Source: Pseudomonas serboccidentalis (lineage in GTDB: Bacteria > Pseudomonadota > Gammaproteobacteria > Pseudomonadales > Pseudomonadaceae). Taken from it: a DNA stretch of 64,000 nucleotides. The stretch spans positions 830,132-894,131 of the forward strand of contig NZ_CP101655.1 in NCBI RefSeq assembly GCF_028830055.1. Direction: 5' to 3'. The notes beneath the pieces are model-generated. The model ran no database searches. It was given only the letters and a program-made list of their open reading frames with translations, and was not told where the DNA came from. Shown here piece by piece: positions 1 to 64,000 of the stretch. Every line of letters starts with the position of its first letter. The stretch's first letter is position 1. The position numbers and the translations under genes were made by a program.

Positions 1-31
1 TAGAATTCGCCGTCAACCCCTAATCTCAACT

Positions 32-1231
32 TTATTCAGATTTCAGCGTGATACGTGCAAATGCTTTCTTGCCCGCCTGGCAAACGTGGGTCGCGCCCAG
101 TACGTATATAAAGGAGCGATCAACCACCTCACCGTCAACCCGCACACCACCAGAAGCCAACAGGTCGCGCGCCGCCGCCGAGTTCTTCACCAGACCCGCC
201 TTATTAAGGACAGCAGCAATCGGCATATCTTCAGCAGAAGTCAGTTCGATCTCTGGCAGATCATCCGGCAGCTCGCCATCCTTCATACGGTTGCCCGCTG
301 CACGATGAGCATTGGCTGCCGCTTCCTCACCATGGAAACGCGCAACAATTTCTTCCGCCAACTTGATCTTGATGTCGCGTGGGTTGGCCCCCGCCTCCAC
401 ATCTGCGCGAAATGCATTGATCTCATCCATCGAACGGAAGCTGAGCAACTCGAAGTAACGCCACATCAACGCATCCGGGATCGAAACCAGCTTGCCGTAC
501 ATAACACCTGGCGCTTCCTGGATGCCGACGTAGTTGCCCAACGATTTGGACATCTTCTTCACGCCATCCAGACCTTCAAGCAACGGCATGGTCAGAATGC
601 ATTGAGCTTCTTGACCATAACCACGCTGCAGTTCACGCCCCATCAGCAGGTTGAACTTCTGATCGGTACCGCCCAGCTCGACATCGGCGCGCAGAGCAAC
701 CGAGTCGTAGCCCTGAACCAGCGGGTAGAGGAACTCATGGATAGCGATTGGCTGATTGGTGGTGTAGCGCTTGTCGAAGTCATCGCGCTCGAGCATGCGA
801 GCGACGGTGTATTGCGACGTCAGACGAATGAAGTCCGCCGGCCCCATCTGATCCATCCAGGTGGAGTTGAACGCAACTTCGGTTTTGGCCGGATCAAGAA
901 TCTTGAATACCTGAGACTTATAAGTCTCGGCATTCTCCAGAACCTGCTCACGAGTCAACGGAGGGCGAGTGGCGCTTTTGCCGCTCGGGTCACCGATCAT
1001 CCCGGTGAAGTCGCCAATAAGGAAGATCACCTGATGCCCCAGCTCCTGGAACTGGCGCAGCTTATTAATAAGCACGGTATGACCCAAGTGCAGATCCGGA
1101 GCGGTTGGATCGAAACCAGCCTTGATACGCAGCGGCTGGCCGCGCTTGAGCTTCTCGATCAGCTCGGACTCGACCAATAGTTCTTCCGCACCACGTTTAA
1201 TCAGCGCTAGCTGCTCTTCAACCGACTTCAT
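32..1231 (-). CDS. tyrS: Tyrosyl-tRNA synthetase
   Basis: Cytoplasmic class I aminoacyl-tRNA synthetase that charges tRNA-Tyr. The 399-residue protein has the class I signature HLGH at residues 48-51, KMSKS at 226-230 and a C-terminal S4-like RNA-binding domain from about residue 335. I chose the ATG at 1231 because the protein then begins MKSVEEQ, as in relatives; an upstream in-frame extension to 1288 has no family support. P. aeruginosa has two tyrosyl-tRNA synthetases. The position beside the M23 peptidase gene and anmK matches the one called tyrZ there, so tyrZ is an alternative name. It is divergent from the M23 gene, and the left window edge lies 31 bases past its stop. Confidence 0.96.
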
Positions 1232-1442
1232 AACAGACCCGCAAGGCTCAGATTCAAAGGGAACCAACCATACAAGATCGTGCACCAATTACAAGTTTTG
1301 CCCGGCGCACGGACACCAATCTACAGACAGGGTGTCTGTAGACTTGCTTCGGGGATGATTTGGTTATATTTTATACAGTTATTTCATCTTCATCATGTCA
1401 TTCATCTTTTCCAATTCATCTTTTTCAAAGTCAAAACTACTT
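1232..1442. promoter_or_regulatory. Divergent tyrS / M23-peptidase control region with a perfect inverted repeat
   Basis: The 211-base gap holds a perfect inverted repeat at 1320-1342 (arms TCTACAGACA and TGTCTGTAGA, loop GGG). One base further on is a sigma-70-like promoter reading toward the M23 gene: TTGCTT at 1344-1349, a 17-base spacer and TATTTT at 1367-1372. The repeat abuts the -35 box, a usual place for an activator or repressor site, but it could also fold in a tyrS-strand RNA leader. No regulator is identified. The region around 1380-1440 is AT-rich compared with the flanking genes. Confidence 0.5.
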
Positions 1443-2867
1443 ATGACCACTGAACCGTCTAAAGCGCCACCGCTTTACCCGAAGACCCACCTGCTCGCCG
1501 CAAGTGGAATCGCCGCCCTTCTCAGCCTGGCGCTCCTGGTATTCCCTTCCAGTGATGTTGAAGCCAAAAAGACGACCCTGAGCCTTGAACTGGAAAGTCC
1601 TGCTGAACAACTGACACAAGATCAAGACGCTGCTGACGCGGTTCAAGCCACAAATGAGCCCGTCGCTTCGCCATTTGCCCAGATCGAAAATACTGAAGAA
1701 AACACCCCGCAAACCGCCGTAGCCGCACCGGCGCCGTCTCCGGTTGCCGAAAAACCAAAGGCACCCGGCCATCGGGAAGTGATCGTTGCCAAGGGTGACA
1801 CTCTGTCCACCCTGTTTGAAAAGGTCGGCCTGCCAGCCGCTTCCGTGCATGAGGTATTGGCCAGCGACAAACAAGCCAAACAGTTCAGCCAGCTCAAACA
1901 CGGCCAGAAACTCGAATTCGAACTGAACCCGGAAGACCAACTGACCAGCCTGCACAGCAAGGTCAGTGACGTAGAAACCATCACCCTGACCAAGAATGAC
2001 AAGGGCTATGCGTTCAACCGGGTCACCGCCAAACCTACCGTTCGTACTGCTTACGTCCACGGCGTCATCAATAGCTCGCTGTCACAATCCGCCGCTCGCG
2101 CCGGTCTCTCCCATAGCCTGACCATGGATATGGCCAGCGTCTTCGGCTACGACGTCGACTTCGCCCAGGACATCCGCCAAGGTGACGAATTCGACGTGAT
2201 CTACGAGCAGAAAGTGGTCAACGGCAAGGCCGTCGGTACTGGCCCTATCCTGTCCGCACGCTTCACCAACCGCGGCAAGACCTACACCGCTGTGCGTTAC
2301 ACCAACAAGCAAGGCAACAGCAGCTATTACACCGCCGATGGCAACAGCATGCGCAAGGCGTTCATCCGTACACCGGTGGACTTTGCCCGGATCAGCTCGA
2401 AGTTCTCCATGGGACGCAAGCACCCGATCCTCAACAAGATCCGCGCCCACAAAGGCGTCGATTACGCAGCGCCACGCGGTACGCCAATCAAGGCTGCTGG
2501 CGACGGTAAAGTACTGCTGGCCGGTCGCCGCGGCGGCTACGGCAACACCGTGATCATCCAGCACGGCAACACCTACCGTACGCTCTACGGGCACATGCAG
2601 GGCTTCGCCAAAGGAGTGAAGACCGGCGGCACCGTCAAGCAGGGTCAGGTGATCGGTTATATCGGCACCACTGGCCTATCCACCGGCCCGCACTTGCACT
2701 ACGAGTTCCAGGTCAACGGCGTTCACGTCGACCCACTGGGTCAGAAGCTGCCGATGGCCGATCCGATCGCCAAGTCCGAGCGTGCGCGCTTCCTTGCGCA
2801 GAGCCAGCCGTTGATGGCGCGCATGGACCAAGAGAAAGCCACCATGCTGGCTTCGAGCAAGCGTTAA
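1443..2867 (+). CDS. Peptidoglycan DD-metalloendopeptidase, M23 family (MepM-like)
   Basis: Probable periplasmic, membrane-anchored murein endopeptidase that cuts peptide cross-links. From the ATG at 1443 the protein is 474 residues. It has a short cytoplasmic start, one hydrophobic segment (about residues 17-35), a low-complexity Pro/Ala/Glu linker, an OapA/LysM-like module (GDTLSTLFEKVGL) and a C-terminal M23 domain. The M23 zinc and catalytic motifs HKGVDY and GPHLHYEF are present. An in-frame ATG at 1395 would add 16 residues, but the 1443 start puts the transmembrane segment where such anchors usually sit; neither has a strong ribosome site. It is followed after 3 bases by anmK, so murein cleavage and recycling of its anhydro sugar look co-transcribed. 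Confidence 0.88.
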   Translation: MTTEPSKAPPLYPKTHLLAASGIAALLSLALLVFPSSDVEAKKTTLSLELESPAEQLTQDQDAADAVQATNEPVASPFAQIENTEENTPQTAVAAPAPSPVAEKPKAPGHREVIVAKGDTLSTLFEKVGLPAASVHEVLASDKQAKQFSQLKHGQKLEFELNPEDQLTSLHSKVSDVETITLTKNDKGYAFNRVTAKPTVRTAYVHGVINSSLSQSAARAGLSHSLTMDMASVFGYDVDFAQDIRQGDEFDVIYEQKVVNGKAVGTGPILSARFTNRGKTYTAVRYTNKQGNSSYYTADGNSMRKAFIRTPVDFARISSKFSMGRKHPILNKIRAHKGVDYAAPRGTPIKAAGDGKVLLAGRRGGYGNTVIIQHGNTYRTLYGHMQGFAKGVKTGGTVKQGQVIGYIGTTGLSTGPHLHYEFQVNGVHVDPLGQKLPMADPIAKSERARFLAQSQPLMARMDQEKATMLASSKR

Positions 2868-3962
<1,095 letters not shown>

Positions 3963-3978
3963 GCAAAACTCAGGCAAC

Positions 3979-4018
3979 AAAAAACGCCGCAGGACCGTAA
4001 GGCTCTGCGGCGTTTTGT
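3979..4018. terminator. Bidirectional terminator between anmK and erpA
   Basis: Arms AACGCCGCAG (3983-3992) and CTGCGGCGTT (4005-4014) form a 10-bp stem flanked by A-rich sequence on the left and TTTTGTT on the right. It can therefore end transcripts from both convergent genes. Confidence 0.85.
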
Positions 4019-4037
4019 TGTGTGCAGCGCAGTGCGA

Positions 4038-4388
4038 TCAGATCGAGAACGAAGAACCGCAACCACAGGTCGTGGTGGCATTCGGGTTCTTGATCACGAA
4101 GCGCGAACCTTCCAGACCTTCCTGGTAGTCGACTTCGGCACCGGCCAGGTACTGGAAGCTCATCGGATCCACCACCAGACTCACGCCTTCGCGCTCGACG
4201 ATGGTGTCGTCCTCGGCCACATCTTCATCGAAGGTGAAACCGTACTGAAACCCTGAACAACCGCCGCCCGTAACGAATACGCGCAGCTTCAAGCGATCAT
4301 TCCCCTCTTCATCGACCAGGCTCTTCACCTTGTGCGCAGCACCTTGGGTGAATTGCAAAGCCGTGGGGGTGAAGGATTCGACGCTCAT
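4038..4388 (-). CDS. erpA: Iron-sulfur cluster insertion protein, A-type carrier
   Basis: A-type Fe-S carrier that delivers clusters to apo-targets such as the isoprenoid enzymes IspG and IspH. The 116-residue HesB/IscA-family protein has the three conserved cysteines in GGGCSGFQY and in the C-terminal CGCGSSFSI. The clean N-terminus MSVESFTP agrees with the family. It is a single gene, convergent with anmK across a shared terminator and separated from upstream argC by about 150 bases that carry a short repeat element. Confidence 0.95.
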
Positions 4389-4480
4389 GCTGACTATCTC
4401 CCGGCGTTACGCCGCCATAATGCGTGATGACGCGCATTATCCGCTTGTCCTAGAAAATCGGTCAACTATTAGAGGAGCAG

Positions 4481-4516
4481 CGGCAAGATTCAAGCTGTGA
4501 GCTTCAAGCTTGCCGC
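4481..4516. repeat. Short inverted repeat of the GCTTGCAGCTTG type
   Basis: GCGGCAAG and CTTGCCGC-type arms enclose AGCTGTGAGCTTCAA, followed by more AGCTTG/ACTTGTAGC motifs up to about 4532. Similar AAGCTTGCAGCTT-rich sequence occurs at 44656-44760 and about 27718-27755, so it is a dispersed family distinct from the REP elements. No function is apparent. Confidence 0.5.
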
Positions 4517-4535
4517 TTACAACTTGTAGCTGCCC

Positions 4536-5570
4536 TTATGGCAGCATACCGGCGTGAGACAAGCCGAAGCGCTCGTCCAGCCCGAACAGGATATTCATAT
4601 TCTGCACCGCCTGACCCGACGCCCCTTTGACCAGGTTGTCGATCACCGACAGCACCACTACCAGATCGCCATCCTGCGGACGGTGAACCGCGATGCGGCA
4701 GACGTTGGCACCGCGCACACTGCGGGTTTCCGGATGGCTGCCAGCCGGCATCACATCGACGAACGGCTCGTTGGCATAACGCTTTTCGAACAGTGCCTGC
4801 AGATCCACCGAACGATCAACCACGGTCGCGTAAAGCGTGGAGTGAATACCACGGATCATCGGCGTCAGGTGCGGAACGAAGGTCAGGCCAACATCCTTAC
4901 CGGCGGCGCGACGCAGACCCTGGCGAATTTCCGGCAGGTGACGGTGACCTTTCACCGCGTAAGCCTTCATGCTTTCCGACGTCTCAGAGTACAGCGAGCC
5001 TACAGCTGCGCCACGACCGGCGCCGCTGACACCGGATTTACAGTCGGCGATCAGACGCGAAGTATCGGCCAGACCTGCTTCCAGCAGCGGCAGGAAACCC
5101 AACTGTGTAGCGGTTGGATAGCAACCCGGCACAGCGATCAGACGTGCCTTTTTGATCTGCTCACGATTGCCTTCGGGCAAACCGTAGACCGCTTCGTCCA
5201 GCAGCGCCGGCGCCCCGTGCGGCTGGCCGTACCACTTGGCCCACTCTTCAGCGTCTTGCAGACGGAAGTCCGCCGACAGGTCGATGACCTTGGTGCCCGC
5301 CGCCAGCAACTCACCCGCCAGAGCATGCGCGACGCCGTGCGGCGTGGCGAAGAACACCACGTCGCAAGCCCCCAGGGTCTTGATGTCCGGCACGCTGAAT
5401 GCCAGGCCGTCATAGTGGCCGCGCAGGTTCGGGTACATGTCAGCCACGGCCAGACCGGCCTCGGATCGAGAAGTGATCACCACCACTTCTGCCTGCGGAT
5501 GCTGTGCCAACAGACGCAGCAGTTCGACACCGGTGTAACCCGTGCCGCCGACGATACCGACCTTGACCAT
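4536..5570 (-). CDS. argC: N-acetyl-gamma-glutamyl-phosphate reductase
   Basis: Arginine biosynthesis: NADPH-dependent reduction of N-acetylglutamyl phosphate to N-acetylglutamate semialdehyde. The 344-residue protein has an N-terminal Rossmann motif [10 protein letters not shown] and the catalytic cysteine at residue 150 in AVPGCYPT. The ATG at 5570 puts the nucleotide-binding strand at residue 3; a longer in-frame frame to 5660 would add an unsupported 30-residue extension. It is divergent from hemJ with about 135 bases between the starts. Confidence 0.96.
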
Positions 5571-5705
5571 AAACCTGCCCTCAACGAACCCACTGGAAAG
5601 CCGTCGATAATAGGGGCCGCGCGCGCCTGCGACAACCGTCAAGGTGACGTGCGGATGCACAAGCCTCTACTATCCGGCTTACCGTGAATCAGGGAATAAC
5701 TAAAA

Positions 5706-6134
5706 ATGCTCTATCTGTGGATCAAAGCGTTTCATATCGTCAGCATCGTGTGCTGGTTTGCCGGACTGTTCTACTTGCCGCGGCTGTTCGTTTATCACGC
5801 GCAAAGTGAAGACGCCGTCAGCAAGGAACGCTTCAGCATCATGGAGCGCAAGCTGTATCGCGGCATCATGGGCCCGGCGATGATCGCCACGCTGATCTTC
5901 GGCGGCTGGCTGATCTACCTCAATCCAGGCATCTTCAGCATGGGCGGCTGGATTCACGCCAAGCTGACCCTGGTGGTGTTACTGATCGGTTATCACCACA
6001 TGTGCGGCGCGCAGGTAAAACGTTTCGCCCGTGGCGAGAACACCCGCAGCCATGTCTTTTATCGCTGGTTCAATGAAGTGCCGGTTCTGATATTGCTGGC
6101 TATCGTAATTCTGGTCGTGGTCAAGCCGTTCTAA
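5706..6134 (+). CDS. hemJ: Protoporphyrinogen IX oxidase HemJ
   Basis: Inner-membrane heme-biosynthesis enzyme that oxidises protoporphyrinogen IX to protoporphyrin IX (former UPF0093 family). The 142-residue protein is almost all hydrophobic, with about four transmembrane helices, and carries the conserved N-terminal histidine region (WIKAFHIVSIVCWFAGLFY) and YRGIMGPA. A GGGA ribosome site lies about 10 bases before the ATG. It is followed after 33 bases by the nitronate monooxygenase gene, possibly in one transcript. Confidence 0.93.
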   Translation: MLYLWIKAFHIVSIVCWFAGLFYLPRLFVYHAQSEDAVSKERFSIMERKLYRGIMGPAMIATLIFGGWLIYLNPGIFSMGGWIHAKLTLVVLLIGYHHMCGAQVKRFARGENTRSHVFYRWFNEVPVLILLAIVILVVVKPF

Positions 6135-6167
6135 CTTCTACAGGCACCACACTTCGGGGGATTTCCA

Positions 6168-7136
6168 ATGTCGCTGCCCGCTCTGCTCGAACAACGTCTG
6201 CGCCTGCCTGTCGTGGCGGCGCCGATGTTCCTGATTTCCAACCCGGAACTGGTGCTCGCCTGCTGCCGCAACGGCGTGGTCGGCAGTTTTCCGGCCCTGA
6301 ACCAGCGCGAAAGCAGCGGTTTCAAAGCCTGGCTGGAGCAAATCGAAGCAGGACTGGCGACGCTGGACAACCCGGCGCCGTATGCCGTGAACCTGATCGT
6401 TCACAACAGCAACCCGCGCCTGCAGGCAGACCTGAACATCTGCGTCGAACACAAAGTGCCGATTGTCATCACCAGCCTCGGCGCGGTGAAGGAACTGGTC
6501 GACGCGGTTCACAGCTACGGCGGCCTGGTGTTCCACGATGTGACCACCCGCCGCCATGCCGAGAAAGCGGCCGAGGCCGGGGTCGACGGTTTGATCGCTG
6601 TCGCGGCGGGTGCCGGCGGCCATGCCGGGACCTGGAGTCCGTTTGCGCTGATCGCCGAGATCCGTGAGTTTTTCGATAAAACCCTGTTGCTTGCAGGATG
6701 CCTTAACCATGGCCATGAGATTCTCGCCGCACAACTGCTCGGCGCGGATCTGGCCTACTTCGGTACGCGATTTATCGGTACCACCGAAAGCCATGCGCCT
6801 GACGCCTACAAGCAGATGCTGCTGACTGCCAAAGCGGCAGACATCATTCATACTCCTGCGGTCTCTGGCGTGCCGGCCAGCTTCATGCGCCAAAGCCTGC
6901 AAGCGGCAGGTTTCGACATGGCCGCGCTGCAAGGCAAGGGCGAGGTCAATTTCGGTGACAAGCTCAAACCGATCAACGATGAAGCCAAGGCCTGGAAGAC
7001 TGTGTGGTCCGCCGGCCAGGGCGTAGGGCAAATCGACGACCTGCCGAGTGTGGATCAGTTGATTACCCGGCTCGACGCGGAATATCGTCAGGCGCTGGAA
7101 CACGCAGCGCAGTTGCCGAAACGCTGGCCTCGCTGA
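6168..7136 (+). CDS. Nitronate monooxygenase family flavoprotein
   Basis: FMN-dependent TIM-barrel enzyme of the 2-nitropropane dioxygenase family, which oxidises alkyl nitronates such as propionate-3-nitronate. The 322-residue protein has the typical start VVAAPMFLISNP and the phosphate-binding glycine run GAGGHAGTWSPF. The real substrate is not known. A possible GGGGG ribosome site lies before the ATG. Family members are often annotated loosely, so only the fold and cofactor are firm. Confidence 0.85.
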   Translation: MSLPALLEQRLRLPVVAAPMFLISNPELVLACCRNGVVGSFPALNQRESSGFKAWLEQIEAGLATLDNPAPYAVNLIVHNSNPRLQADLNICVEHKVPIVITSLGAVKELVDAVHSYGGLVFHDVTTRRHAEKAAEAGVDGLIAVAAGAGGHAGTWSPFALIAEIREFFDKTLLLAGCLNHGHEILAAQLLGADLAYFGTRFIGTTESHAPDAYKQMLLTAKAADIIHTPAVSGVPASFMRQSLQAAGFDMAALQGKGEVNFGDKLKPINDEAKAWKTVWSAGQGVGQIDDLPSVDQLITRLDAEYRQALEHAAQLPKRWPR

Positions 7137-7213
7137 GAAAAACCAGGCCGGTTGCCGACCGACTGGCCTTACAATTCGATCCTCTATTCATTCGCGACAA
7201 GGATGCCACGGCC

Positions 7214-8164
7214 ATGAGCGAACCCCGTTACAAGATCGTTTTCGACGGCGCTCTACAGCCCGGAGTCGATCTCACCACCGCCAAGCTAAATCTGGCGGCC
7301 CTGTTCAAAAGCGATGTCGCCGGCATTGAGCGCCTGTTCAACGGCAATACCATCGCCCTCAAGCGCGACCTGTCCCACAGTGATGCACAGACCTATCTGC
7401 AAGCACTGGGCAAGACCGGGATCGACGCACGGATCGAAAGCGAAACGGCGATCGAGCTGAATCTGGCCGATGTGCACGAACACCCGACTACCGTCGCAGA
7501 ACCGGACTCCCCCTACGCACCGCCACGCGCCAACGTCGGCGAGAACCTGCCGGCATTCGCTACGCTCAAGCCATTCAGCGTTGAAGGGCGGATCGGTCGC
7601 CTGCGCTTCCTCGCCTGGACAATGGTGCTGAGCCTAGTGACCCTGCCGATCATTGGCGTGTTCGCCCTGATCGGTCTCGGCCTGGTCAGCGGCGACTCCA
7701 CCACCGGCCTGATCATCGGCGGCATTTTTGCGTTCTTCCTGTTTCTCGGTTTCATCATTGTCAGCATCCTGTTCAGCGTGCAGCGTCTGCACGATATCGG
7801 CTGGTCCGGCTGGTTATGGTTGCTGAATCTGGTGCCCTTCGTGGGCAGCTTCTTCCCGTTGGTGATCATGGTCGTACCGGGCAACACCGGCGCCAACCGT
7901 TACGGCGCGCCGCCGCCACCCAACAGCACCGCGGTCAAGGTGCTGTGCTCGCTGTGGATCGTGTTCGTCGCCCTGATATTTGTCGGCGGCATGCTGGGCG
8001 GCATCTCGGCCATTCAGCAGGAATATGAAACCAACCTCGAAAGCAGCTACGAAAGCGGCTCGGTCACCACTGATGAAGTCGAGGTCGAGACCGAACCCGC
8101 GGCGAATTCGGAGGAGGATGCAGCCGAAGCCGCTCCGGCCCCTGTAGACTCTGCGAAAGAATGA
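7214..8164 (+). CDS. DUF805 membrane protein with an N-terminal soluble domain and acidic tail
   Basis: Membrane protein of unknown function. From the ATG at 7214 (316 residues) it has a soluble N-terminal domain of about 110 residues (YKIVFDGALQPG), a DUF805 membrane region with about four helices (SVEGRIGRLRFLAW onward, RLHDIGWSGWLWLLNLVP) and a hydrophilic tail rich in Glu, Asp, Ala and Ser. The first 70 codons of the longer open frame overlap the previous gene out of context and are rejected. DUF805 proteins are common in proteobacteria without assigned activity. Confidence 0.8.
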   Translation: MSEPRYKIVFDGALQPGVDLTTAKLNLAALFKSDVAGIERLFNGNTIALKRDLSHSDAQTYLQALGKTGIDARIESETAIELNLADVHEHPTTVAEPDSPYAPPRANVGENLPAFATLKPFSVEGRIGRLRFLAWTMVLSLVTLPIIGVFALIGLGLVSGDSTTGLIIGGIFAFFLFLGFIIVSILFSVQRLHDIGWSGWLWLLNLVPFVGSFFPLVIMVVPGNTGANRYGAPPPPNSTAVKVLCSLWIVFVALIFVGGMLGGISAIQQEYETNLESSYESGSVTTDEVEVETEPAANSEEDAAEAAPAPVDSAKE

Positions 8165-8225
8165 ACAACGCTCCCCGCCGTGACACCTGCGTCGCTGGCG
8201 CGGAGCTGTTGCGATGGAGAATTGC

Positions 8226-9014
8226 ATGACCCGTTACGCTCTGATCACTGGCGCCTCCAGCGGCATCGGCTTGGCCATGGCCGAAGCCCTGGCCCGGCGC
8301 GGCCGCAGCCTGATTTTGGTGGCCCGACAGCGTGATCAGCTGGAAAGTATCGCAATCGAACTGACCCAGCGGTTTGGCGTGGAGGTATTGTTCCGCGCCT
8401 GCGACCTCGGCGAGCCTTTGCGCCTGTCCGGTTTCCTGCTGGAGCTGGAAGAAGGCGACCGACAGATCGATCTGTTGGTCAACTGCGCCGGCATCGGCAC
8501 CTGCGGCCCGTTTCTGGCACAGGACTGGATGACCGAGCAGGACCTGATCGAAGTGAACATCCTCGCCCTCACTCGCCTGTGCCACGCCATTGGTAACAGC
8601 ATGGCCCTGCAGGGCGGCGGGCAGATTCTCAACGTGGCCTCGGTGGCGGCGTTCAATCCCGGCCCGTGGATGAGCACTTACTACGCCAGCAAGGCTTACG
8701 TCTTGCACTTTTCCGAAGCGCTGCGGGTTGAGCTCAAACAGAGCGCGGTCAAGGTATCGGTGCTCTGCCCCGGCCCGACCCGCACCGCGTTTTTCCGCAC
8801 TGCACAGCTCAACAGCGACAAACTCAAGGACAGCAAGCTGCTGATGAGTCCCGAGGAAGTCGCGCTTTACACCGTGCGCGCGCTGGAAAAAAACCGCGCA
8901 ATCATCATTCCGGGACGGCGCAACCGCTGGTTCGCCTTCCTGCCGCGCCTAGGCTCGCGCTGGCTCAACCGCACCATCGTCGGCATGATCAACAAAGCTT
9001 ACTGCCCGCGTTGA
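8226..9014 (+). CDS. Short-chain dehydrogenase/reductase
   Basis: NAD(P)-dependent oxidoreductase of unknown substrate. The 262-residue protein has TGASSGIG at residues 8-15, NCAG at 86-89 and a Ser139/Tyr152/Lys156 catalytic set (YYASK). I took the ATG at 8226 rather than the one at 8214 because a GGAGA ribosome site sits a few bases before 8226. The C-terminal PGRRNRWFAFLPRL stretch resembles YqjQ/DltE-type SDRs. It lies between the DUF805 gene and the HIT gene, all on the same strand. Confidence 0.85.
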   Translation: MTRYALITGASSGIGLAMAEALARRGRSLILVARQRDQLESIAIELTQRFGVEVLFRACDLGEPLRLSGFLLELEEGDRQIDLLVNCAGIGTCGPFLAQDWMTEQDLIEVNILALTRLCHAIGNSMALQGGGQILNVASVAAFNPGPWMSTYYASKAYVLHFSEALRVELKQSAVKVSVLCPGPTRTAFFRTAQLNSDKLKDSKLLMSPEEVALYTVRALEKNRAIIIPGRRNRWFAFLPRLGSRWLNRTIVGMINKAYCPR

Positions 9015-9094
9015 ACTGTCCTACGGCAAAACACTGGGCGGAGCCATTTCCCATGAGTACACTCAGGCCAGCCCACACAACGGAGAAAACAGCA

Positions 9095-9433
9095 GTGGAT
9101 ACTCTGTTCACCAAGATCATCAACCGGGAGATTCCGGCCAAGATCATCTACGAGGACGACCAGGTTCTGGCGTTCCACGACATCGCCCCTCAGGCACCGG
9201 TGCATTTTCTGGTGATCCCGAAGAAGCCGGTACGCACCCTCAATGACCTGACCGAAGACGACAAGGCACTGGCCGGGCACATTCTGTTCACTGCCCAGCG
9301 TCTGGCGCTGGAGCTGGGCTGCGAAGAAGGCTTCCGGGTGGTGATGAACTGCAATGAACAAGGTGGGCAGACCGTCTATCACATTCATATGCACGTTCTG
9401 GGTCAGCGTCAGATGAACTGGCCACCGGGCTAA
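9095..9433 (+). CDS. HIT family purine nucleoside phosphoramidase (HinT-like)
   Basis: Histidine-triad hydrolase that cleaves P-N bonds of nucleoside phosphoramidates. The 112-residue protein carries the active-site motif HIHMH at residues 96-100. The start is a GTG at 9095, chosen because GGAG lies at 9082-9085 and the protein then begins VDTLFTKII like its relatives. No upstream ATG fits the family length. It is followed by a REP pair and then coq7. Confidence 0.9.
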   Translation: MDTLFTKIINREIPAKIIYEDDQVLAFHDIAPQAPVHFLVIPKKPVRTLNDLTEDDKALAGHILFTAQRLALELGCEEGFRVVMNCNEQGGQTVYHIHMHVLGQRQMNWPPG

Positions 9434-9449
9434 AACGCAACCAATTCCC

Positions 9450-9538
9450 TGTGGGAGCGAGCCTGCTCGCGAAGACGCCGGCACGTTCAACATGTCGCCG
9501 CCTGATACAACGCCTTCGCGAGGGGGCTCGCTCCCACA
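9450..9538. repeat. REP pair (REPIN), GAGCGAGCC..CTCGCGA class
   Basis: Inverted arms at 9450-9474 and 9514-9538, nearly complementary, are separated by about 39 bases between the HIT gene and coq7. This is the class with the core GGGAGCGAG and CTCGCGAAG. Transcribed, it would form a long hairpin that may protect the upstream mRNA end. Confidence 0.85.
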
Positions 9539-9630
9539 AAAAAGTTCGACCGCCTGCCAAATGACCCAGCGCAAACCTTCCCCGGCCGATTCGGTTAAAC
9601 TGGCCATCGAGATTTTTCCCGGAGGTCAGC

Positions 9631-10278
9631 ATGACTACCCAACGTCACTACTCGCCGATTGACCGTCTTCTGCTGCAGGCCGATGCCGCGATGCGCACCC
9701 TGCTGCCCTTCAGCGGCCAGGCTTACCGTCCGTCGCCAGCCATTGTGCAGCCTGAAGTGCAGATGAGCGACGAGGACACCCGCCACGTTGCCGGCCTGAT
9801 GCGCATCAACCATACCGGTGAAGTCTGCGCCCAGGCGCTGTATCAGGGTCAGGCGCTGACCGCCAAGTTGCCGCAGGTGCGTGCAGCCATGGAGCACGCC
9901 GCGGAAGAAGAGATCGATCATCTGGTGTGGTGCGAGCAGCGCATCCATCAACTGGGCAGCCACACCAGCGTGCTCAACCCGCTGTTCTACGGGATGTCAT
10001 TCGGCATTGGCGCCGTGGCCGGCCTGATCAGTGACAAGGTCAGCCTGGGTTTCGTCGCGGCCACCGAGCACCAGGTGTGCAAGCACTTGAACGAGCACCT
10101 TGAGCAATTGCCGGCCGAAGACGAGAAGTCCCGGGCGATTCTGGAGCAGATGCGCATTGATGAAGAACATCACGCGGAGAGTGCACTGGATGCCGGCGGT
10201 TTCCGCTTTCCGGCGCCGGTGAAGTTCGGGATGAGTCTGTTGGCGAAGGTGATGACCAAGAGCACCTACAGGATCTGA
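9631..10278 (+). CDS. coq7: 3-demethoxyubiquinol 3-hydroxylase
   Basis: Di-iron monooxygenase of the last hydroxylation step in ubiquinone synthesis (2-octaprenyl-3-methyl-6-methoxy-benzoquinol hydroxylase), acting at the inner membrane. The 215-residue Coq7-type protein has the carboxylate/histidine ligand motifs [28 protein letters not shown] and IDEEHH. The clean ATG has GGAGG upstream. It is convergent with speD across a strong shared terminator. E. coli uses the unrelated UbiF here; Coq7 is the usual form in Pseudomonas. Confidence 0.95.
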
Positions 10279-10301
10279 CTTTAGCGTTGTCTGGCAGAGC
10301 C

Positions 10302-10322
10302 TCTTCGCGAGCGAGCTCCCAC
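10302..10322. repeat. Single REP-like half element
   Basis: CTTCGCGAGCGAGCTCCCACA matches one arm of the REP pair at 9450-9538. There is no inverted partner nearby, so it is a solitary copy. Confidence 0.6.
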
Positions 10323-10343
10323 AGGGCTCTGTGTTTCGGCAAT

Positions 10344-10379
10344 AAAAAAGGCGACTACCGCAAAGTAGTCGCCTTTTTT
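10344..10379. terminator. Bidirectional terminator between coq7 and speD
   Basis: A perfect stem pairs GGCGACTAC with GTAGTCGCC around CGCAAA. It is flanked by six A on the left and six T on the right, so it works for both convergent genes. Confidence 0.93.
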
Positions 10380-10393
10380 GTGCCCGAAAACTC

Positions 10394-11188
10394 TTACGCC
10401 GGCATGTTGCGCGCGTAGAAGATTTCCAGCATTTCGTGTTTCACACGCTCGGTCACCTGAGCACGCTGCTCGGAGGACAGGTTGCTGGTGGCGTCGCCGA
10501 ACAGGTAGTTATCCAGTTCGAAGTTCTTCAGCAGCATTTTGGTGTGGAACAGGTTTTCCTGGTACACGTTCACGTCGGTCATCTGGTACGCGTCGCGGGT
10601 GTCTTCGGAAAGGTAGTTCTGGATCGAGTTGATCTCGTGATCGATGAAGTGCTTGTTACCCTCAACGTCACGGGTGAAGCCGCGCACACGGTAATCCACA
10701 GTCACGATGTCCGAATCGAACTGGTGAATGAGGAAGTTGAGCGCTTTAAGCGGTGAAATGACACCACAGGTCGACACGTCGATGTCCACACGGAACGTCG
10801 CAATACCGGCATCCGGATGGATTTCCGGGTAGGTATGCACCGTGATGTGGCTCTTGTCGAGGTGGGCAAGGATGATTTCGGGCAATGGACCCGGGGACTC
10901 TTCGATCTGGCTGTCAGTCGGGGTTACCGGCTCTTCCGAGATCAGAATCGTGACGCTGGCACCCTGAGGCTCATAGTTCTGACTGGCAATGTTCAGAATG
11001 TTGGCACCAATGATTTCGACAACTTCCGTGAGGATCTGCGTCAGGCGTTCGGCGTTGTACTCTTGATTGATGTACTCGACGTAAGCCTGCTGGTCTTGCG
11101 GGGTTTCCGCGTAGCAGATGTCATAGATGTTGAAGCTCAAGGTCTTTGTCAGGTTATTGAACCCGTGGAGCTTGAGTTTGCTTTTCAC
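10394..11188 (-). CDS. speD: S-adenosylmethionine decarboxylase proenzyme
   Basis: Pyruvoyl-dependent enzyme that makes decarboxylated SAM for spermidine synthesis. The 264-residue protein belongs to the E. coli-type (class 1A) family. Self-cleavage is expected before Ser113 in [13 protein letters not shown], which becomes the pyruvoyl group. The start is a GTG at 11188; the in-frame extension to 11230 lacks family similarity, whereas [13 protein letters not shown] is the usual beginning. A candidate promoter lies about 170 bases upstream, so the transcript has a long untranslated leader. Confidence 0.95.
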
Positions 11189-11360
11189 CGTTAAAAACTC
11201 TCTATGTATGCGGCGCAGCCGCGTGATCAAGCATGCCCGTCAAATGCGAACAACGCACCTGCGTAGGACGGTTAACACCTCTTCGCGATGGCGATTTTGG
11301 TTATCTGTTCAGGCGAATGACCCGTCGGTTGACCGATCACAGCCCTGAAAAAAGTGGCGC

Positions 11361-11389
11361 ATTATGCAGACGTCAGCGAGGGATCGCCA
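11361..11389 (-). promoter_or_regulatory. Candidate speD promoter
   Basis: On the minus strand, TGGCGA (11389-11384), a 17-base spacer and CATAAT (11366-11361) resemble a sigma-70 promoter. It lies in the 237-base gap between the osmC-like gene and speD and would leave a leader of roughly 165 bases. No riboswitch was recognised in that leader. Confidence 0.4.
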
Positions 11390-11425
11390 GAGTCTGCACT
11401 GCTTTTATGATAGTTGAATGTCGGT

Positions 11426-11848
11426 TCAACCGAGTTCGACGATTTCATAATCGTGGGTGATCGCCACGCCGGCCGCGCCGAGCATGATCGAGGCCGAGCA
11501 ATATTTCTCGGCAGACAGTTCGATGGCGCGTTTGACCTGGGCTTCTTTGAGGCCGCGACCCTTGACCACGAAGTGCATATGGATCTTGGTAAACACCTTC
11601 GGATCTTCGGTTGCACGCTCGGCTTCGAGGAACGCTTCGCAGCTTTCAACGGCCTGACGCGACTTCTTCAGGATGCTGACCACATCGAAGTTGCTGCAAC
11701 CGCCAACGCCCAGCAGGAGCATTTCCATCGGGCGAACACCCAGATTACGACCACCGGCGTCCGGCGGACCGTCCATGACCACGACATGACCGCTACCGGA
11801 TTCGCCGAGGAACATGGCTTCGCCAGCCCATTGGATGCGTGCCTTCAT
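11426..11848 (-). CDS. OsmC family protein (YhfA-like)
   Basis: Small OsmC/Ohr-fold protein, possibly a thiol-dependent hydroperoxide reductase. It is 140 residues, with conserved cysteines in GVGGCSNFD and EKYCSASIML. The ATG at 11848 is preceded by GGAG with 8-base spacing. It lies divergent from vfr; in E. coli the paralogue yhfA lies next to crp, so this pairing with a CRP-family gene is an old arrangement. YhfA proteins have no firmly assigned substrate. Confidence 0.88.
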   Translation of the reverse strand: MKARIQWAGEAMFLGESGSGHVVVMDGPPDAGGRNLGVRPMEMLLLGVGGCSNFDVVSILKKSRQAVESCEAFLEAERATEDPKVFTKIHMHFVVKGRGLKEAQVKRAIELSAEKYCSASIMLGAAGVAITHDYEIVELG

Positions 11849-12087
11849 CGCCAAGACTCCACTGTAGAAAAAAGGGTCGCCAGCTTAGCACAGGCCTTTG
11901 CTTTGACAGCGCGCGTCGCTCCTAGGACGGATGCCTTTGCAACGTAGGTAATTTCTCGAATTTGCGACGAAGTGTCTGGTAAGCTGGCGCCAATTCGCTG
12001 GCGCCAATTGTCAGCCTGTGTAGCGACCGCCTTCAGCGCCTCATAAAAAAATCAAACATTACCGTGCAGTCTTTTCGGGATACAACC
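11849..12087. promoter_or_regulatory. Divergent osmC-like / vfr control region with a tandem palindromic repeat
   Basis: The region holds two adjacent copies of GCTGGCGCCAATT(C/G) at 11983-12010. Each unit is 14 bases and contains the palindrome TGGCGCCA, so the two dyads are 14 bases apart centre to centre. This looks like a paired operator about 80-105 bases before the vfr start. I see no convincing CRP-type TGTGA-N6-TCACA site, and no promoter boxes good enough to call. Confidence 0.5.
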
Positions 12088-12732
12088 ATGGTTGCTATTA
12101 CCCCCACACCCAAAATCAAGAACCTCGACAAGCTGTTGATGCATTGCCAGCGCCGTCGCCATGCGGCCAAGAGCAACATCATCTGCGCGGGCGATCGTTC
12201 GGACACGCTGTACTTCATCATCAAAGGTTCGGTGACCATCCTGATCGAGGATGACGACGGTCGCGAAATGATCATCGCCTACCTCAATGCCGGGGATTTC
12301 TTCGGTGAGTTGGGCCTGTTCGAACAGGCGGGCCAGGAACAGGAACGCAGTGCCTGGGTGCGGGCCAAGGTCGAATGCGAAATCGCCGAAATCAGCTACG
12401 TGAAGTTCCGCGAATTGTCGCAGCAGGATCCAGACATTCTTTACGTCCTCAGCGGACAAATCGCACAACGCCTGCGCAATACCACGCGCAAGGTCGGCGA
12501 TCTGGCGTTCTTCGACGTCACCGGTCGTGTGGCCCGTTGCCTGCTGGAGTTGTGCAAGCAGCCCGACGCGATGACCCACCCGGACGGCATGCAGATCAAA
12601 GTGACCCGTCAGGAAATCGGGCGGATTGTCGGTTGTTCGCGGGAGATGGTCGGTCGCGTGCTCAAGGATCTTGAAGAGCGCAACCTGGTCGATGTGAAAG
12701 GCAAGACCATGGTGGTCTTCGGCACGCGCTAA
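12088..12732 (+). CDS. vfr: Vfr, CRP-family cAMP-dependent transcription regulator
   Basis: Global regulator of virulence, motility and quorum-sensing genes in Pseudomonas, and an orthologue of CRP. The 214-residue length equals that of P. aeruginosa Vfr. It has an N-terminal cyclic-nucleotide-binding beta roll ([24 protein letters not shown]) and a C-terminal winged helix with recognition sequence [18 protein letters not shown]. The ATG at 12088 gives the family start MVAITPTPK; an in-frame GTG at 12064 is not needed. It converges on the lipoate-ligase-like gene with a 10-base gap. Confidence 0.95.
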
Positions 12733-12742
12733 ACGCGCAACC

Positions 12743-13441
12743 TCAGGCGCTGTAGACCTGCGCCAGCATCAAACGAAACAGCTCATCCAGACGCGCCAAT
12801 GCATTTGGCGCGGCGAATTTCTCGTGCAGGGCGATGTGGCTTTCAGCCCGCACCCGCTGCTCCAGACCGCAAGCTTCATTGAAGCGATTGACCGCCGCAA
12901 CCATCGACTCGCGCTCGTTATCCACCAGCATCGCCCCGTGCACCAGGCCCACTGGGCGTTGACCGCCCTGACTCTGGCGCCAGCGCTGGGCCGTGCCGAC
13001 CATCTTGCGCCCATCGAGATTGACGTTGAAACGTCCGTCGCAGAACGCACCGTCGATTTCACCCAGAGACGACGAGCCACCCAGTTCATCCAGCAATTCG
13101 CAGATCGGATCACACAGGCGCCGGTAACCGGTTTCGATGCGATTCAGATCGCCTTCGCTGCGGGGCGGAGCGTAGACCAACGCGATGTTGATGGTTGAAG
13201 CCGATTGCGGAACCGGCTCGCCACCGGTTTCACGCAGCAGCACCGGCCAGCCGGCCGCGGCGGAGACTTGGCAGGCCCGTTCGAAACCGGGCAGACGATT
13301 GAGGCGGCGCGGCATGACCAGCGCGCGATCGCTGGGCTGCCAGAACAGCAGGCCGAATTCGGCGTCGCCGGCGCAGATGGAAGCGAGCAAATCCTGTTCG
13401 GTTTGCAGGCCGGTTTCGATGGTGAGGGAGGCAGGGATCAT
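12743..13441 (-). CDS. Lipoate-protein ligase A family protein
   Basis: Member of the biotin/lipoate-transferase fold, 232 residues. Visible family motifs are RETGGEPVPQ (lipoyl/octanoyl pocket loop) and GRKMVGTAQR, which holds the usual catalytic lysine. The first histidine expected in the RRxGGGAVxH motif is replaced by Gln, so it is not a standard LplA. It could be an octanoyl- or lipoyl-transferring enzyme or a divergent acyltransferase. It sits alone between vfr and trpC, convergent with vfr and separated from trpC by a REP pair. Confidence 0.75.
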   Translation of the reverse strand: MIPASLTIETGLQTEQDLLASICAGDAEFGLLFWQPSDRALVMPRRLNRLPGFERACQVSAAAGWPVLLRETGGEPVPQSASTINIALVYAPPRSEGDLNRIETGYRRLCDPICELLDELGGSSSLGEIDGAFCDGRFNVNLDGRKMVGTAQRWRQSQGGQRPVGLVHGAMLVDNERESMVAAVNRFNEACGLEQRVRAESHIALHEKFAAPNALARLDELFRLMLAQVYSA

Positions 13442-13485
13442 AAGGTTTCCGTAGGACGTTCAGTCTAAGGTGAATCTTATGTCGT

Positions 13486-13553
13486 CATCGCGAGCAGGCT
13501 CACGCCTACAGGGGGAACGCATTCCAAGTGTAGGCGTGAGGCTGCTCGCGATG
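13486..13553. repeat. REP pair (REPIN) downstream of trpC
   Basis: Arms CATCGCGAGCAGGCTCACGC.. (13486-13510) and its near-perfect complement (13529-13553) are separated by 18 bases. It is the same class as at 9450-9538. It lies just after the trpC stop on the trpGDC transcript and may act as its 3' end structure, since no U-tract terminator is visible. Confidence 0.85.
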
Positions 13554-13575
13554 GCGTCTACTCGGTCTGACTGAG

Positions 13576-14412
13576 TCAGTCGAGGGTCGAACCACTCACC
13601 GGAACACCGCGCTCCGGGAAGAACAGCCGCTGCAGTTCGGTGCCCGGGCTTTCGGCGCGCATGAACGCCTCGCCCACCAGGAACGCGTAGACGTCGCTGA
13701 TTTCCATCAGCTCGACATCAGCGCGGTTGAGGATGCCGCTCTCGGTGATCACCAGACGATCGCGGGGAATGCGCGGCAGCAGGTCGAGGGTGGTTTCCAG
13801 GCTGACGTCGAAGGTGTGCAGGTTGCGGTTATTGACCCCGACCAGTGGCGTGTCGAGGGTTTTCAGCGCGCGCTCCAGCTCATCGCCGTCGTGCACTTCC
13901 ACCAGCACATCGAGACCGACGCTTTTGGCGACCGAGGCCAGCTCGGCCATTTTCACGTCGTCCAGTGCGGAGACGATCAACAGCACGCAGTCGGCGCCCA
14001 GCGCACGGGCTTCGACGATCTGGTACGGATCGATCATGAAGTCCTTGCGGATCACCGGCAGCTTGCACGCGGCGCGGGCTTGTTGCAGGTAGGCATCGGC
14101 GCCCTGAAAGTAATCAATGTCGGTCAGCACCGACAGGCAGGTCGCCCCGCCCTTCTCGTAGCTCCTGGCGATATCGGCAGGTACGAAGTGCTCGCGAATC
14201 ACGCCTTTGCTTGGCGAGGCTTTCTTGATTTCCGCAATGACTGCCGGCTGTTTCGTCTTGGCCTGATCGATCAATGCCTTGGCAAAACCACGGGGTGCAT
14301 CGGCCGCCTTGGCCAGACTTTCCAGCTCGCTCAGACTGACGCGAGCGCTACGCTCGGCGACTTCCTGGACTTTGCGCGCCAGAATGTTTTCCAGAACCGT
14401 CGGTACACTCAT
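13576..14412 (-). CDS. trpC: Indole-3-glycerol phosphate synthase
   Basis: Tryptophan synthesis: ring closure of CdRP to indole-3-glycerol phosphate. The 278-residue monofunctional TIM-barrel enzyme has the conserved lysine motif [11 protein letters not shown] and the phosphate-binding VITESGI. There is no TrpF fusion, unlike the E. coli protein. Its ATGA start overlaps the trpD stop by 4 bases, indicating translational coupling in trpGDC. Confidence 0.97.
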
Positions 14413-15458
14413 CCCTCATTCTCCACTTTGAATACCGCGGTAAAGGCACCCAACTCCTCGAGTTTTTCCCGAGCGAGGCCGGTGTGCAGAGCGTCGTGCG
14501 CAAGCGCCACGCCTTCTTTCAAACTTGTGGCCAGGTCGGCGGCGTACAGCGCTGCACCGGCATTGAGCACAATCATTTCAGCGGCTTTCTGGCCGTTTTC
14601 GGTTTTGCGCTTGCCCAGTGCATCACGGATCAGCGCCAGCGACGCTTCCGGCCCTTCGACCGACAGACCGTGCAAGCTCTGGCTCTTCATGCCCAGATCT
14701 TCCGGTTCGACCCAATATTCAGTGATTTCGTTGTTCTTCAACTCGGCGACATAGGTCGGCGCAGCCAGACTGAATTCGTCCAGACCGTCCTTTGAATGCA
14801 CCACCAGCACGTGTTTGCTGCCCAGGCGCTGCAAGACTTCGGCCAATGGCCGGCACAAGGCCTGAGTGAACACGCCCACCACCTGATGTTTCACACCGGC
14901 CGGATTCGTAAGCGGGCCGAGCATGTTGAACAGCGTACGCAGGCCGAGATCGCGGCGCGGGCCAGCGGCGTACTTCATGGCTTTGTGATGGGTCTGGGCA
15001 AACATGAAACCGATGCCGACGTTGTCGATGCAACGGGCAACCTGTACCGGCGTCAGGTTCAGATAGATGCCGGCGGCTTCCAGCAAGTCGGCGCTGCCGC
15101 TCTTGCCCGATACCGCGCGGTTGCCGTGCTTGGCCACGGTGCAACCGGCTGCCGCGACGACAAAGGAAGAAGCCGTCGAGACGTTGAAGATGTTCGCACC
15201 GTCGCCGCCGGTGCCGACTACATCGACCACACCGTCGAGGGTCTTGAGTTCAACCTGATCGGCCAGCTCGCGCATCACCGACACGGCGCCGACGATCTCG
15301 TCGATGCTCTCGCTCTTCATGCGCATGGCCATCATGAACGCTCCGATCTGCGCGTCGGTGCATTGGCCGGTCATGATTTCGCGCATCACGTCGCGCATTT
15401 CGTCGGTGCTGAGGTCGAGGTGATCGACGATACGGCTCAGGGCTGTCTTGATATTCAT
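14409..15458 (-). CDS. trpD: Anthranilate phosphoribosyltransferase
   Basis: Transfers phosphoribose from PRPP to anthranilate in tryptophan synthesis. The 349-residue protein has the PRPP-binding motif [14 protein letters not shown] and KHGNRAVS. It is not fused to the glutaminase, which is the separate trpG located 9 bases upstream. It is the middle gene of the trpGDC operon and overlaps trpC by 4 bases. Confidence 0.97.
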
Positions 15459-15467
15459 GGGAAGTCC

Positions 15468-16061
15468 TTAGCGCGTGCCGCCGGTTTGTTTGAGGAAGTT
15501 GGCAAACAGTTCATGGCCCTGCTCGGTCAGAATCGACTCGGGGTGGAACTGTACGCCCTCAATGTTCAGGGTCTTGTGCCGCAGGCCCATGATTTCGTCG
15601 ACGCTGCCGTCGTCGTGCTGGGTCCATGCGGTCAGCTCCAGACAATCAGGCAAAGTATCGTGCTTGACGATCAGCGAGTGGTAACGGGTAACCGTCAGCG
15701 GATGATTCAGACCGGCGAAAACACCCTTGTCCTCGTGAAATACCGGGCTAGTCTTACCGTGCATCACCTGACGGGCACGCACCACATCGCCGCCGAAGGC
15801 CTGACCGATGGACTGGTGGCCCAGGCATACGCCGAGGATCGGCAGTTTGCCGGCAAAGTGTTTGATGGCTTCGATGGAGATGCCGGCTTCGCTCGGTGTG
15901 CACGGGCCTGGGGAGACCACGATGCGCTCCGGGTTGAGCGCTTCGATTTCGGCGATGGTCAGCTCGTCGTTGCGCACCACCTTGACCTCGGCACCCAGCT
16001 CGCCGAGGTATTGCACAACGTTGTAAGTAAAGGAGTCGTAGTTGTCGATCATCAGCAACAT
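15468..16061 (-). CDS. trpG: Anthranilate synthase component II (glutamine amidotransferase)
   Basis: Supplies ammonia from glutamine to TrpE. The 197-residue class I amidotransferase has the catalytic cysteine at residue 79 in GVCLGHQ and the His/Glu pair in VQFHPES. The start [11 protein letters not shown] at 16061 follows the family; the upstream in-frame extension runs into the attenuator region. It is the first structural gene of trpGDC, preceded by 163 bases of leader and a 28-residue leader peptide. Confidence 0.96.
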
Positions 16062-16224
16062 GGCGTTTCGAACCTCTTGAATTCTGACTTGAAGACAGCC
16101 TTCAGATGACTTGCCCGCAGGGCGCTGCACGATGTCGGACGCGCAGGTAGCGTCGGCACAGCGGCATTTCAAACGGGCAAGGAAGGCAAAGCGATACAGA
16201 TCCGGCCGGGCCGGCAGAAAAGAT
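16062..16224 (-). promoter_or_regulatory. trpGDC leader, probable attenuator
   Basis: Transcribed stretch between the leader-peptide stop and trpG. About nine bases after the stop, the minus strand has a GC-rich dyad GCCGGCCCGGCCGG (about 16200-16215), followed by pyrimidine-rich sequence. A further wide stem can form between CTTGCCCG and CGGGCAAG (16110-16117 with 16174-16181). Attenuation of trpGDC has been described in P. putida. The U-tract is poor, so the exact terminator is not certain from sequence alone. Confidence 0.55.
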
Positions 16225-16311
16225 TCAGGCGCGCCAACGCCAACGGGCGTGTGCCTTGATGACTTGATCCAGAAGTTTGCTGACGATCAACACGGGGAAG
16301 GTCTCGTTCAT
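16225..16311 (-). CDS. trpGDC leader peptide (28 residues, Trp-Arg-Trp)
   Basis: Short open frame upstream of trpG reading [12 protein letters not shown]... and ending ARWRWRA. The two Trp codons lie 5 and 3 codons before the stop, as expected for an attenuation leader peptide sensing charged tRNA-Trp. A GGAA-type ribosome site lies before the ATG. Its last 39 bases match the end of gph, just before trpE, at 35 of 39 positions. Its job is inferred to be regulatory; the peptide itself probably has no function. Confidence 0.8.
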
Positions 16312-16346
16312 ACGTTCCGGCACAGTAACTTAGCTGGGCAGAGCGT

Positions 16347-16375
16347 GCAATATGGCGGGGCCGGCGGGGGATCAA
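16347..16375 (-). promoter_or_regulatory. Candidate trpGDC promoter
   Basis: Minus-strand TTGATC (16375-16370), a 17-base spacer and TATTGC (16352-16347) lie about 36 bases before the leader-peptide ATG. This gives a short untranslated start, typical of attenuated trp operons. The spacer is very GC-rich. Confidence 0.5.
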
Positions 16376-16468
16376 ACTTTTGCAGGGTTCACGACCGATG
16401 GCAAAAGGCCGGAAGTTTTTGGTACTGTCGTTTCGTTCACCTACAACAATAAATAAACGGACTTGCTC

Positions 16469-18379
16469 ATGATCAAACAGACGTTGTTTGTACCGCTCGC
16501 CGGATGCCTGCTCGCCATGGCATGCGCCCAGGCCTACGCAGCACCCGCTCCCTACTCCAATTTCATCGTTTTCGGCGACAGCCTGAACGATGCCGGGACC
16601 TTCAAGGACACCGGCGGTCCGGCCGGCGCCACCCAGCGCTACACCAATCGCACAGGCCCACTGTACAAGGATGGCACCGGCGAAAACCGCAACCTCAACG
16701 CCACCCAGATCATCGGCGGCAAACTGGGCTTCAGCCCTGATCAGACCGCCTCCTCGTCCTCGGCTGTACGCGCTGGTGAAGGTTTGGCGGACGGCAACAA
16801 CTGGGCGGTGGGCGGTTACCGCACCGACCAGATTCTCGACTCGATCACCACGCAGTCCGCCACCGGCGAACGCACCCGCAGCGGCTACCTGCCTTCGAAC
16901 GGCTTGCGCGCCGATCCGAACGCGCTGTATTACCTGTCCGGAGGCGGTAACGACTTCCTTCAGGGCCGTGTGCTCAGCCTCGACCAGGCCAGCTCGGCAG
17001 CCGATCGCCTGGCCGATAGCGTGCGTACACTGCAAGGCGCCGGCGCCAAATACATCATGGTCTGGCTGTTGCCGGACATCGGCCTGACCCCGGCGATCAA
17101 CGGCTCTCCGCTGCAGAGCTTCACCTCGCAACTCAGCGCCCAGTTCAACACCGAGCTGGTCAGCCAGTTGCAGGGCATCAATGCTGAAATCATTCCGCTG
17201 AACATTCCGGTGCTGCTCAAAGAAGCCTTCGCCAACCCGGCGCAGTTCGGCCTCGCGACGGATCAGAACCTGACGGCCACCTGCTTCAGCGGCAACAGTT
17301 GCACAGAGAACGCCAAGTACGGCATCAACAGCGCTACCCCGGATCCGACCAAGCTGATCTACAACGACTCGGTGCACCCGACCGAAACCGGCCAGCGCCT
17401 GATTGCCGATTACGCCTATTCGCTGCTGGCGGCACCGTGGGAGCTGACCTTGCTCCCGGAAATGGCCCAAGGTTCGTTGCGCGCGCATCAGGATGAACTG
17501 CGCAACCAATGGCTGGCCGATTGGGAAAACTGGCAGGCCGTGGGCCAATGGCGCGCCATCGTCGCCGGCGGCGGTCAACATCAGGATTTCGACGGCCAGC
17601 ACAGCGCCGCCAGTGCCGACGGCAACGGCTATAACCTGAACATCGGCGGCAGCTATCGCCTCAACGAAGCCTGGCGTGTGGGTGTGGCCGCCGGTCTCTA
17701 CCACCAGAAACTCGAAGCCGGCGACGCTGACTCCGAATACAAACTCAATTCCTACATGGGCACCGCGTTTGCCCAGTACCAGCAAAACCGCTGGTGGGGC
17801 GATCTGGCGATGACCGCCGGCAAACTCGACTACGACAGCCTCAAGCGTAAATTCCAGCTGGGGGTCAACGAGCGTGGAGAAAAAGGCGATACCGACGGCT
17901 ACGTACTGGCGATCAGCGGCCGCCTCGGCTACGACATCGCGCAGCAGGCCAGCAGCCCGTGGCACCTGTCGCCGTTCGTCAGCGCCGATTTCGGCAAGAC
18001 CGAAGTGGATGGTTACTCGGAAAAAGGCGCGGACTCCACGGCGCTGACTTTCGATGACCAGTCGCGCAACTCCCGGCGTCTGGGCGTGGGTATTCAGGGC
18101 AAATACCAGATCACCGCGCAGACCGAAGTGTTCGGTGAATTCGCTCACGAGCGTGAGTACAACGATGACCGGCAGGACCTGACCATCAACCTAAACAGCC
18201 TGCCGGGCAACCGTTTCACCCTCGAAGGCTACGAGCCGCAGACCAATCTCAATCGCCTGAACCTGGGCGTGAGCCACAAGCTCACTCCGGATCTGGCCCT
18301 GCGCGCCAGCTACAACGTGCGCAAGGATGATGACTTTACCCAGCAAGGGGTCAACGTCGGCGTCAGTCTCGATTTCTGA
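16469..18379 (+). CDS. estA: GDSL-type autotransporter esterase EstA/EstP
   Basis: Outer-membrane-anchored lipase/esterase: the passenger is displayed outside while the C-terminal beta-barrel sits in the outer membrane. The 636-residue precursor has a signal peptide of about 24 residues, the SGNH nucleophile in FGDSLND (Ser38, Ser14 after cleavage, as in P. aeruginosa EstA), GGGND and the Asp/His motif DSVHPTETG. The C-terminal 270 or so residues form an autotransporter barrel ending in GVSLDF. In P. aeruginosa EstA affects rhamnolipid production and motility. It lies between trpE and trpG, transcribed against both, and ends at a terminator shared with trpE. Confidence 0.94.
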
Positions 18380-18390
18380 GGCTGAAAAGC

Positions 18391-18421
18391 AAAAGATCGC
18401 AGGCTGCGCCAGCTCCTACAG
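18391..18421. repeat. Single REP-like element, GATCGCAGCC class
   Basis: AAAAGATCGCAGGCTGCGCC followed by AGCTCCTACAG is one arm of the second REP class, with no partner. It follows the estA stop. Confidence 0.6.
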
Positions 18422-18436
18422 GGTTAGCGCAAATAC

Positions 18437-18472
18437 AAAAAACGCGGCGTCCTTACGGGCGCCGCGTTTTTC
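18437..18472. terminator. Bidirectional terminator between estA and trpE
   Basis: Stem AACGCGGCG with CGCCGCGTT around a loop of about 10 bases, flanked by AAAAA on the left and TTTTT on the right. It serves both convergent genes. Confidence 0.88.
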
Positions 18473-18518
18473 ATGGCCTAAACACAAGCTCGCTCCCACA
18501 GAGGAGGATTGTGTGGAC

Positions 18519-20000
18519 TCAGCTTTCCGGGGTTTGCTCGGCCAGGGCCACCGCGCGGAACATCGCGCGGCGCTTGTTCAGGGTTTCTTCCCATTCCAGC
18601 GCCGGCACCGAGTCGGCCACGATGCCGCCACCGGCCTGTACGTGCAGTTCACCGTTCTTGATCACCGCGGTACGAATTGCAATCGCGGTGTCCATGTTGC
18701 CGTTCCAGGCGAAGTAACCGACCGCCCCGCCATACACGCCACGCTTGACCGGCTCCAGTTCGTCGATGATTTCCATCGCGCGAATCTTCGGTGCGCCAGA
18801 CAAGGTACCCGCCGGCAGAATCGCCCGCAGTGCATCCATTGCCGTCAGCCCGGCCTTCAACTGGCCGGTGACGTTGGAGACGATGTGCATCACGTTGGAA
18901 TAACGCTCGATGACCATTTTCTCGGTGAGTTTCACCGAGCCGATTTCCGAGACACGACCGGTGTCGTTACGACCCAGATCGATCAGCATCAAGTGCTCGG
19001 CGATTTCCTTGTCGTCCGACAGCAGGTCCTCTTCCAGCGCCAGATCGGCTTCTTCGGTGGCGCCACGCGGGCGGGTACCGGCAATCGGGCGCACGGTGAT
19101 CAGGTTGTCTTCGACCCGCACCAGCACTTCCGGCGAACTGCCAACGACGTGGAAGTCGCCGAAGTTGAAGAAGTACATGTACGGCGTCGGGTTGAAGCAG
19201 CGCAGTGCGCGGTACAGATCGATCGGTGCGGCCTTGAAGTCGATCGACATACGCTGCGACGGCACAACCTGCATGCAGTCACCGGCAAGGATGTATTCCT
19301 TGATGGTGTCGACGGCTTTTTCGTAGTCGCTCTGAGTGAAACTGGAGCGAAACACCGGATCAGCCGCTTGCTGCTTGCTGAAGTCCAGGCCACGGCGCGG
19401 CGTGATCGGCTGGCGCAGCTTTTCCAACAGTTCCTGCAATTGCGCCTGGCCCTGCTCGTAAGCATCGGCTTGCGCCGGGTCGGCCAGGACGATGGCGTGC
19501 ATCTTGCCGGCGAGGTTGTCGAACACCACCACCGCATCGGAGACCATCAGCAGAATGTCCGGCACGCCCAGCGGATCCGGGTTCGGGCATTTGCCCAGAC
19601 GCTTTTCCACGTAGCGCACACAGTCATAACCGAAGTAACCGACCAGGCCCCCGTTGAAGCGCGGCAGACCGGCGATGGTCGGCACGTTGTAACGGGCCTT
19701 GAAGGTTTCAACGAAGGCCAGCGGGTCTTCGACGTCATGGCTTTCGGTCTCGACGCCATCGACGGTGATGCTCACGTGATGGTCATGAACCCGCAGCACG
19801 GTGCGGCACGGCAGGCCGATGATCGAGTAACGGCCCCATTTCTCGCCGCCCTGCACCGATTCGAGCAGGTAGGAGTTGGGCTGGTCGGCCAGTTTCAGGT
19901 AGATCGACAGCGGCGTGTCGAAGTCGGCCAGGGTTTCGCAGGCCAACGGAATGCGGTTGTAGCCGTCAGCGGCCAAGCGCAGGAATTCTTCGCGGATCAT
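18519..20000 (-). CDS. trpE: Anthranilate synthase component I
   Basis: First committed step of tryptophan synthesis: chorismate plus ammonia (from TrpG) to anthranilate. The 493-residue protein has the feedback-site motif LLESVQGG near the N-terminus and chorismate-binding signatures PIAGTRPRG and [11 protein letters not shown]. It is separated from trpGDC by estA and preceded by a leader region whose Trp-rich peptide is the end of gph. Confidence 0.97.
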
Positions 20001-20070
20001 GAGGTGCCTCGTGGTGTGAGGTGCTAACAGTCAGGTATGCAAACGCGCCGGCGAGCCGGCCAGAAATCAG
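20001..20070 (-). promoter_or_regulatory. trpE leader, probable attenuator
   Basis: Seventy bases between the gph/leader-peptide stop and trpE. The minus strand shows GCCGGCTCGCCGGC about 10 bases after the stop, followed by GCGTTTGC. The palindrome GGCGCGCC formed by the Trp-Arg-Ala codons could instead pair with the downstream GGCGCG, giving two exclusive folds as attenuation requires. The U-tract is weak (three T), so the terminator strength is uncertain. Confidence 0.55.
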
Positions 20071-20115
20071 TCAGGCGCGCCAACGCCAGCGGGCCAGGGC
20101 CTTGATGACTTTCAT
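20071..20115 (-). CDS. trpE leader peptide embedded in the 3' end of gph
   Basis: The last 14 codons of gph read [14 protein letters not shown] and are in the same frame as a possible internal ATG at 20115. They match the end of the trpGDC leader peptide ([13 protein letters not shown]), at 35 of 39 bases including the stop. This Trp-Arg-Trp stretch sits 70 bases before trpE and is the natural leader peptide for its attenuation. Whether ribosomes start at this ATG or arrive from gph cannot be told from sequence; no strong ribosome site precedes it. Confidence 0.65.
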   Translation of the reverse strand: MKVIKALARWRWRA

Positions 20116-20889
20116 CCAGAGTTTGCGGGTGACCACCACGATGGCGTTTCCAGAATGGGATTGAGAAGCGTCGGCCAACGTTATCTCAGCGGCTTTACCG
20201 AGGCAACCGGGAATTAGCTTGCGCAGATCATCGATCACCAGCGCCGGGGATTCCTCGGCAATCGGCCGGCCATGGTTGTAGCCATAGCTCAGCGCCACGC
20301 ACTTGACCCCTGCCGCTTTCGCCGCCAGCACGTCGCTGCGCGAGTCGCCGACGAACAGCGATTGCGAGGCCGGAATGTTGGCCATTTTCATCACGAAGAA
20401 CAACGCAGCCGGGTCGGGCTTCTTCTGCGGCAGGGTGTCGCCGCCGATGATCCACTTGAAGTAGCGGCCGATCTTCATCTGATCCAGCAGCGGCGCGACA
20501 AAACGCTCCGGCTTGTTGGTAATCAGCGCCATCGCCACGCCCTGCTTGTGCAGCCATTTGAGGGTGTCGCGCACGCCGGGATAGACCACGGTCAGCTCAT
20601 GGCTCGCGCCGTAGGCGTCCATGAACACTTCCAGCGCGTGCTCGGCCTCGACGTCATCCACCGCCGAATGATCGATGCCGCCGGCCAGCGCCCGGCGCAC
20701 CAGCACCGGGGCGCCATTGCCGACCCACTCGCGCACCGACTCGATGCCGGCAGGCTTGCGGCCGAGGGAGAGCAGCATGGTGTCCACCGCCGCCGCCAGG
20801 TCGGGAACCGAGTCGATCAGCGTGCCATCCAGATCGAACATCACCAACCGTGGCAGTTGCCCCGGGAACAGCTGCTCAAAACCGCTCAT
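20071..20889 (-). CDS. gph: Phosphoglycolate phosphatase
   Basis: HAD-family phosphatase that removes 2-phosphoglycolate. The 272-residue protein has the nucleophile motif DLDGT (Asp19 to Thr23), TNKP (motif II) and VGDSRSD (motif IV). It is about 20 residues longer than the E. coli enzyme (252). The extra tail is basic and Trp-rich ([18 protein letters not shown]) and coincides with the trpE leader peptide, so its sequence may be kept for regulation and not for catalysis. It overlaps rpe by 4 bases. Confidence 0.94.
20178..20206 (-). promoter_or_regulatory. Possible internal trpE promoter inside gph
   Basis: Minus-strand TTGCCT (20206-20201), a 17-base spacer and TAACGT (20183-20178) lie within the last codons of gph, about 60 bases before the internal ATG of the leader peptide. 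The match is weak, but the position is what an attenuated trpE transcript would need. Confidence 0.3.
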
Positions 20890-21560
20890 GGGCGCGCCAG
20901 CGCCAGTTCGGAACGCATCTTGTCGATGACTTCCTGATAGTTCGGCGCATTGAAGATCGCCGAGCCGGCGACGAAGGTGTCCGCACCGGCCGCGGCGATT
21001 TCACGGATGTTGTTGACGTTGACGCCACCGTCGATTTCCAGACGGATGTCGCGGCCCGAAGCATCGATGATCGCCCGCGCTTCGCGCAGTTTGTCGAGGG
21101 TGCCGGGGATGAATTTCTGTCCGCCGAAGCCTGGGTTGACGCTCATCAGCAAGACCATGTCGACCTTGTCGATCACGTACTTGAGCACGTCCAGAGGGGT
21201 CGCCGGGTTGAACACCAGGCCGGATTTGCAGCCGCCCTCACGGATCAGTTGCAGCGAACGATCGACGTGCAGCGTGGCTTCCGGGTGGAAGGTGATGTAG
21301 GTGGCGCCGGCCTCGATGAAGTCGCCGACGATGCGATCCACCGGGCTGACCATCAGGTGCGCGTCGATCGGCGCGGTAATGCCGTACTTGCGCAGTGCCG
21401 CGCAGACCATCGGACCGATGGTCAGGTTCGGCACGTAGTGGTTGTCCATGACATCGAAGTGAACGAAGTCGGCACCGGCGGCCAGAACGTTGTCCACTTC
21501 TTCGCCGAGGCGGGCGAAGTCGGCGGAGAGAATCGACGGAGCAATTACGAAGGGCTGCAT
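20886..21560 (-). CDS. rpe: Ribulose-phosphate 3-epimerase
   Basis: Pentose phosphate pathway enzyme interconverting ribulose-5-phosphate and xylulose-5-phosphate. The 224-residue TIM barrel has the metal-site motifs [18 protein letters not shown] and EIDGGVN. It is the first gene of the rpe-gph-trpE series; its stop overlaps the gph start by 4 bases. Pseudomonas rpe-gph-trpE order is conserved. Confidence 0.97.
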
Positions 21561-21673
21561 GACGCACCTTTTCTGAGCTAAATCACGATGGCGCGCATTG
21601 TAGCCTCATGCTTTGACGCGCGCACCGTAACCGCGATGATTGGGTTGTGCCATGAGTGGTGACCGAGCGCGAC

Positions 21674-22822
21674 TCAGTAAGCCGCGCGGTAGATCTTTTC
21701 GATGTCCGCAGCGCTGAGCTTGCGCGGGTTGTTGCGCATCAAACGCTCGATCCCCGCGGCCTCCACGGCCATGGCCGGGATCGCCTCTTGCGGCACACCA
21801 AAGCTGCGCAGCCCGGCAGGAATCTCCACCGCCGCACACAGTTCAGTCATGGCCTGCACGGCTTTATCCGCTGCCTCCGAGGCACTCAGATGGGCGGTCT
21901 TCACCCCCATGGCTTCGGCGATATCCTGCATGCGCTCGACGCAGGCCATCTTGTTCCAGGTCATGACATACGGCAGCAGCAAGGCGTTACTGACGCCGTG
22001 GGCGATGTTGAAACGCCCGCCCAGCGGATACGCCAGCGCATGCACCGCGCCGACCCCGGCATTGCCGAACGCCATGCCGGCCATCAGGCTGGCGGTCGCC
22101 ATGTCTTCGCGGGCCAGCAGATTCGCACCGTTGGCATAAGCCTTGGGCAGCGCCCCGGCGATCAGTTTGATCGCGCCAATGGCCAGCGAGTCGGTGATCG
22201 GCGAGGCGTTGAGCGACAGATAGGATTCGATGGCATGCACCAGCGCATCGACGCCACTGGCGGCGGTGACGCTGCGCGGGCAGGTCAGGGTCATTTGCGG
22301 GCTGACCAGCGCGACGTCCGGTAATAGATAGTCGCTGACGATGCCTTTCTTCAGTTGCGCGACCTTGTCGGAAAGAATCGCCACGTTGGTCACTTCCGAA
22401 CCGGTGCCGGCAGTGGTCGGGATAGCGATCAACGGCGGGCCTTTGCGCGGCACCTGATCGACGCCGAACAGGTCCTCCAGCGCGCCGTGGTAACCGGCGT
22501 ACGCCGCCACGCTTTTGGCGATGTCGATGGCACTGCCACCGCCAAGGCCGATCAAGCCGTCATGCCCGCCCTCGCGGTACACGCGCATGCAATCTTCGAC
22601 GATGGCGATTTCCGGGTCCGGCAGCACACGGTCGAAAATCTCGTAGTCACGACCGCCCAATTGGCACAGCGCCAGCTCCACGGTACCGGACTTGACCAGC
22701 GCGGCGTCGGTGACGATCAGTGGGTTGTCGATATCCAGGCGAGCGAGTTCCGCCGCCAGTTGCTCGATGGCCCCGGCGCCGGTGATCAGTTTGTGAGCGA
22801 TTTTGAACTGGGACAGACTCAT
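21674..22822 (-). CDS. Iron-containing alcohol dehydrogenase
   Basis: NAD(P)-dependent, probably iron-dependent dehydrogenase (group III), 382 residues. Visible motifs are GLGGGSAIDIAKS for nucleotide binding, TTAGTGSEVTNVAIL, and the metal-ligand region HALAYPLGGRFNIAHG. The ATG at 22822 with GAGG upstream is preferred over an in-frame extension to 22858. Substrate unknown: members act on primary alcohols, lactaldehyde, threonine or 4-hydroxybutyrate. It stands alone between rpe and the ABC operon; I do not recall a gene here in P. aeruginosa or P. putida, so it may be a lineage-specific insertion. Confidence 0.85.
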   Translation of the reverse strand: MSLSQFKIAHKLITGAGAIEQLAAELARLDIDNPLIVTDAALVKSGTVELALCQLGGRDYEIFDRVLPDPEIAIVEDCMRVYREGGHDGLIGLGGGSAIDIAKSVAAYAGYHGALEDLFGVDQVPRKGPPLIAIPTTAGTGSEVTNVAILSDKVAQLKKGIVSDYLLPDVALVSPQMTLTCPRSVTAASGVDALVHAIESYLSLNASPITDSLAIGAIKLIAGALPKAYANGANLLAREDMATASLMAGMAFGNAGVGAVHALAYPLGGRFNIAHGVSNALLLPYVMTWNKMACVERMQDIAEAMGVKTAHLSASEAADKAVQAMTELCAAVEIPAGLRSFGVPQEAIPAMAVEAAGIERLMRNNPRKLSAADIEKIYRAAY

Positions 22823-22931
22823 CGTGCGCAGCCTCTTATAGATCTGGGAGCTGAGCACAAGCGTAGCTGAGGGTTTGGGGTTGTCTGGTATTCAGGGTGT
22901 GAATGACCGCGAGAGTCCTTTAAACAATTAC

Positions 22932-23017
22932 CCCCTGTAGGAGCTGCCGAAGGCTGCGATCTTTTGATTTTGTTTTTAAGATCAAAAGATCGCAGCCTTC
23001 GGCAGCTCCTACAGGGG
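22932..23017. repeat. Perfect REP pair with 37-base arms
   Basis: The arm at 22932-22968 (CCCCTGTAGGAGCTGCCGAA.. to CTTTTGAT) and the arm at 22981-23017 are exact reverse complements with a 12-base loop. It lies just after the stop of the agtD-like permease gene and before the alcohol dehydrogenase start region on the same strand. It is the longest perfect inverted repeat in the window. It may serve as a mRNA 3' stabiliser or terminator-like structure. Confidence 0.92.
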
Positions 23018-23024
23018 ATCAGCG

Positions 23025-23849
23025 TCAGACCTGAGCGGTACGCAGTTTTTCGCTGCGGCCGCGCAGCCATTCAAGAGTCAGCAGCAGAATTACCGAGAAC
23101 GCAATCAGCAAGGTTGCCGCTGCCGCAATCGTCGGGCTGAGGTTCTCGCGGATCCCGCTGAACATCTGCCGTGGCAACGTCGCTTGCTCCGGGCCGGCGA
23201 GGAACAGCGTCACCACCACCTCGTCGAATGACGTCGCAAAGGCGAACAGCGCCCCGGAAATCACCCCGGGAGCAATCAGCGGCAGGGTCACCCGGCGGAA
23301 CGTGGTCAGCGGCGAAGCCCCGAGGCTCGCTGCCGCCCGCACCAGGTTGTGGTTGAAACCCTGCAACGTCGCCGACACGGTGATGATCACGAACGGTACA
23401 CCCAGCACCGCGTGGACCACGATCAGCGAAAAGAAACTGTTGCCCAGCCCCAGCGGTGCGAAGAACAGATAACTGGCGACACCGATGATCACCACCGGCA
23501 CCACCATCGGCGAAATCACCAGCGCCATCACCAGCGATTTGCCGGGGAAGTCGCCACGGGTCAGGCCGATCGCGGCCAATGTCCCGAAGACCATCGCCAG
23601 CACCGTTGCGGCGGGGGCGACGATGATGCTGTTCTTCAGCGAACGCATCCATTCGGCCGAGGCGAAGAAGTCCTGATACCAGTGCAGGGAGAAGCCCTGC
23701 AGCGGATACACCAGGAAGCTGCCCGAGTTGAACGACAGCGGCACGATCACCAGCACCGGCAGAATCAGAAACAGCAGGATCAGGCCGCAGAGAATCCGCA
23801 AGCTGTAGAACCACACCCGTTCGATGGGCGACATGTAAGGACTCAGCAT
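23025..23849 (-). CDS. agtD: ABC transporter permease, AgtD-like (PotC family)
   Basis: Inner-membrane permease of a polyamine/GABA-type importer, 274 residues with about six helices. The EAA loop that docks the ATPase is visible as AAASLGASPLTTFRRVTLP. It is the last gene of the operon, 12 bases after the other permease gene. Position between rpe/gph/trpE and the two-component genes matches agtABCD of P. aeruginosa, reported to import 4-aminobutyrate and 5-aminovalerate. The name is assigned by order and family; polyamine transport remains an alternative. Confidence 0.8.
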   Translation of the reverse strand: MLSPYMSPIERVWFYSLRILCGLILLFLILPVLVIVPLSFNSGSFLVYPLQGFSLHWYQDFFASAEWMRSLKNSIIVAPAATVLAMVFGTLAAIGLTRGDFPGKSLVMALVISPMVVPVVIIGVASYLFFAPLGLGNSFFSLIVVHAVLGVPFVIITVSATLQGFNHNLVRAAASLGASPLTTFRRVTLPLIAPGVISGALFAFATSFDEVVVTLFLAGPEQATLPRQMFSGIRENLSPTIAAAATLLIAFSVILLLTLEWLRGRSEKLRTAQV

Positions 23850-23861
23850 TTCAAATTCCCC

Positions 23862-25109
23862 TTAGCTCAGGCGCAGGCGACTGGCGCCCACCAGCCAGCT
23901 GTAGATCAGATAAAGCACCACGGTCGCCAGCAGCAGCAAGCCGCCCAACGCGGTGGCCATGCCCCAGTTGATGCTGGTGTTGGTGTAGAACGCGACGAAG
24001 TAGCTGACCATTTGATCGTTCGGGCTGCCGAGCAGCGCCGGGGTGATGTAGTAGCCGATGGCGAGGATGAACACCAACAGGCACCCGGCGCCGACACCGG
24101 CATAGGTCTGCGGGAAGTACACCCGCCAGAAGCTGGCGAACGGGTGGCAGCCCAGCGAGATGGCGGCGCGCATGTAAGTCGGCGAGATGCCTTTCATCAC
24201 GCTGTAGATCGGCAGAATCATGAACGGCAGCAGGATGTGCACCATCGAGATGTAGACCCCGGTGCGGTTGAACACCAGCTCCAGCGGTTTATCGATGATG
24301 CCCATCGCCATCAGTGCGCTGTTGATCAGCCCGCCCGATTGCAGCAACACGATCCACGCCGCGACCCGCACCAGAATCGAGGTCCAGAACGGCAGCAGCA
24401 CCAGAATCATCAGCAGGTTGCTCTGGCGTGACGGCAGGTTGGCCAGCAGGTAGGCCAGTGGGTACGCCAGGAACAGGCAGATCACGGTGATGACCAGGCC
24501 CATCCAGAAGGTGCGGGCGAAGATGTCGAGATAGATCGCCTGATCCGGGGTGGCCGGGGCCAGTTCGCCAAGGTCGTCGATACGATGATCGACTGCCGCC
24601 AGCAGGTAGTACGGGGTGATGCTGCTGGTGTTGCGCTTGACCGCTTGCCAGTAGGCCGGATCGCCCCAGCGCTCATCGAGGCCTTCGAGTGCTTCTTTAT
24701 AGGAGGCCGGTTCGCTGGCAAACGGCAGCGCCCGGGCCGTTTTGGTCAGCAGGCTGCGATAGCCGGCCAACTCCATGTTCAAGCGCTTGGACAGATCGCC
24801 CAGCGTCTGGTTTTTCCGGGCTTCGGCAAGGTCTTCACCCGCCGCTTTGTACACCGGTTCAGCGGGCAGGCCGCGGCCGTCCCAACTGGCGATGGCCGCC
24901 ACGGTGCGCGGCATGCCACCGACCACTTCCGGGTTGCCGACGCTTTTGTAGAGCAGCGCCACGATCGGCACCAGGAACACCAACAACAGAAACAGCACCA
25001 GCGGCGCAATCAACGCCTGGGCTTTCCAGCGGTTGACCCGCTCGGCGCGCTTGAGCTTCTGCTTCAAGGTGGGGCTGGCGCCCTCGTTCAGGGGAACGGC
25101 GATGGCCAT
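23862..25109 (-). CDS. agtC: ABC transporter permease, AgtC-like (PotB family)
   Basis: Partner permease, 415 residues, longer than typical PotB proteins (about 280-310). The extra length is a hydrophilic, probably periplasmic segment of about 150 residues between the first helix (ALIAPLVLFLLLVFLVPIVA) and the second. The EAA loop is AAISLGCHPFASFWRVYFP. The ATG at 25109 gives a plausible cytoplasmic start MAIAVPLNEG; upstream in-frame codons are non-coding REP sequence. A perfect 9-bp hairpin lies 28 bases before the start. Confidence 0.82.
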   Translation of the reverse strand: MAIAVPLNEGASPTLKQKLKRAERVNRWKAQALIAPLVLFLLLVFLVPIVALLYKSVGNPEVVGGMPRTVAAIASWDGRGLPAEPVYKAAGEDLAEARKNQTLGDLSKRLNMELAGYRSLLTKTARALPFASEPASYKEALEGLDERWGDPAYWQAVKRNTSSITPYYLLAAVDHRIDDLGELAPATPDQAIYLDIFARTFWMGLVITVICLFLAYPLAYLLANLPSRQSNLLMILVLLPFWTSILVRVAAWIVLLQSGGLINSALMAMGIIDKPLELVFNRTGVYISMVHILLPFMILPIYSVMKGISPTYMRAAISLGCHPFASFWRVYFPQTYAGVGAGCLLVFILAIGYYITPALLGSPNDQMVSYFVAFYTNTSINWGMATALGGLLLLATVVLYLIYSWLVGASRLRLS

Positions 25110-25350
25110 GACGTACTCCGCAAATCTTTGATCGTTACAGAGGTGGCGAACCACCTCTGTTGTGTTGAAACACCCTGCCTGAGGATGGCGACTCCCTGTG
25201 GCGAGCGAGCTTGCTCGCGCTGGGCTGCGAAGCGGCCCCAAAATTGTGTTGGCACTGCCAATTTTGTGAGTGCTGCGCACTGGTGCGCCAGCCCGGTCAA
25301 GCGGGAGCAAGCTCCCTCGCCACAAGAGCCCCCATCCAGGTGGAGCCGGG
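25110..25350 (-). promoter_or_regulatory. Structured agtB-agtC intergenic region
   Basis: The 241-base gap inside the ABC operon is full of dyads. A perfect hairpin lies at 25138-25159 (CAGAGGTGG / CCACCTCTG). A stem CAAAATTG / CAATTTTG is centred near 25255. An outer REP-like pair (TGTGGCGAGCGAGC at 25198 and its imperfect complement ending at 25324) encloses the centre. Such structures usually stabilise the upstream binding-protein mRNA and lower permease expression. No separate promoter is evident. Confidence 0.65.
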
Positions 25351-26394
25351 TTATTTCGCCGCCCAGGAATTGAAGCGCTGTTCCAGTTGCTCGCCGTTGT
25401 CAGCCCAGAAGCTGACGTCGATCTGCACCTGGTTGGCGATGTTTTCCGGGGTGGTCGGCATGTCTTTCAGCACGTCCTTGCTCAGCAGCGGAACGGCTTG
25501 GGTGTTGGCCGGGCCGTAGGCGATGTTTTCCGAGTAGGTCTTCTGCTGTTGCGGCTGGACCGAGTAGGCGATGAATTTCTTCGCTGCTTCGGCGCGGGTC
25601 TTGTCCAGACCTTTCGGGATGGCCCACGCGTCGAAGTCGTAGATGCCGCCGTTCCACACCACTTTCAGGTTGGACTCTTTCTGCACCGCAGCGATACGGC
25701 CGTTGTAGGCCGAGCTCATGACCACGTCACCGGAAGCGAGGTACTGCGGCGGTTGCGCGCCGGCTTCCCACCACTGGATGCTTGGTTTGAGTTCATCGAG
25801 CTTCTTGAACGCACGGTCCTGACCGTCCTTGCCGGCCAGCACTTTGTAGACGTCTTTCGGCGCCACGCCATCGGCCATCAAAGCGAATTCCAGGGTGTAC
25901 TTGGCGCCTTTGCGCAGGCCACGCTTACCCGGGAATTTCTTGGTGTCCCAGAAATCGGCCCAGCTGGTCGGCGCGGTTTTCAGCTTGTCGGCGTTGTAGG
26001 CCAGCACGGTCGACCAGACGAAGAAGCCCACGCCGCAAGGCTGGATCGCGCCCTTGACGTAATCTTCGGACTTGCCGAACAGCGCCGGGTCCAGCGGTTC
26101 GAACATGTCTTCATCGCAGCCACGGGCCAATTCCGGCGATTCGACTTCCACCAGGTCCCACGACACGCTCTTGGTATCGACCATGGCTTTGACCTTGGCC
26201 ATTTCGCCGTTGTACTCGCCGGCGACGATCTTGCCGTTGCCCGCCGCTTCCCACGGTGCATAGAAGGCTTTGACCTGCGCAGCCTTGTTCGCCCCGCCAA
26301 ACGACACCACAGTCAAATCGGGGCCCGCGGCCATTGCGCTGGCCGCACCCATCAGGCCCAGGGTCAGGGCGGTGAACTTCAGGGATCTCAACAT
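25351..26394 (-). CDS. agtB: ABC transporter periplasmic substrate-binding protein, AgtB-like
   Basis: Periplasmic solute-binding protein of the PotD/PotF group (SBP_bac type 8), 347 residues, with a signal peptide of about 22 residues ending ASAMA before AGPDLTVVSFGG. It delivers ligand to the two permeases. The expected ligand from the P. aeruginosa match is 4-aminobutyrate or 5-aminovalerate; related proteins bind putrescine or spermidine. The ribosome site GGAGAG lies 11 bases before ATG. It follows the ATPase gene by 49 bases. Confidence 0.82.
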   Translation of the reverse strand: MLRSLKFTALTLGLMGAASAMAAGPDLTVVSFGGANKAAQVKAFYAPWEAAGNGKIVAGEYNGEMAKVKAMVDTKSVSWDLVEVESPELARGCDEDMFEPLDPALFGKSEDYVKGAIQPCGVGFFVWSTVLAYNADKLKTAPTSWADFWDTKKFPGKRGLRKGAKYTLEFALMADGVAPKDVYKVLAGKDGQDRAFKKLDELKPSIQWWEAGAQPPQYLASGDVVMSSAYNGRIAAVQKESNLKVVWNGGIYDFDAWAIPKGLDKTRAEAAKKFIAYSVQPQQQKTYSENIAYGPANTQAVPLLSKDVLKDMPTTPENIANQVQIDVSFWADNGEQLEQRFNSWAAK

Positions 26395-26443
26395 TTATTG
26401 TTCTCTCCACGTGCAGGGTTGGTGTTGGTATTGCGGGGGGCGA

Positions 26444-27568
26444 TCAGTTCGCCTCTAACAGCGGATCAAGCGCGCGAACGTGCTCGACCTGCCAGCCAAG
26501 CGGTACCACGTCCCCGACCGCGAGCGCTGGATCGAGCTCGGCAATCGGCTGCTTCACGAAGAAGTCGGTCTTGCCGCAGACTTCCAGGCGAACCCGGACG
26601 TGGTCGCCCAGATAGATGAATTCCGCCACCCTCCCTGAGAAGCGGTTGACACATTGGTCGCTCGAGCCATTGAGGCTGACGCGTTCCGGACGGATCGACA
26701 GGGTCACCGGTTCGCCGGTCTGGCCGACGTTGACCGCCAGCGCCTCGACCTTCTCGCCACGGCCCAGCTCAACCACGCAGCGCTCACCGCTCTGGCTGAG
26801 CAGGCGGCCATTGAGGCGGTTGTTCTCGCCGATGAAGTTGGCGACGAAGGTGTTTTTCGGCTCTTCGTAGAGGGTGCGCGGCGGGGCGATCTGCTGAATC
26901 TCGCCCTGATGGAACACGGCCACGCGGTCGGACATGGTCAGGGCTTCGCCCTGGTCGTGGGTCACGTAGACCACGGTCACGCCGAGGCGCTGGTGCAGGT
27001 GCTTGATCTCCATCTGCATGTGTTCGCGCAGTTGCTTGTCGAGCGCGCCCAGCGGTTCGTCCATCAACACCAGTTGCGGTTCGAACACCAGCGCCCGGGC
27101 CAGCGCCACCCGCTGTTGCTGGCCACCGGAGAGTTGCGCCGGATAACGCGAAGCAAAGGCGTCGAGCTGGACCATGCTGAGGACTTTCTTGACCTTGTCG
27201 CTGACATCGCTCTTGTTCAGACCGCGTACGGTCAGCGGGAAGGCGAGGTTCTCGGCGACGGTCATGTGCGGGAACAGCGCGTAGTTCTGGAACACCATGC
27301 CGATGTCACGCTTGTGCGGCGGCACGTTGTTGATCGCGCGCCCGGCCAGCAGAATCTCGCCGGCGGTCGGCGTTTCGAACCCGGCGAGCATCATCAGGCT
27401 GGTGGTCTTGCCGGAACCGGACGGCCCGAGCAGGGTCAGGAACTCGCCTTTGCGAATGTCCAGGTTGAGGTCTTTGACGATCAGGTTCTCGCCGTCGTAG
27501 CTCTTCTGCACTCCACGAAAGCTGACCAGCACGTCACTGGCCCCTGCGTTTGAATCGACCTGGCTCAT
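26444..27568 (-). CDS. agtA: ABC transporter ATP-binding protein, AgtA-like (PotA family)
   Basis: ATPase of the importer, 374 residues. Walker A is GPSGSGKTT, the signature LSGGQQQR, Walker B LVLMDEPLGALD and the switch histidine lies in VTHDQ; a C-terminal TOBE domain follows. The ATG at 27568 with AAGGTG upstream is preferred to the in-frame GTG two codons earlier. It is the first gene of the operon and lies downstream of a well-formed candidate promoter. Some pseudomonads have extra binding-protein genes here; none is present. Confidence 0.85.
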   Translation of the reverse strand: MSQVDSNAGASDVLVSFRGVQKSYDGENLIVKDLNLDIRKGEFLTLLGPSGSGKTTSLMMLAGFETPTAGEILLAGRAINNVPPHKRDIGMVFQNYALFPHMTVAENLAFPLTVRGLNKSDVSDKVKKVLSMVQLDAFASRYPAQLSGGQQQRVALARALVFEPQLVLMDEPLGALDKQLREHMQMEIKHLHQRLGVTVVYVTHDQGEALTMSDRVAVFHQGEIQQIAPPRTLYEEPKNTFVANFIGENNRLNGRLLSQSGERCVVELGRGEKVEALAVNVGQTGEPVTLSIRPERVSLNGSSDQCVNRFSGRVAEFIYLGDHVRVRLEVCGKTDFFVKQPIAELDPALAVGDVVPLGWQVEHVRALDPLLEAN

Positions 27569-27811
27569 ACCCACACCTTTGTTATTGGTAACTGCTGTGG
27601 ATTAAGCCTAGTGGCTGGCGCCAGCCGCGCAAATCGGGGCGCAGGAGAGAATCACCTCAGCCGGATGGAAGGTTGGGGGTAGGGATTGCCCTACAAGGAT
27701 GGCGCGTTTTGGCAAACGCAGCGGCAAGCGACAAGCTACGAGCCGCAAGAACAGGCAAAAGCGGTTGTCGCTAATGGATATGCCTCCATTCACGAATTTG
27801 AAGGAGGTCCC
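27569..27811 (-). promoter_or_regulatory. agtA upstream control region
   Basis: Part of a 352-base stretch without genes. Minus-strand TTGCGC (27632-27627), a 16-base spacer and TAGGCT (27610-27605) form a candidate promoter. The spacer contains a perfect 14-bp palindrome GGCTGGCGCCAGCC (27613-27626). Further upstream, at 27679-27694, lies GTAGGGATTGCCCTAC (6-base arms, 4-base loop), about 60 bases before the -10 box and a possible site for the NarL-type regulator AgtR encoded next door. Short AGCTTG-type repeats fill about 27718-27755. Confidence 0.5.
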
Positions 27812-27902
27812 CTGTAGGAGTGAGCCTGCTCGCGATAGCGGTGGCCCAGTCGCTGTAGTACTGCCTGACAGAAAGCTATCGCGAGCAAGCTCACTCCTAC
27901 AG
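27812..27902. repeat. REP pair between agtR and agtA
   Basis: Arms CTGTAGGAGTGAGCCTGCTC.. (27812-27839) and the complementary copy (27875-27902) are separated by about 35 bases. It lies just after the agtR stop on that transcript. Confidence 0.88.
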
Positions 27903-27920
27903 TTTTGATTGCGGTGAACG

Positions 27921-28550
27921 TCAGAGGAGTTTGTGTTCCATCGCGTATTTGACCAGTTCGGCCAGCGAAGTGATGTTGAGCTTCTGCATCAACCGCGCCT
28001 TGTGGGTGCTGATGGTCTTGCTGCTCAGGGCCAGTTGCTGGGCGATGTCGTTGACGTTGGCCCCCTGGGCCAGGCGTTCGAACACCGAGAACTCGCGCTC
28101 GGACAGCAGCGAATGCAGTGGACGCGTGTCAGTCAGACCGACTTCAAAGACCATTCGGTCGGCCAGTTCCGGGTCGATGTAGCGCCCGCCGGCCGCCACC
28201 TTGCGGATGGCCGTCAGCAACAACGCCGGATCGCTGTCCTTGGTCGCATACCCCGCCGCGCCCACCTTCAGAGCGCGGGCGGCCATCTGTGCTTCGTCAT
28301 GCATCGACAGCACCAGAATCGCCGGCGGATTGTTCAGCGCACGGATCCGCGGGATCGCCTCCAACCCGTTGACCCCGGGCATCGAGATGTCCAGCAGCAC
28401 CACCTCGCACGGCACGCTGCGCAGGGTTTCCAGCAACTGCTCGCCATTGCTCGCCTCCCCCACCACTTGCAGATCCTTGGCCAGGCCGATCAATTGCTTG
28501 ATCCCTTCACGGACGATGGTGTGGTCTTCGGCTACCAGTACACGGATCAC
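27921..28550 (-). CDS. agtR: Response regulator, NarL/FixJ family (AgtR-like)
   Basis: Two-component transcription regulator, 209 residues. The receiver domain has the acidic pair in VAEDHT and the phosphoacceptor in VVLLDISMPG; the C-terminal LuxR-type helix-turn-helix includes LSEREFSVFERLAQGANVND. The GTG at 28550 was chosen because GAGGAG lies 7 bases before it; the in-frame GTG at 28556 is too close. In P. aeruginosa the matching AgtR activates agtABCD in response to 5-aminovalerate. It follows agtS by 105 bases containing a REP pair. Confidence 0.86.
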   Translation of the reverse strand: MIRVLVAEDHTIVREGIKQLIGLAKDLQVVGEASNGEQLLETLRSVPCEVVLLDISMPGVNGLEAIPRIRALNNPPAILVLSMHDEAQMAARALKVGAAGYATKDSDPALLLTAIRKVAAGGRYIDPELADRMVFEVGLTDTRPLHSLLSEREFSVFERLAQGANVNDIAQQLALSSKTISTHKARLMQKLNITSLAELVKYAMEHKLL

Positions 28551-28582
28551 TTGCACTCTCCTCGGTTGTGGTTTTTAACGGC

Positions 28583-28656
28583 AAAAGATCGCAGCCTGCG
28601 GCAGCTCCGACAGGGGAACGCGATCAATGCAGGAGCTGCCGCAGGTTGCGATCTTT
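28583..28656. repeat. REP pair between agtS and agtR
   Basis: AAAGATCGCAGCCTGCGGCA.. at 28583-28614 and the complementary copy at 28631-28656. The second arm reaches the agtS stop codon. It belongs to the GATCGCAGCC class. Confidence 0.85.
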
Positions 28657-31049
28657 CAGCGATCCACCGGCACCCACACATTCAGACTGGTGCCCTCCCC
28701 CGGCTCACTCTCAAGCAGCAAGCGCCCGCCCATGATCAGCACCCGCTCGCGCATGCCGACCAAGCCGAAGGACGTCGGCCGATCGGCCGCCGCGACAAAG
28801 CCTACGCCATCGTCGCTGACCGTCAGACACAATTCGTCGCCTTCCAGCGCCAGCGTCAATTCCACAGTATGCGCCTGGGCATGCCGCATCACATTGGTCA
28901 GCGCTTCCTGCAGAATCCGGAACAGCCCGATCGCCTTGGCATCGCTGAGCGCCGGCAGATTGTCCGGCACCTGCACCAGACACGGAATCTGCGTGCGCGC
29001 CTCGAACCGCCGCGCCTGCCATTCAATCGCCGAGGCGATCCCGGCATCGAGGATCGGCGGGCGCAGCGCCGTCGCCACATCGCGCACCAACTGGAACAAC
29101 TGGGCGATCAGGCGCTTCATGCTGTTGAGCCGCTCGTTCAGCCCCGGGTCGAGTTGCGCATAGGCCAGCTCGCACATCGAGGTTTCCAGTTTCAGCACCG
29201 TGAGCATCTGCCCCAGCTCATCGTGTACTTCCCGGGCAATGCGCGCCTTCTCTTCTTCACGCACGCTTTCCAGGTGCGCCGACAATTCGCGCAACTGCTC
29301 ACGGGACGCGGCCAGTTCCAGTTCGATGCGCTTGCTTTCGCTGATGTCCCAGACGATGCCGTCCCAGACATAGGCGCCGTCCTCCAGTTGCCGGGTGATC
29401 GCCTTGATCTCGGCCCAGCGCTGTTCGCCCTGACGGGTGAGGATGCGGCCCTGCCACGACCAGTCACTGTCGGTGTCCAGCGCCTGATCCTGAGTCTGGT
29501 GGTAACTGGCCCTGTCGTCGGGATGCACCAGACTGCGCAGGCCCATGTCACGGTGCGCGATGGCGGCCGGTGCGTAACCCACCAGGCTTTCGCTGCCCTC
29601 ACTGATGTAGGCGAAATCGATCTGCCCGGTCACCGGCGCGCGCTCCAGGCGGAACACCAGTCCCGGCACGTTGGCGGCAATGCCTTGCAGGCGCGCCTCA
29701 CTTTCCTGCAGGGCGGCCAAGGCGCGGCGACGCTCGGTGACGTCGGTGAGATAAACCACCAGATACTCGCTGTCGCGAAACCGCAGGAAACTCAGCGAGA
29801 CGTCCGCCGGCAGGACACTGCCATCGGCACGCACGCAGCTGGTTTCAAAGCTCAGCGGCCCTTCTTCACTGGCCCGCGCGCGTTTCCACAGGTTGAGCCA
29901 GCGGTCCATGTGCAGGCCGGGTTCGAAGTCGATCAGCGGCCGCTCGATGAGCGCGCCCTGTGGGTAACCGAGCATGGTTTCCGCCGCACGATTGGCGTAG
30001 CGCACATGGCTGTCCCAGTTGACCCAGAGAATGCCGACGGTGCTTTGATCGATGGAAAACTGGGTCAGGCGCAAGGCTTCTTCACTGGCAGCGCGCAGGG
30101 CGATGTCTTCTCGCGCCGACCGTAACCGCTGCTCAAGGCTGTGTTGCTGACGGCGCTGCCACCAGACAATGGCGATGCAACTGAGCAGCAGCACGGCGAA
30201 CAACAGGCTCAGGTTCTGCCAGAACCCCGGCGACTCCGACAGACGCGGATATTTGGGTTGCAGCCATTGCGTGTGCAGGCGCTCCAGATCCTTGGCCGGG
30301 ATCGCTCGCAAGGCGCTTTCGACAATCCCGGCCAGCTGCGGCCAGTCGCGTCGCGTGGCGACCCGCAGCAATTGCGGCAGGCCGATATCACCGACCACCA
30401 CCAACCCGGCGAACTCAGGTTCGGCGGACAAGCGCCCGAGCTGCGCTTCATCCACCACGGCGTAAGACGCCTGCTGACTCAACAACAGTTGCAGCGCCTG
30501 TCGCTCCAGCGGCACGCCTTGCAGATTCAGGTGCGGATAATTGCTGCGCAGATAATCGGCGGTGGCGCTGGGCATGCGCACGGCGACGCGGGCCAGGCTG
30601 TCGACTTTCTCCAGCTCCACCACACCGCTGCTCTTCTGATCGCTGACCACCAGTTGCGGCACGCGCATGTACGGATCGGAAAACAGCCACAGACGCAGCG
30701 CGCCCGGGGTCTGGGTCAGCCCCGGGGCGATGTCGATTTCACCTTCGCGGGCAGCGTCTTCCAGTTGCGCCAGATCCTGAAAATTGCGCCAGCTCAACTC
30801 GACGTTCAACGTCTTGGCCAGTGACTTCATCAATTCGACGTTGGCCCCGGACAGTCGCTGCAAGCGCCGGTCGTATTGCGCGTACGGCGCCTGCAGGACC
30901 AGACCGACGCGCAGCTCTCGGTGCTGCGCCAGCCACTGCTGCTCGCTGGCGGTCAATGACACTGCATGCGCCGCAGGCGCAGACGCCGCCCAGCCCATCA
31001 AGGGAAAACACAACCAGCCGATAACCCACAGGCAGCAAAAACGCATCAT
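28656..31049 (-). CDS. agtS: Hybrid-sensing histidine kinase with periplasmic SBP_bac_3 domain (AgtS-like)
   Basis: Inner-membrane sensor kinase, 797 residues. Order: signal/anchor (1-25), periplasmic solute-binding-like domain (about 30-255), a transmembrane helix (NLSLLFAVLLLSCIAIVWW), two PAS domains, HisKA_3 with phospho-histidine in REVHDELGQ, and HATPase with NVMRHAQAH and DDGVGF. The SBP_bac_3 fold suggests direct amino-acid-type ligand sensing. It pairs with the response regulator downstream. The order matches P. aeruginosa agtS, which senses 5-aminovalerate. Two ATG codons in tandem (31049, 31046) leave the start uncertain by one residue. Confidence 0.86.
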   Translation of the reverse strand: MMRFCCLWVIGWLCFPLMGWAASAPAAHAVSLTASEQQWLAQHRELRVGLVLQAPYAQYDRRLQRLSGANVELMKSLAKTLNVELSWRNFQDLAQLEDAAREGEIDIAPGLTQTPGALRLWLFSDPYMRVPQLVVSDQKSSGVVELEKVDSLARVAVRMPSATADYLRSNYPHLNLQGVPLERQALQLLLSQQASYAVVDEAQLGRLSAEPEFAGLVVVGDIGLPQLLRVATRRDWPQLAGIVESALRAIPAKDLERLHTQWLQPKYPRLSESPGFWQNLSLLFAVLLLSCIAIVWWQRRQQHSLEQRLRSAREDIALRAASEEALRLTQFSIDQSTVGILWVNWDSHVRYANRAAETMLGYPQGALIERPLIDFEPGLHMDRWLNLWKRARASEEGPLSFETSCVRADGSVLPADVSLSFLRFRDSEYLVVYLTDVTERRRALAALQESEARLQGIAANVPGLVFRLERAPVTGQIDFAYISEGSESLVGYAPAAIAHRDMGLRSLVHPDDRASYHQTQDQALDTDSDWSWQGRILTRQGEQRWAEIKAITRQLEDGAYVWDGIVWDISESKRIELELAASREQLRELSAHLESVREEEKARIAREVHDELGQMLTVLKLETSMCELAYAQLDPGLNERLNSMKRLIAQLFQLVRDVATALRPPILDAGIASAIEWQARRFEARTQIPCLVQVPDNLPALSDAKAIGLFRILQEALTNVMRHAQAHTVELTLALEGDELCLTVSDDGVGFVAAADRPTSFGLVGMRERVLIMGGRLLLESEPGEGTSLNVWVPVDR

Positions 31050-31123
31050 TGAAGTCTCGTACACTGACAAATTCTGACCAACCCATTAGGCTGCCGGGAT
31101 ACTTTTCTGGCCTGGAATAACCG

Positions 31124-32113
31124 ATGCCCTCTGTCTACCGCCTGGCAATGCCAGCATTGTGCCTGTCGCTGATCCTGCCTTGTGCGTTTTCCGTCGAAGC
31201 CGCCGATCCGGCGCCAGCCTCCACCGCCGAGCAACCGGCCGCTGAAAAACCAACCGAACGCCAGCCACTGCTTGAGCGTAGTCAGGAAGAGGCCGCAGCA
31301 CTCGAGCGCAAAGTCCCGGCGCAAGAACAGCAGCAATTGCAGGCCGGCACCGACACCTTCCTCGCCCTGTGGAAACCGGCCAACACCGCCGAGCCCAAGG
31401 GCGCGGTGATTATCGTCCCCGGCGCCGGCGAAACCGCTGACTGGCCGCAAGTCATCGGCCCGCTGCGACGCAAATTGCCCGACGTCGAGTGGAGCAGTCT
31501 GAGTATCACCCTGCCTGACCTGCAAAGCGATGCCATTGCACCGCGGGTGATTGCCACCCCGGCGGCGCCGAAAGCCCCGGAAAGCGGCAGCAAGGATTCC
31601 ACCACCGCGCAACCGATCGAGCAGGCGGCGGGCGGTGAAGCGGAAGTCGCGGAGCAGGTGGTTGCTGAAACCAGTGAAGAGCAAGCCAAGGCTGACGCCG
31701 AACGCATCTTCACCCGCATCGACGCCGCGATTGCCTACGCCGAACAACAAAGTGCCCGGCACATCGTGGTGCTGGGTCACGGCACGGGGGCTTATTGGGC
31801 GGCGCGGTTTCTGAGCGAGCGGCAAACGGCCCAAGTGGAAAAATTCGTCATGGTCGACGCCCAGGCCCCGGCCAAGGCTCAACCGCAACTGGCCGAGCTG
31901 ACGCCGACATTGAAGCTGCCGACGGCCGACATTTTCTACATGGACAAGGCGCTGGATCGCAACGCAGCCCTGGAACGCATGCAGGCCAGCAAGCGCTTGA
32001 AGACTTCAGCGTTCAGCCAGGTCGCGCTCAAGGCATTGCCGGATAAAACGGCTGAGCAGGAGCAACTGTTCCGCCGGGTTCGCGGTTGGTTGAATCCACA
32101 GAAGACTGACTGA
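31124..32113 (+). CDS. DUF3530 family alpha/beta-hydrolase-like exported protein
   Basis: Exported protein of unknown function, 329 residues, with a signal peptide (about residues 1-26), an Ala/Glu/Pro-rich linker and an alpha/beta-hydrolase-like core starting GAVIIVPGAGE. The expected nucleophile elbow GxSxG reads GHGTG (VVLGHGTGAYWAARF), so the catalytic serine is missing, and it may be non-catalytic. A variable Ala/Glu-rich insertion occupies about residues 140-195. It is divergent from agtS with 74 bases between starts. Confidence 0.8.
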   Translation: MPSVYRLAMPALCLSLILPCAFSVEAADPAPASTAEQPAAEKPTERQPLLERSQEEAAALERKVPAQEQQQLQAGTDTFLALWKPANTAEPKGAVIIVPGAGETADWPQVIGPLRRKLPDVEWSSLSITLPDLQSDAIAPRVIATPAAPKAPESGSKDSTTAQPIEQAAGGEAEVAEQVVAETSEEQAKADAERIFTRIDAAIAYAEQQSARHIVVLGHGTGAYWAARFLSERQTAQVEKFVMVDAQAPAKAQPQLAELTPTLKLPTADIFYMDKALDRNAALERMQASKRLKTSAFSQVALKALPDKTAEQEQLFRRVRGWLNPQKTD

Positions 32114-32130
32114 CACAAACAAAATCAAGA

Positions 32131-32197
32131 GATCGCAGCCTGCGGCAGCTCCTACAGGAAACGCCTTCCAAGGTAGGAGCTGCCGCAGGCTGCGATC
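32131..32197. repeat. REP pair between the DUF3530 gene and djlA
   Basis: Arms GATCGCAGCCTGCGGCAGCT.. (32131-32157) and the complementary copy (32174-32197), 16-base loop, lie between two convergent genes. It could act as a bidirectional end structure, as no other terminator is visible. Confidence 0.88.
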
Positions 32198-32214
32198 TTT
32201 TGATCTTTTAACCG

Positions 32215-32982
32215 CTAGCGAAAATCCCGCCGCGCCCGAATCAGCGAAAACGCGTTGTGCAGCTCGCGGGTTTTTTCGGTCGCTTCACGCACCTGCTCCG
32301 GCGTCGCACCGCTGCCGGCAATCTTGTCCGGATGATGACGGCTGAGCAGGCGCCGGTAAGCTCGCTTGATCTGCGCCGGTTCGCTGGTCACCGACACGCC
32401 GAGCAGACGCATCGCCTCCTGATAACTCACCGCCGCACTGACAATCGGGCGTTTGTGCGGCTCGTAATCACTGGCCAGCGCCTGGATCTGGTGCGTTGTC
32501 CACCCCAGCCACTTGCCCCACTGCGCCAACAGTTCACGCTCGCTGACGCCGGCGCGACCGTCGGCCCAGACCATCCGCCAGCAGGCGCGCAACACGCCTT
32601 CGGCAGCATGGGGCTGGGCACTCAGACGCCGTAGATAGCCGCGCAAATGGTCACCGCCGGACTTGCCGCGATTGAACGCGGCGATCGCCCGACGCCGCGC
32701 CGGCTCGCTCATTTCCAGAGCGTTCATTTCATTGCGCGCCTGCTGGATATGACCGTCCGTCACCCGCCCATCACTCTTGGCCAGACGCCCGAGCAACACG
32801 AACAGCAGTTCGTCGTTGCGCAACATCGGCCGACCGCCGAGTTTTTCCCGCAGATGCCCCCAGCTCTGCAAATGCAGGCGCCGATCCAGCGCCTGCCCCA
32901 ACAACGCCCCAAGCATGGCCCCCGGAATGCTGGCGATCGCAAAACCCGCTCCGGCTCCAATCAGAGTCCCTGGCCACAACAT
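32215..32982 (-). CDS. djlA: Co-chaperone DjlA-like, TerB and J domains
   Basis: DnaK co-chaperone, 255 residues: an N-terminal glycine-rich hydrophobic segment (LIGAGAGFAIASIPGAMLGALLG), a TerB-like helical domain (LLFVLLGRLAKSDGRV) and a C-terminal J domain with the HPD motif in LLSRHHPDKI. DjlA in E. coli is membrane-anchored and stimulates DnaK in envelope stress. The start is one base after the murU stop, so amgK-murU-djlA are probably one operon. Confidence 0.88.
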   Translation of the reverse strand: MLWPGTLIGAGAGFAIASIPGAMLGALLGQALDRRLHLQSWGHLREKLGGRPMLRNDELLFVLLGRLAKSDGRVTDGHIQQARNEMNALEMSEPARRRAIAAFNRGKSGGDHLRGYLRRLSAQPHAAEGVLRACWRMVWADGRAGVSERELLAQWGKWLGWTTHQIQALASDYEPHKRPIVSAAVSYQEAMRLLGVSVTSEPAQIKRAYRRLLSRHHPDKIAGSGATPEQVREATEKTRELHNAFSLIRARRDFR

Positions 32983-32983
32983 A

Positions 32984-34671
<1,688 letters not shown>

Positions 34672-34801
34672 TGCAAGGGTCTCCGACGGCGCTAGCCGTC
34701 AAGCGGGTCATGCTTTATTATCCAGCATCTTTTTCAGACCATCGAGAGGCGTGCGGCCCACACCGCGGGCAGATGGCACGCAGGAAGCCCGGACTAATAA
34801 G

Positions 34802-37600
34802 ATGGCATTGAAATCCCCCGCGTTTCGTAAAAAATTTCCGTTGTTGGTAACCGGCAGTCTGCTGGCTATGCAACCTCTGGCCAGTCAATTCGTTGTTGCC
34901 GCCGAGCAGTATGACTGCGCCGTCTCGGCAACGGGTGGCTGGGCGTGTGCGCCCAAGACGCCGGCGGCTGCATTGCCGCCGCGTCCGGTGCATGACGGCA
35001 GCGCTGTCAGCGCCGCCGGCGAAGCCCCGGCCCAGAACGGTTCGACTTCCGACACCGGCGCCAAGCCTGTGCTGGTCACCGAAGCCAAGGGCCGCGGCCT
35101 GAAATCCCGTAGCGAAGACTACAGTCACCTCGACTGGGTTCCGCGCGAGAAGCTCACCGCCGCCCAATTGGCCGAGACCGGTCCTTACTGCTCTGGTTCC
35201 TATATCGAACCGATTCGTCCTGGCATGAATGACAAGACGAATAAAAGTGACGCACCGACCTTTATCGGCGCCAAGGCCTCGCGCTACAACACCGAAGATC
35301 AGGTGGGTACGCTGGCCGGCGACGTGGTTCTGCGTCAGGGCAGCATGCAGGTCGAGTCCGACGAGGCCAGCCTGTATCAGGCCGAGAGCCGCGCCGAACT
35401 CAACGGCGACGTACGCATCCGCGACAACGGCGCGCTGATCGTCGGCGACCACGCCGATGTGCAGCTCGATACCGGTGAAGCCAAGGTCGACAACGCCGAA
35501 TACGTGATGCACAAATCGCGCATCCGCGGTAACGCGCTGTACGCCAAGCGTGCCGAGAACGCGATCATCCGCTTGAAGGACGGCACGTACACCACGTGCG
35601 AACCGAACAGCAACGCGTGGCAGCTCAAGGGCAACAACATCACCCTGAACCCGGCCACCGGCTTCGGTACCGCGACCAACGTGACGCTGCGGGTCAAGGA
35701 CATTCCGATCCTGTACACGCCGTACATCTACTTCCCGATCGACGACCGTCGCCAATCGGGCTTCCTGCCGCCGACCATCGGCACCGGCAGCGATACCGGC
35801 TTCATGCTGGTGACTCCGTACTACTTCAACCTGGCGCCGAACTACGACGCCACGTTGTACCCACGTTACATGAGCAAGCGCGGCATGCTGGTCGAAGGCG
35901 AATTCCGCTACCTGACCAAGTCCAGCGAAGGCCAGTTCGGTGCGGCGTATCTGAACGACGAAGATACCGATCGCAGCAAGCAGACCGACTACGAAAAAAA
36001 TCGCTACATGTACAACTGGCAGCACAAGGGTGGTCTCGACTCCCGTGTGATGACTCAGGTTGATTACACCAAGATCAGCGATCCGTACTACTTCCAGGAC
36101 CTGACCACCGATCAGATCGGTGTGAAGAGCGCCGACTACGTGAACCAGCAGGGTTCGGTGACCTACCGCGGTGACAGCTACGTCGCACGCCTGAATGCTC
36201 AGCAGTACCAACTGGCTACTGTTTCGAACATCACGCCTTACGGTCGTCTGCCGCAGATCACCTTCAATGGTCAGCTGCCGTATCACCCAGAAGGTCTGAA
36301 CTTCGATTACGAGACCGAGATTGTGCGGTTTGATCGTGATCTGCAAAACGGCAACTTTACCGATGAAGATGGCACCATCTCGCCGCGCCTGGATACAAAC
36401 GTTCAGGGCCTGGCGCGCGCCAACGGCGACCGTCTGAATCTGAAGCCAGGCGTCAGCCTGCCGATGAACTGGACCTATGGCTTCCTCAAGCCATCGCTCA
36501 AGTATCAGTACACCCAGTACCAATTGGATCTGGACGGCACTGGCAAATCGCAGATTGCTGCAATGTCGCCGGAAAACCAGAAGCTCAATGGCAAGTTCGA
36601 CAGCAACCAGAACCGTGGTGTGCCGATTGCCAGCATCGACAGCGGCCTGTACTTCGACCGCAACACGTCGTACTTCGGCAAGAACTATCGCCAGACCCTG
36701 GAACCGCGTCTGTTCTACCTCTATGTACCCAAGGTCGATCAGGAAGACATTCCGGTATTCGATACCAGTGAATACACCTTCAACTACGCGTCGCTGTTCC
36801 GCGACAACCGCTTCTCCGGCTCCGACCGTGTCGGCGACGAGAACAAGCTGTCGCTCGGTGTGACCAGCCGCTGGATCGAAGACAGCGGTTTCGAGCGTCA
36901 ACGTATCAGCGTCGGCCAGGCGTACTACTTCAAGGATCGTGAAGTCCAACTGCCAGGCGTCGCGTTCAAGGATCGTAAAGATGCGCAGTCCGACGTATCG
37001 CCCTACGCGCTGGAATACGAATACCGCTGGAACCGCGACTGGCGCACCACGGCCGACTACAACTGGGACCCGGACAGCCGCAGCCCTCGCTCGGGTAGCG
37101 CGATGTTCCACTACCAGCCTGAAGACAACCCGAACAAGGTGGTCAACGTCGGTTATCGCTATCGCAACGACCAGGTTCGTTACGACCAGAACACCGGTAA
37201 ATGGTCGGTGGGTGGCGGCGACTACGGCACACCGGGTCAGCCTGGCTACGTGAAGGACTACTACAAGATCCAGCAGCATGACTTCTCGGTCATCTGGCCG
37301 ATCGTTCCGCAGTGGAGCGCGATCAGCCGCTGGCAGTACGACTACAACCGCAACCGTACGCTGGAAGCCTTCGGTGGTTTCGAGTACGACAACTGCTGCT
37401 GGAAACTGCGCCTGATCAACCGTTACTGGGTTTCCTACGACGAATTCAGTCAGGAAGCTCCGCAAAACGAAAAAGGCGACCACGGCGTCTTCCTCCAAAT
37501 TGTTCTGAAGGGACTCGGCGGCCTGACTGGCGCCAAGGTAGAGAGCTTCCTCGACAAAGGCATCCAAGGTTATCGTCAACGTGAAGACCAAGCTTTCTGA
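34802..37600 (+). CDS. lptD: LPS-assembly outer-membrane protein LptD
   Basis: Essential beta-barrel that places lipopolysaccharide in the outer leaflet, working with LptE. The 932-residue protein has a signal segment ([20 protein letters not shown]), an N-terminal OstA/jellyroll domain ([20 protein letters not shown]) and a large C-terminal barrel. Cysteines in QYDC, WAC and the paired CC in YDNCCWKLR are those expected for its disulfides. The ATG at 34802 is preferred over 34751. It starts the operon lptD-surA-pdxA-rsmA-apaG-apaH-glpE and is divergent from amgK. Confidence 0.96.
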
Positions 37601-38897
37601 TTGTCTGCGCCCGCTGCTGCTGGGCGCGCTGTTCCTGGGTACTGCGGCCAACGCCGCAGTACAGTCCATCGATAAAGTGGTCGCTATCGTTGATAACGAT
37701 GTGGTCATGCAGAGCCAACTGGACCAGCGTGTCCACGAAGTTCAGCAGACCATTGCCAAGCGTCGCGGCGGCATGCCGCCTCCGGGCGTGCTGGATCAGC
37801 AGGTGCTCGAGCGCCTGATCGTCGAAAACCTGCAACTGCAGATCGGCGAGCGTTCCGGCATCCGCATCACCGATGAAGAACTGAACCAGGCTGTTGGCAC
37901 TATCGCCCAGCGCAACAACATGACCGTGGACCAATTCCGCGCGGCTCTGGCTCACGACGGTCTGAACTATGACGACGCCCGTGACCAGATCAAGCGCGAG
38001 ATGATCATCAGCCGTGTGCGTCAGCGCCGCGTGGCAGAACGCATCCAGGTCTCCGAGCAGGAAGTGAAGAACTTCCTCGCCTCCGACCTGGGCAAGATGC
38101 AACTGTCCGAAGAGCTGCACCTGGCCAACATCCTGATTCCAACGCCGGAAAGCGCCAACTCTGAAGCGATTCAGAGCGCTTACCGTCAGGCGATGGACGT
38201 TTACCAGCAACTCAAGCAAGGCGCTGACTTCGGTCAGATGGCCGTGGCCAAGTCCGGCAGCGACAACGCACTGGAAGGCGGCGACATGGGCTGGCGTAAA
38301 GCCGCACAACTGCCACCGCCGTTCGACCGTGAGCTGAGCAGCATGGCCGTTGGCGACATCACTCAACCTGCACGCACCCCGGGTGGTTTCATCATCCTCA
38401 AGCTGCTGGCAAAACGTGGTGGCGAAGCCCAGATGCGCGATGAGGTGCATGTGCGCCACATCCTGGTCAAGCCAAGCCCGATCCGTGATGAAGCCAAGAC
38501 CAAAGCTTTGGTGCAATCGCTGTACGACCGCATTCTGGCGGGTGAAGACTTCGCTGAACTGGCGAAGAACTACTCCGAAGACCCGGGCTCGGCACTCAAC
38601 GGCGGCGACCTGAACTGGATCGACCCGAGCGTACTGGTACCGGAATTCCGCGAAGTGATGGCCAAGACCCCGCAAGGTCAGCTGTCCAAGCCGTTCCAGA
38701 CCCAGTACGGCTGGCACGTGCTGGAAGTCCTTGGCCGCCGCGCCACCGACAGCACCGAGCAGGCCCGCGAGCAACAAGCGATGACTGTTCTGCGTAACAA
38801 AAAATACGATGAAGAGCTGCAAAACTGGCTGCGTCAGATTCGTGAAGAAGCCTACGTAGAAATCAAACTCCCTGGTGCAGACCAGGCAGCGCAGTGA
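37581..38897 (+). CDS. surA: Periplasmic chaperone and peptidyl-prolyl isomerase SurA
   Basis: Folds outer-membrane proteins, LptD among them. The 438-residue precursor has a signal peptide ending TAANA before AVQSIDK, a SurA N-terminal chaperone domain, and two parvulin domains ([13 protein letters not shown] and [13 protein letters not shown]). The start is a GTG at 37581, which lies inside the end of lptD, overlapping by 20 bases. This is consistent with translational coupling of the chaperone to its client. Confidence 0.95.
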
Positions 38898-39883
38898 AAC
38901 CCAAGCGTTTCGCGCTGACACCCGGCGAACCAGCCGGCATCGGTCCCGACCTGTGCCTGCTGCTCGCCTCGCAAGCCCAGCCACACCCCCTGATTGCCAT
39001 CACCAGCCGCGACCTGCTCCTTGAGCGGGCCGCGCAGTTGGGGCTGGCCGTCACTTTGCTGGAGGTGGCACCCGGTCAATGGCCGGACGCGCCGGCGCCG
39101 GCAGGCAGCCTGTACGTCTGGGACACCCCGCTCAGCGCCCCCGTGGTTGCCGGGCAACTGAACAAGGCCAACGCCGCGTTCGTCCTCGAAACCCTGACCC
39201 GCGCCGGCAACGGCTGCCTGAACGGCGATTTCGCCGGGATGATCACCGCCCCCGTGCACAAGGGCGTGATCAATGAGTCCGGCATTGCCTTCTCCGGGCA
39301 CACGGAGTTTCTCGCCGACCTGACCCATACCGCTCAAGTGGTGATGATGCTCGCCACCCGCGGTTTGCGCGTGGCATTGGTTACCACCCACCTGCCCCTG
39401 CGCGAGATTGCCGATGCGATCACACCGGAGCGGCTGGAGCGGGTCACGCGGATTCTGTACGCCGACCTGCAAGACAAATTCGGCATCGCCCGGCCACGCA
39501 TCCTGGTTTGCGGACTCAACCCGCACGCCGGTGAAGGCGGACACCTGGGCCATGAAGAAATCGACATCATCGAACCTACCTTAGAGCGCCTGCGCGGCGA
39601 GGGCATGGACCTTCGTGGCCCGCTGCCTGCCGACACTCTGTTTACCCCCAAATATCTGGAGCACTGCGACGCAGTGCTGGCGATGTACCACGACCAGGGC
39701 CTGCCCGTGCTGAAGTACAAAGGCTTCGGCGCTGCGGTCAACGTGACCCTTGGCCTGCCGATCATCCGCACATCGGTTGATCACGGCACCGCCCTGGATC
39801 TGGCCGGCAGCGGCAAGATCGACACCGGCAGCCTGCAGGTTGCCCTGGAAACCGCCTACCAGATGGCCGAGACCCGTTTATGA
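38894..39883 (+). CDS. pdxA: 4-hydroxythreonine-4-phosphate dehydrogenase
   Basis: Pyridoxal-phosphate synthesis, NAD-dependent oxidation of 4-phosphohydroxy-threonine. The 329-residue protein has [12 protein letters not shown] at the start, the metal-ligand region MITAPVHKG and GHTEFLAD, and [12 protein letters not shown]. The GTG start overlaps the surA stop by 4 bases, and its stop overlaps rsmA by 4 bases. Confidence 0.96.
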
Positions 39884-40695
39884 CCGAGCAATACCAACAC
39901 AAGGCGCGCAAACGCTTTGGCCAGAACTTCCTGCACGATGCCGGCGTCATCGACCGCATCCTGCGCTCCATCAGCGCCAAGCCTGACGACCGCATGCTGG
40001 AAATCGGTCCGGGCCAGGGCGCACTGACCGCCGGCCTGCTCAGCTCCGGCGCGCAACTGGACGTAGTGGAGCTGGACAAGGACCTGATTCCGATCCTCAA
40101 CCAGCAGTTCGCCGGCAAGAGCAACTTCAACCTGCATCAGGGCGATGCGTTGAAGTTCGACTTCAATACGCTGAACGCCGCACCGAACAGCCTGCGCGTG
40201 GTCGGCAACCTGCCGTACAACATCTCCACACCGCTGATCTTTCACCTGCTGAACAACGCCGGCATCATCCGCGACATGCACTTCATGCTGCAAAAGGAAG
40301 TGGTCGAGCGTCTGGCGGCGGGCCCGGGTGGTGGTGACTGGGGTCGCCTGTCGATCATGGTTCAGTACCACTGCCGCGTGGAACACCTGTTCAACGTGGG
40401 GCCGGGCGCATTCAACCCGCCGCCGAAAGTCGACTCGGCGATCGTCCGTCTGGTGCCGCACGCGGTGCTGCCGCACCCGGCCAAGGATCATCGCCTGCTG
40501 GAGCGCGTCGTTCGTGAAGCCTTCAACCAGCGTCGCAAGACCCTGCGCAACACCCTCAAGCAATTGATGACGGCCGCCGAAATCGAAGCCGCCGGCGTCG
40601 ACGGCAGCCTGCGTCCCGAGCAACTGGACCTCGCCGCGTTCGTGCGTCTGGCCGACAAGCTCAGCGAGCAAGCCCCCGCCCCCATCGCCGACTGA
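39880..40695 (+). CDS. rsmA: 16S rRNA dimethyladenosine transferase
   Basis: Dimethylates two adjacent adenines near the 3' end of 16S rRNA (KsgA activity). The 271-residue protein has the SAM-binding motif [11 protein letters not shown] and the catalytic NLPYNIST. It is coupled to pdxA by ATGA overlap. A 113-base gap separates it from apaG. Confidence 0.96.
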
Positions 40696-40808
40696 CAGGC
40701 GATGAACGCTATCGGGCAGGACGCCACTCTGGTTTACTGCCCGATACTTGCCTAGACTGACCCCCATCAGCTACGCCCCGCGTTCCGCTTTGCTTAAGGC
40801 CCTTTTGC

Positions 40809-41189
40809 ATGTCCGATCCTCGTTATCAGGTCGACGTCAGTGTCGTTACCCACTACCTGGCAGACCAATCGCAACCCGAGCAAGACCGCTTCGCCTTCGC
40901 CTACACCATCACCGTGCAGAACAATGGCGAGAAGCCCGCTCGCCTGATGTCGCGACACTGGGTGATCACCGACGGTGATGGTCATGTAGAGGAAGTGCGC
41001 GGCGCTGGCGTGGTCGGCCAACAACCGTTGATCGATGCCGGTAAAAGCCACACCTACAGCAGCGGCACAGTGATGACCACCAAGGTCGGCACCATGCAGG
41101 GCACCTACGAAATGCTCGCCACCGATGGCAAGCATTTCGACGCGATCATCAAGCCCTTCCGTCTCGCCGTACCCGGAGCCCTGCACTGA
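40809..41189 (+). CDS. apaG: ApaG domain protein
   Basis: Small beta-sandwich protein of unclear role, 126 residues, often linked to apaH and rsmA. Visible conserved stretches are [20 protein letters not shown] and [13 protein letters not shown] [12 protein letters not shown]. The stop and the apaH start share one base (TGATG). No enzyme activity is established for the family. Confidence 0.93.
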
Positions 41190-42070
41190 TGACGACGTAT
41201 GCCGTCGGCGACCTGCAAGGCTGCCTCGACCCGCTCAAATGCCTGCTCAAGCAAGTGGCTTTCGACCCGGCACTCGATCGACTGTGGCTGGTCGGTGACC
41301 TAGTCAACCGTGGCCCGCATTCACTGGAAACCCTGCGTTTTCTGTATGGCATGCGTGAATCGCTGGTCTGCGTACTCGGCAACCACGATCTGCACCTGCT
41401 CGCTGCCGCCAACAACATCGAGCGCCTGAAAAAATCCGACACCCTGCGCGAGATTCTCGAGGCCCCCGACGCGGCCGACCTGCTCGAATGGCTGCGCCAG
41501 CAGAAACTCATGCACTACGACGAACAACGCGACGTCGCCATGGTGCATGCAGGCATCCCTCCGCAGTGGTCCTTGCGCAAGGCCTTGAAGTACGCCGCCG
41601 AAGCCGAAGCTGCGCTGCGTGACGACAACCTGTTTCCGCTGTATCTGGATGGCATGTACGGCAACGAGCCGGAGAAATGGGACAGCGATCTCACCGGCGT
41701 CACCCGCCTGCGCGTGATCACCAACTATTTCACCCGCATGCGCTTCTGCACCGCCGACGGCAAGCTCGATCTCAAGAGCAAGGAAGGCCTCGACACCGCG
41801 CCGCCGGGCTACAAGCCGTGGTTCCAGCACAAAGAGCGCAAGACCCGCGGCCTGCGGATCATCTTCGGTCACTGGGCCGCGCTGGAAGGCGATGTCCACG
41901 AACCGGGCATCTCGGCGCTCGACACTGGTTGTGTCTGGGGCGGCAGCCTGACCCTGATGAACGTCGACAGTGGCGAGCGCGTGTCGTGCAAATGCGACGA
42001 ACACGGCGGACTCGCGCCAACTGTCGCACCACTTATCCCCGAAACTTCGCCAGTCAGCGCACCGCGTTAG
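41189..42070 (+). CDS. apaH: Bis(5'-nucleosyl)-tetraphosphatase, symmetrical
   Basis: Hydrolyses Ap4A to two ADP and also removes Np4 caps from RNA. The 293-residue metallophosphatase shows the three motifs [16 protein letters not shown] and GNHD. It is tightly coupled to apaG and followed after 33 bases by glpE. Confidence 0.95.
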
Positions 42071-42103
42071 ACTGCGCATTCTGCCGAGCTACAGGAACCC
42101 GCC

Positions 42104-42433
42104 ATGAGCGAATTCAAACGAATCCCCCCGGAACAGGCCCAGGCCCTGCGCGAGCAAGGTGCCGTAGTGGTCGATGTCCGCGATCCCGCCACTTTCGCTG
42201 CCCTGCATATCAGCGGTTCGAAGCATTTGGACAATCACTCCCTGCACGCTTTCATTCAAGGTGCAGATCTCGACGCACCGACTGTTGTCGTCTGCTACCA
42301 CGGCAATTCCAGTCAGGGCGCAGCTGCCTATCTGGTCAGCCAAGGCTTCTCCGACGTCTATAGCATGGACGGCGGCTTCGAGCTGTGGCGTGCGACTTAT
42401 CCGTCGGAAACTGCGCAAGGCACCGCCGAATAA
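42104..42433 (+). CDS. glpE: Thiosulfate sulfurtransferase GlpE
   Basis: Single-domain rhodanese that transfers sulfur from thiosulfate to thiols. It is 109 residues with the active-site cysteine in [11 protein letters not shown]. It closes the lptD-apaH gene run. The stop is followed at once by eight T, then hairpins; see the prkA leader. Confidence 0.93.
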
Positions 42434-42731
42434 TTTTTTTTGTCACGCGCAGGCCCCGGCTGCCGTGGGCCTGCGCGCGGCAGACGAACGGTCTGCCACA
42501 CATAATTACGTATCTCGCCTTTACCTCCCGAATTCCCAACTATCCTTAAGCCCAGGCCATCCAAATCAGGGGAGAGCCGGTACACCGGCGCACGGGTCAT
42601 CGGGAGTGACTTTCACGATTGTCGATCGTGGAAGTGTTCTGGGGGGTAAACAAACAGCTGCCACAACAGTTGTTTGCCAGCATCGACTGAGTGATCCGGC
42701 GTCGGCTCCACGTATCGAGCGAGGTGACGTC
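42434..42731 (+). promoter_or_regulatory. prkA promoter and structured 5' leader
   Basis: Near-300-base gap. Dyads lie at 42446-42477 (11-base arms) and 42479-42497 (GGCAGAC/GTCTGCC). Then CTATCCTTAA at 42540-42549 matches the RpoS-type extended -10 (CTATACTTAA) at 9 of 10 bases, fitting an RpoS-dependent prkA operon as known for E. coli yeaGH. Between it and the ATG are three further dyads: 42576-42589 (GCCGGT/ACCGGC), 42609-42635 (11-base arms, one G-U) and 42651-42676 (10-base arms, one G-U). A leader of about 175 bases with three hairpins suggests post-transcriptional control. Confidence 0.6.
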
Positions 42732-44654
42732 ATGAGTATCTTTAGCCACTTCCAACAACGCTTCGAGTCCACACGCCAGGAAGAACTCTCGCTGCAAGAG
42801 TACCTGGAGCTGTGCAAGAAAGACCGCAGCGCTTACGTTTCCGCCGCCGAGCGTCTGTTACTGGCCATCGGCGAGCCGGAACTGCTCGACACCTCGACCA
42901 ACTCGAGGCTGTCACGCATCTTCTCCAACAAGGTGATCCGTCGCTATCCGGCCTTTGAAGACTTCCACGGGATGGAAGAATGCATCGACCAGATCGTCTC
43001 GTATTTCCGCCACGCCGCCCAAGGTCTGGAAGAGAAGAAACAGATCCTTTATCTGCTCGGCCCCGTCGGCGGCGGTAAATCATCCCTGGCCGAGAAGCTG
43101 AAACAACTGATTGAAAAAGTGCCCTTCTACGCGATCAAGGGCTCGCCGGTATTCGAATCCCCCCTTGGTCTGTTCAACGCCACCGAAGATGGCGCGATCC
43201 TCGAGGAAGATTTCGGTATTCCGCGGCGCTACCTGAATACGATCATGTCGCCATGGGCGACCAAACGCCTGGCCGAATTTGGTGGCGACATCAGCCAGTT
43301 CCGCGTGGTCAAGCTGTACCCGTCGATCCTCAACCAGATTGCCGTGGCCAAGACCGAACCGGGTGACGAGAACAACCAGGACATCTCGGCACTGGTGGGC
43401 AAGGTCGACATCCGCAAACTCGAGGAATACCCACAGAACGACGCCGACGCTTATAGCTACTCCGGTGCGCTGTGCCGGGCCAACCAGGGCCTGATGGAAT
43501 TCGTCGAAATGTTCAAGGCACCGATCAAGGTGCTGCACCCATTGCTGACCGCCACCCAGGAAGGCAACTACAACAGTACCGAAGGGCTGGGGGCGATTCC
43601 GTTCACCGGGATCCTGCTCGCCCACTCCAACGAATCGGAGTGGCACACCTTCCGCAACAACAAGAACAACGAAGCGTTCATCGACCGGATCTACATCGTC
43701 AAAGTGCCGTACTGCCTGCGGGTCAGCGACGAGGTGAAGATCTACGACAAGCTGTTGTTCAACAGCTCCCTGGCCAAGGCCCACTGCGCACCGGACACCT
43801 TGAAGATGCTGGCGCAGTTCACCGTGCTGTCGCGCCTCAAGGAGCCGGAAAACTCCAACATCTATTCGAAGATGCGCGTCTACGACGGGGAAAACCTCAA
43901 GGACACCGATCCAAAAGCCAAGTCGATCCAGGAATACCGCGACTCGGCGGGCGTCGATGAGGGCATGAACGGTCTGTCGACCCGCTTTGCGTTCAAGATC
44001 CTGTCCAAGGTGTTCAACTTCGATCCGCATGAAATCGCCGCCAACCCGGTGCACCTGCTGTATGTGCTGGAACAACAGATCGAACAGGAACAGTTCCAGG
44101 CCGAGACCCGCGAGCGCTATCTGCGTTACCTGAAGGAATACCTGGCGCCACGTTATATCGAATTCATCGGCAAAGAGATCCAGACCGCTTATCTGGAGTC
44201 TTACAGCGAGTACGGCCAGAACATCTTCGACCGCTACGTGCTGTATGCGGACTTCTGGATTCAGGATCAGGAATATCGCGATCCGGAGACCGGCGAGATC
44301 CTCAACCGCGTCGCGCTGAACGAAGAACTGGAGAAAATCGAGAAACCGGCCGGCATCAGCAATCCGAAGGATTTCCGCAACGAAATCGTCAACTTCGTAT
44401 TGCGCGCCCGGGCCAACAACAACGGCAAGAACCCGACCTGGCTCAGCTACGAAAAACTGCGGGTGGTCATCGAGAAGAAAATGTTCTCGAACACCGAAGA
44501 CCTGCTGCCAGTCATCAGCTTCAATGCCAAGGCCAGCAAAGAGGATCAACAGAAACACAACGACTTCGTTACTCGAATGGTCGAACGCGGCTACACCGAC
44601 AAACAGGTACGGCTTCTTTCCGAATGGTACCTACGGGTCCGCAAATCGCAATAA
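42732..44654 (+). CDS. prkA: PrkA family serine protein kinase / AAA+ protein
   Basis: Stress-linked protein, 640 residues, related to Bacillus PrkA and E. coli YeaG. It has an AAA+ core with P-loop GPVGGGKS at residues 110-117 and a C-terminal PrkA kinase-like domain. YeaG is linked to stationary-phase and nitrogen-starvation survival. I chose the ATG at 42732, since the longer open frame upstream runs through glpE and hairpins. It starts prkA-yeaH-spoVR. Confidence 0.93.
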   Translation: MSIFSHFQQRFESTRQEELSLQEYLELCKKDRSAYVSAAERLLLAIGEPELLDTSTNSRLSRIFSNKVIRRYPAFEDFHGMEECIDQIVSYFRHAAQGLEEKKQILYLLGPVGGGKSSLAEKLKQLIEKVPFYAIKGSPVFESPLGLFNATEDGAILEEDFGIPRRYLNTIMSPWATKRLAEFGGDISQFRVVKLYPSILNQIAVAKTEPGDENNQDISALVGKVDIRKLEEYPQNDADAYSYSGALCRANQGLMEFVEMFKAPIKVLHPLLTATQEGNYNSTEGLGAIPFTGILLAHSNESEWHTFRNNKNNEAFIDRIYIVKVPYCLRVSDEVKIYDKLLFNSSLAKAHCAPDTLKMLAQFTVLSRLKEPENSNIYSKMRVYDGENLKDTDPKAKSIQEYRDSAGVDEGMNGLSTRFAFKILSKVFNFDPHEIAANPVHLLYVLEQQIEQEQFQAETRERYLRYLKEYLAPRYIEFIGKEIQTAYLESYSEYGQNIFDRYVLYADFWIQDQEYRDPETGEILNRVALNEELEKIEKPAGISNPKDFRNEIVNFVLRARANNNGKNPTWLSYEKLRVVIEKKMFSNTEDLLPVISFNAKASKEDQQKHNDFVTRMVERGYTDKQVRLLSEWYLRVRKSQ

Positions 44655-44655
44655 A

Positions 44656-44760
44656 GCAGCTGCAAGCTTCTAGCGACAAGCTGCAAGAGAACAGCAGAGA
44701 CCGGTTTCGGGAACGGGAGAGCTTTCACTTGCAGCTTGAGGCTTATGACTTGAAGCTCCC
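44656..44760. repeat. AGCTGCAAG/CTTGCAGCT dispersed repeat between prkA and yeaH
   Basis: AGCTGCAAG at 44658-44666 is inverted as CTTGCAGCT at 44728-44736, with more AGCTT-type motifs around each. It belongs to the same family as at 4481-4532. It lies within the operon and could fold in the mRNA. Confidence 0.55.
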
Positions 44761-44771
44761 CGGAGGGGTCT

Positions 44772-46043
44772 ATGAGCTATGTGATCGACCGACGTCTCAA
44801 TGGCAAGAACAAGAGCACGGTAAACCGCCAGCGTTTCCTGCGGCGTTACCGTGATCACATCAAGAAGGCTGTCGAAGAGGCGGTCAGCCGGCGTTCCATT
44901 ACTGACATGGAACACGGCGAGCAGATCAGTATTCCCGGTCGCGACATCGACGAACCGGTGCTTCACCACGGCCGCGGCGGCAAGCAGACTGTGGTTCATC
45001 CCGGCAACAAGGAATTCACCGCCGGCGAACACATCGCCAGGCCACCGGGAGGTGGCGGCGGGCGCGGGCCGGGCAAGGCTGGCAATTCCGGCGAGGGCAT
45101 GGACGAGTTCGTCTTCCAGATCACCCAGGAAGAATTCCTTGAGTTCATGTTCGAAGACCTCGAACTGCCCAACCTGGTCAAACGCAACCTGAGCGGCACC
45201 GACACCTTCAAGACCGTTCGCGCAGGGATCAGCAACGAAGGCAACCCGTCACGGATAAACATCATCCGCACCCTGCGCTCGGCCCACGCGCGACGCATTG
45301 CGCTGTCCGGCAGCAGCCGCGCCAAGCTGCGCGAAGCCAAAGAAGAGCTGGCACGCCTCAAACGCGAAGAACCAGACAACTTCGGCGATATTCAGGAACT
45401 TGAAGCGGAAATCGAGCGGCTCAGCGCGCGCATCCATCGCGTGCCGTTTCTCGACACCTTCGATTTGAAATACAACCTGCTGGTCAAACAGCCCAACCCC
45501 AGCTCCAAAGCCGTGATGTTCTGTCTGATGGACGTTTCGGGTTCCATGACCCAGGCCACCAAGGATATCGCCAAGCGCTTTTTCATCCTGTTGTACCTGT
45601 TCCTCAAGCGTAACTACGACAAGATCGACGTGGTGTTCATCCGCCATCACACCAGCGCCCGGGAAGTGGACGAAGAAGAGTTCTTCTATTCGCGGGAAAC
45701 CGGCGGCACCATCGTTTCCAGCGCCCTGAAACTGATGCAGGAGATCATGGCCGAGCGCTATCCGAGCAACGAGTGGAACATCTACGCCGCACAAGCCTCC
45801 GACGGCGACAACTGGAACGATGACTCGCCGATCTGCCGCGACATCCTGATCAACCAGATCATGCCGTTTGTGCAGTACTACACTTATGTGGAGATCACCC
45901 CACGCGAACACCAGGCCCTCTGGTACGAATACGAACGCATCGCCGAAGCCTTTTCCGACACGTTTGCCCAGCAGCAGCTGGTCTCGGCCGGGGATATCTA
46001 TCCGGTCTTCCGTGAACTCTTCCAGCGCAGGTTAGTGACATGA
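44772..46043 (+). CDS. YeaH/YhbH family protein (DUF444)
   Basis: Companion of PrkA, 423 residues, with a VWA-like C-terminal half containing the MIDAS-type motif [12 protein letters not shown] and a basic, Gly-rich N-terminal part ([19 protein letters not shown]). GGAGG lies before the ATG. Its stop overlaps the spoVR start by 4 bases. It is thought to act with PrkA and SpoVR in stress survival; biochemical function unknown. Confidence 0.9.
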
Positions 46044-47602
46044 CCGCCAAAGAGCAGAAACGCCAACCCATTTCCACCGGCTCCGAATGGACGTTCGAGC
46101 TGATTCAGGCCTACGACCGCGAGATCGCCCGGATTGCGGCCGGCTACGCCCTGGATACCTATCCCAACCAGATCGAAGTGATCACCGCCGAACAGATGAT
46201 GGATGCCTATGCCTCGGTCGGCATGCCGCTGGGCTATCACCACTGGTCCTATGGCAAACACTTCCTCAGCACCGAGAAATCCTACAGCCGCGGGCAGATG
46301 GGGCTGGCCTACGAGATTGTGATCAACTCGGACCCGTGCATCGCCTACCTGATGGAAGAAAACACCATCTGCATGCAGGCACTGGTGGTGGCTCACGCGT
46401 GCTACGGCCATAACAGCTTCTTCAAGGGCAACTACCTGTTCCGCACCTGGACCGACGCCAGTTCGATCATCGACTACCTGGTGTTCGCCAAGCAGTACAT
46501 CATGCAGTGCGAGGAGCGCCACGGTATCGATGCGGTGGAGGACTTGCTCGACTCCTGCCATGCGCTGATGAACTACGGCGTCGATCGCTACAAACGTCCA
46601 TATCCGATTTCCGCCGAAGAAGAACGCCGGCGGCAAAAGGACCGCGAAGAACACATGCAGAAGCAGATCAACGATCTGTGGCGCACCATCCCCAAAGGCG
46701 CAGACAAATACAGCGACAAGGACAACGCCCGCTTCCCGGCCGAGCCGCAGGAAAACATCCTGTACTTCATCGAAAAACACGCCCCGCTGCTGGAGCCGTG
46801 GCAGCGGGAAATCGTGCGCATCGTGCGCAAGATCGCCCAGTACTTCTATCCACAACGCCAGACCCAGGTGATGAACGAAGGCTGGGCCACATTCTGGCAC
46901 TACACGCTGATGAACGACCTGTATGACGAAGGCCTGGTGACCGACGGATTCATGATGGAATTCCTCACCTCGCACACCAGCGTGGTGTTCCAGCCAGGTT
47001 TCGACAGCCCTTACTACAGCGGGATCAACCCTTATGCACTGGGTTTCGCGATGTATCGCGACATCCGCCGCATGTGCGAAAACCCTACCGAGGAGGACCG
47101 GCGCTGGTTCCCGGACATCGCCGGTTCCGACTGGCTGTCGAGCATCAAGTTCGCCATGAGCAGCTTCAAGGACGAGAGCTTCATCCTGCAGTACCTGTCA
47201 CCCAAGGTCATCCGCGACCTCAAGCTGTTCAGCATCCTCGATGACGACCAGAAGGACGATCTGCTGGTACCGGCGATCCACGACGAAACCGGTTACCGGA
47301 TCATTCGTGAAACCCTGGCCGCGCAATACAACCTCGGCAACCGCGAGCCGAACGTGCAGATCTACAGCATCGACCGGCGCGGCGACCGTTCCCTGACCCT
47401 GCGTCATCAGCAGCATGACCGCAAACCATTGGGCGATTCCACCGAAGAGGTACTCAAACATCTGCATCGGTTGTGGGGCTTCGACATTCACCTGGAAACC
47501 CTGCAGGGCGACCAGATCATGAAAACTCACCACGTACCGCCACGCAACGAACACAGTGAAGGGGATTACGGCAGGCTCGATCTGGCCGTCATTCATCTTT
47601 GA
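46040..47602 (+). CDS. SpoVR family protein (YcgB-like)
   Basis: Protein of unknown biochemical role, 520 residues, homologous to Bacillus SpoVR and E. coli YcgB. Conserved stretches include [25 protein letters not shown] and [15 protein letters not shown], whose HEXXH-like and Glu/His residues resemble metal ligands. It is the last gene of the prkA operon, overlapping yeaH by 4 bases. Confidence 0.92.
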
Positions 47603-47665
47603 TCCGGTTTTGACCTCCGAAAGTCCGGCGCAAGGGTTATCCTGTCGGGCCAACGGAGGTTTTTT

Positions 47666-48889
47666 ATGCAGATTTACAAGGTCGGCGGCGCAGTACGTGA
47701 TCGCCTGCTCGGGCTACCGGTTACCGATGTCGATTGGGTAGTGGTCGGTGCCACGACAGAAGAGATGCTCGCCCAGGGGTATCGCCCGGTCGGCGCGGAT
47801 TTTCCGGTGTTCCTTCATCCCAAAACCGGCGAGGAATACGCCCTCGCCCGCACTGAGCGTAAAAGCGGCCGTGGGTATGGTGGCTTCACCTTTCACGCCA
47901 GCCCCGAAGTCAGCCTTGAAGAAGACCTCATTCGCCGCGATCTGACGATCAACGCAATGGCTGAGGACGGTCAGCAGAATCTGACCGACCCTTATCACGG
48001 CCAACGCGACCTCGAAAATCGAATCCTGCGCCACGTTTCCCCGGCGTTTGCCGAAGATCCGCTCCGGGTACTGCGCGTTGCTCGCTTCGCTGCTCGCTAT
48101 GCCGGACTGGGTTTTACCGTTGCCCCTGAGACCCTTGAGCTGATGCGTCAGCTCAGCGAGTCCGGCGAGCTGCAAGCCCTGACCGCCGAGCGCAGCTGGA
48201 AAGAGATCTCCCGGGCACTGATGGAAGATCAGCCACAGGTGTTCATTCAGGTACTGCGCGACTGCGGCGCATTGAAGGTCTTGATGCCGGAAGTGGATGC
48301 GCTGTTTGGCGTACCGCAACCGGAGGCTCATCACCCGGAAATCGACAGCGGCATCCACACCCTGAGCGTGCTCGAACAAGCGGCACGGCACAAACAGCCG
48401 CTGACCGTGCGCTGGGCCTGCCTGCTGCACGACCTCGGCAAAGGCCTGACACCGGAAGAAGAATGGCCACGGCACATCGCCCACGAGCACAAAGGGCTGA
48501 AGCTGATCAAAGCGGTCAACGAACGCTTCAAGGCCCCGAAGGATTGTCAGGAACTCGCGCTGCTGGTCGGCCAGTACCACACCCATGGTCACCGTGCACT
48601 GGAACTGAAGGCGTCGACCTTGCTGGAATTACTGCAGAGTTTTGACGTGTATCGCCGCCCGCAGCGTTTTGAGGAATTCATCGTCGCGTGCGAGATGGAT
48701 GCACGAGGACGCAAAGGGTTGGAGCAGCGCAGTTATCCACAGGCGGATTATCTGCGCGGCGCAGCTACTGTCGCGCGTGGCGTGGCGGTGCAACCGTTGC
48801 TGGAGAAGGGATTCAAGGGCCCGGAGTTGGGTGAAGCACTCAAGCGTGAACGACTCAAGGCGTTGAAGGCATACAAGGAAAGCCGCTAA
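47666..48889 (+). CDS. cca: Multifunctional CCA-adding enzyme
   Basis: Adds and repairs the CCA end of tRNAs. The 407-residue class II nucleotidyltransferase has [10 protein letters not shown] and the catalytic DVDWVVVG, followed by an HD phosphohydrolase domain ([11 protein letters not shown]) giving phosphatase and 2',3'-cyclic phosphodiesterase activities. A strong GGAGG precedes the ATG. Its stop overlaps the convergent folK-like gene by 4 bases. Confidence 0.96.
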
Positions 48890-49413
48890 GGCAAGATCAA
48901 AAGATTCGGTGGGGTCAGTTGCGCGCCGCGCCATTCAAAAGCCACCGGCGCCAACACCTGATCGATCTGCGCCTCGGCCCACAACGCCGCGAAGCTTTTT
49001 CCCACCCCCGGATGCACCCGATCCGGCGCAATCAGCGACAGCGGCCACAGCACAAAGGCGTTTTTCAGGATTTCGGCACGGGGCAGGATCAAACCGTCGA
49101 AGTTACCCGTCAGGTCGCCGTACAACAGCACGTCGATATCCAGCGGCAAACCCTTGCGGTCCGGTGCATAGCGACCGTTATCGGCCTCGATGAATTTCAA
49201 GCGCCGATCAAGCTCCATCAACGGCAGATCGGTAAACGCCGAGACCACGAAGTTGAAGAACGGTCCGCTCTTGATTCCCACCGGTTGGCTCTCGAACACC
49301 GCCGAACAGCGGATATCCACCAAGAATGTCGCCAAAGCATCGAGCCCGGCGCGCAAATGGGTTTCGCGCTCGATATTGCTACCGAGCCCGAGGTACACCT
49401 GAGTCAGCGACAT
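48886..49413 (-). CDS. HPPK (FolK) family pyrophosphokinase, divergent
   Basis: Folate-pathway fold that transfers pyrophosphate from ATP to hydroxymethyl-dihydropterin, 175 residues. [15 protein letters not shown] and the metal aspartates in [10 protein letters not shown] (Asp92, Asp94) are present. The canonical stretch RWGPRTLDLD is replaced by [14 protein letters not shown] (residues 81-94), with an insertion and an uncertain counterpart of the catalytic arginine. Pseudomonas has a second, standard folK near panB elsewhere, so this is probably a paralogue of modified function. It overlaps folB by 10 bases. Confidence 0.82.
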
Positions 49414-49760
49414 CCGCGCTCGATCTCCACGCCCACGCCACCCTTGGCCGCCGGCACAGCGCCAGGCTTGGTCAGTTTCAGGCGAACCCAGGTGATTTTG
49501 AACTCGGCCATCAGCACTTCGACCAGACGCTCGGCAAAGGTCTCGACCAGTTGGAACTGCGCCTGCTCGGCAAAGGCCTGGATACGCGTGGAAACACTGG
49601 CGTAATCGAGCGCCAGGGTCAGGTCGTCACCGGCCGCTGCCGGGCGATTGTCCCAGGCGAAGCTCAGGTCAAGACGCAGACACTGTCGGATGCCGCGCTC
49701 CCAGTCGTAGGCACCGATCACGGTGTCGACTTCCAGGCCCTCGATAAACACTCTGTCCAA
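49404..49760 (-). CDS. folB: Dihydroneopterin aldolase
   Basis: Folate synthesis: splits dihydroneopterin into 6-hydroxymethyl-dihydropterin and glycolaldehyde. The 118-residue protein starts [18 protein letters not shown]. The start is a TTG at 49760, chosen because GGAG lies about 8 bases before it and the N-terminus then fits the family. It is followed by, and overlaps, the folK-like gene. It is divergent from plsY with only 74 bases between starts. Confidence 0.92.
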
Positions 49761-49834
49761 GCACTTTTCTCCGCTGCACGACAAGGGCGCAATGCGCCGT
49801 TAGAATCAGGGCGTCCTCGCCCGGAATAGTTAGC

Positions 49835-50404
49835 ATGTTTTGGTTACTGGCGACTCTCGCCTACCTGCTCGGCTCTCTGTCCTTCGCCATTTTGCTCAGC
49901 CGCCTGACCGGAAACCCGGATCCGCGAATGAGTGGCTCGGGTAATGCCGGCGCCACCAACATGCTGCGCCTGGCCGGCCGCAAACTCGCGATCCTGACCT
50001 TGCTGGGTGATCTGTGCAAAGGCCTGGTGCCGGTGCTGATCGCAGCGGCCGTGGGCCTTTCGCTACAGGATCAGGCCTGGATCGGCGTCTGCGCCGTGAT
50101 CGGTCACCTGTTCCCGCTGTACTTCCGCTTTCGCGGCGGCAAAGGCGTCGCCACCGCTGCCGGCATGCTGCTGGGCCTGTATCCGCCCGCCGCACTGTTG
50201 GCGGTGTGCGCCTGGCTACTGACGTTCTACCTGACCCGCACCAGCTCGCTGGCGGCGCTGATCGCCACGCCCCTGACCCTGCCATTGCTGGCCTGGCAGG
50301 AACCGGAGGCGCTGCTGCCGATGAGCGCGTTGACGCTACTGATCGTCTGGCGCCACCGCGGCAATCTACGCGACCTGTTTGCCGGGCGCGAACGGCATTT
50401 TTAA
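49835..50404 (+). CDS. plsY: Acyl-phosphate:glycerol-3-phosphate acyltransferase
   Basis: Inner-membrane enzyme that makes lysophosphatidic acid from acyl-phosphate. The 189-residue protein has about five helices and the conserved motif [12 protein letters not shown], plus [13 protein letters not shown]. It is divergent from folB and convergent with tsaD with a 23-base gap. Confidence 0.95.
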
Positions 50405-50427
50405 ATACCGCTCATCAACGCCACTCA

Positions 50428-51453
50428 TCACAGCGCCGACAACTGCTCCATCGGCCAGCGTGCCTGCACGCTGATCGCCAGACTTTCCTGCTGACCGGCC
50501 TGCAAACGCTGGCAACCGGCAAACGCGATCATCGCGCCATTGTCGGTGCAGAACTCGGGACGGGCATAGAACACATCGCCCTTCATGTCACCGAGCATCT
50601 TTTCCAGCGAAACGCGCAACGCCTTGTTGGCGCTGACGCCGCCGGCGATCACCAGACGCTTCATCCCGGCCTGTTTCAGGGCACGCTTGCACTTGATGGT
50701 CAAAGTCTCCACCACGGCCTGCTGGAACGCCAGCGCAATGTCGCAACGGGCTTGCTCGCTGTCGTCCCCGGCGCTGACGCATTGCTGCCAGGTGTTGAGG
50801 GCGAAGGTCTTGAGGCCACTGAAGCTGAAATCCAGCCCCGGGCGATCACACATCGGGCGTGGGAATGTGAAACGCCCTGCAACGCCTTTCTCCGCCAGCT
50901 TGGCGATTTCCGGCCCGCCCGGGTAATTGAGCCCCATCATTTTTGCGGTTTTGTCGAACGCTTCACCGGCGGCATCGTCGAGGGTCTCGCCGAGCAGGCT
51001 GTATTGGCCGATGCCATCGACCTGAACCAGCTGCGTATGACCACCGGAAACCAACAAAGCGACGAACGGAAACTCCGGCGGTTTTGGCTCCAGCATCGGC
51101 GCCAGCAAGTGGCCCTCCATGTGGTGCACACCGAGTGCCGGAATGCCCCAGGCAAACGCCAGCGCCTGAGCGCAGGAAGCACCGACCAGCAGCGCCCCGA
51201 CCAGGCCGGGGCCTGCGGTATAGGCGATGGCGTCGATCTCTGTCGGCACGCAGTCGGCTTCGGCCAACACCTGACGAATCAAGGGCAGCATGCGTTTGAC
51301 GTGGTCACGCGAGGCCAGCTCCGGCACCACACCGCCATAGACGCGGTGCAGATCGATCTGACTGAACAGCGCGTCGGCCAGCAGGCCGCGTTCGCTGTCG
51401 TATAATGCGACGCCGGTTTCGTCGCAGGAGGTTTCTAATCCCAGTACTAGCAT
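50428..51453 (-). CDS. tsaD: tRNA threonylcarbamoyladenosine synthase subunit TsaD
   Basis: Puts threonylcarbamoyl on A37 of ANN-decoding tRNAs together with TsaB, TsaC and TsaE. The 341-residue protein has the metal-site motif VHHMEGH and GGHTQLV. It is divergent from rpsU, as in many proteobacteria. Essential in most bacteria. Confidence 0.97.
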
Positions 51454-51652
51454 GGGTTTGCGCCTTGTTTAGGCTGAATTCGAAGGCGCGCATAATAGTC
51501 GCCACGCGATGCCCCGACTAGCGGTTTTCGATCAGAGGCTTTGCATTCCGAGCGATGAGGGGTTAACATCCGCAACCCTTAAAAACCGACGTCTTCAAGT
51601 GCTCTTTTGCCGCGAGGATGTTGACCCCGGTAATGAATGAAGGTAGCTCTGG

Positions 51653-51868
51653 ATGCCAGCCGTCAAAGTTAAAGAGAACGAACCCTTCGACGTAGCTCTG
51701 CGTCGTTTCAAGCGCTCCTGCGAAAAAGCCGGTGTACTGGCTGAAGTTCGTAGCCGCGAATTTTACGAGAAGCCAACTTCTGAGCGTAAGCGCAAAGCAG
51801 CAGCCGCTGTTAAGCGTCACGCCAAGAAAGTTCAGCGCGAACAGCGCCGCGCCGTTCGCCTGTACTAA
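51653..51868 (+). CDS. rpsU: 30S ribosomal protein S21
   Basis: Small-subunit protein of 71 residues, basic at the C-terminus ([18 protein letters not shown]). It starts the macromolecular synthesis cluster rpsU-dnaG-rpoD. An AAGGTAG ribosome site lies 8 bases upstream. It is followed by a GC hairpin and a 481-base gap before dnaG. Confidence 0.97.
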
Positions 51869-52349
51869 TACACAGACGTTCGTAGCAAGCTTCTTGCCTA
51901 AGCCCGGCCCTCAGCCGGGCTAATGGCATTTGCGTAAAACGCTTGATGCTTCACCGTCGAAGCCGCACATGCGACCGAGACAAATCTGCTTCACACGTCA
52001 GACCTGGCTTTTTTGCCAGCGGTGCACGTCTTTTCTGACGAGCCTTTCAAGGCTACTGACGAGCACACCCACTGATTCCTCTCACGACGATCAGCCCAAG
52101 GCACCTGCATGCGTGCCCGCTTTATTGAGCTATCCGAGGCCATTTATCGGCCGTCAGCGGATTCAGCGCAACACTTTCAAATAGTCGAAGACTGATAAGA
52201 ACTAACGTCAGTGGATTTTCGGCAGATACACTTCCCGACAGCGATCACGCAAACGACACCGGTCGAGCCACCCATCACGTGCGCTTCACTCAAGACCTGC
52301 GTCCGGCCGCCCTTCGCATCGGACTCATTACTGCACAGACGAGAACGCC
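51869..52349 (+). other. Non-coding rpsU-dnaG gap with hairpins
   Basis: Long gap inside the operon. The stem AGCCCGGC/GCCGGGCT at 51901-51921 looks like a weak terminator without a U-tract, comparable to the partial terminator between rpsU and dnaG in E. coli. Later dyads are CTGGC-TTTTTT-GCCAG (52004-52019) and AGCCTT/AAGGCT (52041-52054); the latter is flanked by direct repeats CTGACGAG at 52035-52042 and 52056-52063. No open frame with family similarity was seen. P. aeruginosa has a GatB/YqeY-domain gene at this place. Confidence 0.55.
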
Positions 52350-54314
52350 ATGGCCGGGCTGATTCCCCAGAGCTTTATTGACGACCTCCTGAACCGCACC
52401 GACATCGTCGACGTGGTCAGCTCGCGCGTGCAACTGAAAAAGGCCGGCAAGAACTACACCGCCTGCTGCCCGTTCCATAAAGAGAAAACTCCGTCGTTCA
52501 GCGTCAGCCCCGACAAGCAGTTCTATTACTGCTTCGGTTGCGGCGCCGGCGGCAACGCCCTGGGCTTTCTCATGGACCACGACAACCTGGATTTCCCCCA
52601 GGCCGTCGAAGATCTGGCCAAAGCCGCCGGGATGGAGATCCCCCGCGAAGAAAGCGGCCGCCCGCACAAACCGCGGCAGCCGACCGATTCGCCGCTGTAC
52701 CCGCTACTGACCGCCGCCGCCGACTTTTACCGGCAGGCACTCAAGAGCCATCCCGCGCGCAAAGCCGCCGTAGATTACCTCAAGGGCCGCGGACTGACCG
52801 GCGAGATCGCCCGAGACTTCGGCCTCGGCTTCGCGCCGCCGGGCTGGGACAACCTGTTCAAACACTTGAGCAGCGATACCCTGCAGCAGAAGGCCATGAT
52901 CGACGCCGGCCTGCTGATCGAAAACGCCGAAACCGGCAAACGCTATGACCGCTTCCGCGACCGCGTGATGTTCCCGATCCGCGATACTCGCGGCCGGATC
53001 ATCGCTTTCGGTGGCCGAGTACTGGGCGACGACAAACCGAAATACCTGAACTCGCCGGAAACCCCGGTCTTCCATAAAGGCCAGGAACTCTACGGCCTCT
53101 ATGAAGCACGCAAGAACAACCGCAACCTCGACGAAATCATCGTCGTCGAGGGTTACATGGACGTCATCGCCCTCGCCCAGCAAGGCTTGCGCAATGCCGT
53201 CGCGACCCTGGGCACCGCGACCAGTGAAGAACACCTCAAGCGCCTGTTTCGCGTCGTGCCGAACGTTCTGTTCTGCTTCGACGGCGACCAGGCCGGCCGC
53301 AACGCCGCCTGGCGCGCGCTGGAAGCGACACTGCCGTGCCTGCAGGACGGGCGCCGCGCGCGTTTCCTGTTTCTGCCCGAAGGTGAAGACCCGGACACTC
53401 TGGTCCGCGCCGAAGGCACCGACGCCTTCAAGGCGCGCATCAATCAGCATGCGCAGCCGCTGGCGGACTATTTCTTCCAGCAACTGACCGAAGAAGCCGA
53501 TCCGCGCTCGCTCGAGGGCAAGGCCCACATGGCCACCCTTGCTGCACCGTTGATCGACAAAGTGCCCGGGGCCAACCTGCGCATTCTGATGCGGCAGCGC
53601 CTGACCGAAATCACCGGCCTGAGCAGTGAAACCGTCAGTCAGCTCGCCCAGAGCGCCCCACAGGAAGCGCCGCCGGCCTACGATCCGGGCATCGATTACG
53701 ACGCAATGCCGGACTACAGCGACTACCATCAGCCGCAGGCACAGGACATGTATGTGCCGCAGCAGGAGTGGACGCCGAAGAAACCCGGCGCCGGCGGCAA
53801 GAAATGGGACAAGAAACCCTGGGACAAGAACGGCAAGCGTGGCGGCGATCGCGATCAGCAACGCCCGCGCACGCCGATTGGCGTCGAATCACCGACCCTG
53901 ACCGCCCTGCGAACCTTGCTTCACCACCCGCAACTGGCCGAGCGCGTCGAGGACGCCGGGCACATTGCGGACGAAAATCAGACCAACGCCCAGCTGCTTG
54001 TGGCGCTGCTCGAAGCCGTACAGAAGAATCCCAAGCTAAACTCATTTCAGTTGATCGCGCGATGGCACGGCACTGAACAGGGTCGCTTGCTCAAGGCGCT
54101 GGCGGAAAAGGAGTGGCTGATTGATGGAGAAAACCTTGAACAACAGTTTTTCGACACCATTACTAGCTTGTCAGCCCGTCAACGCGAGCGAAATCTGGAA
54201 CAGTTGCTCAGAAAAGCGCGTCAAAGCGAACTGAGCGCCGAAGAGAAAAATCAACTGCGCGACCTTTTAAGTCGCAATGTTTCCGCATCAAACCCGACCT
54301 CAACTGGCGCGTGA
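52350..54314 (+). CDS. dnaG: DNA primase
   Basis: Makes RNA primers at the replication fork. The 654-residue protein has an N-terminal zinc ribbon (Cys40, His43, Cys61, Cys64), a TOPRIM domain (VEGYMDVIAL, FDGDQAGRNAA) and a C-terminal DnaB-interacting domain. A Gly/Lys/Asp-rich linker (PGAGGKKWDKKPWDKNGKRG) at about residues 475-495 separates core and C-domain. It is followed by rpoD after 67 bases. Confidence 0.97.
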   Translation: MAGLIPQSFIDDLLNRTDIVDVVSSRVQLKKAGKNYTACCPFHKEKTPSFSVSPDKQFYYCFGCGAGGNALGFLMDHDNLDFPQAVEDLAKAAGMEIPREESGRPHKPRQPTDSPLYPLLTAAADFYRQALKSHPARKAAVDYLKGRGLTGEIARDFGLGFAPPGWDNLFKHLSSDTLQQKAMIDAGLLIENAETGKRYDRFRDRVMFPIRDTRGRIIAFGGRVLGDDKPKYLNSPETPVFHKGQELYGLYEARKNNRNLDEIIVVEGYMDVIALAQQGLRNAVATLGTATSEEHLKRLFRVVPNVLFCFDGDQAGRNAAWRALEATLPCLQDGRRARFLFLPEGEDPDTLVRAEGTDAFKARINQHAQPLADYFFQQLTEEADPRSLEGKAHMATLAAPLIDKVPGANLRILMRQRLTEITGLSSETVSQLAQSAPQEAPPAYDPGIDYDAMPDYSDYHQPQAQDMYVPQQEWTPKKPGAGGKKWDKKPWDKNGKRGGDRDQQRPRTPIGVESPTLTALRTLLHHPQLAERVEDAGHIADENQTNAQLLVALLEAVQKNPKLNSFQLIARWHGTEQGRLLKALAEKEWLIDGENLEQQFFDTITSLSARQRERNLEQLLRKARQSELSAEEKNQLRDLLSRNVSASNPTSTGA

Positions 54315-54328
54315 GGTCATAGCTCAGG

Positions 54329-54334
54329 TATAAT
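54329..54334 (+). promoter_or_regulatory. Candidate rpoD -10 element
   Basis: A perfect TATAAT lies 48 bases before the rpoD ATG, at the end of dnaG. The matching -35 is weak (CTGGCG-like at about 54304-54310). It could give rpoD its own promoter in addition to read-through from rpsU. Confidence 0.4.
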
Positions 54335-54381
54335 CCTCGGCTTGTTTTTTGCCCGCCAAGACCTTCAGTGGATAGGGTGTT

Positions 54382-56229
<1,848 letters not shown>

Positions 56230-56235
56230 TACCAG

Positions 56236-56265
56236 AACCCCCGGCCCAGGCCGGGGGTTTTGTTT
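56236..56265 (+). terminator. rpoD terminator
   Basis: AACCCCCGGC paired with GCCGGGGGTT around CCAG, followed by TTGTTT; a strong Rho-independent terminator 6 bases after the rpoD stop. Confidence 0.93.
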
Positions 56266-56355
56266 ATAGGGCAGATTAAATCCCTCGCACCGCCCCTCCC
56301 CTGCATACCCCGTCTACACTCGAAGCAATGAATCCCGTGCCCTAACGAGACGGTT

Positions 56356-59300
56356 ATGCCCAGACTGGCGCCCGTGCTTTTCTTGCTGTCACTGATGATC
56401 TGGACCGCAACGGCTAACGCGCTGACTCTGACCGATGAAGAACGTAGCTGGCTCGCGGCTCACCCGGACTTGCGCCTGGGTGTCGATGCCTCGTGGCCGC
56501 CGTTCGAGTTCCGCGATGAACAGAACCGCTATCAGGGCCTGGCCGCGGATTACATCGACGTGATCCGCCAGCGTCTGGCGGTCAAACTCACCCCGGTCGA
56601 GCCATCGAGCTGGACCGAAGTGCTGGCGCAGGTGAAAACCGGCAAGATCGACCTGCTGCCGGGGATCATGTCCACACCCGAGCGCCAGAACTACCTGGCG
56701 TTTACCCGTCCCTACCTCGATTTCCCGATCGTGATCCTCGCCCATATCGGCGGCGCGCAACCGCGCAAAATCGAGGACCTGTACGGTCTGAAGATCGCTG
56801 TGGTGGAAAACTATGCCCCCCACGAACTCCTGCGCACCCACCATCCCGACTTGAATCTGGTGGCGATGCCCAATGTCAGCTCGGCATTGCAGGCCCTGGC
56901 CACCGATGAGGTGGACGCCGTGGTCGGTGATCTCGCCTCCAGCGTCTGGAGCCTGCGCCAGCTCAAGCTCGACGGCTTATACGTGAGCGGCGAAACCCCG
57001 TATCGCTACCAGTTGGCGATGGCCGTGCCCCGTGACAACAAGATGCTGGTGGGCATTCTGGACAAAGTCCTGGCGGACATGAGCCCGGAGGAAATCAGCA
57101 GTATTCAGGAACATTGGGTCGGCAATGTCCTGGACCATCGGACATTCTGGTCAGACCTGCTGATTTACGGCCTGCCGGGGCTGGTATTGCTGATGATCAT
57201 CCTGGCGGTGGTCATTCGCATCAACCGCCGCTTGAGCTCGGAAATCGCCCGGCGCGTTGATCTCGAACAGGAATTGCGCAGCAGCGAATACCATTACCGC
57301 GGTCTGGTGGAGAGCCTGTCGGCCATTGCCTGGGAAGCGCGCATGAGCGACTTCACCTACAGCTATGTGTCGCCCCACGCCGAAGACCTGCTCGGTTATC
57401 CACAGGCGCATTGGCTGATTCCGGGTTTCTGGCGCAACATCATCCACCCCGCCGACCTGACCCGTGCCCAGACCATTTGTGATGACGCGGTGCGCGAAGG
57501 GCGCGATCACACGCTCGACTATCGGGTGATAACCGCTGACGGACGCTGCCTGTGGGTGCGCGACATCGTCAGCCTGATTGAACACGGGCATGAACCGGTG
57601 ATGCGCGGCCTGATGATCGACATCAGCGAGACCAAGCGCACCGAAGAAGCGCTGCGCCTGTCGGAGCAGAAGTTCGCGTCGGTGTTCCAGCAATGCCCGG
57701 ACATTCTGGTGATCGCGCGGCTGTCCGACGGCTGCCTGCTGGAGGTCAACGAAGCCTTTGAAGAGCAGATCGGCCTCAAGGCCGAGGAAGTCGTCGGCCA
57801 GACCGCCACCGAGCTCAACATCTGGGGCATTCCGGGAGTCGGGCCGGGCCTGTTACAGCGCTTGCAGGCCGGCAGTATCCGCAACCTGGAGATGCCCTTT
57901 CGCCGCAGCAACGGTCAGGTGTTCACCGGCTTGATCTCTGCCGAGCCGTTCGACCTAGACACCACCCCGGCACTGGTGGTGGTGGTGCGCGACATCACCC
58001 AGCTCAAGGAAACCCAGCAGCAACTGCAAACGTCCGAGGAAAAGTTCGCCAAGGCCTTCCACGCCTCGCCGGACGGCTTGCTGCTGTCACGGCAAAGCGA
58101 TGGCCTGCTGCTGGAGGTCAACGAGGGATTCAGCCGCATCACCGGTTTCAACAGCGCGATGTCGGTGGATCGTTCGGCGCTGGACCTGGGGATATGGGTC
58201 AATCTCAACGAACGCAAACAGATGCTCGACCTGCTGCACCGCGACGGCTTCGTACGCGACTTCACCTGCCATATCCGCCGCAGCGACGGGCAGATTCGCC
58301 TGTGCGAAGTGTCCAGTCGTCCGTTACCGATCGGCGAAGAAGACTGCATGCTGACCATCGCCCGGGACATCACCGAGCGCCATCTGATGCAGGAAAAACT
58401 GCAGCAAGCGGCCACCGTATTCGAGAGCACCGCCGAGGGCGTGCTGATCACCGACACCCAGCAGCACATCAGCGCGGTCAATCGCGCCTTCACCGAAATC
58501 ACTGGCTACAGCGAAAGCGAAGCCCTCGGCCACACCCCGCGCCTGCTCGCCTCGGGGCTGCACGACAGCGCGTTTTATGCGGCGATGTGGCACCAGTTGA
58601 CCGACGAGGGTCACTGGCAGGGCGAGATTTCCAACCGGCGCAAGAACGGCGAGCTGTACCCGAGCTGGCTGACCATCAGCGCCGTGCGCAATCGCGACAA
58701 GTTCATCACCCACTTCGTCGCGGTGTTTGCCGATATCTCCAGTCTTAAACACGCGCAAGCCAAGCTCGATTATCAGGCGCACCACGACCCGCTCACCGGC
58801 CTGCCGAATCGCACGCTGTTTGAAAGTCGTCTGCTCACCGCACTGAACAGCCAGCAGGAAAACGGCGGTCAGGGCGCCGTGCTGTTCCTCGATCTCGACC
58901 GTTTCAAGCACATCAACGACAGCCTCGGGCACCCGGTCGGTGACTTGCTGCTCAAAGGCATTGCCGTTCGCCTGAGGGAACAATTGCGCGACATCGATAC
59001 TGTCGCGCGCCTGGGCGGCGATGAGTTCATTATCCTGCTGCCCGGCCTGCAACAGGCCAGCGACGCCGATCACATTGCCACCAAACTGCTCAACTGCTTC
59101 GGCGCGCCGTTCCAGGCCGGCGAACACGAGTTTTTCATCAGCGCCAGCATCGGCACCAGCCTGTATCCCCGCGACGGCTGCGACGTTGCCACGCTGGTGA
59201 AAAACGCTGACGCGGCGATGTACCGCTCCAAGGCCAAGGGCCGCAACCGCGTCGAAAGCTACACCCGCGACCTCACCGCCCAGGCCAGCGAGCGCGTAGC

Positions 59301-60102
59301 GCTGGAACACGAACTGCGCCGGGCCATCGAACGCGATGAATTGTCCCTCTACTACCAACCCAAGATCAGCCTCGACGACCATCGTCTGGTCGGCGCCGAA
59401 GCGCTGATTCGCTGGCGCCACCCGACCTTTGGCGAGGTGCCGCCGGAGCACTTCATCCCGCTGGCCGAAGAGAACGGCATGATCCTGCAGATCGGCGACT
59501 GGGTGCTCGAGACCGCCTGCCGGCAGATGTTCGAATGGAACCAGATCTACGACAGCCTCGGCCCGCTGTCGGTCAACCTCGCCGGCGCACAACTGCGCCA
59601 GCCGAATCTGCTCGGGCGCATCGAACAACTGCTCAGGGAAAATCGTCTGCAGCCGGATTTACTGCAACTGGAAATTACCGAAAACTTCATCATGAGCCAG
59701 GCCGAAGAAGCACTGGCGGTGCTGCATCAGCTCAAACACCTGGGTGTGCAACTGGCGATCGACGACTTCGGCACCGGCTATTCCTCGCTCAGCTACCTCA
59801 AACGCCTGCCGCTGGACATCCTCAAGATCGACCAGTCGTTCGTCCGCGGCCTGCCCGATGACCCCCACGACGCGGCGATTGTACGGGCGATCATCGCCCT
59901 CGGCCGGAGCATGCAATTCACCGTGATTGCCGAAGGCGTGGAAACCCAGGCGCAACAACAATTCCTCGCCGCCGAGGGCTGTGAACAGATCCAGGGCTAC
60001 ATCGTCAGCCTGCCGCTGCCCGCGGAAGAATTCGCCGCAACGTTTCTGCGTATTACCGTATCGGATTATTCGGATAGCACAGCCGAGAAACCGTCGCTAT
60101 AA
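56356..60102 (+). CDS. rmcA: RmcA-like c-di-GMP regulator: SBP_bac_3, PAS, GGDEF and EAL domains
   Basis: Inner-membrane protein, 1248 residues, for c-di-GMP turnover. Order: signal peptide (about 1-22), periplasmic solute-binding-like domain (about 25-245), transmembrane helix (LLIYGLPGLVLLMIILAVVI), four PAS domains (about 300-800), GGDEF domain with intact RLGGDEF, and EAL domain with EALIRWRHP. The size and place next to rpoD match P. aeruginosa RmcA, which lowers c-di-GMP in response to redox state and phenazines. A dual-function enzyme is possible here because both motifs look intact. Its TAA stop is part of the promoter of the following tRNA. Confidence 0.88.
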   Translation: MPRLAPVLFLLSLMIWTATANALTLTDEERSWLAAHPDLRLGVDASWPPFEFRDEQNRYQGLAADYIDVIRQRLAVKLTPVEPSSWTEVLAQVKTGKIDLLPGIMSTPERQNYLAFTRPYLDFPIVILAHIGGAQPRKIEDLYGLKIAVVENYAPHELLRTHHPDLNLVAMPNVSSALQALATDEVDAVVGDLASSVWSLRQLKLDGLYVSGETPYRYQLAMAVPRDNKMLVGILDKVLADMSPEEISSIQEHWVGNVLDHRTFWSDLLIYGLPGLVLLMIILAVVIRINRRLSSEIARRVDLEQELRSSEYHYRGLVESLSAIAWEARMSDFTYSYVSPHAEDLLGYPQAHWLIPGFWRNIIHPADLTRAQTICDDAVREGRDHTLDYRVITADGRCLWVRDIVSLIEHGHEPVMRGLMIDISETKRTEEALRLSEQKFASVFQQCPDILVIARLSDGCLLEVNEAFEEQIGLKAEEVVGQTATELNIWGIPGVGPGLLQRLQAGSIRNLEMPFRRSNGQVFTGLISAEPFDLDTTPALVVVVRDITQLKETQQQLQTSEEKFAKAFHASPDGLLLSRQSDGLLLEVNEGFSRITGFNSAMSVDRSALDLGIWVNLNERKQMLDLLHRDGFVRDFTCHIRRSDGQIRLCEVSSRPLPIGEEDCMLTIARDITERHLMQEKLQQAATVFESTAEGVLITDTQQHISAVNRAFTEITGYSESEALGHTPRLLASGLHDSAFYAAMWHQLTDEGHWQGEISNRRKNGELYPSWLTISAVRNRDKFITHFVAVFADISSLKHAQAKLDYQAHHDPLTGLPNRTLFESRLLTALNSQQENGGQGAVLFLDLDRFKHINDSLGHPVGDLLLKGIAVRLREQLRDIDTVARLGGDEFIILLPGLQQASDADHIATKLLNCFGAPFQAGEHEFFISASIGTSLYPRDGCDVATLVKNADAAMYRSKAKGRNRVESYTRDLTAQASERVALEHELRRAIERDELSLYYQPKISLDDHRLVGAEALIRWRHPTFGEVPPEHFIPLAEENGMILQIGDWVLETACRQMFEWNQIYDSLGPLSVNLAGAQLRQPNLLGRIEQLLRENRLQPDLLQLEITENFIMSQAEEALAVLHQLKHLGVQLAIDDFGTGYSSLSYLKRLPLDILKIDQSFVRGLPDDPHDAAIVRAIIALGRSMQFTVIAEGVETQAQQQFLAAEGCEQIQGYIVSLPLPAEEFAATFLRITVSDYSDSTAEKPSL

Positions 60103-60103
60103 T
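60098..60103 (+). promoter_or_regulatory. tRNA promoter -10 overlapping the rmcA stop
   Basis: A perfect TATAAT is formed by the last codons of rmcA (CTA TAA T). It is followed by a GC-rich discriminator (CCGCGAC), typical of stringently controlled stable-RNA promoters, 14 bases before the tRNA. The -35 (ATAGCA at 60074-60079, 18-base spacer) is weak. Confidence 0.55.
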
Positions 60104-60117
60104 CCGCGACCTACTGA

Positions 60118-60194
60118 GGGCCTATAGCTCAGTTGGTTAGAGCAGAGGACTCATAATCCTTTGGTCCACGGTTCAAGTCCGTGTGGGCCCACCA
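60118..60194 (+). tRNA. tRNA with CAU anticodon, probably tRNA-Ile2
   Basis: Complete 77-base cloverleaf with encoded CCA: acceptor GGGCCTA/TGGGCCC, D arm GCTC-GAGC, anticodon loop CTCATAA, T arm CACGG-TTCAAGT-CCGTG. CAU is read as Met unless the C is changed to lysidine. The T loop and GGTC..GGTTCAAGTCC resemble E. coli tRNA-Ile2 (ileX) more than elongator tRNA-Met, so an AUA-decoding tRNA-Ile2 is favoured, though it is commonly annotated tRNA-Met. Confidence 0.92.
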
Positions 60195-60200
60195 AATTTG

Positions 60201-60226
60201 AAAGCCGCGCAATTGCGCGGCTTTTT
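60201..60226 (+). terminator. tRNA terminator
   Basis: AAAGCCGCGC paired with GCGCGGCTTT across AATT, followed by further T. Perfect palindrome six bases after the tRNA. Confidence 0.93.
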
Positions 60227-60327
60227 CGTTTCTGCGTTTAACCCCGACTACGATAAGGGGCTTCCATATCCAGTCGGTTGAGGCTGTAACATGCTCGCCC
60301 AAAGACCCGCCCCCATGGAGCCGCCCC

Positions 60328-60789
60328 TTGCCAGACATCCGCCCACCCGTGCTTGATGAAATCGACCGCCAGTTGATCGCCGCTCTGCAGATCAACGCCC
60401 GCGAGAGCGTGGCCATGCTTGCCAGGCAGTTGGGCATTGCGCGCACCACCGTCACGTCGCGGCTGGCGCGGCTGGAAAAGGCCAAAGTCATCACCGGTTA
60501 TGGCGTGCGTCTGGGGCAGCGGGTGGTTGATGGCGGGTTGCAGGCGTATGTCGGGATCAAGGTGCAGCCGCGTTCCGGCAAAGAAGTGCTGCGCCGCTTG
60601 AGTGCAATGGCGCAGGTGCAGCAGTTGTGTGCGGTGAGTGGCGAATTTGATTATGTAGCGTGGTTGCGCACGGATTCGCCGGAGCAACTGGATCAGTTGC
60701 TGGATCAGATTGGCAGTGTCGATGGGGTGGAGAAGACCACCACGTCGATTATTTTGAGTAGCAAGATTGATCGGGGGCAGCCGGTTTAA
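60328..60789 (+). CDS. Lrp/AsnC family transcription regulator
   Basis: Amino-acid-responsive DNA-binding protein, 153 residues: N-terminal winged helix (RESVAMLARQLGIARTTVTS) and C-terminal RAM ligand domain. The start is a TTG at 60328 with GGAG at 60317-60320; no ATG fits. It lies directly before davB on the same strand, suggesting control of lysine catabolism, with an AT-rich dyad in between. The effector is not known from sequence. Confidence 0.88.
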   Translation: MPDIRPPVLDEIDRQLIAALQINARESVAMLARQLGIARTTVTSRLARLEKAKVITGYGVRLGQRVVDGGLQAYVGIKVQPRSGKEVLRRLSAMAQVQQLCAVSGEFDYVAWLRTDSPEQLDQLLDQIGSVDGVEKTTTSIILSSKIDRGQPV

Positions 60790-60823
60790 GGTTGTGCCCG
60801 GACTTCTCGGGTGGATTACAGGG

Positions 60824-60852
60824 CCTCTTCGCGAGCAGGCTCGCTCCTACAT
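60824..60852. repeat. Single REP-like element after the Lrp-type gene
   Basis: CCTCTTCGCGAGCAGGCTCG followed by CTCCTACAT is one arm of the GAGC REP class, without a nearby partner. Confidence 0.7.
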
Positions 60853-60883
60853 TTTGGTCGGTGTGTAGTCAACAATCGTCATA

Positions 60884-60972
60884 TTGATCGATTAATTATC
60901 AAAACGACGACACTTTGCGTCTTATTAACGTGTTCTACGCTCCCTAGAATGGCTGGCATCTTTTCCTATACT
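60884..60972 (+). promoter_or_regulatory. davB promoter region with AT-rich dyad
   Basis: TTGAT-N9-ATCAA at 60884-60902 is an AT-rich inverted repeat of the sort used by Lrp-type regulators. Promoter candidates follow: TTATTA (60922-60927), 17-base spacer, TAGAAT (60945-60950), and a second -10-like TATACT at 60967-60972. All lie between the Lrp-type gene and davB. Confidence 0.45.
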
Positions 60973-61012
60973 CAGACGCGCATTCGGCGTCGGGTCGCCA
61001 GCAAGGTCAGCC

Positions 61013-62695
61013 ATGAACAAGAACAATCGCCATCCTGCAGACGGTAAGAAACCCGTCACCATTTTCGGTCCGGACTTTCCATTCGCTTTCGACGACTGGA
61101 TCGAACATCCGGCCGGTCTCGGCAGCATTCCTGAGCACCATCACGGCGCTGAAGTGGCGATTGTCGGCGCCGGTATTGCCGGCCTGGTGGCCGCGTACGA
61201 ACTGATGAAGCTCGGCTTGAAACCGGTGGTTTATGAGGCGTCGAAGCTCGGTGGGCGTCTGCGTTCGCAAACGTTCAATGGCACCGACGGCATCGTCGCG
61301 GAACTGGGCGGTATGCGTTTCCCGGTGTCCTCCACCGCGTTCTACCACTACGTCGACAAGCTCGGCCTCGAGACCAAACCTTTCCCGAACCCGCTGACAC
61401 CGGCCTCCGGCAGCACGGTGATCGATCTGGAAGGCAAAACCCATTACGCACAGAAACTGGCGGATCTTCCTGCATTGTTCCAGGAAGTGGCTGACGCCTG
61501 GGCAGATGCGCTGGAGGCCGGTTCGCAGTTTTCCGATATCCAGCAAGCCATTCGCGACCGCGATGTGCCGCGCCTCAAGGAGCTGTGGAACACGCTCGTG
61601 CCGCTGTGGGACGACCGCACGTTCTACGATTTCGTTGCCACCTCCAAGGCCTTCGCCAAGCTGTCGTTCCATCACCGCGAAGTGTTCGGTCAGGTCGGTT
61701 TCGGCACTGGCGGCTGGGACTCGGACTTCCCCAACTCGATGCTGGAAATCTTCCGCGTGGTGATGACCAACTGCGACGATCACCAGCACCTGGTGGTCGG
61801 CGGTGTGGAGCAAGTGCCACAAGGCATCTGGCGGCATGTGCCGGAGCGTTGCGTGCACTGGCCTGAAGGCACCAGCCTGAAATCCCTGCACCGGGGTGCG
61901 CCGCGTTCCGGCGTGAAGAAAATCGCCCACGCCCCGGATGGCCGTTTCGCCGTCACCGACAACAACGGCGACACCCGCGAATACGCCGCCGTGCTGACCA
62001 CCTGCCAGAGCTGGCTGCTGACCACCCAGATCGAATGCGACGAAACCCTGTTCTCGCAGAAGATGTGGATGGCGCTGGACCGCACGCGCTACATGCAATC
62101 GTCGAAGACCTTCGTGATGGTCGATCGCCCGTTCTGGAAGGACAAGGATCCGGAAACCGGTCGCGACCTGATGAGCATGACCCTCACCGATCGCCTGACC
62201 CGTGGCACCTATCTGTTCGACAACGGCGACGACAAGCCCGGCGTGATCTGCCTGTCGTACTCGTGGATGAGCGACGCGCTGAAGATGCTGCCGCACCCGG
62301 TGGAAAAACGTGTGGAACTGGCGTTGAACGCGCTGAAGAAGATCTACCCTAAAGTCGACATCGCTGCGCGGATCATCGGCGACCCGATCACCGTGTCGTG
62401 GGAAGCCGACCCGTACTTCCTCGGTGCGTTCAAAGGTGCCCTGCCCGGCCACTATCGCTACAACCAGCGCATGTACGCGCATTTCATGCAGGACGACATG
62501 CCAGCCGAACAGCGCGGGATTTTCATCGCCGGTGACGATGTGTCGTGGACGCCGGCGTGGGTCGAAGGCGCAGTGCAGACCTCGCTCAACGCGGTGTGGG
62601 GCATCATGAAGCATTTCGGCGGGTCGACACATAAAGAGAACCCGGGCCCGGGTGATGTGTTCAAAGACATCGGCCCTATCGCCCTGCCCGAGTAA
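61013..62695 (+). CDS. davB: L-lysine 2-monooxygenase
   Basis: FAD-dependent amine oxidase-type oxygenase that turns L-lysine into 5-aminovaleramide with O2. The 560-residue protein has the dinucleotide motif VAIVGAGIAGLVAAYEL and a C-terminal FAD contact FIAGDDVSWTPAWVEG. Homologues are often annotated tryptophan 2-monooxygenase, but the next gene encodes the matching amidase and the order agrees with P. putida davBA. A lysine substrate is therefore favoured over tryptophan. Confidence 0.92.
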   Translation: MNKNNRHPADGKKPVTIFGPDFPFAFDDWIEHPAGLGSIPEHHHGAEVAIVGAGIAGLVAAYELMKLGLKPVVYEASKLGGRLRSQTFNGTDGIVAELGGMRFPVSSTAFYHYVDKLGLETKPFPNPLTPASGSTVIDLEGKTHYAQKLADLPALFQEVADAWADALEAGSQFSDIQQAIRDRDVPRLKELWNTLVPLWDDRTFYDFVATSKAFAKLSFHHREVFGQVGFGTGGWDSDFPNSMLEIFRVVMTNCDDHQHLVVGGVEQVPQGIWRHVPERCVHWPEGTSLKSLHRGAPRSGVKKIAHAPDGRFAVTDNNGDTREYAAVLTTCQSWLLTTQIECDETLFSQKMWMALDRTRYMQSSKTFVMVDRPFWKDKDPETGRDLMSMTLTDRLTRGTYLFDNGDDKPGVICLSYSWMSDALKMLPHPVEKRVELALNALKKIYPKVDIAARIIGDPITVSWEADPYFLGAFKGALPGHYRYNQRMYAHFMQDDMPAEQRGIFIAGDDVSWTPAWVEGAVQTSLNAVWGIMKHFGGSTHKENPGPGDVFKDIGPIALPE

Positions 62696-62707
62696 GAGGA
62701 ATCCCCG

Positions 62708-63502
62708 ATGCGTGTAGCCCTTTACCAATGTCCACCGCTGCCCCTGGACCCCGCCGCCAACCTGCACCGCCTGCAACAACTGGCGATGGAGGCCAAGGGC
62801 GCTGACCTGCTGGTGCTGCCGGAGATGTTTCTGACCGGCTACAACATCGGCGCCGAGGCAGTCAGTACGTTGGCTGAGGTCTACAACGGCGAATGGGCGC
62901 AACAGATCGGTCGAATCGCCAAAGCCGCCGGGCTGGCGATTGTGTATGGTTATCCGGAGCGCACCGCCGACGGGCAGATCTACAACGCCGTGCAGTTGAT
63001 CGATTCGCACGGCGAACGCTTGTGCAATTACCGCAAGACCCACCTGTTCGGTGATCTGGACCGGTCGATGTTCAGCCCCGGAGAGGATGACTTTCCGTTG
63101 GTCGAGCTCAATGGCTGGAAGCTCGGTTTCCTGATCTGCTACGACCTGGAGTTTCCGGAGAACGCGCGGCGTCTGGCCCTGGCCGGCGCCGAGCTGATTC
63201 TGGTGCCGACGGCGAACATGATTCCGTTCGATTTCGTCGCCGACGTGACCGTGCGTTCCCGCGCCTTCGAAAACCAGTGCTACGTGGCCTACGCCAATTA
63301 CTGCGGCCAGGAAGGCGAGATTCACTACTGCGGGCAAAGCAGCATCGCCGCACCGGACGGCAGTCGTATCGCCCAGGCCGGCCTGGATGAAGCGCTGATC
63401 GTCGGGGAGCTGGATCGGCAGTTGATGGTCGCTTCCCGCACCGCCAATCGCTACCTCAGTGACCGCCGCCCCGAGCTTTACGACGCACTGAACAAGCGCT
63501 GA
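62708..63502 (+). CDS. davA: 5-aminovaleramide amidohydrolase
   Basis: Carbon-nitrogen hydrolase that converts 5-aminovaleramide to 5-aminovalerate and ammonia. The 264-residue nitrilase-fold enzyme shows the Glu-Lys-Cys triad in LPEMFLTGY, NYRKTHLFG and LICYDLEFPE. It begins 12 bases after davB with an AGAGGA ribosome site. The next steps (DavT, DavD) are not in the window. Confidence 0.93.
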   Translation: MRVALYQCPPLPLDPAANLHRLQQLAMEAKGADLLVLPEMFLTGYNIGAEAVSTLAEVYNGEWAQQIGRIAKAAGLAIVYGYPERTADGQIYNAVQLIDSHGERLCNYRKTHLFGDLDRSMFSPGEDDFPLVELNGWKLGFLICYDLEFPENARRLALAGAELILVPTANMIPFDFVADVTVRSRAFENQCYVAYANYCGQEGEIHYCGQSSIAAPDGSRIAQAGLDEALIVGELDRQLMVASRTANRYLSDRRPELYDALNKR

Positions 63503-63550
63503 CCCCACGCAATCCGCTAGCATTGGCACTTCACTGTTCTGGAAGTGCCC

Positions 63551-64000
63551 ATGCCTGCGCCGACTCACCCCCGCCCTCACACTGAAACCCTGGCCAACGG
63601 CCTGCGCGTGACCCTGCGTCATGTGCCTGGCTTGAAGTGCAGCGCCGCCGCGTTGCGGGTGGCCGCCGGTAGTCATGATGTGCCGCTCGAGTGGCCGGGG
63701 CTGGCGCATTTCCTTGAGCATTTGCTGTTTCTCGGCACCGAGCGTTTTCCTACCGATCAGGCGCTGATGGCCTACGTGCAAGGTCATGGCGGCCAGGTGA
63801 ATGCCAGCACCCGCGAGCGCACCACCGATTTCTTCTTTGAATTGCCGACCGGGACCTTCGGCGCCGGGCTTGAGCGTCTGTCAGACATGCTCGCCCACCC
63901 GCGTATGAATCCGGACGATCAGTTGCGCGAACGCGAAGTACTGGACGCAGAATTTGTCGCGTGGTCGCAGGATCCCACGGCACAGCAGGCACTCTCCTTG
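63551..64000 (+). CDS. pqqF: PqqF-like zinc peptidase, 5' part only
   Basis: First 150 codons of an M16-family peptidase, cut by the right window edge. The inverted zinc motif HFLEH (in LAHFLEHLLFLGT) and the following conserved Glu in EREVLDAEF are present. In Pseudomonas pqqF lies beside pqqABCDE and is implicated in cofactor PQQ maturation; the order davA-pqqF matches P. putida. The remainder and the rest of the pqq cluster are outside. Confidence 0.85.
   Translation, partial: MPAPTHPRPHTETLANGLRVTLRHVPGLKCSAAALRVAAGSHDVPLEWPGLAHFLEHLLFLGTERFPTDQALMAYVQGHGGQVNASTRERTTDFFFELPTGTFGAGLERLSDMLAHPRMNPDDQLREREVLDAEFVAWSQDPTAQQALSL

Follow-up and report, generated by a model that had tools for sequence, protein, structure and literature searches.

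The whole stretch of DNA that was analysed (the window) is 64,000 nt long and carries on its minus strand a phosphoglycolate phosphatase gene, gph (20071–20889, 272 codons), followed by trpE, the gene for anthranilate synthase component I (18519–20000). Gph was assigned by its open reading frame (ORF) together with a full-length match (residues 1–272) to the equivalog model NF009698 (556 bits, cut-off 466) and a match to TIGR01449 over residues 16–225, being thus of the PRK13223 type (272 aa), and TrpE by a match to TIGR00564 (573.7 bits). The gph stop codon, TGA, lies at 20073–20071, and the trpE ATG (20000) follows 70 nt beyond it, with the Shine-Dalgarno sequence GAGG at 20007–20010 on the same strand. 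Four nucleotides (20886–20889) are common to rpe and gph, and translation of gph is probably coupled to that of rpe. Between trpE and trpGDC, the opposite (plus) strand holds an ORF of 638 codons (16463–18379), which looks like a GDSL-esterase autotransporter, as judged by reading its sequence. At gathering scores, only a tRNA was matched by Rfam in the 64,000-nt window, and no leader family.

The 3' end of gph contains a trpE leader ORF (20071–20139, minus strand) of 22 codons with a probable GTG start and three Trp codons, its frame and stop codon being common with gph. Trp codon 8 (20116–20118) and Trp codons 18 and 20 (TGG CGT TGG, 20080–20088; all minus strand) correspond to gph codons 258, 268, and 270, and each is TGG in 157/157 unique fused genes whose length is exactly 272 codons, the set used for codon conservation. 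Trp content by itself is unremarkable, as, over both strands and all frames of the window, at least two Trp occur in the 12 codons ahead of 99 of the 3038 stop codons; the conservation of the leader is what is remarkable. A candidate Shine-Dalgarno sequence, the weak GGAAA, is found at 20147–20151 on the minus strand, and many relatives have AGAGA at this position. Among the 157 genes, GTG is found at gph codon 251 (20139) in 153 and ATG at gph codon 259 (20115) in all, so that conservation within the fused clade alone cannot choose between the two starts. Across all loci with a leader, GTG stands in the 22-codon register in 185/202 fused and 66/102 unfused cases, the remainder being partly longer leaders, and in some unfused species a stop codon lies just a few codons ahead of the GTG. 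GTG was preferred over ATG 20115 as the leader start: elsewhere in the family the ATG is replaced by ACG (L041, L050, and L351) or ATA (L088 and both loci of genus g18), and GAT-CAA stands at that place in the leader ahead of trpG in the window. By these comparisons, the probable start of the leader is GTG 20139.

The ORF coordinates and the fixed TGG codons bear out the preliminary description in its central claim, that the end of Gph is a Trp-codon leader of trpE, in frame, with a common stop and 70 nt from trpE. The interval given there (20071–20115, minus strand) covers the final 14 leader codons and the stop; it omits the third conserved Trp codon (20118–20116) and the likelier start at GTG 20139. 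The internal start proposed there is likewise favoured, at this GTG rather than at ATG 20115.

A paralogous, free-standing leader of 22 codons lies ahead of trpGDC on the minus strand (GTG 16293 to TGA 16225; 16225–16293) and ends 163 nt ahead of the trpG ATG (16061). It is preceded by a promoter-like element of TTGCAC, 17 nt, and TACTGT (16322–16350, minus strand). Read from the GTG, both leaders have 22 codons, and they have in common a KAxARWRWRA end and the same promoter-like spacing; the trpG leader differs from the trpE leader in being free-standing and in having neither Trp-8 nor the internal ATG. Leader matches in the collected loci and the window numbered 361, of which 21 precede trpG (the one in the window is L361), and GTG is found 22 codons ahead of the stop in 21/21 of these. 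The trpE leaders of genera g5 (L326–L330) and g18 (L358–L359) also lack Trp-8 and retain RWRW, and genus g7 (L334–L335) has a W-rich ORF ending in WHRWRCCA. Trp-8 as the sole sensor was ruled out, being missing from the trpG leader and from at least two genera (g5 and g18).

For comparison with relatives, 398 same-genus genomes were searched and 170 loci were taken: 35 high-scoring, 61 of 80 mid-range, and 74 of 78 low-scoring ones. Among the 78, G079 and G330 had no close gph or trpE match, and G232 and G359, in which the gph match was fragmented, were left out. Named loci were obtained with a 23-base leader DNA pattern, which matched at least 120 loci; 99 of these had both gph and trpE, and 21 did not. 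One of the latter, L171 from P. fluvialis, is a trpG leader. A further 40 loci came from 18 other genera of the family. The named set overlaps the first set of 170 (L014 and L173, for instance, share one contig, as judged by length), and the resulting 309 loci are not 309 species. An RWRWR leader was found ahead of trpE in 304/309 loci, 99 of which had been selected by the leader pattern; by source, it was present in 170/170 same-genus and 35/40 other-genus loci. The leader was fused in frame to gph in 202 loci and unfused in 102, and five loci had none; L134, in which the gph match is broken within the core, was scored as unfused. The fused arrangement is that of the fluorescent pseudomonads and their close relatives; fused loci include those of P. 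fluorescens, P. koreensis, P. putida, P. syringae, and P. nitroreducens, and unfused ones those of P. oryzihabitans, P. mendocina, P. oleovorans, Stutzerimonas stutzeri, and P. kuykendallii. In the unfused loci listed, gph mostly ends soon after the enzyme core and the leader is an ORF of its own, which may stand in any of the three frames (0, 1, or 2) with respect to gph. In 3/40 other-genus loci, L355 and L356 (g17) and L359 (g18), the leader was retained with no gph match in the fetched upstream stretch. The genes gph and trpE were adjacent in 170/170 same-genus loci, and no Gph tail conserved with trpE elsewhere was seen among these loci, which had been collected around gph or gph-trpE.

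Several single loci deviate in arrangement. L046 (G051:C1) has a partial second gph match (residues 60–272) between the full gph and trpE, apparently the product of a tandem duplication; the contamination listed for this genome is 9%. In L337 and L338 (genus g9), insertions between the attenuator and trpE lengthen the spacer from the usual ~70 nt to 116 and 213 nt. L323 (genus g3) lacks the RWRWR leader, and its gph runs into trpE, with a stop 4 nt beyond the trpE start; the attenuator may have been lost here.

For the protein tree, 9 of the 309 loci were unusable, and 228 rows remained after removal of near-identical ones. On this tree, the fused state costs five changes with an unfused root and seven with a fused root, and the clade with the fused rows has an SH-aLRT value of 85. 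The DNA tree, from which three long-branch rows (L323, L348, and L349) were excluded, requires four state changes and groups 140 fused rows with 6 re-separated ones in a single clade. By parsimony, the fusion was gained once and reversed three times (L054/L056/L060; L061/L063; L111), and the leader is still intact in the re-separated loci. As the leader stands separate, in any frame, where gph stops earlier, the leader is independent and gph grew through it.

The enzyme core of Gph extends to about residue 229 and is followed by a tail of residues 230–272. Unfused relatives are without this tail yet have the leader, which upholds the earlier proposal that the leader explains the length of the tail. 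In the 157 fused genes, entropy at codon positions 1, 2, and 3 was.418,.331, and 1.035 in the core,.886,.652, and.881 in the linker (codons 223–248), and.019, 0, and.192 at codons 258–272; the linker thus does not have the conservation pattern of a protein. The comparison of the last residues with the HAD core, called for in the preliminary description, gave a mean third-position entropy of 0.19 for codons 258–272; the lowest value among all 15-codon stretches of the core was 0.68. In an AlphaFold model built from 24 sequences, the core had high confidence and residues 231–272 had pLDDT below 50, and the tail is therefore predicted to be disordered.

A promoter-like element, from which transcription of the leader and trpE would start, lies inside gph (20178–20206, minus strand) and consists of TTGCCT (20206–20201), 17 nt, and TAACGT (20183–20178). 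The motif TTGN3-N17-TAN3T, which was defined after inspection of the data, was found ahead of the leader in 186/186 unique fused and 79/92 unique unfused regions (the other 13 being without it) and in 4/1355 equal windows of the gph core. Its two boxes coincide with gph codons 228–229 and 235–238. The former, GGT TGC, are nearly fixed (153/157 each), and the latter (GAG in 103, ATA in 143, ACG in 132, and TTG in 147 of 157 genes) have nearly invariant third positions, with entropies of 0.14–0.17. A generic scan reported neither a sigma-70 promoter nor a terminator on this strand at gph-trpE.

Length changes in the interval from the promoter-like element to the stop of the leader were counted by parsimony and treated as independent. 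If the joined frame were neutral, indels of any length would be expected. Multiples of three made up 12/15 changes in the fused clade, a count that includes three long-branch rows, one of which gives an in-frame event, and 9/38 in unfused lineages (Fisher 3.4e-4). In the spacer between leader and trpE of the fused clade, they made up 10/60 (7e-6 against 12/15). When the three long-branch rows were excluded and the DNA tree was used, the counts were 11/14 in the fused clade, 7/37 in unfused lineages (1.4e-4), and 13/58 in the spacer (1.6e-4). The common gph-leader frame thus appears to be kept by selection, and the counts indicate that gph is translated through its tail and that breakage of the frame is disfavoured; three lineages survive without the joined frame. 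The same indel test suggests that ribosomes translating gph also cross the leader.

A conserved hairpin, GCCGG-CUCG-CCGGC, follows the leader stop (20047–20060, minus strand) and has no U-tract; it is also a candidate 3' end for rpe-gph. A permissive search gave a fold after the stop in 75/75 representatives, eight of which were not a single simple stem, and the fold of L148 had no G+C-rich stem. By eye, the stems vary in sequence between species and the pairing is retained. RNAalifold on alignment A1, in which MAFFT had misaligned the hairpin, gave four pairs, none with both sides changed. The mean hairpin energy in 28 representatives was −9.1 kcal/mol against −5.6 kcal/mol in shuffles, about 11% of which reach −9.1. 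A U-tract was not found after the hairpin: the median was 3 U in 8, and TTTT occurred in the next 12 nt in just 4/75 representatives. When a ribosome was placed on the RNA, the hairpin was retained in 73/75 representatives with the ribosome at the stop, in 70/75 at Trp-18, and in 14/75 at Trp-8, and with no ribosome in 42/75. The corresponding value for a stall at Trp-8 with shuffled upstream segments was 632/1500, and the upstream segment paired with the hairpin in 55/75 representatives against 843/1500 with shuffled ones. The predicted folding switch is thus only modestly better than shuffles, and on such predictions a classical terminator/antiterminator is possible.

The reading that we consider probable is that of an independent trpE leader, with a promoter and a GTG start of its own, whose control region has been engulfed by gph. 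In one clade, gph would have lost the stop codon after its enzyme core, so that its reading frame continues across the trpE promoter and the leader and ends at the stop of the latter. The leader would be read mainly by ribosomes that initiate at GTG 20139 on transcripts from the trpE promoter. When Trp is short, these ribosomes may stall at the leader Trp codons and thereby allow more trpE expression, as in known systems by analogy and in P. putida, where trpE and trpGDC are reportedly regulated by attenuation (a finding attributed to Olekhnovich and Gussin, 2001). On read-through transcripts of rpe-gph, gph ribosomes would traverse the same Trp codons in frame, and their passage across the leader would add a disordered, basic tail to Gph.

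The output step may be of another kind, and it is conceivable, if rather unlikely, that control acts on trpE translation or RNA stability and not through transcription termination, with the leader pairing with the flank of the hairpin and with CCACG by the trpE Shine-Dalgarno sequence. This would suit a hairpin without a U-tract. It would also suit the complementarity between GCAAAC (20121–20126) and its possible partner GTTTGC (20039–20044, both minus strand), for which the GCAAAC:GUUUGC duplex had a permutation p of 0.0002 over 28 representatives picked with the odd ones known. The segment 20126–20035 folded with a z of −1.99, and the predicted fold of 20140–20000 pairs CGUGGUG with CACCACG. 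Against this, the 141-nt leader fold (20140–20000) had a z of −0.17 and the trpG leader 0.93, no better than shuffles. In the comparison of 75 sequences, GCAAAC:GUUUGC pairing showed little excess (self −14.4, cross −13.8 kcal/mol), L001 being worse than average, and a long-range helix is suggestive only. The P. putida genes have, moreover, been described as regulated by attenuation. A study of P. aeruginosa 3' ends (PMC8297930), which also shows premature 3' ends in Pseudomonas, reports that only about one fifth of the reads in 3'-end peaks were at predicted intrinsic terminators, so termination is possible with no U-tract. Factor-dependent termination is possible as the output step.

That gph ribosomes serve as a second Trp sensor for trpE, selection keeping the frame so that both trpE transcripts are attenuated, is an idea that we regard as doubtful. 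In a stronger form of what the preliminary description had suggested, the ribosomes that complete gph would be the main determinant of trpE attenuation, and the leader would have no initiation of its own; this is quite improbable. The frame-preserving indels of the fused clade would agree with such a role, as would the absence of a reported terminator between gph and trpE on this strand and the overlap with rpe, which places gph in an operon. As the main mechanism, however, it is not supported: the leader has its own promoter-like element and a GTG, both conserved. In most other genera sampled the leader is unfused, in the three loci of g17 and g18 named above no upstream gph was matched, and a free-standing sister precedes trpG. 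The leader is also intact in the three lineages that broke the frame. A tail that is a functional part of Gph, with incidental Trp content, would account for the maintained frame across the clade but is very improbable, since unfused relatives have the same leader and no tail, the linker is not conserved as protein, the tail is predicted to be disordered, and the conserved codons coincide with the leader and the promoter boxes.

If the engulfed independent leader is the correct reading, the C-terminus of a housekeeping enzyme is at the same time an amino-acid leader peptide, with a promoter-like element in the same coding stretch, and the locus would clearly exemplify the annexation of a regulatory ORF by a neighbouring gene. 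The fusion would account for the tail of about 40 residues that is included as protein in NF009698, the curated Gph model of 272 positions. With its leader unchanged in unfused, fused, and re-separated lineages, the family constitutes a natural experiment on whether the ribosomes of an upstream gene can drive attenuation. Leader-peptide attenuation of trpE is already known; the in-frame fusion with gph is the new part within the literature searched, and its surprising aspect is the common frame, which is apparently under selection. No account of a gph-leader fusion was found there in titles and abstract openings, and among the papers searched none joined trpE, leader peptide, attenuation, and Pseudomonas with gph and none contained KALARWRW.

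Among known systems, the Trp_leader family of Rfam (RF00513) is a functional analogue; the window had no hit to it at gathering scores. Ribosome-mediated trp attenuation, including that of P. putida, likewise has a short ORF with clustered Trp codons ahead of a trp gene and a hairpin after its stop; here, in contrast, the leader and the promoter-like element lie inside the upstream gene, the frame and stop are common with it, and there is no U-tract. In E. coli frdD-ampC, the control region of one gene (promoter and attenuator) overlaps the end of its upstream neighbour. That arrangement resembles the present locus in the position of the control region and differs from it in having no Trp leader peptide in frame with an upstream enzyme.
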